Of a stretch of DNA of 64,000 bases, positions 1 to 64,000 are shown one piece after another. Under the pieces are notes generated by a model. The model did not search any database and was not told the origin of the DNA. It saw only the letters and a list, made by a program, of their open reading frames with translations. Made by a program: the position numbers and the translations under genes. The stretch is from Rhodothermus profundi (GTDB lineage Bacteria; Bacteroidota; Rhodothermia; Rhodothermales; Rhodothermaceae), in contig NZ_FRAU01000001.1 of NCBI RefSeq assembly GCF_900142415.1, positions 124,001-188,000 on the forward strand, in the 5' to 3' direction. Position 1 is the first letter of the stretch. Each line of letters starts with the position of its first letter.

Positions 1-500
1 AGCATCATCAGGGCCGTAGCGCGGGCCAGTCCGACCAGACGAGGCAGCAAGAAGGTGCCGCCGCTGTCCGGAATCAGGCCAATGCGCGCAAAAGCCTGGA
101 TAAACGCAGCATTTTCGGCTGCTACCACAAAGTCGCAGGCCAGGGCAATGTTGGCACCGGCACCTGCAGCGGCTCCGTTGACGGCGGCTACAAAGGGCTT
201 TTCGGTATGACGAATCAGGCGGATGATCGGGTTGTACTGGGCGCGCACGATTTCGCCCAGGTCCGGTGCGGGTTCTCCTTCACGGGGCAGCACGGCCTGC
301 AGGTCCTGTCCGGCGCAGAAGGCGCGTCCCGCACCGGTCAGCACAATGGCACGCACGGCCGGGTCTTGGGCTGCCTGTTGCAGCGCATGGATGGTTTCGT
401 CGGCCATGGGCCGGTGAAAGCTGTTGAGCACGTCCGGCCGGTTCAGCGTCAGTGTGGCTACGCCTGCTGTCACTTCGTAACGGATGAAGCGATAGTCCAT
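1..500 (-). CDS. Enoyl-CoA hydratase/isomerase (crotonase), 3' end cut by window
   Basis: Crotonase-fold enzyme that hydrates or isomerises acyl-CoA thioesters. The reading frame opens with ATG at 500 (MDYRFIRYEV) and runs off the left edge, so only about the first 166 of roughly 260 residues are present. Visible signatures are LTLNRPDVLNSF near the N-terminus, the oxyanion-hole segment AFCAGQDL and the second glycine-rich loop NGAAAGAGANIALACDF. The AGQDL form is typical of the PaaG (ring-opening epoxyphenylacetyl-CoA isomerase) subgroup, but specificity cannot be fixed from this part. It lies in the same direction as dnaG upstream, 185 bases away, so co-transcription is possible but not shown. 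Family assignment is firm; substrate is not. Confidence 0.9.
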   Translation of the reverse strand, partial: MDYRFIRYEVTAGVATLTLNRPDVLNSFHRPMADETIHALQQAAQDPAVRAIVLTGAGRAFCAGQDLQAVLPREGEPAPDLGEIVRAQYNPIIRLIRHTEKPFVAAVNGAAAGAGANIALACDFVVAAENAAFIQAFARIGLIPDSGGTFLLPRLVGLARATALMM

Positions 501-569
501 GGCAATGTTGTGAATTGGAAGCGGTTTTGATCTGAAAGAAAACTTATGAAAGAAGGGACCAAAACGGAA

Positions 570-595
570 AGCCCCGTAGGAGGTAGCCTCCGGCT
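570..595 (-). terminator. Possible hairpin downstream of dnaG
   Basis: A nested inverted repeat (AGCC, then GGAGG-TAG-CCTCC, then GGCT) lies about 90 bases past the dnaG stop. Read leftward it is followed by TTCCGTTTTGG, which is T-rich but not a clean run. It may be a weak terminator between dnaG and the crotonase gene. Confidence 0.3.
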
Positions 596-685
596 CTGCC
601 TTTGCTGAAGCGCGCGGCAGCAGCGTGCCCGTTGAGATCCTGGCGCGCCTGGAAAGGCGGAGAGGCATTCGGGGGCCGGTACAGA

Positions 686-2548
686 TCAGGGACGGGGGAG
701 TAGTTCAGGATTAAGAAAAGCGCGGCGTTCGATCTGACGGCGAAGTTGCAAGATGTGGTTGAGACGGGCAATAATTTCACGCAGACGCGCCTCATTATGC
801 TGCGCGCGCAGTTGTTCTTCTTTGAGCTGGTGAATGAGCTCATCAATACGTTGCAGTTTAAGGCGCATCATTGCATCGGCGGCCGCTTCATAGGCGCGGT
901 CGCGCAGGCGAGGAACAGGAATGCCTTTGCGCGCCCAGTTTTCAGAAGGTTCGTAGGGTTCCATAAGGGCCTCTGTGGCGAGGCGTTGCAGCTCGGGGCC
1001 ATAACGACCTTCCAGGAAGGGGCGTGCGTCAACGGCACCGGTTTCGTACTGTTCAAGCAATCGGGTAATCAGTTGACGAGGGGGGCCTTCGGTGAATTCC
1101 TCCAGCGCCATATGCCCCAGGACAAAGGCAATCATCGGCCGACCTTCTTCCAGCATGAGGCGCACCAGCAGGCGCTCGGCTTCGTGCCAAACGGGAGGAG
1201 GCTGCGGCGGTAGCGACACCGACGTAGAGCGGGGGGAAGGCGCTTCGCGTGCAGGAGCCGTTTCAGTTGCCTGCAGGATTTCCAGAAGGCGAACCGGAGG
1301 AATTTTCAGCAGTTCAGCAGCGCGGCGCACGTAGGGTTCGCGTAGTAGCGGGTCAGGAAGGCGCGCAATAGCCTCCACAATAGTGCGGGCCACTTCGGCT
1401 TCGCCCTCCGGCGTATCGAGCTGTCCCTGACGGCGCGCCAGTTCGTAGTGGAAAGTCACAAAATCCCGGCGGTGGCGCTGCAGATATTCCTGGAAAGCCC
1501 GCGCGCCCTGCGCCCGCACGAACGAATCGGGGTCTTCGCCCGGAGGTAGCGATACCACGTAGACGCTCAGGCCGCGTGCAAGAAACAGTTCAATGCTGCG
1601 CAGGGCTGCCTGCTGGCCGGCCGCATCAGCATCATAGAGCAGTACAACCCGCCGCACATAGCGAGCCAGCAGACGGGCTTGGTCAGGCGTAAGGGCGGTA
1701 CCACTGGTAGCGACTACGTGCTCAATGCCGGCCTGATGCAGCGCGATCACGTCGGTGTAGCCTTCGACCAGAATGGCTTCGCCCTGGGCTCGCAATGCCT
1801 GCCGTGCCTGGTAGAGTCCATAGAGCGTGCGCCCTTTGTGATAGACAGGCGTTTCAGGCGTGTTGATGTACTTAGGCTGGTCTGGATGCGGCGTGAGCAG
1901 CCGTCCACCAAAGCCAACGACCCGGCCGGTATGCGAAAAAATGGGAAACATGAGCCGATGGCGAAAGCGGTCGTAATACCCGGTGCGCTCTTTACGAGGG
2001 AGCACCAGGCCCGCCTGTTCCAGCACCTCTGGCTGGATGCCTGCCTGCGTTGCTGCCTTCAGCAGAGCGTCCCAGGCGTCGGGCGCGTAGCCCAGACCAA
2101 AGCGACGAACCGCTTCCGGACGAATGCCCCGCTGTTTGAGATAAGCGCGAGCAACCTGGCCGATTTCCGGATGGCTTAGCTGCTCAAAGTAAAAGCGGGC
2201 TGCAAAGCGCAACGCATGGTAAAGCGCCGGACGCAAATCATGGGTGTCCTCTTCGCCGTCCGGAAGTGGAATGCCGGCGCGCTCGGCCAGCAGGCGCACG
2301 GCTTCTACGAAGCTGACGCGCTCTATCTGTTGAATAAACGCAAACACATCCCCTCCTACCCCGCATCCGAAGCACTTAAAAATGCCCAGGGTAGGATTGA
2401 CGCTAAAGGACGGCGTCTTTTCTTCATGAAAAGGACATAGCCCGAACCAGTTGGAGCCGCGGCGTCGAAGCGATACGTATTCGCCTACGACCTCGACAAT
2501 ATCGATGGCCGCACGGATGGCTTCAATGGTAGCTTCCGGAATGCGCAT
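686..2548 (-). CDS. dnaG: DNA primase DnaG
   Basis: Synthesises RNA primers for replication. Starting at ATG 2548 (MRIPEATIEAI) the product is 620 residues. The CHC2 zinc ribbon is complete: C38, H41, C59, C62 within CPFHEEKTPSF and FKCFGCG. The RNA-polymerase core follows, with the Toprim domain from about residue 260 (EGYTDV) and the metal-binding LYDADAAG at about 305. The C-terminal third is a helical, variable DnaB-interaction region. The frame remains open for 43 further codons upstream, but MRIPE is the usual family start and the upstream part is not primase-like. No rpoD or rpsU is next to it, unlike the classic macromolecular synthesis operon. Confidence 0.95.
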   Translation of the reverse strand: MRIPEATIEAIRAAIDIVEVVGEYVSLRRRGSNWFGLCPFHEEKTPSFSVNPTLGIFKCFGCGVGGDVFAFIQQIERVSFVEAVRLLAERAGIPLPDGEEDTHDLRPALYHALRFAARFYFEQLSHPEIGQVARAYLKQRGIRPEAVRRFGLGYAPDAWDALLKAATQAGIQPEVLEQAGLVLPRKERTGYYDRFRHRLMFPIFSHTGRVVGFGGRLLTPHPDQPKYINTPETPVYHKGRTLYGLYQARQALRAQGEAILVEGYTDVIALHQAGIEHVVATSGTALTPDQARLLARYVRRVVLLYDADAAGQQAALRSIELFLARGLSVYVVSLPPGEDPDSFVRAQGARAFQEYLQRHRRDFVTFHYELARRQGQLDTPEGEAEVARTIVEAIARLPDPLLREPYVRRAAELLKIPPVRLLEILQATETAPAREAPSPRSTSVSLPPQPPPVWHEAERLLVRLMLEEGRPMIAFVLGHMALEEFTEGPPRQLITRLLEQYETGAVDARPFLEGRYGPELQRLATEALMEPYEPSENWARKGIPVPRLRDRAYEAAADAMMRLKLQRIDELIHQLKEEQLRAQHNEARLREIIARLNHILQLRRQIERRAFLNPELLPRP

Positions 2549-2760
2549 GGCTATGGGGCAATCGCAGCGCGCCTGGGTCCAGGATGTACGCCAGGCGCGC
2601 CATCTCGGGTCCGGCGCGCGCCGCGTTAAAAATGCAGCCTGGTTGGAGATGGTTAGAGAAGCGTACGCCAGACCCACTGCGAAGCACCGTCAACGGCTTC
2701 GCCCCATGCACCACAGGTGCGCCGGCTTAATCTAAACAGAGATATTTTAATCGGTGGCAG

Positions 2761-3303
2761 TTAAATAGCGCCCGATTCGACGGAAGCGTCGGGTCCTTCA
2801 GGTCCCTTCTTAAACGTAGCGGCACCGATTGCCCCACCAATTAATCCGATAAGCCCTCCAATGACAGCGCCAAACAGCAGCCCGAGAGGTCCAGAAACGG
2901 CACGGATCCAGCGAAGCGCCATCTCGGCCTGCTCGGGAGGCATTTCGCTCAACTGTCCACTGGCTTCCATTACGGCAACAGGATCCGGCAGGATGCCTAT
3001 GCGAATTAGCAGGAAGGCCAGTATGCCTCCAATAAGGGCGGCGGCAATGCCGGCCAGCAGACCCATCAGGGCCCCCTGGCCACCGGGAAGGGTTACCTGA
3101 TGCGCATTGGTATAGTGCCAGACGGCCAGCATGCCAGCTCCTAGATACAGCAAACAGGCGAGGCAACCGCCCACCACGGGAATTTGAGAGATCAGCACAT
3201 TGGCAACGCCAATGACCGCGCCACCCAGCAAGATGGAAGGTAGCTTCTCTGCCATAAGCTCTTCAGGGATTGGGTTAGTGAATGTTACGTGGCTTTCCTT
3301 CAA
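2761..3303 (-). CDS. Small integral membrane protein, unrecognised family
   Basis: Encodes up to 180 residues with about four hydrophobic segments, two of them very glycine-rich (GGAVIGVANVLISQIPVVGG near residue 30 and FGAVIGGLIGLIGGAIGAA near residue 150). The distal start is a TTG at 3303; an internal ATG at 3255 (MAEKLPSILL) begins directly before the first membrane segment and may be the true start, giving 164 residues. I do not recognise a specific family; glycine-zipper-like helices suggest packed or oligomeric membrane helices. It sits 12 bases downstream of the DUF2085 gene on the same strand, so the two probably form one transcript. Function unknown. Confidence 0.7.
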   Translation of the reverse strand: MKESHVTFTNPIPEELMAEKLPSILLGGAVIGVANVLISQIPVVGGCLACLLYLGAGMLAVWHYTNAHQVTLPGGQGALMGLLAGIAAALIGGILAFLLIRIGILPDPVAVMEASGQLSEMPPEQAEMALRWIRAVSGPLGLLFGAVIGGLIGLIGGAIGAATFKKGPEGPDASVESGAI

Positions 3304-3315
3304 CAGGATGGTGTG

Positions 3316-3783
3316 CTATGCCGGCTGGGGGGGCGCCTTTCGCGGCGCATGGCAGAGGGTTGCTGTGAGTAGCAGCCCCACCACAAGGCCAAACCAGAGG
3401 CCGGTGAGCGTGCGGCTAAGCGGCGTGTTGTTCCATAGCTGAAGGATTTGCAGCCCCCAATCCAACGCAGGGGGAAATAACGCAACAACCAGCAGCCAAC
3501 GTGCCTGCCGGTACATCCAGGCTGCCCTGGCGCCAAACATTGGCAGTAGCAGAGCTCCCAGGAAGAGGCCGGTGTAGATGCCATAGCACCGCTGGCAGAC
3601 AGCCAGTTGGACGCCGTCGATCCAGAAGGAGCGGTCGGGTAGTTGATGGCACAGGGGGGCAAAGGCGGCCATGAGCAGCGCGCGCGCAGAAGGTGAGACA
3701 AAGGGAGGTAACGAGACCAGCAAAAGCAACAGACCCGAGACGCCAAGCGCTACGTAGCGACCCCCGTTGGATTGTAACGCCAT
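3316..3783 (-). CDS. DUF2085 membrane protein
   Basis: A 155-residue protein with about four membrane segments. It carries the DUF2085 hallmarks: PLCHQLPDRSF with C45-H46, and CQRCYGIYTG with C63 and C66 at the start of a membrane helix. The paired Cys and His residues look able to bind a metal or form a disulfide, but the biochemical role of the family is unknown. The start is ATG 3783. A TAnnTTTT-like box lies about 33 bases upstream on the same strand. It is divergent from groES and leads the short operon with the membrane protein behind it. Confidence 0.85.
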   Translation of the reverse strand: MALQSNGGRYVALGVSGLLLLLVSLPPFVSPSARALLMAAFAPLCHQLPDRSFWIDGVQLAVCQRCYGIYTGLFLGALLLPMFGARAAWMYRQARWLLVVALFPPALDWGLQILQLWNNTPLSRTLTGLWFGLVVGLLLTATLCHAPRKAPPQPA

Positions 3784-3909
3784 GGTAATAAAACCAGTGA
3801 TGAACCGTGACCTTTTAAAAGCTACACATTTTGCCCGATCTATGCCAGTTTGTTTTGTGATTTCTTCACCGGACTTCGGAACTCCCCCGAAAAACGAGCG
3901 GTTGAAGGC

Positions 3910-3936
3910 TTAGCACTCTCAAGAGGAGAGTGCTAA
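3910..3936 (+). promoter_or_regulatory. CIRCE operator (HrcA binding site)
   Basis: A perfect match to the canonical inverted repeat: TTAGCACTC, nine bases, GAGTGCTAA. CIRCE is the binding site of the heat-shock repressor HrcA. It lies 70 bases before the groES start, so groESL is expected to be under HrcA control. No hrcA gene is in this window. Confidence 0.97.
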
Positions 3937-4005
3937 CAAATCTTGATCGTTTCTTTAAAAGCGGGGTTGCAACGTCCACCCATAAACCCAACGGAGGAGC
4001 GCGGT

Positions 4006-4305
4006 ATGGCAAAGGTTAAGATCAAACCGCTCAGCGACCGTGTGGTGATCAAGCCGGAGCCACCGGAGGAGAAGACCGAAAGCGGTCTGTACATTCCGGA
4101 CACGGCGAAGGAAAAGCCGCAGCGGGGTACGGTGATCGCCGTCGGTCCCGGTCGTGTGGAGAACGGGACGAAGATCGAAATGAGCGTTAAGGAGGGAGAT
4201 AAGGTGCTGTATGGCAAGTATGCCGGCACCGAGATTACGATCGACGGCGAAGAGTACCTCATTATGCGGGAGACGGATATCCTGGGTATTATTGAAGAGA
4301 AGTAA
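4006..4305 (+). CDS. groES: Co-chaperonin GroES
   Basis: Forms the heptameric lid of the GroEL chamber. The ATG at 4006 is preceded by GGAGG a few bases upstream and begins [13 protein letters not shown], the usual GroES start, giving 99 residues. The frame is open for 21 codons further upstream across the leader, which I exclude. The mobile-loop region ([13 protein letters not shown], about residues 18-30) and the C-terminal [12 protein letters not shown]...DILGII are intact. It is 87 bases before groEL and behind a perfect CIRCE operator. Confidence 0.98.
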
Positions 4306-4368
4306 GCGCTGCGAGACGATTCGTGGCGCTTTTTTCGTGAACCGTTGTCCGGAAAACCGGTGAGCTGA

Positions 4369-6015
<1,647 letters not shown>

Positions 6016-6044
6016 GCGCGCCCTGACACACCCCCGCAACCCCG

Positions 6045-6082
6045 AAGCGGGGCTGCCGCACCAGGCAGCCCCGCTTTATTTT
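6045..6082 (+). terminator. Rho-independent terminator after groEL
   Basis: A perfect 13-base-pair stem (arms 6045-6057 and 6064-6076, six-base loop) followed by TATTTT. It lies 30 bases past the groEL stop and 14 bases from the dnaE stop on the other strand. The arms begin with AA and end with TT, so it may act in both directions. Confidence 0.9.
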
Positions 6083-6095
6083 GCGTCGGGCCATG

Positions 6096-9000
6096 CTACG
6101 ACGGTACCGGCATGGCCAGGCGACGGCTTTCCAGGCGAACCGCCTCGGGACCGAAAAGCTGGAGCGTCTGCTGCATGAGCGCGTCGCTGAGTTCAATCAG
6201 GCAGCGCCGGCTGAGCAGCCGCTGACGCCCACCGGGAAAGTCGTCGCTGAGCAGGTCAAAGTATAGCTTGCACCGGCCCGGATGGGCCCGACAGAGCGCA
6301 TGAAAGCGATCGATCTGCTCCGGATGCACCTGCTCCAGATCAAGTTGCACCACAAGCGCCTCGACCAGCTCGTCACGCACCTTCCACATCGGCCACAGTT
6401 CGTCCACCAGTATCTTGACGCTGCCTCCGCGCACTTCAACCTGTCCTTCAACCAGCACGACCGCATCCACTTCCAGGTGGGGCATGACGCGCTCCAACAC
6501 CGAAGAGAAGATGACCAGCTCTCCCTGACCGGTAAAGTCTTCAATGGTCGCAAAGGCCAGCGGACGACCATTGCGGCCGATGCGCCGCTGCACTTCGGTA
6601 AGAATCCCACAGATGCGATGACGGGGCCGCATCGGACGGCTTGCGTGACCGTTTGCCGTACCGTTAGCTGATCCATTCCGGGGGACCTCTTCCTCCTTCA
6701 GCGTGCGGGAAAGCTCGGCCAACGTGGTGGTAGCAAAGGCATTAACCTCGGCGCGATACGCTTCAAGTGGGTGTCCGGTCACGTAAAAGCCAATTAGCTC
6801 CCGCTCCTCCTTCAGGCAACGGGCGCGCGACCAGGGCTCCACGACCGGCAGATTGGGAGGGGGTAAAGCGGTGCGCGTGCCGCTTTCTCCAAAGAGGGAA
6901 GCCTGCCCCGCCATCTGGTCGGCCTGCACTTTCTGGGCATATTGCACAGCCAGATCAATCGCTTCGACAAGCTGCGCCCGATGCCCCTCCAGCTCGTCAA
7001 GCGCACCTGCACGCGCCAGCGATTCCAGCACTTTCTTGTTGACAACGCGCAGGTCCAGATGGCGCACCAGGTCAAAAATTGTGTGGAACGGCCCATGCTT
7101 TTCTCGGGCTTTGAGGATGGCCTCAATGGCGCCCAGGCCGACCCCTTTGATGGCGCCCAGACCAAACCGAATGCGCCCCTCCTCAACCGTAAAATGGGCC
7201 TGGCTTCGGTTGATCGAAGGCGGCAGCAGCTCCAGCCCCATGCGGCGCGCCTCGTCAAGCACCACCGCCAGCTTCTTCGTGTCGCCCATTTCGCTGGTCA
7301 TCGCCGCCGCCATGAACTCGGCCGGGAAATTGGCTTTCAGATAGGCGGTCTGATAGGCCACGATGGAATAAGCTGCCGAGTGCGACTTGTTGAACCCGTA
7401 CCCGGCGAACTTTTCCATCATGTCAAAGATTTCATCGGCTTTTTCCGTAGAGATTCCGTGCAGACGGGCCGCTCCTTCGCGAAAGATTTCCCGCTGCCGC
7501 CGCATTTCTTCCACCTTTTTTTTACCCATGGCCCGCCGGAGCAAGTCGGCCTGGCCCAGGGTGTAGCCCGCAATGACCCGGGCCATTTCCATGACCTGTT
7601 CCTGATAAACCGGGATGCCATAGGTGTTTTTAAGAACAGGTTCGAGCAGGGGATGGGGGTACTCCACCGGCTCCAGCCCGTGCTTGCGGGCAATGTAATT
7701 GGGGATCAGGTCCATAGGGCCCGGCCGGTAGAGGGCGTTCATGGCGATCAGGTCGTCAATGGACGTTGGCTTGAGCTTGCGCAGCCACTCGCGCATCCCT
7801 TCGGATTCAAACTGGAAGATGGCCACCGTCTCGCCTCGCTGAAACAGCGCAAATGTTTTGGGGTCATCCAGGGGAATTTCGTCCAGGTCGATGTCAATGC
7901 CGTGGTTTTCTTTGATGAGTTGCAGCGTATCGTTGAGAATGGTGAGTGTTTTCAGCCCGAGAAAGTCCATCTTGAGGAGACCGAACTCCTCAATCCATTT
8001 ACCGTCGTACTGGGTGGTGACCGTGTCGTTGTCTTTGCCTTTGGCAATGGCTACCGGGACGTAGTCGTGCACCCGGCCTGGTGCAATGATGACGCCCGCG
8101 GCGTGCACGCCGGTGTGCCGCACGGAGCCTTCCAGCACCTCAGCGTAGTGGAGCAGCTTGCGGATCTGCGGATCATTGCTTTCCTTGAGCGCGCGGAGCT
8201 CGGGCACCTCCTCGTAGGCGGTGGCGAGCGTCACTTTGGGGCCGTCCGGAATGAGCTTGGCAATGCGGTCGGCTTCGGCCAGCGGAATGCCCAGCACACG
8301 GGCCACGTCGCGGATGGCCATCTTGGCCCCCATGGTACCAAAGGTGATGATCTGGCAGACGTTCTCGCGGCCGTATTTCTGCACGACGTAGTCGATCACC
8401 TTCCCGCGGCCCCGGTCGTCAAAGTCGATATCGATATCGGGCATGGAGACGCGCTCCGGGTTGAGAAAGCGCTCGAAGAGCAGGTCGTACTTGAGCGGAT
8501 CGATGTTCGTGATGCCCAGGCAGTAGGCCACCGCACTGCCGGCTGCTGAGCCGCGGCCTGGACCGACGCGCACGCCAAGCCGACGGGCAGCGGTGGTGAA
8601 ATCCTGCACAATCAGGAAGTAGCCGGCGTAGCCCATCTTCTTGATGATGGCCAGTTCGTGTTCGATGCGCTCGGCCACTTCCTGGGGCAGCGGGTCGCCG
8701 TAGCGGCGGCGGGCCCCTTCAAAGACCAGATCCCGCAGGTAGGCATCCATGTCGCCGTTGTATTCCGGCGGGATCGGGTAGTGCGGCATGAGCAGTTTGC
8801 CGGTTGGAAGCTGGAAGCGGCATTTGTCGGCCACTTCGCCCGTAGTGGCCATCATTTCGTCAACCAGGCGGGGCTCAATATCGGCCAGGAGCGCCTGGCG
8901 CATTTCGGCCGGACTTTTCAGGTAGAACTGGTCGTTGTCGAAGCGCATGCGGTTGGGATCCGACAGATCCTTACCCGTCTGGAGGCAGAGTAGCACGTCG

Positions 9001-9641
9001 TGGGCCTCGGCGTCCGTGCGGTCCACGTAGTGCACGTCGTTGGTGGCAATGACCTTGACGCCATACTCCCGGGCCCACCGGAGCAGAATAGCATTGACTT
9101 TTTTCTGGTCCGGCAGTCCGTGATCCTGGATTTCGATGTAGTAATCCTCGCCAAAAAGCTCCAGGTACCACTCAAAGATTTTCCGGGCAGCCGCTTCGCC
9201 TTTATGGAGGAGCGTCTGGGGGATTTCTCCCTGCAGGCAGCAGGTCGTTGCAATTAATCCTTCATGGTACTGCGCCAGCAGCTCGTGGTCGATGCGGGGC
9301 TTGTAGTAGTAACCTTCAAGATAGGAGATGGAGGAGAGCTTGATCAGGTTGCGATAGCCAGTTTCGTTCTTGGCGAGCAGCACCTGATGGTAGCGGGTGC
9401 GCTCGCTGCGATCGTGGCGACTGGCAGGGGTCAGATAAAACTCACAGCCGATGATGGGCTGAATGCCCATCTTTTCAGCCGTGCGGCAGAATTCGGGCAC
9501 GCCAAACAGATTGCCATGGTCAGTGATGGCAAGGGCTTCAATTTCATATTCGGCGGCGCGCTCCAGCAACGTTTGAATGCGAGCAGCTCCATCCAACAGG
9601 GAATACTGGGTATGGCAATGCAGATGACTGAAGCGATGCAT
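6096..9641 (-). CDS. dnaE: DNA polymerase III alpha subunit DnaE
   Basis: The replicative polymerase catalytic subunit, 1181 residues, full length for the DnaE1 type. The N-terminal PHP domain starts HCHTQYSLLDG (residues 8-18) with ITDHGNLFGV after it. The polymerase palm has GPGRGSAAGS (about residue 360) and the catalytic PDIDIDFDD (about 400), with DFLGLKTLTIL near 557. The helix-hairpin-helix segment and the OB-fold (ICGILTEVQRRIG, from about 1010) are present. There is no embedded exonuclease domain, so proofreading must come from a separate protein. Its start at 9641 faces the ArgB-like gene divergently; its end meets groEL. Confidence 0.97.
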   Translation of the reverse strand: MHRFSHLHCHTQYSLLDGAARIQTLLERAAEYEIEALAITDHGNLFGVPEFCRTAEKMGIQPIIGCEFYLTPASRHDRSERTRYHQVLLAKNETGYRNLIKLSSISYLEGYYYKPRIDHELLAQYHEGLIATTCCLQGEIPQTLLHKGEAAARKIFEWYLELFGEDYYIEIQDHGLPDQKKVNAILLRWAREYGVKVIATNDVHYVDRTDAEAHDVLLCLQTGKDLSDPNRMRFDNDQFYLKSPAEMRQALLADIEPRLVDEMMATTGEVADKCRFQLPTGKLLMPHYPIPPEYNGDMDAYLRDLVFEGARRRYGDPLPQEVAERIEHELAIIKKMGYAGYFLIVQDFTTAARRLGVRVGPGRGSAAGSAVAYCLGITNIDPLKYDLLFERFLNPERVSMPDIDIDFDDRGRGKVIDYVVQKYGRENVCQIITFGTMGAKMAIRDVARVLGIPLAEADRIAKLIPDGPKVTLATAYEEVPELRALKESNDPQIRKLLHYAEVLEGSVRHTGVHAAGVIIAPGRVHDYVPVAIAKGKDNDTVTTQYDGKWIEEFGLLKMDFLGLKTLTILNDTLQLIKENHGIDIDLDEIPLDDPKTFALFQRGETVAIFQFESEGMREWLRKLKPTSIDDLIAMNALYRPGPMDLIPNYIARKHGLEPVEYPHPLLEPVLKNTYGIPVYQEQVMEMARVIAGYTLGQADLLRRAMGKKKVEEMRRQREIFREGAARLHGISTEKADEIFDMMEKFAGYGFNKSHSAAYSIVAYQTAYLKANFPAEFMAAAMTSEMGDTKKLAVVLDEARRMGLELLPPSINRSQAHFTVEEGRIRFGLGAIKGVGLGAIEAILKAREKHGPFHTIFDLVRHLDLRVVNKKVLESLARAGALDELEGHRAQLVEAIDLAVQYAQKVQADQMAGQASLFGESGTRTALPPPNLPVVEPWSRARCLKEERELIGFYVTGHPLEAYRAEVNAFATTTLAELSRTLKEEEVPRNGSANGTANGHASRPMRPRHRICGILTEVQRRIGRNGRPLAFATIEDFTGQGELVIFSSVLERVMPHLEVDAVVLVEGQVEVRGGSVKILVDELWPMWKVRDELVEALVVQLDLEQVHPEQIDRFHALCRAHPGRCKLYFDLLSDDFPGGRQRLLSRRCLIELSDALMQQTLQLFGPEAVRLESRRLAMPVPS

Positions 9642-9798
9642 AGAGGCCCGAAGGTGATTGGGGTTGGCAACTCTCCCGTGGTGGCTGGTTTAAAGAACGA
9701 AGTGGCATGCTAGGATGCAAGGGGCCGATGGCGAATCTTTCCGACAGATGCCTGCGTTGGCGCCGCATCGTCGTAGAACATTGAAGGGGCGCGCAGCC

Positions 9799-10428
9799 AT
9801 GCCAGTTGGTCTGTTATATCTGGATGAAGGACATCTTGAGGATCTGTTGCTGGTGCAGCGCCTGGCCCAGGTGCTGAAGCAGTTGCCAGCCCCCCTGGTG
9901 CTGGTACATGGCAGTGGAGGACGGGCGGAGCAGTTGCTGGAGGCGGAAGGATATGTGCCGGAGCGTCGGGCGGGGGTGCTAGTAGCCCATACCGATCGGG
10001 AACGGATGCTTATTGAGCGAGGCATTCGCGAAACCAACCAGCGCCTGGTGGCCGGGCTGAATGAACTGCTAATTCCAGCCGTAGGCATTCAGGGCAGTGA
10101 TCGGGGATTGCTGCGGCGCGAACGGACGGGAACGCTACAGGTAGGCCACATAGCATGGCTGGCGCGACTCCTGCACCAGGGCGTCTGGCCCGTTGTGTCC
10201 ACTCTGGTGCAGGCAGCAACACAGCAGGTCGTGGAAGCACCGGCGGCTGAGGTGCTCCGTGCACTGGCCAGCGCCTGGGCATCGGATGCTGTTGTTCTCC
10301 TGCTAACAGATCGGCAGGGACAGGTGGCAGACGCGGCCGTAGCAACCGCATGCCAACAGCAACACCTCAGAACCTGGCGCGGCCAATTAGAGAAGCTTCC
10401 GGAAGCGCTGAAACAGGAAGTTTTTTAA
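9799..10428 (+). CDS. Acetylglutamate-kinase-like (amino acid kinase fold) protein, degenerate
   Basis: A 209-residue protein from ATG 9799, which is preceded by AAGGGG; the frame is open 28 codons further up. The order of segments follows ArgB: VLVHGSGGRAEQLLEAEG like the HGGG substrate loop, VAHTDRERMLIERGIRE like the TD...VEMVLAGK helix, PAVGIQGSDRGLL like AVGLSGKDGGL, and VVLLLTDRQGQV like LTDVPGV. The N-terminal Lys-x-Gly-Gly phosphate-binding motif is absent (VGLLYLDEGH instead) and HGGG is HGSG. At 209 residues it is also shorter than ArgB (about 260-300). I infer an amino acid kinase paralogue that may have lost catalysis. No other arginine or lysine biosynthesis gene is near. Confidence 0.75.
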   Translation: MPVGLLYLDEGHLEDLLLVQRLAQVLKQLPAPLVLVHGSGGRAEQLLEAEGYVPERRAGVLVAHTDRERMLIERGIRETNQRLVAGLNELLIPAVGIQGSDRGLLRRERTGTLQVGHIAWLARLLHQGVWPVVSTLVQAATQQVVEAPAAEVLRALASAWASDAVVLLLTDRQGQVADAAVATACQQQHLRTWRGQLEKLPEALKQEVF

Positions 10429-10448
10429 TGATTCTGTTTCCCCTCTGC

Positions 10449-10454
10449 TTGACA
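10449..10454 (+). promoter_or_regulatory. Possible -35 element for the Hc1-like gene
   Basis: TTGACA lies about 100 bases before the small Hc1 gene, in a 124-base gap. The region 15-17 bases further on (TTAAGT) is only a poor -10 match, so the promoter call is tentative. Confidence 0.3.
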
Positions 10455-10494
10455 CAATACGTGCAGTATGTTAAGTTGGTGAACAAATAGCAGC

Positions 10495-10516
10495 GCACTC
10501 GTAGGTACATGAGTGC
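10495..10516 (+). repeat. Inverted repeat in the leader of the Hc1-like gene
   Basis: GCACTC, ten bases, GAGTGC: a six-base inverted repeat whose arms equal the core of the CIRCE arms seen before groES, but with a ten-base spacer and no matching flanks. It could be a degenerate operator or a hairpin in the 5' leader. Confidence 0.4.
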
Positions 10517-10552
10517 CCATTCCCTGAAACCAAAAACCGAAGGAGGTCTCCT

Positions 10553-10729
10553 ATGAACCGCTTCGAACAGCTCCGCGATCTCGTCTTAGGCCTCGAGCAG
10601 GATTTCAAAAAGTTCTACGAGAAAGGCAACAAAGCCGCCGGTACGCGCATCCGGAAGGCTATGCAGGAACTGAAAAAGCTGGCTCAGGAGATCCGTGTAG
10701 AAATTCAGGAGAAAAAGAAGGCAATGTAA
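10553..10729 (+). CDS. Histone H1-like DNA-binding protein (Hc1 family)
   Basis: A 58-residue, Lys/Arg/Glu-rich, fully helical-looking protein. It begins MNRFEQLRDLVLGLEQDF and contains FYEKGNKAAGTRIRKAMQEL, the signature of the Hc1-like family found across Bacteroidetes. Such proteins are small nucleoid-associated proteins thought to bind DNA through their basic helices. A near-perfect ribosome binding site (AAGGAGGTCTCCT) lies just before ATG 10553, which points to high expression. The gene stands alone with its own leader and a strong terminator at 10764. Assignment rests on remembered family sequence. Confidence 0.88.
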   Translation: MNRFEQLRDLVLGLEQDFKKFYEKGNKAAGTRIRKAMQELKKLAQEIRVEIQEKKKAM

Positions 10730-10763
10730 CGGATGCGCTTTTCTCTTTTCGCCACGCGTTCGT

Positions 10764-10796
10764 AAAAAGGCTATGCCGCACGCATAGCCTTTTTTA
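10764..10796 (+). terminator. Rho-independent terminator after the Hc1-like gene
   Basis: A perfect 13-base-pair stem (10764-10776 with 10782-10794, five-base loop) whose 3' arm ends in a run of Ts. It lies 34 bases past the stop and isolates the small gene as a single transcript. Confidence 0.92.
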
Positions 10797-10812
10797 TTGG
10801 ATACAGGTACTA

Positions 10813-11715
10813 ATGGATTTTGGATTTATGTGTTTTAGAAACAAGGGGATAATTTTTATAGCAATTGGATTGCTTGGATGGATTGCGGAAGCCGGTTGGG
10901 CGCATACGGTCGATACGAGCCGGGTGGTCTGGAAGAAAAGCCTGAGCACCCGGTTGTCGGCTACGCAAGCCGCGTTTAGCAACTGGGCGGAAGGTGGATT
11001 AAACGCACTGGCCCTCTCAGGGGCGCTAAATGGAACGTTTGAGCGCATTTCGCCTGCCTGGCGTCAACACTATGACGTGCGGCTGACGCTGGGGGTCGTT
11101 AAACAGGACACGCTTGAAGTGCGCAAGGCGGAAGATCTTATCCGATTGGCTGCTTCGCTGCAATACCGGGGGGATGGCTTTTTTAGCCTGTTCAACCCGA
11201 CCATGTCGGCCGATCTACGCACGCAGTTCGCCCCGGGCTACAATTACAACAAAAACCCGCTTGGAGATGGTCGCCCACCACCGGTCAAGGTCTCTGATCT
11301 GTTTTCGCCAGCGATCCTGAACCAGGCCATGGGCCTCACCTATCAGGCGGATGGCTGGTTCCGCCAGCGGCTGGGGATCGGAGCCAAGGAAACAATTGTG
11401 CTGATTCAGCGGCTTCGCAAGCTGTACGGACTGGAGCCGGATCAGACGGTTCGGTTTGAAGTAGGGGTGGAGTCTCGTACGGAAGTTGATCGAGAGCTGT
11501 TCAAAAATGTCCGCTTGAAATCGCGTCTGGGCCTTTTTGCGGCCTTCAATAAGCCTGATCTTCCCGATATGCTCTGGGAAAACCTGCTGGAGATGCAGGT
11601 AAATAGCTGGTTAGGCACCAGCCTGGAAGTGGTAGCGCTTTACGATCGGGATGTGAGTAACGAGGTGCAGCTCAAGGAAGTTTTTTCGCTCGGGGTGACC
11701 ATCAAACTACTTTGA
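10813..11715 (+). CDS. DUF3078 envelope protein
   Basis: A 300-residue exported protein. An N-terminal hydrophobic stretch (IIFIAIGLLGWIAEAGWAHT, about residues 14-33) is a likely signal peptide. The segment TQAAFSNWAEGGLNALALSG (about residues 51-70) is the DUF3078 hallmark, followed by alternating beta-strand-like sequence and an end in VFSLGVTIKLL, as in outer-membrane beta-barrels. DUF3078 proteins are found in Bacteroidetes, function unknown. The start at ATG 10813 lies 17 bases after the upstream terminator; MCFRN nine codons... further in (residue 6) is an alternative. It is followed after 15 bases by the membrane metallopeptidase gene. Confidence 0.8.
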   Translation: MDFGFMCFRNKGIIFIAIGLLGWIAEAGWAHTVDTSRVVWKKSLSTRLSATQAAFSNWAEGGLNALALSGALNGTFERISPAWRQHYDVRLTLGVVKQDTLEVRKAEDLIRLAASLQYRGDGFFSLFNPTMSADLRTQFAPGYNYNKNPLGDGRPPPVKVSDLFSPAILNQAMGLTYQADGWFRQRLGIGAKETIVLIQRLRKLYGLEPDQTVRFEVGVESRTEVDRELFKNVRLKSRLGLFAAFNKPDLPDMLWENLLEMQVNSWLGTSLEVVALYDRDVSNEVQLKEVFSLGVTIKLL

Positions 11716-11730
11716 AGCCGGATGGTCTGA

Positions 11731-13896
11731 ATGCCGCGTGGGCAAAGGGCAGGGATTGGGCGCTGTGGGTTCATTTATGGCGGCATGAGTCTGGCCCTCT
11801 GGCCGGTGCCGTTGCTGGGAATGGTGCATGCCGCGTCGGCTGCGCTGATAGCGCTGGGGGCATTTTTCGTAGCAGGTGGGTGGGCCTGGCGCTTCTTCCA
11901 GCAGGGCGGTCGCTTGCGAGACGCGCTGCGCATGCAACTCCTTCTGTTGCTGATTCCCTGGGCGTTGCTTACGCTGACGGTGCTCTGGCGGCCTAACTGC
12001 GACTACCTGCGCGGAATGCTTTTTTTCCTGCTATTTCCCCCTGGTAGCGTGGTGCTGGCCGTTACCCTGGCTAATGCGCTGGAAAGTGCCGGCGTGCAAC
12101 ATGGCCGTCGCTGGTTCGCCCTCATTGGACTGGGGACGTGTGTGCTCCCCGTTGCGTATGATTTGTTGCTGCATCCTCAGCTTTACACGTACAATCATGT
12201 TTTTGGGGGCATACTTGGTCCGCTCTACGATGAAGACCTGGCGCTGCGCCCGGGGCTGCTGAGCTTTCGCGCGCTGACGTTGCTCTGGGCCTTCTGGTTT
12301 GGGTTGGTGGCCTGCTTTCATCGAACGCCTCGGTTGCTGCAGGCGGGGTGGTGGCCTGCGTTGTGGAGCATAACGGCATTGCTGGGTACCTTTTATCTGC
12401 TGGCTGTTCCACTGGGCATGAACACATCCACGACGGGACTGGCACAGGTCCTTTCGGGTCGGATAACGCGGGGGAGCGTAACATTGCACTACGATCCGCG
12501 GCGGATGACGCAGGAAGAAGCGATGCTGCGAGCCTACCGCGCTGCTTACGATTATGAACGGTTGGCCCGACGGCTGGGAATTGCTCGGCCTGATCCCGTT
12601 CGCATATTTGTCTTTGGGGATCCGGTTCAACGGGCGCAGCTAACCGGTGCCCGATACACCAGTGTAGCGCTGGTCTGGCTGGCCTCACCACAGATTCACC
12701 TGTTGCAGGGGCGGTTTGAACAGAGCATTGCACACGAGCTCGCTCATGTGCTGGTGCGAAAGTGGGGCCTTCCACTGCTGGGCTTTTCGCCACGCATTGG
12801 TCTGGTTGAAGGATTGGCCGTAGCTCTGGAGCCGCCAGATGGGCAGCCGACACCCCACGAACAGGCCGCCGTGGCCGGTCTGCTAGCTCGAAATCGCACT
12901 GACTCGCTTACAGCGCAGGTGGCGCAGCTGCTCAACCCCTGGGGATTCTGGACGAGCCGAAGTGCTGTGGCATATACGTTGACAGGCTCGTTCGTGCGCT
13001 ACCTGTTGGATCGTTTCGGAGCGGCTCCGCTGCGCAGGGTGTATGGGGGCACGTCGTTTCAATCCGCCTATGGCCAGCCGGTTGATAGCTTGGTAAGGGA
13101 GTGGGTGCGATTTCTCCGGCGCATACCCTATGTGGATCGAGCGACTCTGGCCGTTGTAAGAGAGCGGTTTCACGTGCCGTCGCTTTTCGAGCGGCGCTGT
13201 CCGCACTATGTGCCTCCTCATGAGCGGGCATACGAGGCGGCGCAGCGCATGCTGGAGCAGGGCGATACGTTGCAGGCCGAAGCATTACTGGACGAGGCCT
13301 TACGTCGAAATTCAGCCTTCATACCGGCCCTGGTGCGTTGGACGCAGTTGCGCCTCCTGCGGGGAGATGCGGCATCGGTTCGAGAGCGCCTGGCCGGCGC
13401 CGACACGCTGCAGGATCGCCGTCTCCAACTGCATCTGGCCGATGCGTTGGCGCTGATGGGAAAGGTCGAGGCCGCGCGGGTGCTGTATCGGAGGCTTTAT
13501 CTTCAATGGCCTTCTTATGACTTGAATGGGAGAGGCGGGATTGTGCTGCGTTATGCGGCCGTTGGGCGCCCGGGCGCGTTACTTCACGTATTACGCTGGC
13601 TCGAAAATCCTCGGGAGCGCTGCAAAAGCCCATTTGAGGATGTATCTTGGGACCAGACGCTTCCGCCTGGCTGGGCTCGCACGCTTCGTCAGGCAATGCA
13701 GTGGTGGACGTTAGGGTGTGGGGAGGCGTCGGCCTCAGAGATCCTTGCGGGCGGTCGCGCTCTGGTGGAATCGTTGCGGCAGGTCGGTGCTTTCAGTGCG
13801 GCGGCCTGCGTGCAGGAGACAACTTTATGGCTTACATGGCTGCGCAACGTCTTTCCCGAATATCGGTCGGTCTGCTGTGCGTACTGTTCCTGGTAA
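11731..13896 (+). CDS. Membrane protein with MA-type metallopeptidase and TPR-like domains
   Basis: A 721-residue three-part protein. The first roughly 230 residues hold about six membrane segments. A peptidase-MA-like domain follows with the zinc motif HELAH (H335, E336, H339) and a probable third-ligand Glu in GLVEGLAVALE. The rest is helical with TPR-like pairs (EAAQRMLEQGDTLQAEALLDEA, from about residue 495). I infer a membrane-anchored gluzincin facing the periplasm; substrate unknown. Start choice is uncertain: ATG 11731 or ATG 11785 (MSLALWPV), just before the first helix. Its last 70 bases overlap the DUF5103 gene in another frame, so the two are translationally close. Confidence 0.75.
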   Translation: MPRGQRAGIGRCGFIYGGMSLALWPVPLLGMVHAASAALIALGAFFVAGGWAWRFFQQGGRLRDALRMQLLLLLIPWALLTLTVLWRPNCDYLRGMLFFLLFPPGSVVLAVTLANALESAGVQHGRRWFALIGLGTCVLPVAYDLLLHPQLYTYNHVFGGILGPLYDEDLALRPGLLSFRALTLLWAFWFGLVACFHRTPRLLQAGWWPALWSITALLGTFYLLAVPLGMNTSTTGLAQVLSGRITRGSVTLHYDPRRMTQEEAMLRAYRAAYDYERLARRLGIARPDPVRIFVFGDPVQRAQLTGARYTSVALVWLASPQIHLLQGRFEQSIAHELAHVLVRKWGLPLLGFSPRIGLVEGLAVALEPPDGQPTPHEQAAVAGLLARNRTDSLTAQVAQLLNPWGFWTSRSAVAYTLTGSFVRYLLDRFGAAPLRRVYGGTSFQSAYGQPVDSLVREWVRFLRRIPYVDRATLAVVRERFHVPSLFERRCPHYVPPHERAYEAAQRMLEQGDTLQAEALLDEALRRNSAFIPALVRWTQLRLLRGDAASVRERLAGADTLQDRRLQLHLADALALMGKVEAARVLYRRLYLQWPSYDLNGRGGIVLRYAAVGRPGALLHVLRWLENPRERCKSPFEDVSWDQTLPPGWARTLRQAMQWWTLGCGEASASEILAGGRALVESLRQVGAFSAAACVQETTLWLTWLRNVFPEYRSVCCAYCSW

Positions 13897-15146
13897 TAGC
13901 CTGCGCGAGCATCCGGGAAGGCAGGCGGCAGCCATCGCGTGCGGCAGAGCAGCGCTTCGTCTCGCCGGTCTTAACGGTAGGGCCGCGCCTGGGGCCTGAT
14001 GCGGAAACGGTAGGACTGGTTCAGCTCTACCGGGGCGAAGATGAGCGACAATGGCCCATCTTGCAGATGGGAGGACGCGAGCGGCTCACCTTACGGTTTG
14101 ACTTGCTGGCGGAGCGGGGGCGTCCCCTTTCGGTATACTTTTACCATGCCGATCATACATGGCGGCGAGATCTGACGCCGGTTGAATACCTTGAGGCATT
14201 TGCGCGGGACGATCTGCTTGATTACACGCCTTCTGAGCATACGGCCATTCCCTATCAGCATTACGTTTATCGTTTCCCTAACGACAATATTCGGTTTCGG
14301 CTGAGCGGCAACTACATTTTGCGGGTTACCGAGCAGGGACAGGAGGAAGCGGTGTTGTTTGAGCGTGCATTTTTTGTAGTGGAGGAGCGCATTCGAGTTG
14401 AAGTGCATCTGGAGCGTTTCCCAGGCAGCCAGCTCTTTCCGGAGGTGCGGCCGCTGGCCCGCTTTCGGCCGCCGGCTGAAATCAGTGGGGCGGTGTTTGA
14501 CTACGTGGTCTGCTTTGCTCGCAACGGAGCGTTTGAGGCAATGCGATGCAGTCGGCGCGTGTTGTTGGATGAGCAGCCCATGCTTCTTTTTTTGCTGGAA
14601 GAGCCGTTTCCGCCCGAACCGGCCGATTATTTTCTGGATCTGAGTGTGTTGCAGCCGGGTGGGCCGCGCGAGCGGGTGAATCGCGCCGGAAGCCCTCCGG
14701 AAGTCTGGTTGGCTCCCGACTACGTGCGTTTTGGAGGCAGCGATACCGATCCGTTGCTGGCCGGACAGTCTGTGGTGGCAGCAGTTGTGCAAGACGCGCC
14801 AGGCGATCCGCACCGAACCGCGGAGTACGTGCGCGTGCACTTTCGTCTAATCCCAGAACGGCGCTGGCAGCAGTCGCTGTGGCTCACCGGCAGCTTTACC
14901 GGCTGGACGCGCCGGCCTACCTACCGGCTCCGCTGGAATCCGGAGCGTCGTCGCTATGAGGGCGCAGCGCTTGTCAAGCAGGGCTGGCACACATACCGGT
15001 ATGTGCTGAACGGGGCGCAGCCGGTGCGCGCCAACGCAGCGGCGTTGCCGCGAGAGGACAACATATACACCGCCTTTGTCTACTACCGCGATGCTGGCTC
15101 GGGAAGTGACCGGTTGCTGGGCATAGGGAGTCAAACGGACAGGTAG
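13827..15146 (+). CDS. DUF5103 lipoprotein, type IX secretion plug-like
   Basis: A 440-residue lipoprotein. ATG 13827 is preceded by AGGAG; the N-terminus MAYMAAQRLS... leads to the lipobox LVIAC with C26. Sequence such as YFYHADHTWRRDLTPVEYLEAF, YRFPNDNIRF and SGNYILRV matches the DUF5103 family, whose characterised member is the Plug protein that closes the SprA translocon of the type IX secretion system. The second half carries an immunoglobulin-like and a glycogen-binding-like strand region (LTGSFTGWTRRPTYRLRW). It overlaps the peptidase gene by 70 bases. The frame is open further upstream, but only this start gives a lipoprotein signal. Confidence 0.85.
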   Translation: MAYMAAQRLSRISVGLLCVLFLVIACASIREGRRQPSRAAEQRFVSPVLTVGPRLGPDAETVGLVQLYRGEDERQWPILQMGGRERLTLRFDLLAERGRPLSVYFYHADHTWRRDLTPVEYLEAFARDDLLDYTPSEHTAIPYQHYVYRFPNDNIRFRLSGNYILRVTEQGQEEAVLFERAFFVVEERIRVEVHLERFPGSQLFPEVRPLARFRPPAEISGAVFDYVVCFARNGAFEAMRCSRRVLLDEQPMLLFLLEEPFPPEPADYFLDLSVLQPGGPRERVNRAGSPPEVWLAPDYVRFGGSDTDPLLAGQSVVAAVVQDAPGDPHRTAEYVRVHFRLIPERRWQQSLWLTGSFTGWTRRPTYRLRWNPERRRYEGAALVKQGWHTYRYVLNGAQPVRANAAALPREDNIYTAFVYYRDAGSGSDRLLGIGSQTDR

Positions 15147-15282
15147 CCCGTTTTGTCATGTGCCCCCACCTGGCTCGTGCTGGCTTTGCTTAAGCCATGT
15201 GCTTGCGGGAAGCAATGCGTCGAAAAAAGCGCGACGTTCCCTACTGAGGAAAAGATGGCAGCCGTGGGCGCCTACCTGTGGG

Positions 15283-16029
15283 TCACAGGTCGTAGCGGCC
15301 CAGTTCTACGCCCAGCTCCGTATCGGCAAAGTGCTGGCGCGCTTGGGTAAGGCTGGCTTCCGTCAGGCCGGGTGGTAGATGGACCAGCAGCAGCCGCCGG
15401 GCACCTGCGCGGGCTGCCTGACGCGCAGCCGCTTCAGGCGACGTGTGGCCTGGTCCCTCGCCAGTAGCTTCATGGACCAGGATGTCGGCATGGCGGCCCA
15501 GTTCCAGAATGGCCTCGGTGGGTTCCGTGTCGCAGGAATAGGCAATCACCCGGCCGGTAGGGAGGTGTTCGAAGCGTAGCCCTACGGTAGGTACCGGATG
15601 AACGACCGGCCAGGCGCGGATGCGCCAGCGCTCATTCTCCAGCACCAGCGCTCCGGGTTGATAGGGCACTTCACGCCAGTCGCGTGTTGGAAGCCCCTCC
15701 CAGGTAGCAGTGTTATAGGTGTCGAAGCAGCGCCGGGCCTGATCGATTGCGGGCTGGATGCCGTAGATGGGAATGGGCTCGCGGCGACCCAGCAGCCAGA
15801 TGCGTTCCATGAACAGGGGAAAGCCGCTGGTGTGATCTGGATGTTCATGGGTGAGAATCAGTGCGGTCAGCCGCACCGGATCCAGGCCGGCGGCTAACAT
15901 TCGCTGAATCACATCGCCGCCGCAATCGACCACGATCAGGGAGGCTTCGTCGGCAACAGCCAGTATCGTCGTGGTGCGGTGGGGGTCGCTCACCGCCGCA
16001 CCGGTTCCCAGCAGGTAAAGCGAAGGCAT
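15283..16029 (-). CDS. MBL-fold metal-dependent hydrolase (RNase Z-like)
   Basis: A 248-residue metallo-beta-lactamase fold protein. The metal motif is complete, THEHPDH with H61, H63, D65 and H66, followed by a His in PVVHPVPT (about 143), an Asp in SCDTEPT (about 168) and a late His in LVHLPPG. The opening LYLLGTGAAVSDP and the SCDT/HEATGE segments put it with the RNase Z/arylsulfatase-like subgroup. It lacks the long flexible arm of true RNase Z, so tRNA processing is not certain. Single gene with ATG at 16029; no operon partner. Confidence 0.82.
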   Translation of the reverse strand: MPSLYLLGTGAAVSDPHRTTTILAVADEASLIVVDCGGDVIQRMLAAGLDPVRLTALILTHEHPDHTSGFPLFMERIWLLGRREPIPIYGIQPAIDQARRCFDTYNTATWEGLPTRDWREVPYQPGALVLENERWRIRAWPVVHPVPTVGLRFEHLPTGRVIAYSCDTEPTEAILELGRHADILVHEATGEGPGHTSPEAAARQAARAGARRLLLVHLPPGLTEASLTQARQHFADTELGVELGRYDL

Positions 16030-16135
16030 GGTGCTTCCTGAGAAGTTAGGTGCCTGTGCGTAACGGCTTCCTCAATTTAGCACAAAACGATGATCGGCGC
16101 GCAGCTTCACAGGCACTTTGCACCGTTGGGGATGC

Positions 16136-17188
16136 TTATCGGGTGCGGGTAACGGTATAGTCCACCAGATCAATAAGGGCCTGGCGGGCATCACTTGGGG
16201 GATAGCGTTCAAGAATGGCGCGGGCCTCGTGGGCGAGGGCTTCCATGCGCTGGCGCGCGTAGGTCATGCCGCCATACGCCTCGGCAAAGTAAGCGACGCG
16301 CTGGATATCTTCGCGCGTTTTTTTCTTTTTGCGCACAATGCGCAGAATGCGTCGGCGTTCGGAGGCAGGCGCTACGCGAAGGGCATAGATGAGTGGCAGC
16401 GTCAGTTTCTTTTCCTTGAGGTCGATGCCGATGGGTTTGCCCACATCCTCGCCGTAATCGAACAGATCATCGCGGATCTGAAAGGCCAGCCCCAGTTTTT
16501 CTCCCATGCGATGCATTTCATGAATCACCTGGGGATCGTCTGTTGCGCTGAGCGCGCCGCACTTGGTGCAGGCGGCAATCAGCGAAGCGGTTTTATCCGA
16601 GATAATGCGGAAATAGGTGGCTTCATCAATATCCAGATGGCGGGATTTTTCGATCTGAAGCAGTTCGCCTTCGCTCATGCGGCGCACTGCATCGGACAGC
16701 GCGTGAAGCGTCTCGTAGTCGCGGTGCTCCAGCGCCAGCAGCAGTCCGCGGCTGAGCAGAAAGTCGCCAAAGAGGACAGCCACCTTGTTTTTCCAGATGG
16801 CATTAATTGAAAACATGCCGCGCCGCCGCTCGGCACCGTCAACTACGTCGTCATGCACCAGGGTTGCCGAATGCAACAATTCAACCAGGGCAGCCGCCCG
16901 ATAGGTGGCTTCTGTAATCCCACCGCATAGTCTGGCGGTAAGCAGCACCAGCAGGGGACGGATGCGCTTACCTTTCTGACGGAGCAGATAGCGCGCGACG
17001 TGATCCAGCAGGGGCACCGAGGTGCGCATGGCGTCGCGGAAATAGCGTTGGAAGCGTTTGAGTTCGTCCGCGACCGGACGCTGAATATCTTTCAGCGAGA
17101 TGGTGCGGGTGGATTGAGCCGGGAAGGTTGCACGCACGGGTATGCTGATCGTGATTACTGGTGGAACGTCTTCTCGCTGAAACGACAA
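16136..17188 (-). CDS. Polyprenyl diphosphate synthase
   Basis: Trans-prenyltransferase that elongates isopentenyl units, probably for the menaquinone side chain. Both Asp-rich motifs are present: DDVVD (D113-D117) and DDLFDYGED (about 240), with KGKRIRP at 72-78 and the conserved KTASL. Absence of bulky residues just before the first motif (LLHSATLVH) suggests a long-chain product (C30-C40), though length cannot be fixed here. The 350-residue reading begins at a TTG at 17188 with a long, poorly conserved first 40 residues; a later GTG at 17137 is another option. It is divergent from the NSS transporter gene. Confidence 0.9.
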   Translation of the reverse strand: MSFQREDVPPVITISIPVRATFPAQSTRTISLKDIQRPVADELKRFQRYFRDAMRTSVPLLDHVARYLLRQKGKRIRPLLVLLTARLCGGITEATYRAAALVELLHSATLVHDDVVDGAERRRGMFSINAIWKNKVAVLFGDFLLSRGLLLALEHRDYETLHALSDAVRRMSEGELLQIEKSRHLDIDEATYFRIISDKTASLIAACTKCGALSATDDPQVIHEMHRMGEKLGLAFQIRDDLFDYGEDVGKPIGIDLKEKKLTLPLIYALRVAPASERRRILRIVRKKKKTREDIQRVAYFAEAYGGMTYARQRMEALAHEARAILERYPPSDARQALIDLVDYTVTRTR

Positions 17189-17260
17189 CAGCCGATAGAA
17201 GTTTGGGCAGTCGCTTTACAGAAAGTGTTGCCAGGACTCGCACCTTCTCCTGAAAGCTTG

Positions 17261-17268
17261 TATTTTTG
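17261..17268 (+). promoter_or_regulatory. TAnnTTTG-type promoter box before the transporter
   Basis: TATTTTTG matches the -7 box used by Bacteroidetes sigma factors and ends 33 bases before ATG 17302. The upstream TTG lies 30 bases away, too far for a good -33 box, so this is a partial match. Confidence 0.4.
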
Positions 17269-17301
17269 TGCGCGGACGTTCACGGAAGTTTCGCCTGAGC
17301 A

Positions 17302-18810
17302 ATGCAAGAGACACGACAGCATTTCTCCACCCGATTGGGATTGCTGCTGAGCGTACTGGGTATTGCGGTGGGGACGGGCAACATCTGGCGTTTTCCTCGC
17401 ATTGCGGCGCAGAACGGTGGGGAGCTGGGAGCAGGAGCGTTTCTGCTGGTATGGGTTGTGTTTCTGTTTCTCTGGAGCGTGCCGCTGATTGTGGCAGAAT
17501 ATGCGCTGGGGCAGAAGGGGCGCATGGGCGTGATTGGCACCTTTGTGCGCGTGGGCGGCCGCTCGATGGGCTGGCTGGGGGCATTTGTGGCGTTGGTATC
17601 GACGGCGATCATGTGCTACTATGCGGTTGTTACCGGCTGGTGTCTGTACTATGCCGGTCGATTGCTAGTCGGGCCGCTTCCTCGCTCGACGGAGGCAGCG
17701 CAGCAGTTCTGGGAGGGGTTTCAGGCGAGCTTCTGGCCCGTAGCATTTCAGGCGCTGGCGCTCGGACTGGCCATTGCTGTGATCTGGACCGGTGTTCGGG
17801 CCATTGAGCGGGCCAACCGCGTGCTGATTCCCTCCCTGCTGGTCATTTTGCTGGTTGCACTGGTGCGGGCATTGACGCTGGAAGGTGCATTGGAGGGCGT
17901 GCGCTACCTGTTTACGCCCCAGTGGAGCGATCTGACGCGGCCTCGGCTATGGCTGGAGGCGCTTACGCAAAACGCCTGGGATACCGGGGCAGGATGGGGA
18001 CTCATCCTGACCTATGCCGCCTACATGCGGCGCGAACATGGGGTGGTGAAAAATGCTTTTCTGACCGGAATCGGTAACAACACGGTATCGCTGCTGGCTG
18101 CGCTGACCATCTTCGGGACGGTGTTTGCCGTACTGGGAGCGGAGATGTCGCGGGCCGAGGTGCTGGAAGTCATGCGCACGAGCGGACCGGCTTCGACAGG
18201 ACTGACGTTCATCTGGCTGCCGCAACTTTTTGCTCGGTTGCCTATGGGCCAGGTGTTAGCCGTACTGTTTTTTGTGGGATTGACGTTTGCCGCGTTCAGC
18301 TCACTGATTGCGATGGTAGAGCTGGCCACGCGCGTGTTGATGGATCTGGGCATTCAACGGGCACATGCCCTGAAAGGCGTGGGAGTCGGTGCCTGGTTGT
18401 TAGGACTGCCTTCGGCACTGAATCTGACTATTTTTGGCAATCAGGACTTCGTCTGGGGCGTGGGCTTGATGCTGTCCGGCGCCTTTGTGGCCCTGGCCGT
18501 GATGCGTTACGGTCCTGGACGGTTGCGGCAGGAAACGATTGCCATCAACCCCTGGGACTGGCAACTGGGGCGGGGCTGGGATGTGCTCATGCGGTGGGTG
18601 GTGCCCCTGGAAGCCATTGTGCTGCTGGGATGGTGGCTCTACCAGGCAGGCGTGGTCTATGCACCGGAACGGTGGTACGACCCACTGGCTCCTTATTCGG
18701 TCATGACGTGTCTCGTGCAGTGGGGTATTGCGCTGGGAGCGTGCTATCTGCTGAATGACTGGCTGGTGCGTCGGATGCAGCGTCCGGCGCCTGTGCAAAC
18801 CAGGACATAA
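17302..18810 (+). CDS. Sodium-dependent transporter of the NSS (SNF/LeuT) family
   Basis: A 502-residue inner-membrane symporter, most likely importing amino acids with sodium. The first helix carries the NSS signature GIAVGTGNIWRFPRIAAQNGG (unwound TM1 that binds sodium and substrate), followed by the GQKGR loop. About eleven to twelve membrane helices are visible. It ends 3 bases before the M14 carboxypeptidase gene, so the two form an operon; together they could release and import amino acids, which is inference. A TAnnTTTG box lies 33 bases upstream. Confidence 0.92.
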   Translation: MQETRQHFSTRLGLLLSVLGIAVGTGNIWRFPRIAAQNGGELGAGAFLLVWVVFLFLWSVPLIVAEYALGQKGRMGVIGTFVRVGGRSMGWLGAFVALVSTAIMCYYAVVTGWCLYYAGRLLVGPLPRSTEAAQQFWEGFQASFWPVAFQALALGLAIAVIWTGVRAIERANRVLIPSLLVILLVALVRALTLEGALEGVRYLFTPQWSDLTRPRLWLEALTQNAWDTGAGWGLILTYAAYMRREHGVVKNAFLTGIGNNTVSLLAALTIFGTVFAVLGAEMSRAEVLEVMRTSGPASTGLTFIWLPQLFARLPMGQVLAVLFFVGLTFAAFSSLIAMVELATRVLMDLGIQRAHALKGVGVGAWLLGLPSALNLTIFGNQDFVWGVGLMLSGAFVALAVMRYGPGRLRQETIAINPWDWQLGRGWDVLMRWVVPLEAIVLLGWWLYQAGVVYAPERWYDPLAPYSVMTCLVQWGIALGACYLLNDWLVRRMQRPAPVQTRT

Positions 18811-18813
18811 CCG

Positions 18814-20394
18814 ATGCGTGGTTACTGGCTGTTGTTGACGCTGGGACTGGCCCAGGTAACCCTGGGCCAGGGCGTGGACCTGGCCTTCCTGCAAACGCGG
18901 GCTGAGGCGACGGGGTTTGCCGAGACAACGCGCTACGATGAGGTCATGGCCTTTCTGGACGTACTGGAGGCCAGTTCCCGCCGCATTCATGTCATGCGCT
19001 TTGGATATACCACGGAAGGGCGCGCCTTGCCTCTGGTCATCTATGGAGAGGTGGTGAATGCCACCGACGATGGCGTGCAGGCTGCGCTGGCACCGCTTCG
19101 TGTGTTGATTGTGGCCAATATTCACGGAGGAGAGGTCGCCGGTAAGGAGGCTACCCTCATGCTGCTGCGGGCACTGGCAGCTGGCATGTATGCTGAATGG
19201 GCCGATTCACTTGTTCTGTTGGCGGTGCCGATCTACAACGCGGACGGCAACGAGCGCATCAGCCTGTACAACCGACCGCGACAGAACGGACCAATCGGGG
19301 GAATGGGGCAGCGTTCCAACGCCCAGGGCTATGACTTGAACCGAGATTTTATGAAGGCCGATGCACCCGAGACACGCGCGCTGCTTCAGGTGCTGCGCGA
19401 CTACAATCCGCATGTTCTGATAGATCTGCACACGACAGACGGCACGTACCATGCCTATCCGCTTACTTATGCCCCTCCGTTGCATCCCTCCACTCCTGCA
19501 TCGCTGGTAGATTACCTGCGCCGGGTCTGGCTTCCGGCAATTGACGACACGGTCTGGACCAAACACCGTTGGAAATTTTTCTATTACGGCAATCTGCCCT
19601 GGCCTGGCAGCAAACGCCCACCTGGATGGTACACCTTTGACCATCGGCCACGTTTTGCCACCAACTACGTCGGGCTCCGAGGCATCATCGGGCTGCTCAG
19701 TGAGGCCTATGCCTATGCTCCGTTTGAAGAACGCATTGAAGCAACGTATGCCTTTCTGGAGGCCGCGCTTTCGTTTGCCGCGGCTCATGCCAGCGAGATC
19801 CGTGCGCTGGTTGAACAGGCACAACAGGCTTCACCGGTAGGTCAGCCCATTGCGCTGCGCGCGCGCATTACGCAGGCATCCAAACCAGCACTTGTGCTGC
19901 TGGGAGCTGTTGATTCGCTCCGGCACCCTTATACAGGACGGCTCATGTTGCAGCGCCGCAAAGAGGTTTTTCCCGAACTGCTTCCGCTGTACGATCGCTT
20001 TATGCCTACCGAGACCATCTCGATTCCTCAGGGTTATCTGGTGCCGGATAGCCTGGCGCGCGTGCGCGATCTGCTGGAAGTCCACGGGATTCCCTGCGTG
20101 CCTGTCAAACCAGGGCGTACGCTTGCGGTTGAGCGTTTCAGGATTGATTCGGTCGCTGTGGCAGACCAGCCCTATCAAGGGCACAGAGGACAGGAAGTGT
20201 GGGGAAAATATGTGCGGCAACGGCTGGCGGCGACCGCAGGCGATTGTGTGGTAACCATAAATGGGCGCACGGGGCGTCTGGCGGCGCTATTGCTGGAGCC
20301 GAGGTCCGACGACGGTGTGGTCGCCTGGGGACTCGTAAAAGACTATGTGGCGCCAGGACGTTTCTATCCGATCGCGCGCATACCCGTCCCGTAA
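18814..20394 (+). CDS. M14-family zinc carboxypeptidase, exported
   Basis: A 526-residue peptidase with a short signal peptide (MRGYWLLLTLGLAQVTLGQG). The M14 zinc site is present as NIHGGEVAGKEA (H104, E107) and the later His in LIDLHTTDG (about 206); RDFMKADAPET and the SEAYAYAPFEERI segment, holding a likely catalytic Glu, follow. The last 200 residues are an extra beta-rich region of unknown role. It is placed 3 bases behind the NSS transporter and is expected in the periplasm. The pairing suggests peptide scavenging. Substrate preference cannot be read from the sequence. Confidence 0.88.
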   Translation: MRGYWLLLTLGLAQVTLGQGVDLAFLQTRAEATGFAETTRYDEVMAFLDVLEASSRRIHVMRFGYTTEGRALPLVIYGEVVNATDDGVQAALAPLRVLIVANIHGGEVAGKEATLMLLRALAAGMYAEWADSLVLLAVPIYNADGNERISLYNRPRQNGPIGGMGQRSNAQGYDLNRDFMKADAPETRALLQVLRDYNPHVLIDLHTTDGTYHAYPLTYAPPLHPSTPASLVDYLRRVWLPAIDDTVWTKHRWKFFYYGNLPWPGSKRPPGWYTFDHRPRFATNYVGLRGIIGLLSEAYAYAPFEERIEATYAFLEAALSFAAAHASEIRALVEQAQQASPVGQPIALRARITQASKPALVLLGAVDSLRHPYTGRLMLQRRKEVFPELLPLYDRFMPTETISIPQGYLVPDSLARVRDLLEVHGIPCVPVKPGRTLAVERFRIDSVAVADQPYQGHRGQEVWGKYVRQRLAATAGDCVVTINGRTGRLAALLLEPRSDDGVVAWGLVKDYVAPGRFYPIARIPVP

Positions 20395-20604
20395 GAAACT
20401 CTACGCTTCAGTTTATGGTACCAACCACACCAGGCGTGGCCACAATCATGACGGCGCATCCCGGGGAATCGCGTGATCAGGGGCAACAGTAACGCAACCG
20501 AGACGTACGCTGGCAATACCCTGGGAGAGCAGCCAGCATATGTGGCCAGCAATTTCCGGTCTATCAGGCTCCTCCCCATCTATGCAACGGCATGCAAGAG
20601 GCTG

Positions 20605-21186
20605 ATGAAGTACGCTATTGTTACAGGGTTACTGCTGCTTACCTGGCCTGCCCAGGCTCAGCTACCCCTGGCAGATCGTCCTATGCCTTCGGTTGATGGG
20701 CGCCAGGTAACGCTTGCGCAGCTTCGTGGAGCGCATGGACTGGTGCTTATTTTCTGGAGCAATCGTTGCCCGTGGGTGGATCGCTATGAGGCGCGCGTGC
20801 AGGAGCTGGCCAGAACGTATGAGGCCCGGGGGATTACATTTGTGCTGGTAAACGCCAACGACCCCAACAGCTCTCCCCGGGAATCGCTGGCGGCCAGTCA
20901 GCAACGGGCCCAGCAAAGAGACTATGCCATGCCTTATCTGATAGATGAGGGTGCGGCGCTGGCTCGGGCATTGGGAGCGTCGCGAATGCCTGAAGCATTT
21001 GTCTTTGACGCTCAAGGCCGGCTCGTCTATCGGGGAGCCATTGACGACAGCCCTGGCGATGCCGCTAATGCGCAGCAGGTCTATCTGAGGACAGCGCTGG
21101 AGGCTCTGTTGCAGGGGACGCTGCCGGAAACAACCAGAACAGGTGCCTTCGGATGTCTGATTCGCTTTCCACAGGATGGGCGGTGA
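20605..21186 (+). CDS. Thioredoxin-fold (redoxin/TlpA-like) exported protein
   Basis: A 193-residue thioredoxin-fold protein. ATG 20605 follows AAGAGG and opens a signal peptide (MKYAIVTGLLLLTWPAQAQ); 44 open codons upstream are excluded. The active-site region reads FWSNRCPWVDRYE with a single cysteine, C55, in place of the usual CxxC, the pattern of the redoxin subgroup with NxCPxV. A second Cys lies far away in GAFGC near the C-terminus. It probably acts as a peroxiredoxin-like or monothiol redox protein in the periplasm. Its last 34 bases overlap the LuxC-like gene. The 210 bases before it hold no gene that I can support. Confidence 0.82.
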   Translation: MKYAIVTGLLLLTWPAQAQLPLADRPMPSVDGRQVTLAQLRGAHGLVLIFWSNRCPWVDRYEARVQELARTYEARGITFVLVNANDPNSSPRESLAASQQRAQQRDYAMPYLIDEGAALARALGASRMPEAFVFDAQGRLVYRGAIDDSPGDAANAQQVYLRTALEALLQGTLPETTRTGAFGCLIRFPQDGR

Positions 21187-22241
21187 GTGCGCAGCTTGCC
21201 AAACGCATGCAGCGGCTGCGGCAGCTGGCCCGGCAATGGCAGGCACCTTCGTTTCCTGAGCGGCAGGCAGCCGTTGAACGTGCGCTGGCTACCTCAGACT
21301 TTTTGACGGAAGAAGCAGCGGCGTTTGCACTGAACTACCAGATGCACGTGCTGACAGAGCAAGCGCTGCATCGCTTGGTAACCGAACTGCCGCCGGCCTC
21401 CGGGCAGCGCGTATTGCTCTGGCAGGCCGATCGGGCACCGCTGGCAGGTTGGGAAGAGGCGCTGCTGCTCTGGTTAAGTGAACACCGGGGCACCCTGCTG
21501 CTTTCAGAACCAGCCGCTACGTTGGTGGGCGCTCTGTTGCAGGCGCTGGAAGTCGAGACGTTGCAGCTTGGCACGGAGGCTAACCTGGCGCAGTACCTGA
21601 ACGAAGCCGATGTGCTGCTGGCGGTCGGAGACGAAACAGTGCATCAACAGGTGCAGGAAGCATTACGACAGGTTCGGCGTCCGCCCCGAAACGTGCGGCT
21701 TCTCCCGCTCCGTTATGGAGTAGCCGTGTTGGATGGACAGGAAACGCCGGACGAGCTGGAAGGGTTGGCTGAAGATGCGTTGCTTTTTGAAGGGGTTAGC
21801 AGCCGGAACGTGCGGTTGCTGTGGGCTCCGGAATCGCTCCAGCCCGATGCGCTGCTTGAAGCCCTGTCGCTGTTTCGCGGCGTGTTTCCGGCCCATCCGG
21901 CTACGCCAGGACGCCTGAAAATGCCGCAGGCGTGGCTGAAAGCAACGGGCACGCCCCACGCCTATGGCGAGGGCATGGAATTCCTGGTTAGTAAAGGACC
22001 ACCTGAGGTACAAGCGCCGGGGCACCTGCGCTGGGTATCCTATCGCCGGCTTGATGAGGTAGCAAACTGGCTGCGCGCGCATGCTTCTGAACTCTCGGTT
22101 GTCGTGGCACGCGCTGCCTTGCTGCAGCAGTTGCCTCCCTTGCCCGGGCGCGTCGTGCCTGGCCAGGCGCACCGGCCTTCGTTTCCAGACCCTGCGAACG
22201 CAGCGGTCGGTGTACTTCGCGAATTGTTGGCCGCAGCTTAA
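21153..22241 (+). CDS. Acyl-CoA reductase-like (LuxC family) protein lacking cysteine
   Basis: A 362-residue protein following the LuxC/acyl-CoA reductase family of Bacteroidetes: SDFLTEEAAAFAL near residue 50, RYGVAVLDGQETPDELEGLAED (188-209), SSRNVRLLWAPE, and a final PGQAHRPSFPD block. Family members normally read GLGCRN where this one reads GVSSRN; S217 takes the place of Cys, and I find no cysteine anywhere in the protein. LuxC-type enzymes form an acyl-thioester on a Cys, so aldehyde formation by the standard route seems impossible. It overlaps the thioredoxin-like gene by 34 bases and shares its TAA with the convergent Nfu-domain gene. Confidence 0.75.
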   Translation: MSDSLSTGWAVSAQLAKRMQRLRQLARQWQAPSFPERQAAVERALATSDFLTEEAAAFALNYQMHVLTEQALHRLVTELPPASGQRVLLWQADRAPLAGWEEALLLWLSEHRGTLLLSEPAATLVGALLQALEVETLQLGTEANLAQYLNEADVLLAVGDETVHQQVQEALRQVRRPPRNVRLLPLRYGVAVLDGQETPDELEGLAEDALLFEGVSSRNVRLLWAPESLQPDALLEALSLFRGVFPAHPATPGRLKMPQAWLKATGTPHAYGEGMEFLVSKGPPEVQAPGHLRWVSYRRLDEVANWLRAHASELSVVVARAALLQQLPPLPGRVVPGQAHRPSFPDPANAAVGVLRELLAAA

Positions 22242-22546
22242 CGGACGGTGCGTTCGGCCAGATAGGCGCGCAGCACTTCGCAAACAGGGTGCTCGATAAG
22301 GTCCCAGGAAACGTCAGGCCGTTTGGTTACGGTGACAAACTCCGGCAGAATAAGCACGTCGCAAACGCCCTGGATCGCAAACAGAGCGGCTGCCAATGGA
22401 TGCGCCGCCGCCGCTTCGGCCGAACGAAAACTCAACAACCCACTGTCAATAAAAGTCTGTCCCGGCGCTGTAAATTTGAGACTATTGGGGTTGGGAGTGG
22501 GTTGACTTTGCAGCTCTGCGGTTGAAGATTTCTTCCAGAAACGCAT
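22238..22546 (-). CDS. Nfu N-terminal-domain protein
   Basis: A 102-residue protein from ATG 22546 (MRFWKKSSTAELQ); the frame is open to an ATG at 22621, giving 127 residues, but that start would lie only 13 bases from the divergent gene. QPTPNPNSLKFTAPG, AHPLAAALFAIQGV and EFVTVTKRPDVSWD are the signature of the Nfu N-terminal domain. In Nfu iron-sulfur scaffolds this domain precedes a NifU-like C-terminal domain with CxxC. Here that second domain is absent, so cluster assembly itself would need another protein. It converges on the LuxC-like gene, both using the same TTAA for their stops. Confidence 0.85.
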   Translation of the reverse strand: MRFWKKSSTAELQSQPTPNPNSLKFTAPGQTFIDSGLLSFRSAEAAAAHPLAAALFAIQGVCDVLILPEFVTVTKRPDVSWDLIEHPVCEVLRAYLAERTVR

Positions 22547-22634
22547 AGCGCCCGAAAATTTCCTTTGGGGAATGCGTAAACGGAAAGCCCGGCACGTAGC
22601 CGGGTTCCATGTGGCCAACATAACGGAGCAACCT

Positions 22635-23018
22635 ATGGCAACAACGGATACCCCATCGCATCACTGGCAGCGTCTGCGTCAGCAAACGCAGGAGCTCGTA
22701 GAAGACCTGCGGGCGTGGGTAGAATTGCGCCTGACGCTTACTCAGATGGAGATTGAGGAGCGTATCGAAACGCAAATCCGCCGCTTGCTGCTGCGCTTGC
22801 TCATAGGAGCACTGGCCGGACTTGCGGCTGTGTTTGTGCTCGTAGCGGTGGCGTTAGGGTTGGGAGCTTGGCTGGGCCATACGGGCTGGGGATTTCTGGT
22901 GGTAGCACTGGGGCTGATGGCTGTTGCGGCTGGATTGCATTTTAGCCGGCGACGTTCGAGCAAAGCAGTGCCGACGGCAACGCCAGCAGGGGAGCCAGAC
23001 CGCGCTGCAAACGCTTAA
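22635..23018 (+). CDS. DUF1469/holin-superfamily-like small membrane protein
   Basis: A 127-residue protein: a basic/acidic helical N-terminus (about 55 residues), two adjacent membrane helices (LLIGALAGLAAVFVLVAVAL and GWGFLVVALGLMAVAAGL) and a charged tail with RRRSS. This is the layout of the family labelled putative phage holin superfamily III (DUF1469), common in chromosomes with no phage nearby. GGAG precedes ATG 22635. I see no phage genes, so lysis is unlikely. It is divergent from the Nfu-domain gene and 70 bases before the helical protein gene. Confidence 0.78.
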   Translation: MATTDTPSHHWQRLRQQTQELVEDLRAWVELRLTLTQMEIEERIETQIRRLLLRLLIGALAGLAAVFVLVAVALGLGAWLGHTGWGFLVVALGLMAVAAGLHFSRRRSSKAVPTATPAGEPDRAANA

Positions 23019-23088
23019 TCCCGGCCCACAGGGGTCGATTATTACAGGAGATGGCGTGGATTGACCCCGGATTCTGTGAAGAGGCAGC

Positions 23089-24102
23089 ATGACTACTTAC
23101 GAGCTGACCCAGCACCTGAGCACGCTCCTGCAGACCACCGATAAGGATCGGCATTTTGTGCGATATGTTTTCGTGCTGGCGCGTGCTTACGACCGGCTCG
23201 GTGTCGAGCTAATGGAGGGGTTAACGAGTCGGAACCGAACGCTATTTTCTCGCAAACATCACGCGGTGCGAGACGCTTTCTACGAGGTGCGTCGCCAGAC
23301 CGAGACGTTCCCTGTCGGGCAAATCTTTCATGAACTGATTGAGCTGCGCGAGAAGCTATCGCAACTGACCCAGCAGTTTGCAGAGACCGGTCAGGAGCGG
23401 GAGGCGCTGCAAGGGTTTGCGGCGGAACTGCATGGCTTCTATGAAGCCTTCGAGCAGTTTGTGCGGTCAGCCAGTGATGAAGCATTTGGTGCGCTGATGC
23501 GCGCGGCCCACCATTTGCATCTTCGTCTGCAGACGCTGCGCCAGGTGCTTCGGCTGATCTGTACGACCTTGAACGCGGAGACAGCGCCGCAGGAAGGATG
23601 TCAGTTGCTAACGCTCCTCTTTGATGGGAATGGTGACTACGAGCGTTTACTGGTACGCCTTCAGGCGCTGGAAGTTGCTTATCGCCACCTGGAAGCCTTG
23701 ACCGGTATTACGGAACCTGCGCTGACCGTCCAGCGATTGGAAGCTGACCGACGCATGCGAATCAGCGTGGAAGGAGAGGCGCGTCTGATTGAGGTGCTAA
23801 CTGGCTTGCTGGAGCGCTACGTGTTGTTTCGGGCTCATCTGAACGGGGCAGCGGATGATGAGGTCGGGTATCGGGTCGGCGCAACGCAATCCTTAATTAA
23901 CCTGGTGGATGCGCTGAAGCAAGCAGAACTGACGGATATACTGGACGATGAGCCGCGGTTGAAAGCGTGTGCGCTGGAATTGTACCGGGAACTGGAGGTG
24001 TTGGTAAGTGACGGGGCGTTGTTGCAGATCAATGAGCGGCACCTGCCCGGTTCGCCGGCGTATGTTTCTGGCGCGCAACCAGCGCCAGCCTCGGCCGCCT
24101 GA
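23089..24102 (+). CDS. Unrecognised all-helical cytoplasmic protein
   Basis: A 337-residue soluble protein that I cannot place in a family. It is almost entirely predicted helix, rich in Leu, Glu, Gln and Arg, with no signal peptide, membrane segment or catalytic motif visible. Heptad-like stretches occur near residues 80-110 (IFHELIELREKLSQLTQQFA) and 190-220. GAAGAGG precedes ATG 23089. The next gene starts 20 bases downstream in the same direction, so they are probably co-transcribed. Codon choice is like that of the neighbours, which supports a real gene. Confidence 0.65.
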   Translation: MTTYELTQHLSTLLQTTDKDRHFVRYVFVLARAYDRLGVELMEGLTSRNRTLFSRKHHAVRDAFYEVRRQTETFPVGQIFHELIELREKLSQLTQQFAETGQEREALQGFAAELHGFYEAFEQFVRSASDEAFGALMRAAHHLHLRLQTLRQVLRLICTTLNAETAPQEGCQLLTLLFDGNGDYERLLVRLQALEVAYRHLEALTGITEPALTVQRLEADRRMRISVEGEARLIEVLTGLLERYVLFRAHLNGAADDEVGYRVGATQSLINLVDALKQAELTDILDDEPRLKACALELYRELEVLVSDGALLQINERHLPGSPAYVSGAQPAPASAA

Positions 24103-24122
24103 AGTACAGACTTGCCCGCAAG

Positions 24123-24557
24123 ATGCAAGTGCCGCGGCGAATCCGGCTGGAGCAGGCATGCGTTCGTGCAGACCGGCAGGATGCACTGGCAACGTTAACC
24201 GAGCGATTATTTCTGCGTCGGTCCTTTCTCTACCTGAAGCCATCCGATCAGCAATGGCTGCGGCCGGAGCTGGTGCAACTGCTGCGTCGGCACAGCCGGC
24301 TTTACCGAACCATCAGTACACCTTTCGACGGTCCGTTACCCTTTGCACTGGGCTACTTTCAGGTGCGCGAAGGTAAACTGGAGTCTGTTGCTGAGGCCAT
24401 TCCTATAGAAGATCCAGCGCAGGTTGCCTGGCTGCTCAGTGAATTTCTGCAGCCAGGCGCCCGCCTCTGGGTGGAAGAGGAAGGGAGGTGGCAGGGATGG
24501 CAAATTGAAGGAGAAGGTAGGCTTCAGCAGCTTGCCGGAGCACCCGACAGGAAATAA
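24123..24557 (+). CDS. Unrecognised small protein
   Basis: A 144-residue soluble protein with mixed helix and strand. The first half is basic (RRIRLEQACVRADRQ, FLRRSFLYLKPSDQQWLRPE), the second acidic with two Trp-rich pieces (LWVEEEGRWQGWQIEGEG). No known motif is visible. It follows the 337-residue helical protein after 20 bases and overlaps the convergent 214-residue gene by 34 bases. Function unknown; I support it by its tight operon spacing and gene-like codon use. Confidence 0.55.
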   Translation: MQVPRRIRLEQACVRADRQDALATLTERLFLRRSFLYLKPSDQQWLRPELVQLLRRHSRLYRTISTPFDGPLPFALGYFQVREGKLESVAEAIPIEDPAQVAWLLSEFLQPGARLWVEEEGRWQGWQIEGEGRLQQLAGAPDRK

Positions 24558-25168
24558 GCGTGCAGATACTGAAGCGCCGTTTCGGGCGGCATTTCTGCCG
24601 AAGGTTGCTGGCCGGGCAGTAAGACAATCGCTGTGAGCTGGCGTCCGGCAGGCGTCAGGTGATCGCGTAGCCGCAGCGCCGGGCAGCGTCCCTGGTAAGC
24701 CAGGATGGCTGTTACCTGGTGAGGCCGGCGCGGATAGGGGGGATCGGCAGGAAGCTGATGGCGCAGATGCGTAAGCGCCTGTTGCAACGCGTCTAACGAG
24801 GAGTCGGGTAGCGGAATAAACAGATCAATGCAATAATCGCGGCCAAAGTCAATTTCTACTGTGCTGTAGTGGGGGGCGTCCGGTTGCCAGTTTATCCGAA
24901 GTCGGCCACAGCCCTGGGTGAGCCGGGCGACGGCTTCTGCCAGTTCGGCAAAGCGGACGATCAGCTCATCTTGAAGACCCTGGTAGGCTGCGCTGAGGGT
25001 ATCCGGAGCGGAAGCACTGGCCACCTCCATAGCGGCCCGATACGCTGCTTCTTGCAACCACTGCTGCAGATCCGGATCGGCATTAATCCGCTCCTGCCAT
25101 TGGCGAACTGGTTGCCACAGCATGGGCTGCAGCAAAGCGAGCCAGTCGTCAACGGTGCGGTGCGCCAT
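24524..25168 (-). CDS. Unrecognised protein in the tlpA-ytxJ operon
   Basis: A 214-residue soluble protein, N-terminal half helical, C-terminal half with strand-like pieces such as YSTVEIDFGRDYCIDLFIPLP and HQVTAILAYQGRCPALRLRDH. No family recognised. ATG 25168 lies 3 bases after the TlpA stop, so it is the third gene of the ytxJ-tlpA operon and might act in the same thiol-redox or envelope process. It converges on the 144-residue gene with a 34-base overlap. Confidence 0.6.
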   Translation of the reverse strand: MAHRTVDDWLALLQPMLWQPVRQWQERINADPDLQQWLQEAAYRAAMEVASASAPDTLSAAYQGLQDELIVRFAELAEAVARLTQGCGRLRINWQPDAPHYSTVEIDFGRDYCIDLFIPLPDSSLDALQQALTHLRHQLPADPPYPRRPHQVTAILAYQGRCPALRLRDHLTPAGRQLTAIVLLPGQQPSAEMPPETALQYLHAYFLSGAPASC

Positions 25169-25171
25169 GGC

Positions 25172-25783
25172 TCAGGAAGCCGATTCGTTAAGCAAGGCTT
25201 CCAGACGAGGACGCATCGCCTGCGTGGGAAAGATGCCCAGCACCTCGTAGCGCATGCGGCCTTCTCGATCGATAATCACCGTAGTGGGTAGGGCGAAAAT
25301 GCCGCCGTATGCTTCGGCTATGGTGCCGTTATCCAGTACAATGGGATAGTTGATCTTAAAATCCCGGGCAAAGGGGGCAACGACTTCAGCGCCCCCTTCG
25401 TCCAACGAGATACCCACGACCAACAATCCCTGGTCCCCCAGTTCTTGCTGCAATGCAACGAGATCAGGGATTTCCGTGCGGCAGGGAGGACACCAGGTAG
25501 CCCAGAAGTTTAGCACAATGACCGACCCTCGGTAATCGCTCAGGCGAAAGGCGGAGCCATCCAGACGGGGCGCCTCGAAGTCAGGAGCAGGTCGGGGCGG
25601 CTGAATTTCTCGAACGCCAGGCAAAAGCACCGGTTGTTGCAAATCGGCAGCCGCCTGGTCGGCGGATTTCGATTGACAACCAGCTCCTACAACAAGCAGG
25701 CTACTGATCAGTACGGCTGGCGGTAACCAACCGGTCCAGCGTCTGGGCAAGGGCATGGGTCGTAATGGCATAGTGGGAAGCAT
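25172..25783 (-). CDS. TlpA-like thiol-disulfide lipoprotein
   Basis: A 203-residue thioredoxin-fold lipoprotein. The signal peptide ends in VGAGC with lipidation at C36. The catalytic motif is WCPPC (C98 and C101) in the strand LNFWATWCPPCRTEIPDL, and the cis-Pro loop reads FALPTTVIIDREG, as in TlpA/ResA proteins. It would act outside the inner membrane to reduce or oxidise thiols of secreted proteins or cytochromes. Its start at ATG 25783 overlaps the end of ytxJ by 83 bases; ATGs at 25771 and 25756 are alternatives that shorten the overlap. Confidence 0.9.
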   Translation of the reverse strand: MLPTMPLRPMPLPRRWTGWLPPAVLISSLLVVGAGCQSKSADQAAADLQQPVLLPGVREIQPPRPAPDFEAPRLDGSAFRLSDYRGSVIVLNFWATWCPPCRTEIPDLVALQQELGDQGLLVVGISLDEGGAEVVAPFARDFKINYPIVLDNGTIAEAYGGIFALPTTVIIDREGRMRYEVLGIFPTQAMRPRLEALLNESAS

Positions 25784-26081
25784 GAAAAACTACCTGTCCT
25801 CGGTAAATTACGAAAGCCTGAGGCGTCTCGTGGCGGATGCCCAGGCGGCGTGTGATGGCGTCGGAAACGGACCGCGCCGTCTGCACCACTACTTCATAAA
25901 CGGGTACAGAACGGGCGGCAGCCAATTGCAGCACTTCTTCACGAGCCTGATAGCTGATGCCACAGCGTCGGCTGTGCTTAAACAACACAATCGGCTTTTG
26001 AAAAGAGTGGGCCAGCACTGTTTCCAGCGCTGCCTCGTCGGTAATCGGAGTAAGCAAAATGTCGGGTACTTGCGGACGCAT
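25701..26081 (-). CDS. ytxJ: Monothiol bacilliredoxin-like protein YtxJ (BrxC)
   Basis: A 126-residue thioredoxin-fold protein with one cysteine, C40, in FKHSRRCGISYQA. The surrounding LFKHS, the VSDAITRRLGIRHETPQAF block and VVFHASHYAIT match the YtxJ/BrxC family, which removes bacillithiol from proteins in Firmicutes and is also common in Bacteroidetes. The usual motif is TCPIS; here Pro is replaced by Gly (RCGIS). It implies that the organism makes bacillithiol, though no bsh gene is in the window. It is the first gene of a three-gene operon with tlpA. Confidence 0.87.
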   Translation of the reverse strand: MRPQVPDILLTPITDEAALETVLAHSFQKPIVLFKHSRRCGISYQAREEVLQLAAARSVPVYEVVVQTARSVSDAITRRLGIRHETPQAFVIYRGQVVFHASHYAITTHALAQTLDRLVTASRTDQ

Positions 26082-26238
26082 TGCGCAAAAAGTTACAGAT
26101 GCCTACGGAGAAAAAAATGACAGGAAACAGGCGAAGGCATTGGATCTTGGCTATACTACCCTTCGTTGCGATGCAACATGAGACGTCTTCTGGAGGCTTT
26201 CGTTTCATGCACCAAAAGTTTCAAAGCGGAGCATCAGT

Positions 26239-28044
26239 ATGCAGACCGGAGCTGAGCATGTACGCTGGGATCTAACCGATCTGTATCCTGACGAGGCTGC
26301 GTTGAAGCAAGATCTGGAGCAGGCTCTCGCCGAAGCAGATGCATTTGCCAGGACCTATCATGGCCGGATTGGAACGTTGGAGGCAGATGAACTGGCGCGG
26401 GCGCTTCGTCGGTATGAGGCGATTTTAGATCGTCTGGGCCGGGCCTATACCTATGCTTATTTGCACTGGAGCACCAATACGGAAGATCCTGCGCGTGGCA
26501 TGTTGCTGCAGCACGTGCGTGAGCGCTACACGCAGGCTTCGCAGCAGCTACTTTTTCTGGAGCTGGAGTGGGCCGCTATTGAGCCTGCGCGCGCCCGGCA
26601 ACTTATGGAAACCGATGCATTGCGGCCCTACCGGCACTATCTGGAGCTGCAGCAGCAGATGCGTCCGCATCTGCTCAGCGAGCCGGAAGAGAAAATCCTG
26701 ACCGAAAAGCGCATTACCGGGCGAGATGCCTGGACGCGCTTCTTTGACGAGCTGCTGAGCAGTCTGCGTTTTGAATTAAACGGCCAGTTGCTGACCGAGC
26801 AAGAAGTACTGGCCAAACTGTATGATCCAGACCGTGACGTGCGACGGCAGGCAGCTCTGGCTTTCACGGAGGGGTTAAAGCCACGCATGCGGGAGCTGAC
26901 CTACATTTTCAACACAGTGCTGGCCGACAAGGCTTCCGATGACCGGTTGCGTGGGTACCGGACCTGGATTGAGAGCCGCAATCTGGCCAATGAGGTCAGC
27001 AGCGAGATGGTCGAGGCGCTTATCCGGTCGGTTACGGAGCGCTACGACCTGGTAGCGCGCTTCTATAAGCTTAAGCGGCGGTTGCTGGGGTTGGACGAAC
27101 TGTACGACTACGACCGGTATGCGCCGCTCAAAGAGGCCGGTACGCGTTATCGTTGGGAAGAAGCGCGGCAGATGGTTGAAGAGGCCTATCGGGCGTTTCA
27201 TCCGCGCCTGGGTGAAATTGTCGCGCAGTTCTTTGAACGGCGCTGGATTGATGCGGCCATGACGCCGGGCAAGCGAAGCGGAGCGTTCAGCCATGGCGCC
27301 GTGCCCAGCGCGCATCCTTACATTCTGCTCAACTACACCGGTACAATTCGCGACGTACAAACACTGGCACATGAACTGGGCCATGGGGTGCACCAGTACC
27401 TGTCGCGCCGGCAGGGTATTCTGCAGGCCGACACCCCCCTTACGACGGCCGAGATGGCTTCGGTCTTTGGAGAAATGCTGGTTTTTGAGCGTCTGATGGC
27501 GGCCGAAGCTGATCCGTCCAATCGGCTAGCTATGCTCATGGGCAAAATCGATGATACCATGGCCACGGTTTTCAGACAGGTGGCCATGAACCGCTTTGAA
27601 GATCGCATGCACAACGCGCGGCGTCAGCAGGGAGAGCTTCCCATGGAGGCTTTCTGCGATTTCTGGATGGAGACGCAGCAGGCTATGTTTCAGGGAAGCG
27701 TGAGGCTGGGAGACCACTACCGGTACTGGTGGAGCTATATTCCTCACTTCATTCACACGCCCGGCTACGTCTACGCCTATGCATTTGGTGAATTGCTGGT
27801 GCTGGCGCTTTTTGCCCGTTACCGGCAGGAAGGAGCCGAGTTTGCCGAGCGCTATCTACACCTGCTGGAAGCCGGCGGGTCCGATTGGCCGCATGTGCTG
27901 GTTGGCCGGCTCGGTGTTGATCTGACGGACCCAGAATTCTGGCATGAAGGTCTGGCGGCGATTGAAGCCCTGATCCAGCAGGCTGAAGCACTGGCCGCAC
28001 AGGTGCAACGGGTTGGACAGCCAACGCCTGCCCAGTCCGGATAG
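26239..28044 (+). CDS. pepF: Oligoendopeptidase F (peptidase family M3)
   Basis: Cytoplasmic zinc peptidase that cuts short peptides; 601 residues, the family's usual length. The zinc motif is HELGHGVHQ (H378, E379, H382), with the downstream Glu in TTAEMASVFGEMLVFE and the substrate His/Tyr segment HFIHTPGYVYAYAFGELL near 510. GGAG precedes ATG 26239. It is divergent from ytxJ across 157 bases and is followed after 172 bases by the RuBisCO-like gene. Confidence 0.95.
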   Translation: MQTGAEHVRWDLTDLYPDEAALKQDLEQALAEADAFARTYHGRIGTLEADELARALRRYEAILDRLGRAYTYAYLHWSTNTEDPARGMLLQHVRERYTQASQQLLFLELEWAAIEPARARQLMETDALRPYRHYLELQQQMRPHLLSEPEEKILTEKRITGRDAWTRFFDELLSSLRFELNGQLLTEQEVLAKLYDPDRDVRRQAALAFTEGLKPRMRELTYIFNTVLADKASDDRLRGYRTWIESRNLANEVSSEMVEALIRSVTERYDLVARFYKLKRRLLGLDELYDYDRYAPLKEAGTRYRWEEARQMVEEAYRAFHPRLGEIVAQFFERRWIDAAMTPGKRSGAFSHGAVPSAHPYILLNYTGTIRDVQTLAHELGHGVHQYLSRRQGILQADTPLTTAEMASVFGEMLVFERLMAAEADPSNRLAMLMGKIDDTMATVFRQVAMNRFEDRMHNARRQQGELPMEAFCDFWMETQQAMFQGSVRLGDHYRYWWSYIPHFIHTPGYVYAYAFGELLVLALFARYRQEGAEFAERYLHLLEAGGSDWPHVLVGRLGVDLTDPEFWHEGLAAIEALIQQAEALAAQVQRVGQPTPAQSG

Positions 28045-28148
28045 GTCAAGCCGTGCTGTGATCAGCGGCGCGCTTCGCAGTAAGCGGCTTTTATGACTGG
28101 GCCTTCCTCTGTCTATGGAAAACATCCCTTCGATGGAACGTAGTAAAG

Positions 28149-28174
28149 CAGGCGGCTCTGGTCCGGGCCGCCTG
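28149..28174 (+). terminator. Possible terminator hairpin after pepF
   Basis: CAGGCGGC and GCCGCCTG form an eight-base-pair stem with a ten-base loop about 100 bases past pepF. The following TCCTTATCTTGG is only moderately T-rich, so termination is uncertain. Confidence 0.35.
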
Positions 28175-28216
28175 TCCTTATCTTGGGCTTTCCTGAGAGC
28201 ATACGAATGAACGCCA

Positions 28217-29332
28217 ATGGATAACCGACTGAAGGTGGTTTACCGGTTGGCGGTCGCCCAAGAGGAGCAGGGAGCTTTTGCGCGGGCACTGCTGCTAGAG
28301 CAGACGGTAGAGACGCCTGAAGAAGTTGCGATGCGGGTACCGGTCGTGCAGGAGCGCCTGATGGGCGAAATCGTAGCGCTAGAACCATTGGAAGAAGGCG
28401 GCGCGCGCCTGGTACTGCACCTGCCCGTGGAGACCGCTATGGTTGACCCGGCTCAGTTTATCAATGTGCTGTTTGGCAACGCCTCTCTGCATGAACAGGT
28501 CGTTTTAGAGGATTTTGAGCTGCCGCCGGTGTTGATGGAGCGTTTTTCAGGGCCGCGCTTTGGCATCGAGGGCGTGCGGCGCCAACTGAACGTATATGAC
28601 CGGCCGCTGACGGCCTCGGCGCTGAAGCCGGTAGGCCTTTCCGTTGATGAACTGGCTACTCTGTGCCAGAGCCTGGCCGAAGGAGGCATCGACCTTATCA
28701 AAGACGATCACTACCTGGCTGATCATCCGTTTGCCTCGTTCGCGCAGCGCGTGCAGCGTTGCCAGGAAGTGGTGCAGGAAGTGTCGGCGCGGACCGGCCG
28801 GCGCGTTGTGTACGCTCCCAGTCTGTCGGGCACCCCTTCGGAAGTGTTGCGGCAGGCGGAAATTGCCCAGCAGTATGGCGTTGGAGCGGTGCTGGTTGCT
28901 CCTATGCTTCTGGGATTGCCGTTTTTTTATGAGCTGGTCACGCGTCATCTGGAGGTTCCTGTGCTGGCCCATCCCAGTTTTGCTGGAGCCCAACGCATGC
29001 GTCCGGAAACGCTGCTGGGCAAGCTGTTTCGCTTGTTTGGAGCCGATATGATTATCTTTCCAAGCTTTGGAGGACGATTTAGCTATAGCCGGGCCACGTG
29101 TCGAGCGCTGGCCGACCGGGCGCGCCAGGCCTGGGGACCGTACCGCTCAGCGCTACCCGTGCCAGCGGGGGGAATGCAGGTGGAGCGTGCCCGTGAGCTG
29201 GTCGAATTTTTTGGACGCGATGTCATGTTGCTCATAGGAGGCAGCTTACTGCGCGCGCAACCTGGACCCGAACTGACAGCCCGAGCGCGGGCTCTGGTCG
29301 ATAGCGTTATCGAAGCAACGACGCTTTCGTAG
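28217..29332 (+). CDS. RuBisCO-like protein (form IV)
   Basis: A 371-residue protein with the RuBisCO large-subunit fold. Conserved pieces: TASALKPVGLS with K137 (the position of catalytic Lys175), GGIDLIKDDH with K162 (the carbamylated Lys201 position) and D164, HPSFAGA at the His294 site, and PAGGMQ and LLIGGSL phosphate loops. The third metal ligand, normally Glu in KDDE, is His (H165), and the loop-6 Lys334 region is lost (FPSFGGRFSYS). It is also shorter than true RuBisCO. So it is not a carboxylase; form IV members act as enolases or isomerases in sulfur metabolism, but no methionine-salvage gene lies nearby. Confidence 0.92.
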   Translation: MDNRLKVVYRLAVAQEEQGAFARALLLEQTVETPEEVAMRVPVVQERLMGEIVALEPLEEGGARLVLHLPVETAMVDPAQFINVLFGNASLHEQVVLEDFELPPVLMERFSGPRFGIEGVRRQLNVYDRPLTASALKPVGLSVDELATLCQSLAEGGIDLIKDDHYLADHPFASFAQRVQRCQEVVQEVSARTGRRVVYAPSLSGTPSEVLRQAEIAQQYGVGAVLVAPMLLGLPFFYELVTRHLEVPVLAHPSFAGAQRMRPETLLGKLFRLFGADMIIFPSFGGRFSYSRATCRALADRARQAWGPYRSALPVPAGGMQVERARELVEFFGRDVMLLIGGSLLRAQPGPELTARARALVDSVIEATTLS

Positions 29333-29348
29333 CGCAGCAGGCTCTCTG

Positions 29349-30467
29349 CTAACCCAACTGGCGCAGCGTGCGTGGATAGTTACTCAGCGTTTCGGCACCG
29401 GTCGGGGTAACCAGCACGTTGTCTTCAATGCGGGCTCCTCCTCGCCCTGGCAGGTAAATGCCAGGTTCAATGGTAAAGAGCATCCCGGGGGCCAGCGGTT
29501 CACGGTTGTCGTTCCGTATATACGGTGGCTCGTGAATTTCCAGCCCCAGACCATGGCCGGTGCGATGGATGAAATAAGCCCCGTATCCAGCCTGCTCAAT
29601 CACCTGCCGTGCGGCCTGGTCCACTTCACCGGCCGGCACCCCGGGGCCAACGCGGGCGCGCGCAGCTTCGTTGGCTTCGAGCACAAGCTGCACGATGCGC
29701 AGCAGTTCATCGTCCAGTGTTCCGTAGGCAAACATACGCGTCAGATCGGCACAGTAGCCCTCAACCCGAGCGCCCCAGTCGATCAGGATGAGGGCAGGGG
29801 GAGTCAGCGGCCGATTGCCGGGAATGGCATGCGGATTGGCGCTTTCCGGACCAAAGGCAACAATAGGGGCGAACGGAAGGTCTGGATCACTACCGGCCCG
29901 CAAGAGCTGTAGCGTTAGCTCAGATGCTATCTCACGTTCGGTAACGCCCGGGCGAATCGCAGGAAGCGTGGCTTCAAGCGCCTGCCAGGCTACCTCTAGT
30001 GCGTTACGCGTGGCGGCTATTTCGGCGTCGTCTTTCTGACTGCGCAGCCGCATGACCAGCGTTTCGGCCGAGGCAACGCGCAGCTCGGGAGCCGCTGTTT
30101 CCAGTAATTGAAGCTCCAGCACCCGAAACCATTGCGGCTCAATGCCAACCTGTGCCTGCGTAAGGCCGCAGCAGCGAAGCGCTTGTGCAACAGCCCGGGG
30201 CCATGTGTCCGGGTGCTCTCGGTAGGGAAATGCCTCGCAGACAGTCGGAAGCGTAGCTAGCTTGCCCGCTTCCAGCTCAGGCAATACCAGGGCTGGCTTC
30301 CCCGAGGCCGGAAAGATGCCTATAACGGGTCGCTCCGATAAATGAACGGCAAGACCGGTCAGGTAGGTCAGCGTTGGGCTGGCATTCAACACCACTGCGT
30401 CCAGCGAAGAATCCTGCAGCAGATGCTGCAGGCGGTGCAGTCGTTTTGTATAGGGAGGATGCGACAT
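29349..30467 (-). CDS. M24-family Xaa-Pro aminopeptidase
   Basis: A 372-residue dimetal aminopeptidase from ATG 30467 (MSHPPYTKRLH). The N-terminal creatinase domain covers the first 130 residues; the pita-bread domain has all five metal ligands: two Asp in DWGARVEGYCADLTR, His in TGHGLGLEIHE, Glu in FTIEPGIYLPG and Glu in ARIEDNVLV. It probably removes residues before proline from short peptides in the cytoplasm. The frame is open 32 codons further upstream, but this reaches back toward the hemA promoter. It converges on the RuBisCO-like gene with a 16-base gap. Confidence 0.92.
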   Translation of the reverse strand: MSHPPYTKRLHRLQHLLQDSSLDAVVLNASPTLTYLTGLAVHLSERPVIGIFPASGKPALVLPELEAGKLATLPTVCEAFPYREHPDTWPRAVAQALRCCGLTQAQVGIEPQWFRVLELQLLETAAPELRVASAETLVMRLRSQKDDAEIAATRNALEVAWQALEATLPAIRPGVTEREIASELTLQLLRAGSDPDLPFAPIVAFGPESANPHAIPGNRPLTPPALILIDWGARVEGYCADLTRMFAYGTLDDELLRIVQLVLEANEAARARVGPGVPAGEVDQAARQVIEQAGYGAYFIHRTGHGLGLEIHEPPYIRNDNREPLAPGMLFTIEPGIYLPGRGGARIEDNVLVTPTGAETLSNYPRTLRQLG

Positions 30468-30593
30468 CGCTTTCAGGTTCTTTTTGAAACGTTCCGCCGC
30501 GCAAAAGATAACGCAGACCAGACAAAAACGGATGGCCCGACGCTTGCCAGTCCAGCTTTCCACAACCTTTTACAGGGTTTCACGAACTCCGGG

Positions 30594-30601
30594 TATCTTT
30601 G
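30594..30601 (+). promoter_or_regulatory. TAnnTTTG-type promoter box before hemA
   Basis: TATCTTTG matches the Bacteroidetes -7 consensus and lies 34 bases before the hemA GTG start; CTTTTA 22 bases upstream could serve as the -33 region. It is the best promoter match in the window. Confidence 0.5.
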
Positions 30602-30635
30602 TCCGTATTTTTAGGACTCAAAAAGGAGAAATTAG

Positions 30636-32030
30636 GTGCAGGGCCATATGCGGGGCTTCCACGCGTTCGGGCTGAACCATGAGACGGCGTCGGTGCGTGT
30701 CCGGGAAGCGTTTGCCCTGGACCAGGAGGCGAAACGGCGGCTCTATGCTACCTGGCGGGCAGCGCGTGAGGGTGAGCTGATGTTGGTCTCCACCTGCAAT
30801 CGAACGGAGGCCTATCTCTACGGCACGGACGAAGAGGTGAGGGCGGTGCGTGCCCTTCTCAGTCAGCATGCAGGGCGTCCCTGGCCGGATAAAGAAAGCT
30901 TCCATTTTCAAGATGAGGCTGCGCTGCGGCATGTACTGGAAGTAACCTGTGGATTGCGTTCCCAGGTGTTAGGGGATGCCCAGATCTTTAGCCAGATCAA
31001 GGAGGATTATCGCCTGGCTGTAGAGGCCGGCAGCGTCGGCACAGCCATGCATCGGTTGCTTCATAGCGCTTTCCGGGCGGCCAAGCGCGTGGCATCGGAA
31101 ACCACCTTGCACCAGGGAACCACATCGGTTGCGGGGGTAGCGATACAGGCCGCCTGCCAGCACTTTGCCCGTCGTGGGCAGCCGGGTCTGGAAGGCGTGC
31201 GCGTGCTGGTAGCAGGGGCAGGGGAAATGGCCCGCCTGGCGCTGGAGGCGCTGCGAGGACTGGCGCCTGCGACGCTGATGCTGACCAATCGCACCCGAAG
31301 CCGCGTAGCGGAATTGGCGCAACCGGGTGAGCTGGTTGTGCCCTGGGCGCAGCGGGCGCAGGCGGTGGCGCAATGCGATCTGGTAATTGTGGCAACCAGT
31401 GCGCCAGAGCCGGTCCTGACAGCCGATATGATGCCCCCTCGTTGTGGAGAGCATCCGCTGCTCTTGATTGATCTTTCCATTCCTCGAAATGTCGATCCTG
31501 CGATCGATCGACTGCCCGGTTATCAGGTGCTGGATCTGGATGCCATTAAAGCACGGCAGGCGGCTGTTGAGGCGCGTCGCCGGCAAGCGGCACAGCAAGC
31601 CCGTCAGATCTGCGAAGAGCTTTTGCATGAATTTGTAACCTGGTATTTCCACCAGCAAGCCCTGCAGCCGGTTATTCAGACCATTCGCGATACGTTCGAA
31701 GCCATTCGCCAACAGGAGATTGAACGGCATCACCGGCGCTTTTCAGAAATTGACCGAGAAGAGCTGGATCGGCTGACCCGCTCTATTATGCAGAAGTTGC
31801 TGGCCATTCCCATTGTGCGCCTCAAAAGCATTGACCCCGATAGCATTGATTTTGTGCGGGGTATTCAACTGCTGGCGCAGCTCTTCAGTCGGCCCAGTTG
31901 CGAGGAAGCGCGCGCCGCGCAGCTACCTGAACCCTCGGTGTTGCTGGAACGCGCTCGGGCACAGGAACCCTGCCCTTTTGTTACGTTGCCCGTCACGCGC
32001 ACGGAACGCTCGGAAGCAAACCATGGCTAG
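30636..32030 (+). CDS. hemA: Glutamyl-tRNA reductase
   Basis: Reduces glutamyl-tRNA to glutamate-1-semialdehyde, the first step of tetrapyrrole synthesis by the C5 route; 464 residues. The nucleophilic Cys is C54 in LVSTCNRTEAYLY; GDAQIFSQIK and the Rossmann segment VLVAGAGEMARLA follow, then the helical dimerisation domain. The start is GTG 30636, 7 bases after AGGAG; an ATG four codons later is less well placed. It leads the hemA-hemC-hemD operon and overlaps hemC by 8 bases. Confidence 0.95.
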   Translation: MQGHMRGFHAFGLNHETASVRVREAFALDQEAKRRLYATWRAAREGELMLVSTCNRTEAYLYGTDEEVRAVRALLSQHAGRPWPDKESFHFQDEAALRHVLEVTCGLRSQVLGDAQIFSQIKEDYRLAVEAGSVGTAMHRLLHSAFRAAKRVASETTLHQGTTSVAGVAIQAACQHFARRGQPGLEGVRVLVAGAGEMARLALEALRGLAPATLMLTNRTRSRVAELAQPGELVVPWAQRAQAVAQCDLVIVATSAPEPVLTADMMPPRCGEHPLLLIDLSIPRNVDPAIDRLPGYQVLDLDAIKARQAAVEARRRQAAQQARQICEELLHEFVTWYFHQQALQPVIQTIRDTFEAIRQQEIERHHRRFSEIDREELDRLTRSIMQKLLAIPIVRLKSIDPDSIDFVRGIQLLAQLFSRPSCEEARAAQLPEPSVLLERARAQEPCPFVTLPVTRTERSEANHG

Positions 32031-32985
32031 ACCAACGTTGACGCTTGGGACGCGCGGAAGCGTTCTGGCACGCCGGCAGGCTGCGTTGATTCGTTCTTTT
32101 CTGGAAGCGCAGGGCGTAGCGGTGCAGGTGGAAATCATTCGCACCACAGGAGATCGCTTCCAGGAGGTCCCTCTGGCAAAGATCGGAGCGAAAGGGTTGT
32201 TTACAAAGGAGCTGGACCAGGCCTTGCTGGAAGGGCGCATAGACCTTGCTGTGCACTCGCTGAAGGACCTGCCTACCGAAATGCCCGAGGGACTGGTGAT
32301 CGCAGCGATTCCGGAGCGAGCGTCGCCCTGGGATGCGTTTGTCGCACATCCTGCTTTCTCAGGACGCGTGGAAGATCTTCCCCGGGGGGCTGTGATCGCT
32401 ACTTCCTCAATACGACGCCAGGCGCAATTGCGGGCCTGGCGCCCAGATCTGCAGGTTGTGCCGGTGCGTGGTAACGTGGATACCCGGTTGCGCAAACTGG
32501 AAGCCGAGAAGTGGCACGGGCTTATTCTCGCCGAAGCCGGCCTGCAACGCTTAGGGCTACAGGAACGCATTCGGCAGCGTCTTGCCGCCGATATTCTAAT
32601 GCCGGCGGTAGGACAGGGAGCCCTCGGCGTGGTCTGCGCGGCCGACAACCAGCAGGTGCGGGCGCTGCTTGAGGCGTTGCATCACGCGCCTACGGCGGCA
32701 GCCGTGCGGGCCGAACGGGCATTTCTGCACGCGCTGCAGGGGGGCTGCCAGGTGCCGGTGGCAGCGCTGGGCACGGTGGCGCCTGACGGAACGCTGGTGT
32801 TGCGCGGCCGCGTTGTTTCGCTGGACGGGCGTCGGCAGGTGGAGGGCGTGCAACGCGGATCCATGAAGACGCCCGAGGCGGTTGGGGAAGCCCTGGCAAG
32901 AAGGTTGCTGGCGCAGGGAGCGCAGCTCATTCTGGAGGAAACACGGGAGGCGTCTGAAGGATACGCCCCCCAGCGACCGAGGTGA
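32023..32985 (+). CDS. hemC: Porphobilinogen deaminase (hydroxymethylbilane synthase)
   Basis: Joins four porphobilinogen units into hydroxymethylbilane; 320 residues from ATG 32023 (MARPTLTLGTRGS). The dipyrromethane cofactor attaches to C242 in LQGGCQVPV. The conserved Arg-rich segments (SSIRRQAQL, VRGNVDTRLRKL) are intact, as is the catalytic Asp region VHSLKDLPT. The frame is open 70 codons upstream inside hemA, which I exclude. It overlaps hemA by 8 bases and ends 4 bases before hemD, showing one polycistronic message. Confidence 0.96.
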   Translation: MARPTLTLGTRGSVLARRQAALIRSFLEAQGVAVQVEIIRTTGDRFQEVPLAKIGAKGLFTKELDQALLEGRIDLAVHSLKDLPTEMPEGLVIAAIPERASPWDAFVAHPAFSGRVEDLPRGAVIATSSIRRQAQLRAWRPDLQVVPVRGNVDTRLRKLEAEKWHGLILAEAGLQRLGLQERIRQRLAADILMPAVGQGALGVVCAADNQQVRALLEALHHAPTAAAVRAERAFLHALQGGCQVPVAALGTVAPDGTLVLRGRVVSLDGRRQVEGVQRGSMKTPEAVGEALARRLLAQGAQLILEETREASEGYAPQRPR

Positions 32986-32989
32986 AATC

Positions 32990-33712
32990 ATGGCCGGGGA
33001 AGTAGTGTACCTGTTCCGAGCAGAAGCAGCTTCCTCGGATCCATTTGCGACGCGGCTTCAAGCAGCGGGCTACCACCCCCTGGTGCTGCCGGTTCTGTCA
33101 GTAGTCTGGCGCAACACGGCTCACCTCCAGGCAGCGCTTGCGCACCCGGAAGTATATGGCGGGTTGATTTTTACCAGTCCTCGGGCCGTGGAGGCCGTTC
33201 GGCGCCTGGGAACGCCTCCGGCAGCATGGCGCTGGCGACGCGTGTACGTGGTCGGACCGCGTACGGCAGCCGCTGCCCGCGCAATGGGATGGACGCCTCA
33301 GGGAGAAGAAGCAGGCTCGGGGCTGGCCCTAGCCCGATTGATTCTGCAGGAGCCCTGGCCGTCGCGGCCCCTGCTGTTTCTGTGCGGCGAGCGACGACGC
33401 AGCGAGCTACCGGAGCAGCTTCGCACCGCCGGTTTTCCTCTGGAAGAGCTGGTCGTCTACGAGACGCGGCCTGCGACGCCGGTCTTACCGGCTGGTGCAT
33501 CGGCACCTGACTGGGTCGTATTTTTTAGCCCCTCTGGATGGGAAGCAGCTCGTAGTCTTCCCATTAAGTGGAAACAGGTGCGTGTGGCGGCCATTGGACC
33601 CACCACCGCTGCTGCATTGCAGGAGAAGGGAGTGGCGGTAATGGCGGTAGCCCGAACACCTACCCCGGAAGGGTTGTTGGCAGCAATACAGGAAGCAACC
33701 AGCCTATCGTAA
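32990..33712 (+). CDS. hemD: Uroporphyrinogen-III synthase
   Basis: Closes and inverts ring D to give uroporphyrinogen III; 240 residues from ATG 32990 ([12 protein letters not shown]). HemD is weakly conserved, but the segments [46 protein letters not shown] and [16 protein letters not shown] follow the two-domain family pattern, and the place behind hemC settles it. The start is 4 bases after the hemC stop. Confidence 0.9.
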
Positions 33713-33719
33713 GGCAACC

Positions 33720-34142
33720 ATGTGGATGCAGCGCATCATTACCTTGCGGCCGCGCCCGCGCGGTTTTCACCTGATTACCGAAGAGGTACTGGCACAACTG
33801 CCGGAGCTGCGCCTGGTGCGGGTAGGGCTCCTGCACGTATTTCTGCAGCACACCTCGGCCAGCCTGACGCTCAACGAAAATGCCAGTCCAGAAGTGCGGG
33901 CCGACTTTGAGCGCTATTTCAATCAGGCGGTGCCGGATGGGGCGCCTTACTTTGCGCACACGCTGGAAGGTCCTGATGATATGCCGGCGCACATTAAAGC
34001 TTCACTTCTGGGAAGTAGCCTGACCCTGCCTGTTCGGGACGGACGGTTGGCGCTGGGTACCTGGCAGGGGATCTATCTGTGCGAACACCGCAACCACGGA
34101 GGAGCCCGCCGGCTGGTTTTGACGCTCTGGGGTGAGCAATGA
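33720..34142 (+). CDS. YjbQ/UPF0047 family protein
   Basis: A 140-residue protein of the YjbQ family (secondary thiamine-phosphate synthase-like by annotation). The signature pieces are [18 protein letters not shown] (about residues 39-56), [13 protein letters not shown] and the C-terminal [12 protein letters not shown]. These give a cluster of His, Asn and Glu that could bind a metal. Real function of the family remains unsettled. It lies 7 bases behind hemD, so it reads as the fourth gene of the heme operon; a link to heme synthesis is only inferred from place. Confidence 0.88.
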
Positions 34143-34161
34143 AGCAGCACTGGAGAAGGAA

Positions 34162-36024
34162 TTAAGATTCGGGCTCCAGGATGAGGATGGCCAGTGGCGG
34201 CAGAGTCAGCTCCAGGTGAAAGGGGCGGCCGTGCCAGGATTCAGGCACGGCTTCGACGCGACCGAAGTTGCCCATGCCGCTTCCCCCATACGCAACGGCA
34301 TCGCTGTTCAGCACTTCTCGCCAGGGGCCACCGATGGGAACGCCCACGCGATAGTGTTCGCGGGGCACCGGGGTAAAGTTCAGCACAAAAAGCAGCAGGC
34401 GGTCTGTATGTTTGCGCAGGTAACAGATGACGCTTTGATCGCGATCGTTGAAGTCGATCCATTCGAATCCTTCTGGTCCATCATGCCATAGCGCCGGGTG
34501 CGTACGGTAGAGATGGTTCAAGTCGCGCACCCAGGCCTGGATGCCCCGGTGGTATGGCTGGTCCAGTAAGTGCCATTCGAGCTGCGTGTCATGGTTCCAC
34601 TCGTGGTGCTGGCCGAATTCTCCGCCCATGAAAAGCAATTTTTTGCCCGGGTGGCCCCACATGTGTCCATAGAGCAAGCGTAGATTAGCCGCCTTTTGCC
34701 AGTCGTCGCCAGGCATCTTGGTCCATAGCGAGCCCTTGCCATGCACGACTTCATCGTGGGAAAGCGGTAGGATGTAATGCTCTGAAAAGGCATACCACAG
34801 GGAGAACGTGAGGGTGTCGTGGTGGTACTTGCGATGCACCGGGTCGCGGCGCATATAGTCCAGCGTGTCATGCATCCATCCCATGTTCCACTTGTAGAGG
34901 AAGCCCAGTCCGTTGTTGTAGGTGGGCGCTGACACGCCAGGCCATGCCGTGGATTCCTCGGCGATGGTGATGGCTTCCGGGAAGTGCAAGTAAACAGTTT
35001 CGTTGAACTTTTTGATAAAGTCGATGGCCTCCAGGTTTTCTCGACCACCGAAGATGTTGGGCGTCCATTCCTTACGGGAATAGTCCCGGTACAGCATGGA
35101 AGCGACGGCATCCACGCGCAGGCCGTCTACGTGGTAATAGTCGAGCCAGAACAGGGCGTTTGAAATCAAAAAATTACGTACCCCTGGCTTGTTGTAGTCG
35201 AACACATAGGTTCCCCAGTCGGGGTGGTGGCGCATCCTGGGGTCGTCGTATTCAAACAGCGTGGTGCCGTCGAAGTAAACAAGTCCCTGGGGATCGGCTG
35301 CGAAGTGGCTGGGGACCCAGTCAAGGATGACGCCAATGCCGCGTTGGTGCAGGTAGTCGATCAGGTACATGAGGTCCTGAGGTGTGCCGTAGCGAAACGT
35401 TGGAGCGTAGTAGCCGACCACCTGGTAGCCCCATGAGCCGTAGTATGGGTGCTCCATGATAGGCAGCAATTCAACGTGCGTAAAGCCCAGGTCCTGCACA
35501 TAGTCGGCCAGTGGTTCAGCGATTTCTCGATAGGAAAAGGAGACGCCGGGTTGCTTATGGCGCCAGGATCCCAGGTGCACTTCGTAGATGGAAACGGGCT
35601 CGTAGAGGCTGGCCGGACCTTTTCGGCGCTGCATCCAGGCGTCATCGTGCCAGGTATAGTCGAGCCGCGTGATGATAGAGGCCAGTCCTTCGATAGGACT
35701 TCCAGTAGGGGGCTCCATGGCAAAAGCATAAGGGTCCGTTTTGTCGGCCTGATAAAAGCCATGGCGAATGCGGTACTTGTAGGCATGGCCTGGGAGGGCA
35801 CCAGGCACGTAGCCAGCCCACAGTCCAGCTCCGTAGCGTTCTAATTGATGGGCTTCGGGATCCCAGTTATTAAATGCTCCCAGCACCGAAACGGCATCCG
35901 CGTGGGGAGCCCAGACGCAGAACCAGGTTCCTTCCTCGTCCGGATGGGCACCCAGCTTTCGATAGCTGTCGTAAAACGTGCCGCTTTCCCAGCGTCGAAT
36001 ATCCTCTTCGGTAAGCCAGCTCAT
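34162..36024 (-). CDS. glgB: 1,4-alpha-glucan branching enzyme
   Basis: Makes alpha-1,6 branches in glycogen; 620 residues. An N-terminal CBM48-like domain ([20 protein letters not shown], from residue 32) precedes the GH13 barrel with DWVPSHF, the nucleophile Asp in [10 protein letters not shown] (about 306), acid/base Glu in IAEESTAW (about 357) and LSHDEVVHG (about 423). The sequence is very close to the studied branching enzyme of Rhodothermus, which is the main clue to the organism. It lacks the extra N-terminal module of enterobacterial GlgB. It is divergent from glgX. Confidence 0.97.
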
Positions 36025-36348
36025 AGAAAGAACTTCTGGATGCAGCTCTTTAGTTTGTAAAGCACGCGCCGTATTTTAGGGCGCCTGCGGCAGCTCGGCC
36101 CCAAGATACAACGCGCACTCGGGAAAAGGATGCCTGTTTCTTCAGAGTTTGGGCAAAAAGTGACGGGCCGGATGCGTTCAAAGTGGGGGCGGAAGCGGTC
36201 TGCAGGCGGCGGCGCATGCTGCCTGAAGGCTTGTGCCCGTCAGGTAAGCCGTACGTACGTTGTCGTAAACCTGCTGAAAAAATAAAGGAGCGCGCGCAAT
36301 CGGTGTGTCTTTTGTGCAGAATGCAGCAAAGCGAAGGTGCAGCGCATC
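36025..36348. other. Intergenic region between glgB and glgX
   Basis: A 324-base divergent gap. It must hold the promoters of both glycogen genes. I find no convincing promoter box, RNA gene or small gene; TACGTACGT at about 36251 is a short palindromic piece. Open frames here are short and unlike known proteins. Confidence 0.6.
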
Positions 36349-38532
36349 ATGTCCGAAACACAGCAACCGGTTACCTCGGCAGCCGCTGTCTGGCCTGGTC
36401 GACCGTACCCGCTAGGTGCTACCTGGGATGGGCTGGGGGTAAACTTTGCGCTTTACAGCCAGCATGCCGAGGCGGTAGAGCTGGTGCTGTTCGATCATCC
36501 AGACGACCCCGCGCCTTCGCGCGTAGTCGAAGTTACCGAGCGGACGGGACCTATCTGGCATGTTTATCTGCCGGGTTTGCGCCCCGGTCAGCTCTATGGG
36601 TATCGCGTGTATGGCCCGTATCGGCCGGAGGAAGGTCATCGTTTCAATCCAAACAAAGTGTTGTTAGACCCTTATGCTAAGGCCATTGGCCGGCCGCTTC
36701 GCTGGCATGATAGCCTTTTTGGCTACAAGATCGGTGACCCTGCCGGTGACCTGTCGTTTTCTGAGGAAGATAGTGCGCCATATGCACCGCTTGGGGCTGT
36801 CGTAGAAAGTTGCTTTGAGTGGGGGGATGATCAGCCTCCGCGTATCCCCTGGGAGGACACAATCATCTATGAGACGCACGTCAAGGGCATCACGAAGCTG
36901 CATCCAGAAGTTCCGGAACCGCTGCGCGGAACGTATCTGGGGCTGACCTGTGAACCTGTGCTGGAGCACCTGAAACGGCTGGGCGTCACGACGATCCAGT
37001 TGTTGCCTGTGCATGCCAAGGTGCACGACCGGCATCTGGTGGAACGCGGGCTGCGTAACTACTGGGGATACAATCCGCTCTGCTATTTTGCCCCAGAGCC
37101 GGAGTATGCCACCAATGGGCCTATTTCGGCCGTGCGTGAATTTAAAATGATGGTGCGTGCCCTGCATGCTGCCGGTTTTGAAGTGATCGTTGACGTGGTC
37201 TACAACCACACAGGAGAAGGGGGAGTGCTCGGGCCTACCTTGTCGTTTCGCGGCATTGACAACCGGGCCTACTATAAAGCCGATCCCAACAACCCTCGTT
37301 TTCTGGTTGACTATACCGGTACCGGTAACACGCTGGACGTGGGCAACCCCTACGTCATTCAGTTGATCATGGACAGCCTGCGTTACTGGGTTACCGAGAT
37401 GCATGTAGACGGATTCCGGTTCGATCTGGCAGCCGCGCTGGCGCGGGAGCTCTACGATGTGGACATGCTCTCTACGTTTTTTCAGGTGATCCAGCAAGAT
37501 CCCGTGCTCGGACAGGTTAAGCTGATTGCCGAACCCTGGGACGTAGGTCCCGGCGGCTACCAGGTGGGCAATTTCCCATGGCAATGGACCGAATGGAACG
37601 GCCGCTACCGAGATGCGGTGCGTCGTTTCTGGCGGGGCGACCGGGGGCTCAACGGCGAGTTCGCAACGCGCTTTGCAGGCTCCAGCGATCTGTACGAACG
37701 CAGCGGACGCCGGCCGTTTGCTTCTATCAATTTCGTCACAGCACATGATGGATTTACGCTGGAAGACCTGGTTAGCTACGAGAAAAAACACAACGAGGTC
37801 AACCTGGAGGGCAATCGGGATGGCATGGACGAGAATTACAGTACCAACTGTGGCGTGGAGGGGCCGACGCAGGATCCTTCGGTGCTGGCGCGTCGGGAAG
37901 CGCTCAAGCGCAGCTTGATTAGCACGCTTTTTCTCTCGCAGGGGGTTCCCATGCTGCTGGGCGGCGATGAGCTCTCTCGCTCGCAGCACGGCAACAATAA
38001 CGCCTACTGTCAGGATAACGAAATCAGTTGGTACCACTGGCAGCTCGATGAGCGCAAGCGGCAATTTCTGGAATTTGTCCGCCAGGTGATCTGGTTTCGC
38101 AGGCAGCACCGGAGTTTTCGACGGCGGCATTTTCTGACCGGATTGCCCAATGGCGGCGAGGCGCCAGATGCGCTCTGGTGGCATCCCGAAGGACGTCCCA
38201 TGCAACATGACGACTGGAGCAATCCGGAACTGACCACGTTCGGGCTTCTGCTGCACGGCCATGCAATCCAGGGCACCGATGCACGCGGACGACCGTTTCG
38301 GGACGATACGTTCTTGATTCTGTTTAACAATGGAAAAGAGGCCGTGCCAGTTGTGGTACCGGCCATGTGTGCGGGCAGCAAACCGCACCACTGGGAGGTG
38401 GTACCTGTCTTCCGTCGCAATCTGGAGACGTCTAGCTGCGCGCCCGGTGAAACGCTCTGGCTGCCGCCTGGCGTGCTAACCGTACTGGTAGCGAAACCTC
38501 CGTTTTCTGAGGGAAACCAGGAGCAGGGCTGA
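36349..38532 (+). CDS. glgX: Glycogen debranching enzyme GlgX (isoamylase type)
   Basis: Cuts alpha-1,6 branches of glycogen; 727 residues from ATG 36349, with a GTG at 36337 as alternative. A CBM48-like N-terminus ([18 protein letters not shown]) precedes the GH13 barrel with [11 protein letters not shown], the nucleophile Asp in [10 protein letters not shown] (about 360), acid/base Glu in [11 protein letters not shown] (about 394) and [11 protein letters not shown] (about 465). It pairs with divergent glgB as a small glycogen-remodelling locus; synthase and phosphorylase genes are not in the window. Its TGA overlaps the ATG of the SPOR gene by one base. Confidence 0.95.
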
Positions 38533-39104
38533 TGTTTACAGAAGGCATTAAATCTATGGGAACAAGCTGCTGTTTACCCGTGCGCTTTGTCCTCTGGAGT
38601 CTGGTGTTGCTACTGGCAGGCTGCGTTGCAACACGGGGCGTTCAGGAACAGACAGGCCCAGCGCCTGAAGAGGCGCCGGTCGACTGGGCGGTTTATGAAG
38701 ATTTTGATCCAACCATCTACCCGGATCCGCCTCCGCCTCCGCTTGAAGTGCGACATGAGGTTCCTGAAATTCTGATGGAGGGCCGTGCCGGTGTGGGCAC
38801 GACGCGGATGGTAGCAGGCTACCGCGTACAGATCTTTCTCACCGAAAGCAAGGAGACGGCTGATAGCATCTATGCGGCAGCAGTGGCCTGGTGGCAGCAA
38901 ATAGCTGCGCAGGGGTTACTTGAGGGCATTCTGGGAGCGCATGCAGATCCCCCCCCGGTCTACATTGTCTACCGGGCTCCTTATTATCGAATTCGACTGG
39001 GGAACTTCCGGACGCGTGAGGAAGCTGAGCGCCTGCGTGCGTTGGCCGTGCGGCGCTTTGAAGGAGCGTTTATCACCTCCGATCAAGTGATCGTTGAGCA
39101 GTAG
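38532..39104 (+). CDS. SPOR-domain lipoprotein
   Basis: A 190-residue lipoprotein with a lipobox LLAGC (C31), a proline-rich linker (YPDPPPPPLEV) and a C-terminal SPOR-like domain: VAGYRVQIFLTESKETADSIY, then YRAPYYRIRLGNFRTREEAERL. SPOR domains bind septal peptidoglycan that lacks stem peptides, so a role in division or wall turnover is likely. The start overlaps the glgX stop by one base; ATG 38556 (MGTSCC) is an alternative that still gives a signal peptide. Confidence 0.87.
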   Translation: MFTEGIKSMGTSCCLPVRFVLWSLVLLLAGCVATRGVQEQTGPAPEEAPVDWAVYEDFDPTIYPDPPPPPLEVRHEVPEILMEGRAGVGTTRMVAGYRVQIFLTESKETADSIYAAAVAWWQQIAAQGLLEGILGAHADPPPVYIVYRAPYYRIRLGNFRTREEAERLRALAVRRFEGAFITSDQVIVEQ

Positions 39105-39105
39105 C

Positions 39106-39579
39106 TCAAAGGCGCACGTACGGGCCAATTACTGGGTGCTGGCGAAGCTGGGCCGCCTCTTCAGGGGTAGGCCGGACCGGCCGATCCCGATCCGTCGCCA
39201 CCAGGCACAGAAAGCCCAGCGCCTCATCGTCAGGGGCCTGAAACTGATGCCAGGTCCATGCGGGCACATGGATTAAGTCGAAGGGCGCTACTTCAAAGAC
39301 CTGCTCGCCCACAATGGCACGTCCGCGTCCCCGTAAGATCAGCACGGCATGCACGTGAGCATGCCGCTCAAAGGTAGAGTACCCGCCCGGGGCTACCTCA
39401 AAGTAGCGCAGTTCGGCAGGCAGACCGCTTTCCGGTCCGAACAGAACCTGGCGTGTAATGTCTCGAAAGTGCGTGCCTTCTGGTTTGTAATGCTTGAGGG
39501 GCACCGCGTCCCATCGGAATCCTTTATCGGTCGGGTGAAAGTGCCGGCAGATAGTAAGAAGCGTCTCGACGTCTGCCAT
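39106..39579 (-). CDS. Cupin-domain protein
   Basis: A 157-residue single-cupin protein from ATG 39579 (MADVETLLTICRH). The first cupin motif reads STFERHAHVHAVLILRGRG, with His residues and a Glu able to bind metal, and the second reads FEVAPFDLIHVPAWTWHQF. It could be a small-molecule dioxygenase, isomerase or sensor; no partner fixes this. It converges on the SPOR gene with one base between stops. The frame is open 88 codons further upstream, but that stretch does not look like protein. Confidence 0.85.
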   Translation of the reverse strand: MADVETLLTICRHFHPTDKGFRWDAVPLKHYKPEGTHFRDITRQVLFGPESGLPAELRYFEVAPGGYSTFERHAHVHAVLILRGRGRAIVGEQVFEVAPFDLIHVPAWTWHQFQAPDDEALGFLCLVATDRDRPVRPTPEEAAQLRQHPVIGPYVRL

Positions 39580-39662
39580 GGTTATTCCGGGATTGAAAAA
39601 TGTCGAGCTGTGGACGATACAGTCGGGGAGCCTGTGTAGTTCCAGGGCTGCTGTTCTACAGC

Positions 39663-40073
39663 ATGAAGTTATCGGCATCTGAAAGCGTTGCGCCTGTTGC
39701 GTGGGGGTTTCTGGAAGAGGTTTCAGTGCTGTGCCTGTTGTTTGCGGCGCAGTCCGAGCGACGTACTGATCCAGAAGTCTGGCTGAAACGATTGGCTCCG
39801 GAAGCTTCGGCCTCGCATCGAAAAGCGGCCCTTGAGGCGGCACAGACTCTTTTTAGAGCGGGGTGTGGGATGGCGCTGGTGACGTGGGTACTGGAAGATC
39901 GGGCGCCGCGTTGGTCGCGCCAGCAGCGACGACACGTTCTGCAGGTGCTGACCGAGTGGGCAGTTGCCTGTGGGGCGCCGCCCCTGCAACTCCGGGTGCT
40001 GGTTCAGCTTGAGCAGGTGGAACAGCGGCGTCGCCGTAGGGCCGGTCGTTATGGCGACCGTCCACCTCGTTAA
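39663..40073 (+). CDS. Unrecognised small helical protein
   Basis: A 136-residue protein from ATG 39663, rich in Ala, Leu, Glu and Arg, with helices such as VAWGFLEEVSVLCLLFAAQ and HRKAALEAAQTLFRAGCG and a strongly basic end (QRRRRRAGRYGDR). The pattern faintly recalls TerB-like helical proteins, but I cannot assign a family. A 127-residue frame exists on the other strand over the same DNA; I prefer this strand because it is helix-forming and its stop exactly shares TTAA with the convergent flippase gene. Confidence 0.45.
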   Translation: MKLSASESVAPVAWGFLEEVSVLCLLFAAQSERRTDPEVWLKRLAPEASASHRKAALEAAQTLFRAGCGMALVTWVLEDRAPRWSRQQRRHVLQVLTEWAVACGAPPLQLRVLVQLEQVEQRRRRRAGRYGDRPPR

Positions 40074-41518
40074 GGGAGGGATTGGACGAGTCGGCGTTCC
40101 ATCCATGTGCTAAGGCCCAGATAGAGCAGAACGCTGAGCATAGCCCCGCCCAGGTAAAGAGGAGGGCTTAGCCAGGAAGCGGAGAAGTAGAGCAAACCCA
40201 GGAGCGGGAGGCTGTAAAGCGTACAGCGTAGCAGGGGGCCGAAGGCATCGCGGAAGGTGACGCCTACCAGTCGGAACAGGACGCTAAGCTGAAAGACGCG
40301 TCCCAGGAGGCCGGCCAGTCCAAGGAGTAGCAAGGCTGTTGCTGGCTGGCCTTGCAGCCCGCCAGTAATCAGCGCAATCGTTTGGAGCAGGAAAAGCAAG
40401 GCGCTGGTGGCAAAATCGGCGCGCTGGCGTTCCAGTACGTCGAACAGTCGGCTGAGCGGTGAGGCCAGGCTGGCCAGTAGGAGCCATGGAGCAATCCAGG
40501 CGGCATATACGCCGGCTGTTCGCCACGGCGCGCCAAAGATGAAAGCAAATAGCTCCGGGCCCAGCAGCATCAGCAGGAGCACAGGATAGAGTCCTATCTG
40601 GAGCAGGCGGCTGTAGACGCGTCGGGTCAGCGCGCGCAGCCCCTCGCCATGACGCGCCTCAGCAGCGCGTACAAAAAAAACCTGGCCGGTTGCACTGCCC
40701 ACCAGTCCCAGGGGAACTGTCAGTACCATGAAGGCGCGTCCAAAGAAGCCCAGCACTTCGGCATCAAAAAAGAGAAGCAGTAGCAGAAAAGGCAGGCGCA
40801 TGCTCAAGGCGTTGAGCAGGGCGGCTGGCAGGGTAAACAACGGGAAGTGTCGATAGCGTCGTGCCAGGACAGCCAGCGAAGGAGAAGCGGCCGGTGTTGA
40901 CAGGCGATGCCGCAGGTGCCATCCGTAGAGCAGCAATGTGCTGAGGTGTCCTCCCAGAAATCCACCGATAAGGCCAGCGGTACCTGCCTGCAAGGGAGGA
41001 AGGCCGGCAGCCAGCCGCAGCGTGGTAGTGGTTGTGGCGCGCAGCGCTGTTCCGACCGAAAGCGTTCGAAAAGCCTGTTGGCGCGTAAGCCACAGCTCCG
41101 CCAGCCGGGTACTTCCCATAAGCAGGAGGGTGGGCGCCAGCCAGGGAAGCCACGGAGCCAGCGTGGTCTCCCCCCTGTGTTGCAGCAACCATTGGGCGGG
41201 AAAGCTCAGAAGCAGACAGAGCAGGCTAAGTCCGGCCAGAATGTAGCCTGCCAGCCGCAGTAGGCCGAGAGCTTCTGCGTTGCATCGGGGCAGCAGCAGA
41301 GCATCCTCATACCGCAAAGTGCTGCATACGAACAGTAAGCTCACCAGCGCCACGAACGCATCCAGCCCGCCAAACGCTTCCGGCGTATACAGACGCGTCA
41401 GCAGCGGCTGGGCCAGGTAGGACAGCGCCAGGGCCAGCGACGATCCTGACAGGAGGGTCAGCACCGGTCCCCGAAAAGACCGGGCGGACGGGGGAGAAGG
41501 TGTTGGAGTGGGTTCCAT
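40070..41518 (-). CDS. Polysaccharide/lipid flippase of the MATE-like MOP superfamily
   Basis: A 482-residue membrane protein with about twelve to fourteen helices. The opening LTLLSGSSLALALSYLAQPLLTRLYTPEAFG is the Wzx/polysaccharide transporter signature. It would move lipid-linked sugars across the inner membrane. ATG 41518 is 3 bases behind the GNAT-like gene stop, so it is the last gene of the long leftward cluster. Its stop shares the four bases TTAA with the convergent small gene. Confidence 0.88.
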   Translation of the reverse strand: MEPTPTPSPPSARSFRGPVLTLLSGSSLALALSYLAQPLLTRLYTPEAFGGLDAFVALVSLLFVCSTLRYEDALLLPRCNAEALGLLRLAGYILAGLSLLCLLLSFPAQWLLQHRGETTLAPWLPWLAPTLLLMGSTRLAELWLTRQQAFRTLSVGTALRATTTTTLRLAAGLPPLQAGTAGLIGGFLGGHLSTLLLYGWHLRHRLSTPAASPSLAVLARRYRHFPLFTLPAALLNALSMRLPFLLLLLFFDAEVLGFFGRAFMVLTVPLGLVGSATGQVFFVRAAEARHGEGLRALTRRVYSRLLQIGLYPVLLLMLLGPELFAFIFGAPWRTAGVYAAWIAPWLLLASLASPLSRLFDVLERQRADFATSALLFLLQTIALITGGLQGQPATALLLLGLAGLLGRVFQLSVLFRLVGVTFRDAFGPLLRCTLYSLPLLGLLYFSASWLSPPLYLGGAMLSVLLYLGLSTWMERRLVQSLP

Positions 41519-41521
41519 AGC

Positions 41522-42451
41522 TCAGCGCAGGCCGGGCACGTGACGCAGCAGCGTTTGCAGAAACGATCGATAATACGTCAGGCGGAAGTATAGATGAAGC
41601 GTTGGACAAAAGCGGCGTTTGAATTCGGCAATGGACGGCGTATTGGCCCCGACAAAATCGAACTGCCGAAAGCCTTCTGCGCGAAGGCGGCTCCACAGGT
41701 GCCCCAGGAGGACTGTCATCGCGGGGCCCGGCGTGCTGCCGGCCAGCCAGTACCAGGCGCGGGGGCGCTGCACCATGAGCGCTACGGCTGCTTCAATCTG
41801 GCCTGTTGGGCTCTGAACGCCAAACAGCCGAACGAGGCCGGTCGTGGTGAGGGCATTCAGCAGCGTGGTCAGGTGTTCGGCCGGTGCTGGCGGACGACGC
41901 CGATGGCGTTGGTAGCTGGCGGCTACCAGGCGGGCGATCACGGGAGCCAGCGCTGCATCTTCGATCAGCCGGTACGTTGCGGCTGCTTTGCGAAAAAGAC
42001 GGCGAGGATTGGCAGACCAGTGAGTTGGTGTGGCCCGCTCAAGATCTATCTCGTAGGTGTAGAGCGGATGGGCTCGCCAGCCGTGCCATAGCGCCTGGCG
42101 CACGTCTGTTAAGAAGGGCGGCAGGTGTAACTCGACGCGCGCGTAGCGTTGGCTCAGCGTAATCAGCAGTTGATCGGGTAGTGCCGAAGTGGATGGGTCT
42201 GGTAGGATCAGGGGGGACTCTGGAAGAAGGGGGGGATGCGTTGCCAGGCGCCAGGGGCCTATCTGGCGGACCAGCAGGGCTACGGCCACCGTTTCCTTTC
42301 CTGCTCCTACTTCTACGATCTCGATCCGTCGGCCGAAGAGCTGCCCTATCATGCGCAACACCTCCGGATGGGCAAACGGTGACGTCCGGGCTGCCTGTAG
42401 GGCTTCCCAGCGTCGCCATCCTTCCGGATCGTCCAGCAGATAGCAGGTCAC
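41522..42451 (-). CDS. FemAB/BioF2-like GNAT-fold acyltransferase
   Basis: A 309-residue protein with double GNAT fold of the FemAB-like type. Visible pieces are the N-terminal SPFAHPEVLRMIGQLFGRR, the central ANPRRLFRKAAATYRL and YQRHRRRPPAP, and the late QFDFVGANTPSIAEFKRRFCP, typical of proteins joining amino acids or acyl groups to sugars or lipids. Start is GTG 42451. It lies between hslU (29 bases away) and the flippase (3 bases), so it probably modifies an envelope glycan or lipid that the flippase moves. Substrate unknown. Confidence 0.75.
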   Translation of the reverse strand: MTCYLLDDPEGWRRWEALQAARTSPFAHPEVLRMIGQLFGRRIEIVEVGAGKETVAVALLVRQIGPWRLATHPPLLPESPLILPDPSTSALPDQLLITLSQRYARVELHLPPFLTDVRQALWHGWRAHPLYTYEIDLERATPTHWSANPRRLFRKAAATYRLIEDAALAPVIARLVAASYQRHRRRPPAPAEHLTTLLNALTTTGLVRLFGVQSPTGQIEAAVALMVQRPRAWYWLAGSTPGPAMTVLLGHLWSRLRAEGFRQFDFVGANTPSIAEFKRRFCPTLHLYFRLTYYRSFLQTLLRHVPGLR

Positions 42452-42480
42452 GGGCGCGGGTGAACGCCAGGCCTCTGGGC

Positions 42481-43884
<1,404 letters not shown>

Positions 43885-43938
43885 TCCGTCCTCCCGATGC
43901 GTGAGGGGTTTCGGCTCCATACCCGACAGGTTGACGAC

Positions 43939-44901
43939 TTAAAAGGCCGACGGTTCTTCTCCAGAAGGATCTTCAACGTGATCTTTTTCGGATAGATCTC
44001 CGGAGGTGTCGGTTTCAAAATCGGATGTCGCGGCCAGGGTTTCCCGAATGCGGCGCACGTCAGGGTGGTCTTCGTGCAGGATGAGTACGGTATAGTCGTA
44101 GGGAAATCCTCGACGGCGTTCCAGCCGAATAGCGCCTGCTGCTTCGAGCCGGTTAATCAGTTCTTTAGGTTCGACTTCGGAAGCATCAAAGGTTTCTGAC
44201 ATTTTTCGGAGCAAGGGGGTCAGATAGACCTCATCGTAGCGACCGAAGTGTTCGACAATGAGTTCGAGCGCTCTGAGCGCAGCCGGATCGTCGGCCAGGG
44301 AGGCAAAGACGGGTGGAGGAGCGGCAGTGGACTCAATGGTGGAGCCTGACAGGTGGGTCAGCAGGCGACGCAGACCGGCATGCTCCAGAATCGGGCGGGG
44401 ATCCAGCAGCAGGCGGTCGCCCAGGCGCTCGTAAACCAGGTCTGATGGCGGCGCCAGTTGGAGCAGTGCGACCTGGCGGCCATGGCTGCGCAGATATTCC
44501 AGCAGAGGGAGATACGCCAGGTCGCCACTTACTACCACAAACGCCTGCACTTCTGGATGGCTTTGCAGCGTGTGCAGCGCGTCGATGGTCAGTTGCAGCG
44601 AACGAGCAGGAGGGTCCAGGCTGGCTGGAACCATGCAGGGGACAATGCCCTGTTCGGCAAGGACGCGCTGAATAGCCAGTCCGTCCTCGTACTGCTCAAA
44701 GTCTGCGTAAGCACGACCCAGAACCACCCGAAAACGCCGGCGTGCCAGCAGGTACCGACGAAGGCTATAAAGCAAATCGGCTAACTGTCCATTAATGCTT
44801 TCCTCCTCTTTCAGATAGCGGACGGTCTGCCGGTACAGGTTCTCATAATCCACAAAAAGCGCCGTAGTGCGAATCGGTTTTCTGGAATGCAAACGATCCA
44901 T
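43939..44901 (-). CDS. NYN-domain protein (PIN-like nuclease fold) with C-terminal helical domain
   Basis: A 320-residue protein. The N-terminal NYN/LabA-like domain shows FVDYENLYRQT (D18, N21) and the acidic segment AFVVVSGDLAYLPLLEYLRSHG (about 122-143), consistent with a metal-dependent ribonuclease site. A winged-helix-like C-terminal domain (RALELIVEHFGRYDEVYLTPLL, from about 212) resembles those that bind RNA, and the last 35 residues are acidic and disordered. It lies between hslV and hslU in one direction, with a very AT-rich 67-base spacer before its ATG. Function in RNA turnover is inference. Confidence 0.82.
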   Translation of the reverse strand: MDRLHSRKPIRTTALFVDYENLYRQTVRYLKEEESINGQLADLLYSLRRYLLARRRFRVVLGRAYADFEQYEDGLAIQRVLAEQGIVPCMVPASLDPPARSLQLTIDALHTLQSHPEVQAFVVVSGDLAYLPLLEYLRSHGRQVALLQLAPPSDLVYERLGDRLLLDPRPILEHAGLRRLLTHLSGSTIESTAAPPPVFASLADDPAALRALELIVEHFGRYDEVYLTPLLRKMSETFDASEVEPKELINRLEAAGAIRLERRRGFPYDYTVLILHEDHPDVRRIRETLAATSDFETDTSGDLSEKDHVEDPSGEEPSAF

Positions 44902-44968
44902 TACTTTTTTGTTAATGATTTTTGTTATGATTTATGTAATAAATTGGAAAATGTATGTTTTGATAAAT
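44902..44968 (-). promoter_or_regulatory. AT-rich spacer, probable promoter region of the NYN gene
   Basis: The 67 bases between the hslV stop and the NYN start are only about one-sixth G+C, in strong contrast to the flanking genes. Several -10-like pieces occur on the minus strand (TTATTACATAAAT). It may carry an internal promoter separating NYN-hslU from the genes upstream. Confidence 0.5.
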
Positions 44969-45520
44969 TTACTTTGAATCGATTTCCAGGATGGTGAGCT
45001 CGTGGTTGGTGTAGATGCAGATATCGGCTGCAATGGCAAGCGATTCTTCAACGATAGCCCGGGCCGAGAGGTCAGGGCGGTGTTTGCGGAGGGCTCGGGC
45101 GGCTGCTAGGGCAAACGGACCACCCGAGCCGATGGCCACAATATTGTCATCGGGTTCGATCAAGTCACCGTTGCCGCTAATGAGAAGCAGACGGTCTGGT
45201 GAGGCAACTGCCAGCAGTGCATCCAGGCGGCGCAGGTAGCGGTCGGTGCGCCAGTCTTTGGCCAGTTCGACGGCAGCCCGGAGCACATTGCCACCATGCT
45301 GTTGGAGTTTGCCTTCAAAGCGTTCAAAAAGGGTCAGCGCATCGGCGGTAGCCCCTGCAAAGCCTGCCAGAATCTTGCCGTTATAGAGCGCGCGCACTTT
45401 CTGGGCCCGGTGTTTCATGACCGTAGTGCCCAGCGTTGCCTGGCCATCGGCGCCCAGCGCTACCCGGCCGTTGTGCCGTACGCCCAGAACCGTAGTGCCA
45501 TGAATTTGTTGGTGGGGCAT
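44969..45520 (-). CDS. hslV: ATP-dependent protease peptidase subunit HslV
   Basis: Proteasome-like threonine peptidase; 183 residues from ATG 45520 ([14 protein letters not shown]). The catalytic Thr is T9 after removal of the eight-residue propeptide. Conserved pieces are [33 protein letters not shown] and [19 protein letters not shown]. The frame is open 29 codons upstream but would lengthen the propeptide unusually. Its ATPase hslU lies two genes downstream, separated by the NYN gene. It follows dacB after 83 bases. Confidence 0.96.
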
Positions 45521-45603
45521 CGGTTTGCGCCTGCTTTTGTCCACGCAAAATGCGGTCCATGAACGGTCAGAGGGGAGGGGTTGATCCCGTCTGTTTGATT
45601 CCT

Positions 45604-47094
45604 TCACTTGCGATAGCGAGCGAGCTGTTCTACGAAAGCGTCGATGGTGCGGCGCACCTGGCGGGTAGGAAGGGTATAGTGGTTACAGAACAGCGCAAAG
45701 GCGAGCAGGCGTCCGTCTGGTGTGCGAACGTATCCGGCCAGTGCGCTGGTGTTCGACAGCGTACCTGTCTTGGCCCGGACGCGATCGCTGAGCTGTCGAT
45801 CCTGAAGGGTCGTTTCCGGTTCACCACCGGTGGGTAGCGACGTGTAAAACGTCTGGCGCACGGCCAGGTCGGGATGGCTGGCCATGTAGGCCAGCAGACG
45901 AACCGTTGCTTCAGGCGTGACCAGATTCTGCGCCGACAGGCCAGAGCCGTCCACAAACTGAATGCGGCTGGTGTCGATGCCTGCTCGAAGCCAGGTGCGA
46001 GCAGCTGCTGCCAACCCCATCTCGGCGGATCCGGGGACCAGTGTGGTGTCGGCTACCGGGCGTTCGGCGCCCAGCGTCCGCAGCAGCATTTCGGCGTACA
46101 GATTCTGACTCCGCCGATTGATAACCCGCACAATCTCAGACAGGGGCGGTGAGGTATAGGTCGCCACGGTCCACAATCTGGAGCTGGTATAGTCAGGTTT
46201 GATGGAGAGGGCGTCAACGTCCACGGGCTGTCCCTCTACAGCGATGCCTTCAGCGAGCAGCACTTCGCGCAGGACGTGCACGAAAAAGCGCGTTGGATTA
46301 CTGACGGTGAGCGACTCCGTATCTCGGCGGCCTTCCGGCACCCGGCTGAACAGCACGATCGTGTTGGTGCCGGGTAATCGCCGGTACCCCTCTTTCAGGG
46401 GCTGATCGGCCGGAATGGTATAGGTTTGATTGATCAGAGATACATAGGTAGTGGGTGGCTCCCAGGAGATGCGTCCGGGTTCGCCGGCGCGGCCTGCTTC
46501 GATGGTAACGTCCACGCAGTTGTCGTTGAAAGATAGCGCGCTGATTTCCGCAGCGTACCAGTAGGTCAGGTCGTCCCAGCTCCAACCGGTACCCAGCGGC
46601 GTGTCGTCAAAGTAATCGTCGTCGCCAATAAGGTCGCCCGCGATTCGCTGGATTCCCTTACGGCGCAGTGAATCGGCCCAGGCTCGGAAGGTAGCGGTGC
46701 GGTCTCCATCGGTAAAACGGCCGCCAATGGCGGGATCCCCTGAGCCGCGCACGATCAGGTTCCCCTGCAGCACGCCGTCTACGATTGGTCCATCTGCCAG
46801 GAGGCGGGTAACGTAGCGAAAGTCAGGCCCGAGCTGCTCGAGAGCAGCTGCTGTTATGAACAACTTGGTTACCGAAGCGGGCGTAAAGTTTTGCCGGGCG
46901 TGGCGTGCATAGAGCACGGTACTGTCGCGCAGATCCAGCACCAGCGCTCCCCAGAAAGCCGAAGCGTAGGCAGGAGCGTCAAGCAGTTGATTCAGGGTAG
47001 CTTGCAGGTGCTGTGCCGGCTGAGCAAGGCTCGTTACGGGCCGTCCTGGTAGGCTCCACAGCAATAGCAGGAGTATGCCGAATTTGGGGCGCAT
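45604..47094 (-). CDS. dacB: D-alanyl-D-alanine carboxypeptidase/endopeptidase (PBP4, S13)
   Basis: Periplasmic penicillin-binding protein that trims or cuts peptidoglycan cross-links; 496 residues. A signal peptide ([20 protein letters not shown]) is followed by the three penicillin-binding motifs: SVTK (S74, K77), DGSGLSAQN (about 380) and KTGT (about 440). The long insert typical of the S13 family lies between the first two. It is placed 3 bases behind mreC, so wall hydrolysis and cell-shape genes share a transcript. Confidence 0.95.
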
Positions 47095-47097
47095 CGC

Positions 47098-47922
47098 TCA
47101 CGGTGGGTTAGGCGTGTGCAGTCGCTGGCGCTCCAGATCAGGCTTATGCAGGATGACAAATACATAGGAGGCGCGGTCCAGCGGGGAGGCCGGTTCCAGG
47201 TAAATGCGCAGCGTATTCAGACCGGGCTGGCGCGCTACTTCGGTTATGCGACCAATGGGAAAGCCTGGAGGGAAGATGTTACTGTAGGGCGTTGTGACTA
47301 CCAGCATGCCCGGGCGCACCGGCTCGGTGCGGCTGACAAATTCCATCAGCAGGCGGTCAGGGTGCTCGCCGTCCCAGCGCACAATGCCTACCGCTCCGAT
47401 AGCCTGGATGCGGGCCGCCACCCGAAAGTCTGTGTTCAGGTAAGAAAGAACGCGGGCATAATGCGGCGTGACCAGGGTAACGGTGCCGATGATTCCGCGG
47501 TCATCCACGACGGCCATGCCGGGTTGCACGCCGTCTGTGCTGCCCGCGTCGATTGTTAGCAGGTTGCGCTGGCGCGTCAGGTCTTTGGCAATGATGCGGG
47601 CGGCCCGTACCGGAAGGGGGTAAATGCTGTCGCGCAGCGCCAGCAGGCGGGTCAAACGTTCGTTGGCAATCAGCGCTTCGCGGGCGCGCGCCAGCTCGCC
47701 GGCCAGGCGGATATTTTCGGCGCGCAGCCGTTCGTTTTCCTCCAGCGTTCGAAAGTAGTGACCGGCCCAGGCCAGCCGGGCTTCGGCGCGGGCCGAAAGT
47801 TCCAACGCCAGCGCACGCAGCCCGTGCAGCACCGGCTCGTTGTGCGTGAGCAGCAGGCTCAGCGCCAGACCTAATACGACAACCAGAAGTAACGTGTCAA
47901 TGAGCCAATTGGTGCGCGTCAT
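47098..47922 (-). CDS. mreC: Rod shape-determining protein MreC
   Basis: Links the MreB filament to wall enzymes in the periplasm; 274 residues. A single N-terminal membrane helix (LIDTLLLVVVLGLALSLLL), a coiled coil (about residues 40-85) and the two-barrel domain with ARIIAKDLTRQRNLLTIDAG, GVQPGMAVVDDRGIIG and VRPGMLVVTT. It starts 5 bases after the mreB stop. No mreD, mrdA or rodA follows; dacB does. Confidence 0.95.
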   Translation of the reverse strand: MTRTNWLIDTLLLVVVLGLALSLLLTHNEPVLHGLRALALELSARAEARLAWAGHYFRTLEENERLRAENIRLAGELARAREALIANERLTRLLALRDSIYPLPVRAARIIAKDLTRQRNLLTIDAGSTDGVQPGMAVVDDRGIIGTVTLVTPHYARVLSYLNTDFRVAARIQAIGAVGIVRWDGEHPDRLLMEFVSRTEPVRPGMLVVTTPYSNIFPPGFPIGRITEVARQPGLNTLRIYLEPASPLDRASYVFVILHKPDLERQRLHTPNPP

Positions 47923-47927
47923 GATTT

Positions 47928-49013
<1,086 letters not shown>

Positions 49014-49040
49014 TTAGCATCGCGGGGAATGCGCGCCCTT

Positions 49041-49080
49041 AAAATAGTAAACCGGCGGGGAAATAGATCCACCCGCCGGC
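49041..49080 (-). terminator. Terminator after purH
   Basis: An eight-base-pair GC stem (CCGGCGGG with CCCGCCGG, arms 49052-49059 and 49072-49079, twelve-base loop), followed in the leftward direction by TTTACTATTTT. It lies about 27 bases past the purH stop and separates the purine genes from mreB. Confidence 0.7.
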
Positions 49081-49105
49081 ATAAAAGTGCAAAAATCGTC
49101 CCTGT

Positions 49106-50704
49106 TCAGTGCCGGAAGTGCCGGGTGCCGGTAAAAACCATGGCGACGTTGTGGTCGTCGGCCGCCTGGATCACCTCTTTATCGCGGATGGACCCCCCGG
49201 GCTGGATGACAGCGCGGGCGCCGCTTTCGACAGCCGCGAGCAGCCCATCTGCAAAGGGAAAGAATGCATCAGAGGCCACCACACTTCCGGTAAAGTCGTG
49301 CCCTTCGCGTTTTCCTTTAAGCACGGCAATTTCGGAAGCGTCCACCCGGCTCATCTGACCGGCACCGATGCCCAGGGTGGCCCGGTTGCGCACATAAACA
49401 ATCGCGTTGCTTTTGACGTGCTTGACCACGCGCCAGGCAAAGTCGAGATCACGCCACTCGGCTTCGGTAGGGGCGCGTCGCGTAACCACCTGCCAGGTGG
49501 CGCGCAACTCCTCTAGAGGTGGCAGAGCGCTATCCGGTTCCTGAACCAGCAGGCCGCCTACGGCCGTCCGTATGTCCAGCGTTTCCCGGACAGGCCGGAG
49601 CTGCTGGATGATGCGTCGGTTGGCTTTTTTCTGAAGGAAAGCCAGCACGCCCTCGTCGAAGTCCGGTGCGATGATCACTTCGGTAAAGACCTGATCGATA
49701 GCCTCAGCCGTGTCGCGGTCGAGCGGTCGGTTGACGACCACGATGCCGCCGAAGGGAGAGCGCCGGTCGGTAGCAAAGGCACGGGCGTAGGCCTCTGCAA
49801 GCGTTTCAGCGGTGGCTACGCCGCACGGATTCGTGTGCTTTAGAATCGCGCAGGTAGGATCCGCCTCCCGAAACTCGTCGATCAGGCGGAGGGCTGCGCT
49901 CAGGTCCAGCAGATTATTGAAGGAGAGAGCCTTTCCATGAAGTTGGCGAAAGAAGCGTTCCGGCTGGCCATAAAGGGCAGCCTGCTGGTGGGGGTTTTCG
50001 CCGTAGCGCAGTATCTGGACGCGGGGCAAGTCGATCAGGAGGCGTGACGGCAGCGGTTCGGAAGGCGAAGGGTGCAGGCGATCTTCCAGGTAGGCAGCGA
50101 TCGCCCGATCGTAGGCGGCGGTGCGTGCAAAAGCTTTCTGGGCCAGACGGCGGCGCGTAGCCAGCGTCAGGTGTCCCTCATGCTTTTCTAGCTCCTCCGC
50201 TACGGCATCGTAGTCAGACGGGTCTACCACAACCGCGGTAAAGAAGAAGTTTTTAGCGGCTGCGCGGATGAGGGTGGGGCCGCCAATGTCAATATTTTCG
50301 GCAGCCAGCGCCTCATCCTCAGGCTTCTGGGCAATGGCCTGTTCGAAGGGATACAGGGTAACGACCACAAGGTCGATCGGGGCAATGCCATGCTGCTGGA
50401 GTTGGTCCAGATCGTCCGGTACGTTGCGGCGCGCCAGTAGACCGCCGTGGATAGCCGGATGCAACGTTTTGACGCGGCCATCCAGGATTTCCGGGAAGCC
50501 GGTCAATTCGGAAACGTCGCGAACGGTCAGGCCTGCTTTGCGCAGCGCCCGGGCTGTGCCGCCCGTAGAGACCAGTTCGATGCCCAGCCTGACCAGACGG
50601 TGCGCAAAGGGGACCAATCCATTTTTGTCCGATACCGATAGTAGCGCTCGGCGTACAGGCTGCAGATCTGGAGGAGGCTCGTGGGTGCGTGGTTGATGCA
50701 GCAT
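49106..50704 (-). CDS. purH: Bifunctional AICAR transformylase/IMP cyclohydrolase
   Basis: Carries out the last two steps of IMP synthesis; 532 residues. The MGS-like cyclohydrolase domain is first ([51 protein letters not shown]). The transformylase domain follows with the KHTNPCGVA segment (Lys-His pair, about residue 288) and [26 protein letters not shown]. It starts 3 bases after the purN stop and ends at a terminator, so purN-purH is the operon. Confidence 0.97.
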
Positions 50705-50707
50705 AGC

Positions 50708-51376
50708 TTATGGCGTGCGATTTTCGGAGGGTTCAGGTAGGATACGAACGCGCCGCCCCTCTACCCGGACACGACCTTCGGCAAACAGCCGCAGCGCCTC
50801 GGGGTAGAGACGGTGCTCCACCGCCAGCACGCGAGCCGCCAGCGTCTCCGGCGTGTCGTCGGGCAGGACCGGCACGGGCTCCTGCAGCACAATCGGACCG
50901 TGGTCGTACTCTTCATCCACTAAATGGACGGTTGCGCCGGTCCAGCGCACGCCGTAGTTCAGGACTGCCTCATGGACGCGGCGGCCATACATGCCTGGAC
51001 CGCCAAAGGCTGGCAGCAGGGAGGGATGAATATTCAAAATGCGGTTGCGATAGGCTGCTACCACGTTATCTGGAATCTTTTTCAGGTAGCCGGCCAGCGC
51101 CACCAGGCCAACGTCGTGGGCGCGAAGCACGTTAAGCAAGGCTTCTCCGAAGGCCTCCGGGGAAGGATAGTCCCGCGGAGCAAGCACAGCCGTAGGAATG
51201 CCCTGCTGCTGCGCGCGCTCCAGTGCGCCGGCTGTCGGACGATCACTGACGCACAGCACCACCTGGGCAGGCAGATGGCCGGCCTGGGTGGCATCTAGGA
51301 TGGCCTGGAAGTTGGTTCCGCTCCCCGAGGCAAAGACGGCCAGGCGTAGGGGAGGGCGCGTTGATGGTTGGGGCAT
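50708..51376 (-). CDS. purN: Phosphoribosylglycinamide formyltransferase
   Basis: Transfers a formyl group from 10-formyltetrahydrofolate to GAR in purine synthesis; 222 residues. Motifs: VFASGSGTNFQAILDA at the N-terminus (phosphate binding), NIHPSLLPAFGGPGMYG with the catalytic Asn and His, and VHLVDEEYDHGPIVLQ with the catalytic Asp. It is the first gene of purN-purH. The 64 bases to the next upstream gene hold no clear signal. Confidence 0.95.
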   Translation of the reverse strand: MPQPSTRPPLRLAVFASGSGTNFQAILDATQAGHLPAQVVLCVSDRPTAGALERAQQQGIPTAVLAPRDYPSPEAFGEALLNVLRAHDVGLVALAGYLKKIPDNVVAAYRNRILNIHPSLLPAFGGPGMYGRRVHEAVLNYGVRWTGATVHLVDEEYDHGPIVLQEPVPVLPDDTPETLAARVLAVEHRLYPEALRLFAEGRVRVEGRRVRILPEPSENRTP

Positions 51377-51440
51377 AGCGTGTGGGCGATGGTTGCCGCC
51401 GCAAGTATAGCGTTTTCAAGGGGAGCTTGTTGAAAAATTT

Positions 51441-52412
51441 TTACGGAAAAGATTCAGGGGACAGACCGGCTGCTCGGACGACGGGTTCCAGCAACGATAG
51501 CTGCACGCCCGCTTCACCGGCAATCAGCCGGGCGCGCACGCCAATAGGCAGGGTATTTTTGGACAGCACGTGTCCGTACGGAAAGTCGGTCACTACAGGA
51601 TACGAGGCCCTGCCAAGATAGTCGTGCAGTACGTCCTGGAGCGTAAGCGATGGCGCAGAAGCGGCTGGTGCGCACTCTGTAAAGTAGCCCAGTATCAGAC
51701 CGGCCAGCCTGTCGAGTACGCCAGCCAGGTGCAGTTGGGCAAGCATGCCGTCGATGCGATAGGGCGCTTCGCCAACGTCCTCCAGAAAGAGGATGGCACC
51801 GTTCAGGTCGGGCAGATAGGGGGTTCCGATCAGGCGCACGAGCACCGAAAGGGTGCCTCCTATCAAGAGTCCCTCAGCCTCGCCAGGACGCAGCACGTGG
51901 GGGGATGCATTGCCAACGAAGGAGAGTGGATGTGGCGCAGCGCCTTGCGCCATTTCCCAGAAGCGTTGTTCCGTTTCGCGGTCCAGGAGGGGCCAGTCGG
52001 TGGCTACCATTGGACCTGAGAGGCCTGGCACGTGGGCGCGACGCAACAGGGCCAGATGCAGCGCCGTAATGTCGCTGTAGCCAATCAGTAGCTTGGGAGT
52101 GCGGGTGGCAGCTTCGTAGTCCAGCAATGGCAGCAGGCGCAGGCAACCGTAGCCTCCCCGGGCGCAGAAAATGGCGCGAATGTCGGTGCGCTGCAGGTAG
52201 TGGTTAAGCTCTTTCGCGCGCATCTGGTCGTCGCCCGCGAGGTAGCCCCGTTGCAGGGCAAGAGTTTGGCCTCGCTCTACCGTGAGCCCCGCTGCTTCGA
52301 GCCGGCGAATGCCGGCTTCCAGCTTTTCGGGATCGGGAGGACTGGCGGGGGCTATAACGGCCACGCGGTCGCCCGGGCGCAAAGGAGGGGGATAGTGTCG
52401 AACTACAGCCAT
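51441..52412 (-). CDS. ldcA: LD-carboxypeptidase (S66 family, LdcA-like)
   Basis: Cleaves the L,D bond in recycled muropeptides in the cytoplasm; 323 residues. VAVIAPASPPDPEKLEAGI opens the N-terminal domain; the catalytic Ser is in LIGYSDITALHLALL (about residue 115), and the Glu and His of the triad lie in the C-terminal region (LFLEDVGEAPYRIDGML and VVTDFPYGHV). Its start overlaps the CorA-like gene by 10 bases. It suggests wall recycling linked to this small operon. Confidence 0.92.
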   Translation of the reverse strand: MAVVRHYPPPLRPGDRVAVIAPASPPDPEKLEAGIRRLEAAGLTVERGQTLALQRGYLAGDDQMRAKELNHYLQRTDIRAIFCARGGYGCLRLLPLLDYEAATRTPKLLIGYSDITALHLALLRRAHVPGLSGPMVATDWPLLDRETEQRFWEMAQGAAPHPLSFVGNASPHVLRPGEAEGLLIGGTLSVLVRLIGTPYLPDLNGAILFLEDVGEAPYRIDGMLAQLHLAGVLDRLAGLILGYFTECAPAASAPSLTLQDVLHDYLGRASYPVVTDFPYGHVLSKNTLPIGVRARLIAGEAGVQLSLLEPVVRAAGLSPESFP

Positions 52413-53464
52413 TTTCGCCGAAAGCCATATAGCATGCCTACTACCAGCACAATCATCAATGCCATGACGGCTGGATAGTCGTAGCGCCCGTGTAATGCGA
52501 ACATGTCCTGGAGCGGTAATCCCTGCACTCCAGTCATGAGTATGAGCGGAATAAAGAGCAGACCAATTACGGTGAGTACTTTCATTGTCTCATGCATGCG
52601 ATAGCGTAGCTGGGATAGAGATAAATCCATCAGCGTGGCCAGCAGCCCACCGAGCAATTCCGCAATTTCAATCACCTGTGTAATGCGGTGGTAAATGCTG
52701 CGCCAGAAAAGATGGGAATCGGGCGCAATGAGGGGAATTTCAAAGCGCTGCAATTCCGCAAAAACATTGCGAAGCGACCCGGCAACACGTCGAACGGCAA
52801 TTATTTCGCGCTGTAGTGCAGCTAGACGATCCTGCACCGGCCGGTTCACCTGTTCCAGCACGCTGGCTTTAAGCTGATTTGTACGCTCTCCAAGTGTTTC
52901 TAACACTTCAAAGTAGTGATCAATAAGGGTATCAATCAATGCATACGCCAGATAGCTTGCATCACGCTGTCGAATGGGACTGATTGGCTGTCGCAGACGG
53001 CTTTGTATGGAGGCAAATGCTTGGCTCGGTCGTTCTCGAATCGTTAGCACAAAGCCTTTGCCCAGAATCAACTGGATCGGTTCAATTTCTATTGAACCTG
53101 TAGTGGCATTAAAGATGAGTCGCGGACATGGAATGCACAAATAAGCGCTGCCCTCCTGTAAGAGGAGAGGATTGGGATCGGACAGGGGCCTGGGCATAAG
53201 CGAAGAAATAGAAGGGCTGTCGGACAGTCCTACGACGTCGATCCAGGTGACTGTGGGGCGGTCTTTGCAACGCAGCACCGATTCGATGGCGTGAGGAGGC
53301 AGCGTCCGTTCTTCAAGACGGGTGGCGTTGTAATCGATCAGATGTATGGTAGCTGATAGGCAAGGCGGTTGCTCTGAAGAAGGACGCGTACTCGGTGGCA
53401 GGTCGATTTTGCGATACCGTTGGGCCAGTGCTATTGCGCAAATCTGCGACAGCCAGTGACTCAT
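52403..53464 (-). CDS. CorA-family divalent-cation channel-like protein without GMN motif
   Basis: A 353-residue protein with the CorA layout: alpha/beta N-terminal domain, a long helix, then two C-terminal membrane helices (MKVLTVIGLLFIPLILMTG and YPAVMALMIVLVVGMLYG) and a basic tail. CorA proteins carry Gly-Met-Asn after the first membrane helix as ion selectivity filter. Here the place reads TGVQGLPLQ, so GMN is replaced by GLP. Ion choice is therefore unclear; zinc or another ion, or a regulatory role, is possible. It overlaps the LapA-like gene by 4 bases (ATGA) and ldcA by 10. Confidence 0.85.
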   Translation of the reverse strand: MSHWLSQICAIALAQRYRKIDLPPSTRPSSEQPPCLSATIHLIDYNATRLEERTLPPHAIESVLRCKDRPTVTWIDVVGLSDSPSISSLMPRPLSDPNPLLLQEGSAYLCIPCPRLIFNATTGSIEIEPIQLILGKGFVLTIRERPSQAFASIQSRLRQPISPIRQRDASYLAYALIDTLIDHYFEVLETLGERTNQLKASVLEQVNRPVQDRLAALQREIIAVRRVAGSLRNVFAELQRFEIPLIAPDSHLFWRSIYHRITQVIEIAELLGGLLATLMDLSLSQLRYRMHETMKVLTVIGLLFIPLILMTGVQGLPLQDMFALHGRYDYPAVMALMIVLVVGMLYGFRRKWL

Positions 53465-53760
53465 TCGTACGGGCTTTCTGTGATAGAATCCAGGCTTGAA
53501 GAGGAGGTAGCTTCGCTGCTGGACTGGCTCAACTGCTTGCGAAGCTGGCGGATTTCGCGTGCGGATCTGAGACGTCCGGGGACGCTGGCCAGGATGCCTA
53601 CCAACACGCCCAGCGCAAAACTAACCAGTACAACCAGGGCGGTGGACTGCTCTGTCTGGTAAGGGCCGAAACGCAGGGTTACGTAGCCCGGATTCTGCAG
53701 GGCAAACATTACAGCCAGGATGGCGAGGAGCAGCGACAGAATCAGAAAGGAGGTTCGCAT
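53461..53760 (-). CDS. LapA-domain (DUF1049) small membrane protein
   Basis: A 99-residue protein from ATG 53760, with a TTG four codons further up as alternative. Two membrane helices (FLILSLLLAILAVMFALQNP and ALVVLVSFALGVLVGILASVPG) enclose the PGYVTLRFG turn, as in the LapA/LapB-type DUF1049 family. A short coiled coil follows (REIRQLRKQLSQ) and a Ser-rich tail. In enterobacteria LapA neighbours LapB in LPS control; here no LapB is seen. It heads the operon with the CorA-like gene and ldcA. Confidence 0.85.
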   Translation of the reverse strand: MRTSFLILSLLLAILAVMFALQNPGYVTLRFGPYQTEQSTALVVLVSFALGVLVGILASVPGRLRSAREIRQLRKQLSQSSSEATSSSSLDSITESPYE

Positions 53761-53835
53761 CGTTGCGCGCAAGATGGTTCACAAACGGTGCTTAAAAGAA
53801 CAGCTTGAACGAAGAGTTTCCGCCCCATAGATTGC

Positions 53836-54957
53836 TTATGGGGAGGGGGCAGGTCGTGTCGGCTGCTTGATACGGCGACCTTTCCAGTGGAGCCGGCCGC
53901 GCCCGTAGTTCCAGGCTGAATCACCTTGAAGAATCCAGGCCAGGAAGTAGGAGAGCGGAGCCAGGAGACTCAACCACAGGGGGTAACCCTGGAGCCGATC
54001 GGTTATCAGCTTCAGACCGTATATGGAAAGCAACAGGGGCCACCAGATAAGGGGCGCCAGCACGAACGTCAGGCCATAGCCTAGCCAGAGGAGCAGAAAG
54101 TACAGCGAGCGTCCTCCCATAAGCAGGTAGGCATTTTTTCGGAAGCCCTGCCAGGCAGCTTTCAGGTCGGGGTACATGTGCACGGCCAACTCCCGGCGCA
54201 GATCTAACAATTCGGGGATCAGGCCATGCCGTTTCAGATAACGTCCGATCTGCACATCTTCGAGCACTTCAGCCCGGTGATGCCGATGGGGTTCCAGGCG
54301 ATGGTAGCGGGTCGCATCCATGAGCCAGCATTGGCCGTTCAGCGCGCCTAGCAGGGGATGCGGCACGCGACGCACCAGCGACCAGGGCAATCCGCCTAAA
54401 ATCAGCAGGGGAACCAGACTGACGAGGAGTTGGCCACCGCCGCGTAGCGATGGCAGAGCGGTCGCTACTGATCCCGGGGGAAGGGCTCGGTAACGTGCCA
54501 CCAGATGGCGCAGGGCATCGGGCCGTAGCAGTTCAGCGTCGGCGTCCAAAAACAGGTACAGGGAGCCTCTGGCATGGCGGGTGGCCTGATACAACGCGTG
54601 CACTTTGCCCACCCAGCCTGGCGGTAGCTCCTTGCCCCGAAGCACGCGCAGATGTGGATCGGCTCGGTAACGTTGCAGCACAAAGGGGGTAGCGTCTTCT
54701 GAGCCATCATCGTAAACGATCACTTCGAAGTGCGGATAGTCCTGGCGCAGCAGCGTGGGCAGTAGTCGTTGCAGGTTACGCGCTTCGTTACGGGCAGGAA
54801 TGAGCACCGAAAGGGAAGGCCACACGTCGGCCGTTGGCTTGGGGCAGGGTTGACGGCGCAGGTAGCGCAGCGAGGAAAGCAGCGTTCCCCAGATCAACAG
54901 ATGGAGAGTGGTAAGTAAAACTGCCAGGATAATCACCGGACGAGGGTGCGTCTGCAA
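53836..54957 (-). CDS. Family 2 glycosyltransferase, membrane-bound (CrtQ-like)
   Basis: A 373-residue inner-membrane glycosyltransferase. One N-terminal helix, then the GT-A domain with LSVLIPARNEARNLQRLLPTL, VIVYDDGSED and the metal-binding YLFLDADAEL, then the acceptor loop EVLEDVQIGRYLKRHG, and three C-terminal helices. This layout is that of carotenoid/hydroxyacyl glycosyltransferases near CrtQ. Rhodothermus carotenoids are glycosylated, so a carotenoid role is possible but not shown. Start is TTG 54957; a GTG at 54936 is another choice. It is divergent from wbqC. Confidence 0.83.
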   Translation of the reverse strand: MQTHPRPVIILAVLLTTLHLLIWGTLLSSLRYLRRQPCPKPTADVWPSLSVLIPARNEARNLQRLLPTLLRQDYPHFEVIVYDDGSEDATPFVLQRYRADPHLRVLRGKELPPGWVGKVHALYQATRHARGSLYLFLDADAELLRPDALRHLVARYRALPPGSVATALPSLRGGGQLLVSLVPLLILGGLPWSLVRRVPHPLLGALNGQCWLMDATRYHRLEPHRHHRAEVLEDVQIGRYLKRHGLIPELLDLRRELAVHMYPDLKAAWQGFRKNAYLLMGGRSLYFLLLWLGYGLTFVLAPLIWWPLLLSIYGLKLITDRLQGYPLWLSLLAPLSYFLAWILQGDSAWNYGRGRLHWKGRRIKQPTRPAPSP

Positions 54958-54971
54958 CTGTGGGGTGTGGC

Positions 54972-54984
54972 GGTTAATTTAACC
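54972..54984. promoter_or_regulatory. Perfect inverted repeat in the glycosyltransferase-wbqC gap
   Basis: GGTTAA-T-TTAACC, thirteen bases, sits in the 49-base divergent gap. Its symmetry and place suit an operator acting on both genes. No regulator gene is adjacent. Confidence 0.45.
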
Positions 54985-55006
54985 TAAAAAAAGATACCGA
55001 CTGATT

Positions 55007-55681
55007 ATGCTGGCTGTTGTACCTCCGGAATATTTTCCGCGGCTGGAGCGGGTAGCGCTGGCGCTTCGGGCCGGGCGTTTGGTGCTGGCCGACACCTTTC
55101 AGTACAGTCGGCAGTCTTTTCACAACCGAACGCGACTGCGCAACCCGCAGGGCTGGCAGTGGATTTCGGTGCCGCTGCGAGCGCATCAACATGGCGTCCC
55201 AATCGATCAGGCTGCTGTTGGACAATTGCGCGGGTGGCAACGCCGGCACTGGCGCGCATTCTGTTACAACTACCGGACCACCCCTTACTTTGAGTTTTTT
55301 GAACCACGTCTGGAGGAGATTTTTCAGCAAGAATGGACAACGCTGGGCGCATTGACCTGCGCAACTGTGCTGCTAACGCTTCAGCTTTTCGAGATCGACA
55401 CGCCCGTTGTACGCGCTTCCGAACTGGTAGGACGCCCCGCTTCGGTGGCGGCTATTGCGCGCGTGCTGGCTGCCGACACATTGTTGTTGCCAGAAAATAC
55501 TGCAGCAATCGACCGTACGGCGGCAGCGCAAGTCTATGCGCTCCGCTTTAAAGAGCCTGTATATCGACAAAATTTTGAAGGATTTGTGCCAGGAATGACT
55601 GCGCTGGATCTGCTGTTCAACCTGGGGCCTATCGAGGCAAGGGCGTTGCTGGAAGCGCACAGCGAAGTGATGCCGGTCTAA
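55007..55681 (+). CDS. WbqC-family protein
   Basis: A 224-residue protein of the WbqC-like family. VVPPEYFPRLERVALALRAG, LADTFQYSRQSFHNRTRLRN, WISVPLRAHQHGVPI and YNYRTTPYFEFFEP match the family, named from O-antigen clusters but widespread in Bacteroidetes; biochemical role unknown. It is divergent from the glycosyltransferase over a 49-base gap with a perfect inverted repeat. Confidence 0.88.
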   Translation: MLAVVPPEYFPRLERVALALRAGRLVLADTFQYSRQSFHNRTRLRNPQGWQWISVPLRAHQHGVPIDQAAVGQLRGWQRRHWRAFCYNYRTTPYFEFFEPRLEEIFQQEWTTLGALTCATVLLTLQLFEIDTPVVRASELVGRPASVAAIARVLAADTLLLPENTAAIDRTAAAQVYALRFKEPVYRQNFEGFVPGMTALDLLFNLGPIEARALLEAHSEVMPV

Positions 55682-56001
55682 CTGTTTCGCTAACCTGCTT
55701 GAGGTTGCGATGAGACCGGACCGGAGAAAACGCTGGGTGCTACGCCGTCGCTTCTCGCGTACGCAGCTCTATCTGAGCCATGTCGCTACGGAGCACGCCC
55801 GGGATCGTGATCGTGCGGTGCGGAATGGCTAAGGCGCGGGCAGCATGGCTACACCGATCCCGCATCAATGGATCTGGCGCTTTACGCCGACCCTGACGGC
55901 CAACCATTGCCAGCTCCAAAGTCCTCATAGAGGTAACCTTACCACCCCGCGGAGCAGGGCATGAGCCCTGTGCTTGCTTCCGTTGCTCCTTCCCTGGTGT
56001 C
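55682..56001. other. Gene-poor gap between wbqC and the SMP-30-like gene
   Basis: About 320 bases without a gene I can support. Short open frames exist on both strands (40 residues at 55710 on plus, 62 residues ending at 55740 on minus) but they look like no known protein. A hairpin GCAGGGC-ATGA-GCCCTGT stands at 55954-55971. Confidence 0.5.
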
Positions 56002-56967
56002 TCATGACCAGTGACGCATGGGCAGTCCCGGAATAGGAGCGCGGAACGTTGGCAATCGCTGCATCCCCAATGATCCCAGATAGACCGTACGTAAATCGGG
56101 CCCGCCAAAAGTGATGCTCGCTGGCAGTTGTAGATGAGGACCCGCGCAGGCAACCATATCGGCCGGCGTGAGTTCACCGCTCTCTATTTTCGCCTCGGCA
56201 TTCCGGATGGCTGCCTCGTTGAGATCGGAGAGAATGGTGTAAACGTCCCCGTCGGGTGTAATAACGACCACCTCATTGCGGATGAGGAGTGTTACCCAGA
56301 TGTTTCCTTCCGCATCGAAGGCGAAGCCGTCCACATAGGCCCCTCGTCCGAGATCGCCTGGAGGTACCTCTTCCTGGGGGCCAAGCGAACCGTCGGGCAG
56401 CACCGGGTAGCGCACGAGGCGCCGTTTCATTGTCTCGGCTACGTAGAGATACGATTCGTCGTGGTTCATGCGCACTTCGTTGGGAAAGTAAATGCCCTCG
56501 GCAACGATGCGTGCGCCGTGCTTATCGACCAGGATGATGTACCCATCAGGACGCGGATGTTGAGCTGCAGGCCACCAGGGAAGCTCGAGCGTCGAAACCG
56601 AAATCCAATACCGGTCCTGGCTATCGATGAAGATGTAGTTGACCGCGCCGAGAGGAGAACGATCGCCGAGGTGATCTAGAAAAACCGTTTCATTTCCCTG
56701 GCGATCCATGCGATAGATGCGCCCATCACCGATGTTGGCGATATAGAGCGTCTGTCGATCGGCACCCATTGCCAGGCCGTTGGGTTCGTGTCCCTGCTTC
56801 CCAAGCAATGTTTGCGTCCCATCGGGAGCGATGCGCGTAACGGCTCCACGTGCATCGGAGCACCAGAGCGTGCCGTCTGGTTCGGCGATGATGCTCTCGG
56901 GACGGGCGAGATCGTGGCCGACGAATGCGAGTGTGGCTGGATCGACGCGAAAATCTTTGAGTGACAT
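56002..56967 (-). CDS. SMP-30/gluconolactonase-like beta-propeller protein
   Basis: A 321-residue beta-propeller hydrolase-type protein. Repeated blades are visible (PESIIAEPDGTLWCSDARG, PNGLAMGADRQTLYIANIG, YVDGFAFDAEGNIWVTLLI), and the metal-binding Glu, Asn and Asp positions of the SMP-30/LRE family are matched by PESI, FPNEV and YVDGFA. It could be a lactonase. No signal peptide. It stands alone between two gene-poor stretches. Substrate unknown. Confidence 0.85.
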   Translation of the reverse strand: MSLKDFRVDPATLAFVGHDLARPESIIAEPDGTLWCSDARGAVTRIAPDGTQTLLGKQGHEPNGLAMGADRQTLYIANIGDGRIYRMDRQGNETVFLDHLGDRSPLGAVNYIFIDSQDRYWISVSTLELPWWPAAQHPRPDGYIILVDKHGARIVAEGIYFPNEVRMNHDESYLYVAETMKRRLVRYPVLPDGSLGPQEEVPPGDLGRGAYVDGFAFDAEGNIWVTLLIRNEVVVITPDGDVYTILSDLNEAAIRNAEAKIESGELTPADMVACAGPHLQLPASITFGGPDLRTVYLGSLGMQRLPTFRAPIPGLPMRHWS

Positions 56968-57284
56968 GAGCCGCTGAAGGGTTGGTTAGCAGATGATCGT
57001 AAGGAAGATGACAGATAAATGATAAACGGACAAAAAGAAGAATGCAAATTATGGAATGGGTAGCGGTGGCGGGGGCGCCGATTGGCAGAACGGCTGGTGC
57101 GGGAATAAGAAATTGACCAGATGCTTGCGGCGGTAGCCGAGGGCATGCGGCAGGGGAAAGCTGCTTCGGAAGGTTGCGTATTTCTCTGTCTGGCTTAAGC
57201 GTCGCTGGTCTAAGGCCGATACCCTTGAAGGATAGTTGTACCCCCCCCTCTCGGCCGATTACGAACCAGATGGTCTGCGGATCG
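56968..57284. other. Gap between the SMP-30-like gene and the large lipoprotein
   Basis: About 317 bases. The left part (57000-57055) is AT-rich and may hold the promoter of the SMP-30-like gene. From 57080 to 57175 the plus strand reads as helix-like protein (RLAERLVRE, stop, EIDQMLAAVAEGMRQG) with an in-frame stop, perhaps a gene remnant. Confidence 0.4.
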
Positions 57285-59996
57285 ATGCGACGTGCGCTTG
57301 CTGGATGCCTGGGGCTGCTGCTCTGTGTGAGTCTTAGCCGCTGTGAGATGCCCACCGGAGCTCCTGACTTTTCTTTTGAGTCCTCCTTGCGGGTTCCATT
57401 ACTGCTGGAGAAGACCTTTGTGCTGCTGGGACCTCAGGAAGGGGCTGACGCACTGATCGACACAACACGCCACGGCGTCGATACGCTCTTTCGGGTCGAA
57501 TCGGACAATGTGCTGGCCCTGGTTGCTGAAGAAGAGCTGGAGGATTTTATTCAGCTCAACGAGCTTAGCCGCACGTTGGCTGAGCGTGCTACTCCGGCGC
57601 CCGTATCGGTATCGGCAGGGGTAGGGAATATTCTGGAGCAGGAGCTGAGCGCGTCCTACAGCTTTGATCTGCAGGTGCTTCGCATTGCCCCGCTGGCGCT
57701 GGTAGACACGACCATGCCGGTGCCTGTACTTCCGCTGGAAGCATCGATCCCTTCACCGCCGGCTCGTCTGGATCTGGGAACCGGATTTGTCGATCTGGAG
57801 GGAGGAACCGAAGTAATGCTGAGTAATGCCAGTGGGGGTGTCAATGAGCTGCATGTAACGATTTATAATGGGCTAAATGTACCGCTGAGCGATAGTCGAG
57901 CAAGTGGTCCCCCCAGGCTGCGCATTCGCTATGCAGACACCGGAGCCCTGCTGCAGGAGGTGGTGCTGGAGCGTACGCCATTGCCTGGAGAAACCGCTTC
58001 GGGAATGGCCAGTCTGGCCGGTAAACGGCTGGTGCCAGCGTTGATTTATGAGCTGGATCTAGGAACCCCAGGTGGTGCTGCGCAGCCGCTCGGAGCCATT
58101 CAGCTTCGGGTATGGACTACCACGCTGGAGGCAGACCGGGCGCGGGCGGCGATTCCGGCTCAGACGGTGCAGGTGGAGCGTCGGCAGGTAACGATTGCCG
58201 GAGAAAGCCAGATGGCCGGTGCCGTGCTGGCTTCCAGTGAGCTAACGTTAACGCTGCATAACCAACTGCCGGTGGCGCTCCAGATTGAGTCGCTTCAGAT
58301 CCAGACCCGTGAGCCAGTGGGTCCTTATCCGGCCGGGTATGCCACGCTGCGGTTGGATCCGGTTACGGTAGGTCCGAAAGCAACCATAGCTGTGCCGGTC
58401 CAGCTTGGCGTTGTCTCGCGGGAAGTAGATGTGCTGGCAACGGTCTCGACGCCCGGCAGCACGACACCGGTAGACATTACAGCGGCTGACCGCCTGGAGA
58501 TGAACCTGCAGGGGACGGTGCGTCTTGATGCGCTGTACTTTTACCCGCAAGGCGAGACCTTTCAGGCCGAAGGCGCTATTTCGATTGCAAGCGATGACGT
58601 AGTCTTTGAAGCAGGCGACTATGTGACGCTGGCGAGCGGCCGGCTGGTGCTGGAGGATCTGCTGAGCACATTGGAAGTGAGTCTGGATACGCTCCGGCTG
58701 AGCTTCCCAGATATTCGGCGGCCGCCTTATGGGCCCGGAGATACGCTGGTGATACGCTTTGTGCGCGGCGCAGTTGATGATCCGGCCCGCTACACATTTG
58801 CCGGGCTCCCAGCCGGAGTGGCCGTAACCAAAACCCTGCCATTGCAAGACTTACGCCTCTATCCAGCACAGAATACGCTGCGCTACCGCATTTACGGAAA
58901 ATTAGAGACCGCAACGCAGGCGCGTGCGCTGAAGGCAACGGATTCGATTCGGGCCACCGTGCGTCTGGAACGGCTGGATCTGAAAGAAGCCCGCCTTCGG
59001 GTCAACGATCTGGTGGCCGACTTGAACAACGACGTCAACAACGATGGCCGGTTGGATGTGGCGCTGGATGCGGAAGCGCGCGTTTCCCGCATTGACGAGC
59101 TGGATGAGCTCGGCAAACGCGTGAGCGGCTTGCAAGTGCAGGGAACCGATCTGACGCTCAGCTTGACCACCAATATCGGAGGAGAGGCTACGCTGTATCT
59201 GGCGGTACTGGGGCGGGCTAATGACGGATCCGTGCGTTTCCTGAAGGGACGGGGCCCTTATGCGGTTACGCCCGGAGATCCCATAGTGGCGCCGTTAAGC
59301 TATAACGGCATGCCTCTGAATACCGATCAGCTTATCCGATTACCGTTTGTGGGCACCGACGATCCCGATCGACCGGTTACGCGCACGTATGTGCTGGATG
59401 CCACGAATTCGAATGTCGATGAGTTTCTGAGTCTGTTGCCCCAGGAGTTGCGTGTGGTGGGACGGGTTGTGGCGGCCGGAAGGGTGCAACTGCGCAAGCC
59501 GCTGGCTGTAACGGCCCGGGTCGGTCTGCGCATTCCACTGCACATTGCCGCGGATGTCATTGCAGTGCAGGATACGGTGGCGGTTGACCTGAGCACGCTG
59601 GAGCTACCGACAGATCCGCAGGATGATGTGCAGGTCGAAGAAGCGCAGCTCATCTTACGTTACGCAAATAGGATTCCCCTGGCTGTTGCTACGCAAATCG
59701 AGTTGCTTGACGCCTATGATCAGCCCATTGGCGTGCGCATTCCCGCCAAAAATGCGCTGCAGGTGGCGGCAGCACCGGTAGATAACCAGGGATTTGCCAC
59801 AACCTACCGCGAAGGAGAGGTCTCGGTAGTGCTGAATCAAGAACAACTGGCGCTTTTAAAGCAGGGACGCCGGGCTCGACTGATACTGGAGGTGCAAACG
59901 CCTGCCGAGCAAGTGGCCGCCGTGCGCATCCGGGCAACCGATGCGCTTCGCCTCCAGCTTCAGGGACGTTTTCGGTACAAGGTACGTGTTCACTGA
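57285..59996 (+). CDS. Large beta-rich lipoprotein, unrecognised family
   Basis: A 903-residue lipoprotein from ATG 57285 (MRRALAGCLG); the lipobox LSRC puts the lipid on C20. The rest is repeated beta-strand sequence with many hydrophobic-polar alternations, as in surface or periplasmic beta-sandwich proteins. A calcium-site-like piece, DLNNDVNNDGRLDV (about residue 585), recalls dockerin or EF-hand loops. No catalytic motif is seen. It is followed after 12 bases by an outer-membrane-like protein, so the pair probably works at the cell surface. I do not recognise the family. The frame is open 37 codons further up, but without a signal. Confidence 0.75.
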   Translation: MRRALAGCLGLLLCVSLSRCEMPTGAPDFSFESSLRVPLLLEKTFVLLGPQEGADALIDTTRHGVDTLFRVESDNVLALVAEEELEDFIQLNELSRTLAERATPAPVSVSAGVGNILEQELSASYSFDLQVLRIAPLALVDTTMPVPVLPLEASIPSPPARLDLGTGFVDLEGGTEVMLSNASGGVNELHVTIYNGLNVPLSDSRASGPPRLRIRYADTGALLQEVVLERTPLPGETASGMASLAGKRLVPALIYELDLGTPGGAAQPLGAIQLRVWTTTLEADRARAAIPAQTVQVERRQVTIAGESQMAGAVLASSELTLTLHNQLPVALQIESLQIQTREPVGPYPAGYATLRLDPVTVGPKATIAVPVQLGVVSREVDVLATVSTPGSTTPVDITAADRLEMNLQGTVRLDALYFYPQGETFQAEGAISIASDDVVFEAGDYVTLASGRLVLEDLLSTLEVSLDTLRLSFPDIRRPPYGPGDTLVIRFVRGAVDDPARYTFAGLPAGVAVTKTLPLQDLRLYPAQNTLRYRIYGKLETATQARALKATDSIRATVRLERLDLKEARLRVNDLVADLNNDVNNDGRLDVALDAEARVSRIDELDELGKRVSGLQVQGTDLTLSLTTNIGGEATLYLAVLGRANDGSVRFLKGRGPYAVTPGDPIVAPLSYNGMPLNTDQLIRLPFVGTDDPDRPVTRTYVLDATNSNVDEFLSLLPQELRVVGRVVAAGRVQLRKPLAVTARVGLRIPLHIAADVIAVQDTVAVDLSTLELPTDPQDDVQVEEAQLILRYANRIPLAVATQIELLDAYDQPIGVRIPAKNALQVAAAPVDNQGFATTYREGEVSVVLNQEQLALLKQGRRARLILEVQTPAEQVAAVRIRATDALRLQLQGRFRYKVRVH

Positions 59997-60008
59997 GGTA
60001 AACAAGCC

Positions 60009-61433
60009 ATGGGACGTTTGCAGCGACGGGTTAGCCTGCTGGTGTTGCTGATGCTGATGGCCCAGGCCGGGCATGCGCAGTATGTCCGGCTGAGCGCCTG
60101 GGCCATGCAGGCTGGCTTCAATCCGGCAGCGGTTTCAAGTGCCGATGCGTTGTTTCTGAATCCGGCTGCGCTCATGAATGCAGGCGTGACGGGGCCCCGC
60201 CTGCGTCTGATGGAGGTCGGCGGATGGCTGGGAGGCAGCCTGGTGCGTTTTGATCTCTACAACCAGTATTTGACGGGGGGACGCCACCTGACATCGGCCG
60301 ATGTAGATCAGATGCTTGATGCCTGGTTTGGTGACGCTAAAGCCTGGCGTACCGTAGGCGAAGTCGTAGAGATAACGCCGCTGGCACTGACGTACACCGG
60401 TTGGTGGTCAGCCTGGGGGGTGGCCTGGCGGGTTCGGCAACAGCAACGTCTGTGGACGAACCGCGGCGTGCTGGATGTGCTGTTAAAAGGGACGGAGGAG
60501 CCACGCACACTGCCTGTTAATGGAGAGTTCCGGTCGATGACGTATCATGAGCTGGTCGTTGGATATGCCCGTAAGTTAAATCCTGATCTGATTGTTGGCA
60601 TAGCGCCGCGCTTGCTGCTGGGGAGCCACTATGTGGGAGGCGTCATGCGGTCGATGGTATCTATCAAGGAGGACGAAATCCAGCATCGCTACACATATAC
60701 ACTGGATCTGACAGGAGCCACCGAGACCCTTCTAGAAGGCTTTGATCTGTTTGATAATCCAAAGCTAAATGGGATAGACCAATGGGCGGTGGGGCGTCAG
60801 ATGGCCGGTTTAAGGCAACTGGGCTGGGGGGCAGGGCTTGCGCTGGGGGTTCAGTATCGTTTGCTGCCGGGATTGCTCTTTGGCGTTAGCCTCACAGATC
60901 TGGGATTCCTACGGTGGAAGCGCGTGCGGCGCTACACGCCCCGGGATTCGGTGTTTACGTTTGCAGGGGTGCAGCTCGACGTTGAGCGCCTGCGCACGGA
61001 GTTTAACAGCGACCTGGGCGCCTACGTTGAGCATCAACTTGACAGCTTAGCACGGGCTGCTTACGAAGAGGTCAACGTACAGGAGGCTGGCGTAATAACG
61101 CTGCTGCCGGCCACGGTGCATCTGGGAACAACGTACTGGATAGGCGGGGCGACACGGCTGCATGCGGCGCTGTCGCTGGGGGTAAACCGAGCAGGTGTCA
61201 ATGCACGGGCACCGCAGCTTGTGCTGGGGGCAGAAACCCGATTAGCCGTGTTGCCACTCTTTGGCGGGATGGTAGCCGGTGGCGACGGGGCGTTGATGTT
61301 CTATGGAGGAACCGGACTCCAGGTGCGCACCTGGGGGATACGTGTAGCAGCAGCCGGCACTCCGCGCAGCTACCTCATGGGAAGCGGTGCCCGCTTTATG
61401 CTGATGGTATCCTTAATGCATATCGGTTTTTAA
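60009..61433 (+). CDS. Outer-membrane beta-barrel-like protein (DUF5723-like)
   Basis: A 474-residue exported protein. The signal peptide ends after LLMLMAQAGHAQ; then comes FNPAAVSSADALFLNPAALMNAG, the Asn-Pro-Ala start seen in DUF5723 and in PorV/FadL-type barrels, and amphipathic strands throughout, with an aromatic C-terminal end (MLMVSLMHIGF). I infer an outer-membrane barrel. It is 12 bases behind the large lipoprotein and converges on the DUF4175-type gene. The exact family is uncertain. Confidence 0.75.
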   Translation: MGRLQRRVSLLVLLMLMAQAGHAQYVRLSAWAMQAGFNPAAVSSADALFLNPAALMNAGVTGPRLRLMEVGGWLGGSLVRFDLYNQYLTGGRHLTSADVDQMLDAWFGDAKAWRTVGEVVEITPLALTYTGWWSAWGVAWRVRQQQRLWTNRGVLDVLLKGTEEPRTLPVNGEFRSMTYHELVVGYARKLNPDLIVGIAPRLLLGSHYVGGVMRSMVSIKEDEIQHRYTYTLDLTGATETLLEGFDLFDNPKLNGIDQWAVGRQMAGLRQLGWGAGLALGVQYRLLPGLLFGVSLTDLGFLRWKRVRRYTPRDSVFTFAGVQLDVERLRTEFNSDLGAYVEHQLDSLARAAYEEVNVQEAGVITLLPATVHLGTTYWIGGATRLHAALSLGVNRAGVNARAPQLVLGAETRLAVLPLFGGMVAGGDGALMFYGGTGLQVRTWGIRVAAAGTPRSYLMGSGARFMLMVSLMHIGF

Positions 61434-61492
61434 CGCGCAGCGGGGAAATGGATGAGAGAGGAGGCCGGTTGGAAGGTTGTGTTGCGTTTCTT

Positions 61493-64000
61493 TCAGCGGT
61501 TATTCTGGCGGTGCTGCATCCGCTCAAGCAGCTCAAAGTAGCGTTTGATGAGCGCTTCGTAGTCGGGAGCATAGCCACTTTCCAAGGCGTCGATGAGCGC
61601 GCGACGCAGGCGGTTGCGCTCCTGCTGGGGGGTGAGTTCGGGGGGGCTTTCGCGCGCAATATCTTCGCCCGGACGGCTCTGGCGGCGGCGTTCTTGTTCC
61701 TGTTCACGGATAGCGTGTTGGGCTTCCAGTAGACGAATAAGGATGCGTCGCTGCCGCTCAAGGGTCTGGCGGCTGATCTGGCCTTGCTGGAGCTCCTGAA
61801 TGGTTTCCTGCATCTGACGGGCCAGTGCGTCGAGGTCGCCCAGCAGGCGGCGTCGCGCTTCGCGGTCGCGGGCCAGTTGCTGAAGCTGGCGACGGATGGC
61901 CTCCTGTTGACGGGCGAGCTGGCGCATGCGTTCAAGCTGGTCGGTAGCCAATCGCGTTCCCTGGATGTCATTCAGCAGTTGCTGGATCTGCTCGTTAAGT
62001 TGTTGCTGTTGTCCGGCCATGCGTTGTAGCTGTTCAATGATCTGTTCCAGCGAAAGGCCGCCCATTCCTTGCTGCTGTTGCAACTGATCCAGCAGATCGG
62101 CCAGCATGCGAGCCAGTTCATTCAGATGCATCATAGCCGTTGTCTGGTAACTGCTGGCCATGCGGGCGCTGCCTTCGGTTAAGGCGCCGATGGCATGGTC
62201 CATTGCCTGCAATGCTTCGGCGGCCCTCTGCTGCACGGCGCGGTCCATCTGGGGAATGCGACGCGCAAGCTGGCGAAGGGAGTCGGTGACAGTGCGCGTG
62301 CCTTGCACCAGTTGCTCCTGCCTGCGGGCCATAGGGGCCCCCGCGCGTTCTGTGCGGAGTGCCCGGATCTCATTGCGCAGCGTTTCCTGTAACTCGGACA
62401 GAAGGAGCACGTGCCGCAGCGCCTGGCGCAGCCCGGCCGCGTTCAACTGACGCTGACTACCCGCCATGTGCTGCCTGAGCCGTTCCAGGCGAGCAGCCAG
62501 TTGCTCCAACTGTTGCTCCATTTGCTGTTGCTCCTGGCGCGCCTCCGAAAAGTTACCCTGGCGGAGCTGGCGGGCGTTTTGCTGCATGCGCTCCGGTAGC
62601 TGCTGGCGGCGCAGCGTTTGCCGTAGTGAATCCAGGGCTCGACGCGGCATGCCGCGCAGCGACTCCATCTGGCGGCGAATTTCTTCCAGCAGGGATTCCA
62701 ACTGGCGGGCCTCTTCGCTGGCCTGCTCCTGCTGCCGTGCCAGGGTTGCGGGATGAGGACGTGTGGTAGAATCCACAGGGGCGCGGGAGGGACTGGAGGA
62801 AGCGCGTTGCTGTTGTTCGAGCTGGGCTGTGCGCCGAGCAAGACGCTCTTGAAGGCGTGCCAGCGCTTCGGCGCGTCGGACTGCTTCCTCCAGTTGTTGC
62901 TGGGTGCGCAGGCGTCTGAACAATGCCAGGGCTCGCTCAATGCGCTCGCGAAACTGGGCTTCGTTGAATTCGATTTGCTCCATGCTTTCCAGCAGGCGGG
63001 GCAGATCGAGCGAGCGCAGCGCTTCCTGAAGCCTTTCAAGCGCTTCACGTAGTTCAGGCGACTGGATTTCTTCGACGACCCGTTGCAGCTCCTGATACAG
63101 CTCCAGCGTCTCCTCGCTGACCAGCCGATTGGCTTCCATTTCCCGCGTAATACGTTCGAGCTGACGGGCCAGCGTTTCTACCTGTTCTTCGAGCGCTTCC
63201 TGTTGACGACGAAGCTGCTCCGCCTGTTGCTGTTCGTCCCATCCGGCCTGCCGCGTGCGCTGGATGGTTTCGCGCAATTCCTGAAACGTGGAGCGAAGCT
63301 GTTCGGCCTGCTCACGAACCGACTCTAATCCTTCCGCCACCTCGTCCTGGGCGACGTCCAACTGCTCATACCGTTCGGCCAGTGAGGGCAATCGGAGATG
63401 CTGCAGGGGGGTGCGGGCTGTTTTGGGTCCGGAGATCTGGTCGTTGTCCCACACCTGCACATAGTATTCGACAACGTCTCCCGGAACCAGGTCGAGGCCG
63501 TCAGCGCGCAGGTTCCAGAGCTGTTGGAGCTCCTGATTGAGAGGGCGGGGAGTGGAGAGTGGGAGCGGGCGGCTTGAAAATTCCGTCTCAGGGGTACGGA
63601 AATGGCTTTCTGCCAGACGCCAGTAAAGTCGCAGGGCCGTAAAGCCAAAGTCGTCATGCACGCGCACCTGCAACGGTGCCTGAAGGGCGTCATCAAGCGT
63701 GTACACGGCTTCAGGCTGAAGTAAGGTGATGGTCGGGGGATCGTCCGGGACAAGCTCCAGGGAATAGCGTACCGGATCCGGGTTGGTCAGGCCGTCGGGC
63801 GTGCGCAGCTCAATCCAGTAGTGTCCTGGCTGGCGCAGAATGAAGCTACCGCGGGCCAGGCTGTCGTGCAGCGTCATGGGCTGTGTGGTGCCGTCGTCGA
63901 AGCGTAGCAGGGCCAGGGCGACCGGTGCGGCCCCTGTGCGTACGTTTAGCTCAACCCGGGTGCCTGGCAGGGCGGACACGTTGCCTACGTTGGGTGGTAG
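61493..64000 (-). CDS. DUF4175-type coiled-coil protein, N-terminus cut by window
   Basis: At least 835 residues; the frame runs past the right edge, so the start is missing. The visible first part is beta-rich (LPPNVGNVSALPGTRVEL, then PPTITLLQPEAVYTL and VRVHDDFGFTALRLYWRLAE), as in DUF4175 proteins, which usually begin with membrane helices. From about residue 210 on it is a very long Gln/Glu/Arg-rich coiled coil. Such proteins are found beside MoxR-DUF58 and von Willebrand genes in Bacteroidetes, function unknown. Those partners would lie outside the window. Confidence 0.8.
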   Translation of the reverse strand, partial: LPPNVGNVSALPGTRVELNVRTGAAPVALALLRFDDGTTQPMTLHDSLARGSFILRQPGHYWIELRTPDGLTNPDPVRYSLELVPDDPPTITLLQPEAVYTLDDALQAPLQVRVHDDFGFTALRLYWRLAESHFRTPETEFSSRPLPLSTPRPLNQELQQLWNLRADGLDLVPGDVVEYYVQVWDNDQISGPKTARTPLQHLRLPSLAERYEQLDVAQDEVAEGLESVREQAEQLRSTFQELRETIQRTRQAGWDEQQQAEQLRRQQEALEEQVETLARQLERITREMEANRLVSEETLELYQELQRVVEEIQSPELREALERLQEALRSLDLPRLLESMEQIEFNEAQFRERIERALALFRRLRTQQQLEEAVRRAEALARLQERLARRTAQLEQQQRASSSPSRAPVDSTTRPHPATLARQQEQASEEARQLESLLEEIRRQMESLRGMPRRALDSLRQTLRRQQLPERMQQNARQLRQGNFSEARQEQQQMEQQLEQLAARLERLRQHMAGSQRQLNAAGLRQALRHVLLLSELQETLRNEIRALRTERAGAPMARRQEQLVQGTRTVTDSLRQLARRIPQMDRAVQQRAAEALQAMDHAIGALTEGSARMASSYQTTAMMHLNELARMLADLLDQLQQQQGMGGLSLEQIIEQLQRMAGQQQQLNEQIQQLLNDIQGTRLATDQLERMRQLARQQEAIRRQLQQLARDREARRRLLGDLDALARQMQETIQELQQGQISRQTLERQRRILIRLLEAQHAIREQEQERRRQSRPGEDIARESPPELTPQQERNRLRRALIDALESGYAPDYEALIKRYFELLERMQHRQNNR

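Follow-up and report, generated by a model that had tools for sequence, protein, structure and literature searches.

A probable LuxC pseudoenzyme in Rhodothermus profundi, and the absence of LuxE that accompanies the loss of its active site

Introduction

What can a LuxC-type reductase do when it has no cysteine? The question arises in Rhodothermus profundi, in a window of 64,000 nucleotides (the whole stretch of DNA that was analysed), where a preliminary description had reported a LuxC-like protein of the acyl-CoA reductase family with no Cys in 362 residues. In LuxC, the Cys of the QQAC motif, residue 286 in the numbering of the literature, is the one that becomes acylated. The genes of the locus are as follows.

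20605-21186, + strand: redoxin/AhpC-TSA-like exported protein, upstream of the LuxC gene and overlapping it by 34 nt; start inferred
21153-22241, + strand: LuxC-family protein (predicted aldehyde dehydrogenase fold) without the active site, 362 aa, 0 Cys
22238-22621, - strand: protein with an Nfu/NifU N-terminal domain (PF08712, E 2.5e-23); its gene converges on that of LuxC
22572-23018, + strand: Holin-X-like membrane protein (PF07332), downstream of the LuxC gene

Results

The gene and its product

Translation of the open reading frame at 21153-22241 confirmed that there is no Cys in the 362 residues. The frame starts with ATG, and there are alternative in-frame starts at codon 12 (GTG) and codon 19 (ATG), so the exact start is uncertain; residues 1-6 have a pLDDT below 50 in the AlphaFold model. 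The protein contains the motifs VAVLDGQETPDELEGLAED, GVSSRN, and PGQAHRP. It is 72-74% identical to its closest named relatives, from Rhodothermus metagenome-assembled genomes (MAGs), and 71-76% identical to the orthologues in other genomes of the genus. A plasmid search found no homologues on plasmids.

Is the absence of Cys an anomaly in itself? We rejected this idea, since 3 of the 22 open reading frames of similar size (250-500 aa) in the window also have no Cys, and the Poisson expectation for none in 362 residues is P = 0.05. The feature that exceeds chance is the residue at the acyl-Cys site, not the overall Cys count, because Cys occupies that site in all 64 of the LuxC proteins from LuxE-bearing Bacteroidota genomes.

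Family and fold

The AlphaFold model of the protein has a pLDDT of 95. Its best match in the PDB, by both Foldseek and VIA-align, is 7xc6_A, which is LuxC in the solved LuxC-LuxE complex of Photobacterium phosphoreum (VIA-align Z 31.4, 344 residues aligned, rmsd 3.3), and the next-best match is an aldehyde dehydrogenase (ALDH), with Z 24.5 by VIA-align. The model of an active-type LuxC from Roseithermus behaves likewise, with Z 34.5 for 7xc6_A versus 27.6. The Pfam LuxC family (PF05893) is not matched by the 362-residue protein itself, and just 1 of 16 relatives of the inactive type matches it, whereas 18 of 20 active-type relatives, orthologues from other Rhodothermales families, do so (best E 4.9e-12). 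The alignments of the two types, which are defined below by their motifs, gave E 4e-119 over 352 columns in hhalign, and they are thus clear homologues. Furthermore, the profile of the active-type members found one solved structure, 7xc6_A (E 0.0046), and aligned the Cys of the GxGCR motif with the QQAC Cys, Cys285 of the chain.

The family assignment of the preliminary description is therefore upheld, both by the match to 7xc6_A and by the homology to relatives that match PF05893. By its predicted fold, the Rhodothermus protein is a LuxC, with its best structural match well above the other ALDHs, and it is predicted still to fold as a LuxC-type ALDH subunit. It shares with the long-chain acyl-protein thioester reductase LuxC the whole-length fold, the frame of family motifs, and an ancestral pairing with LuxE. 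However, it has 362 residues rather than the 477 of 7xc6_A, the acyl Cys, the oxyanion Asn, and the NADPH motifs of LuxC are missing from it, and its genome is without LuxE. Another relative is the Bacteroidota LuxC of the GLGCRN type, which is paired with LuxE. It belongs to the same orthologous group, has the same length, and stands at the same conserved locus in Rhodothermales, but it has kept the whole active site; in the sampled genomes outside Rhodothermales, LuxE always accompanies it.

Loss of the active site

By analogy with ALDH, the GN motif supplies the oxyanion Asn, and the cofactor site is lined by the SSK and GS motifs. In the R. profundi gene, the corresponding positions are as follows.

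21423-21446, + strand: codons 91-98, QADRAPLA at the family NAGNxPL motif, with Asn replaced by Arg94
21504-21518, + strand: codons 118-122, SEPAA at the family SSKSP/SSRSP cofactor-side motif, which is lost
21621-21632, + strand: codons 157-160, AVGD at the family ATGS cofactor motif, which is altered
21708-22052, + strand: codons 186-300, catalytic-domain shell
21801-21803, + strand: codon 217, AGC (Ser), at the LuxC acyl-Cys position (GxGCR motif; aligns with Cys285 of 7xc6_A)

The members of the family fall into two classes. Active-type proteins carry NAGN(V/I)P, SS(K/R)SP, A(T/S)G(S/T), and GxGCR, and in the inactive type all four motifs are lost together; the R. profundi protein reads QADRAP, SEPAA, AVGD, and GVSSR. 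The alignment places the family Cys at S217, as had been anticipated, and with Ser217 at the acyl-Cys position, the loss of acyl-Cys chemistry claimed earlier is borne out. The loss reaches well beyond the Cys, a point that the preliminary description had missed; it takes in the oxyanion Asn, the motifs for NADPH binding, and further active-site residues. Ten columns that are at least 85% conserved in active Rhodothermales LuxC drop below 40% in the inactive members (F51, Q63, G93, N94, D102, G115, R184, C217, Q315, and D346, in the letters of the active members and the positions of the R. profundi protein). The mean conservation of the cofactor region, residues 85-185, is 0.57 in the active and 0.43 in the inactive members. 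By contrast, the catalytic-domain shell, residues 186-300, is not less conserved in the inactive members (0.69 versus 0.66 in the active).

Could Ser217 have taken over from Cys as the acyl nucleophile, as the preliminary description had suggested? Ser is indeed found in the present genome and in that of G005. However, position 217 reads S, S, V, A, C, and C in the six Rhodothermus species, so the Ser is shared with only one of them, and in further inactive members it is P, R, H, D, N, E, T, or A. Furthermore, neither the oxyanion Asn nor the NADPH motifs remain. We consider a Ser-nucleophile enzyme scarcely credible, given this variability, and have rejected it. In G003 and G006, the two Rhodothermus genomes that retain Cys, the oxyanion and cofactor motifs are already gone, and for this reason Cys seems to have been the last to go in Rhodothermus, although a regain is conceivable.

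Association with LuxE

The gene that precedes luxC in Roseithermus and others encodes LuxE; it matches PF04443, and its best solved match is 7xc6_E (E 9.8e-13), the LuxE chain of the same complex as 7xc6_A. In Roseithermus/G012 the order is redoxin, luxE, luxC, with the genes overlapping or abutting. In Rhodothermus, the redoxin gene directly overlaps luxC, with no luxE between them. The overlap of the two genes, which had been noted before and is 34 nt long in R. profundi, thus results from the absence of luxE from between them. The LuxE profile found no match in the R. profundi genome (G000).

The pairing was counted in 247 Bacteroidota genomes that are at least 90% complete. LuxC is present in 115, and 106 of these also have LuxE; every one of the nine with LuxC only falls within the inactive group of Rhodothermales. 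LuxE without LuxC is limited to a single weak match, in G219 (7.8e-8). Across Bacteroidota, the presence of one matches that of the other almost perfectly, although the two genes are often widely separated. In 94 Rhodothermales genomes, LuxC is found in 83 and LuxE in 48, all of which also have LuxC. The remaining 35 have LuxC only, and in three of them, G013, G021, and G310 (L042, L058, and L147), all fragmented assemblies, the LuxC is of the active type; these may have assembly gaps at LuxE or be true intermediates.

The class of LuxC could be read at the site in 98 Bacteroidota proteins. All 64 from genomes with LuxE are of the active type, while of the 34 from genomes without LuxE, 31 are inactive and the three active ones come from the fragmented MAGs. 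The loss of the active site thus tracks the absence of LuxE (Fisher p 2e-22, uncorrected for ancestry), an association that the preliminary description had missed.

Origins of the inactive type

Trees were built after leaving out the motif columns. They placed 29 inactive members in one group, with an SH-aLRT of 91 (85/95 for an earlier sequence set), and the inactive G034 apart from it, adjoining G013. As a single clade, the inactive group is moderately supported by these sequences. The motif table had first suggested many independent losses; since the trees give one large group and a separate G034, this number is reduced to about two origins. With so few events, the association does not consist of many independent losses, and a phylogeny-aware sign test has no power. 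Inside the main inactive group, the replacement of the Cys is variable, and several of the inactive lineages have long branches. In G013, LuxE was not found and the active site is intact, while in its neighbour G034, LuxE was not found and the active site is lost. This contrast is what would be expected if LuxE went first, with the caveat of an assembly gap in such genomes.

Discussion

Proposed explanation

From the predicted fold assignment, the motif losses, the correlation with LuxE, and the purifying selection described below, we infer that the Rhodothermus protein is probably a long-lived LuxC pseudoenzyme, left after the loss of LuxE from a redoxin-LuxE-LuxC operon, and now serving in binding or as a scaffold. 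In the ancestor, LuxE would have activated a fatty acid as acyl-AMP and passed the acyl group to the Cys of LuxC, which would have reduced it with NADPH to the aldehyde. LuxE would then have disappeared from a single deep lineage of Rhodothermales and, independently, from G034, after which the orphaned LuxC would have shed its catalytic machinery: the acyl Cys, the oxyanion Asn, and the motifs that bind NADPH. Reductase activity is likely to be lacking, although motif loss is not proof of inactivity. Selection maintains the catalytic-domain shell of the LuxC-type fold, and through this shell the protein, as an oligomer, may have a non-catalytic role in binding another protein or an acyl ligand. 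Inactivity and acyl binding were both among the options of the preliminary description. Perhaps this second role is older than the loss of LuxE. In that case the shell of Rhodothermales LuxC would have a reductase-independent function predating the loss, which became the sole function in the Rhodothermus/halophile lineage and gave rise to a long-lived pseudoenzyme family; we put this forward tentatively, as a possibility somewhat short of even.

Is there any function at all? The gene might be a slow relic, its function lost together with LuxE and the gene only decaying. It is missing from the Rhodothermus-like G001, along with the genes for an M14 peptidase, the Nfu-N protein, the holin, and a 337-aa protein, and among the 94 Rhodothermales genomes it is also missing from those of f3 and most of those of f12, so it is dispensable in some lineages. 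The long branches are also consistent with decay, as is the pairwise dN/dS (Nei-Gojobori) of about 0.28-0.33 in one inactive genus, of f13. However, the reading frame is open in 32 inactive Rhodothermales genomes, in a group that has deeply diversified, and the shell is as conserved as in active members. Well-separated pairs of Rhodothermus genes, with dS near or above 1, give a dN/dS of about 0.12-0.17, and close pairs give 0.13-0.34; for LuxC in an active genus the range is 0.145-0.226. The identity of the Rhodothermus gene resembles that of the neighbours' orthologues (about 68-84%), save for the slowly evolving M3 peptidase. We therefore regard simple decay as unlikely. That most species of Rhodothermus and its relatives keep the protein under selection suggests a second, non-reductase job, and, as in an ALDH-fold pseudoenzyme, several catalytic residues are gone although the predicted fold and purifying selection persist.

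The protein might instead be a changed enzyme. At least 85% of the active and of the inactive Rhodothermales members retain the polar residues H248, H269, H291, R293, D208, and E197, and through such conserved residues other than 217 the pocket might carry out acyl hydrolysis, transfer, or some other reaction. Active LuxC conserves these residues just as strongly, so structural roles suffice to explain them; neither the oxyanion Asn nor the cofactor motifs are left, and the only conserved column specific to the inactive members is P252. New chemistry is thus quite unlikely. It is also improbable that the association with LuxE is an artefact, produced by common descent and incomplete assemblies, and that the active site was lost for another cause. 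The low number of origins, about two, and the active LuxC without detected LuxE in the fragmented G013, G021, and G310 would fit such an artefact. Nevertheless, the co-occurrence is near-perfect across the phylum outside the inactive group, the genomes without LuxE include the complete, single-contig G002 and G016, and G034 is a second, separate case, beside G013, which lacks LuxE and yet looks active.

Precedents and significance

Pseudoenzymes with the ALDH fold are already known. ALDH16A1, in mammals, has lost its catalytic residues and is thought to work through protein interactions (PMC10650815). Like the Rhodothermus protein, it has the ALDH fold and lacks the catalytic Cys and Asn, but it belongs to another ALDH family and has no connection with a lost acyl-synthetase partner. 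No lineage of LuxC pseudoenzymes associated with the disappearance of LuxE is described in the literature searched, which was of limited coverage. In the same search, the role of LuxC and LuxE in Bacteroidota was little described, with nothing joining LuxC with Bacteroidetes. The luxE homologue AS87_03730 of Riemerella, a partner of the Bacteroidota LuxC type, has been studied by deletion (PMC4772473), and the only other work found concerned a flagellar glycosylation island of Aeromonas.

The two proteins are widespread and almost strictly paired in Bacteroidota, and their role beyond light production is poorly known. A LuxC retained after the loss of LuxE and of the active site would be a natural separation of functions. 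The remaining role of the Rhodothermus protein is unlikely to be fatty-acid reduction, and deletion of its gene would reveal a second role. The name acyl-CoA reductase is unsuited to such genes.

Neighbouring genes

The redoxin encoded at 20605-21186 had been described as a thioredoxin-like protein with a single Cys. It has two in its mature region, one in FWSNRCPW and the other in a C-terminal FGC, and both are conserved in 15 of 15 relatives. It is possibly a two-Cys peroxiredoxin-like or thiol protein. The Holin-X-like gene adjoins LuxC in most Rhodothermales, whether of the active or the inactive class, so it is not specific to the loss. The Nfu/NifU-N protein at 22238-22621 stands alone, as its open reading frame does not include a C-terminal Fe-S domain. 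A second thioredoxin-fold protein, ResA/TlpA-like and with a WCPPC motif, is encoded about 3 kb downstream, at 25172-25783 on the - strand.
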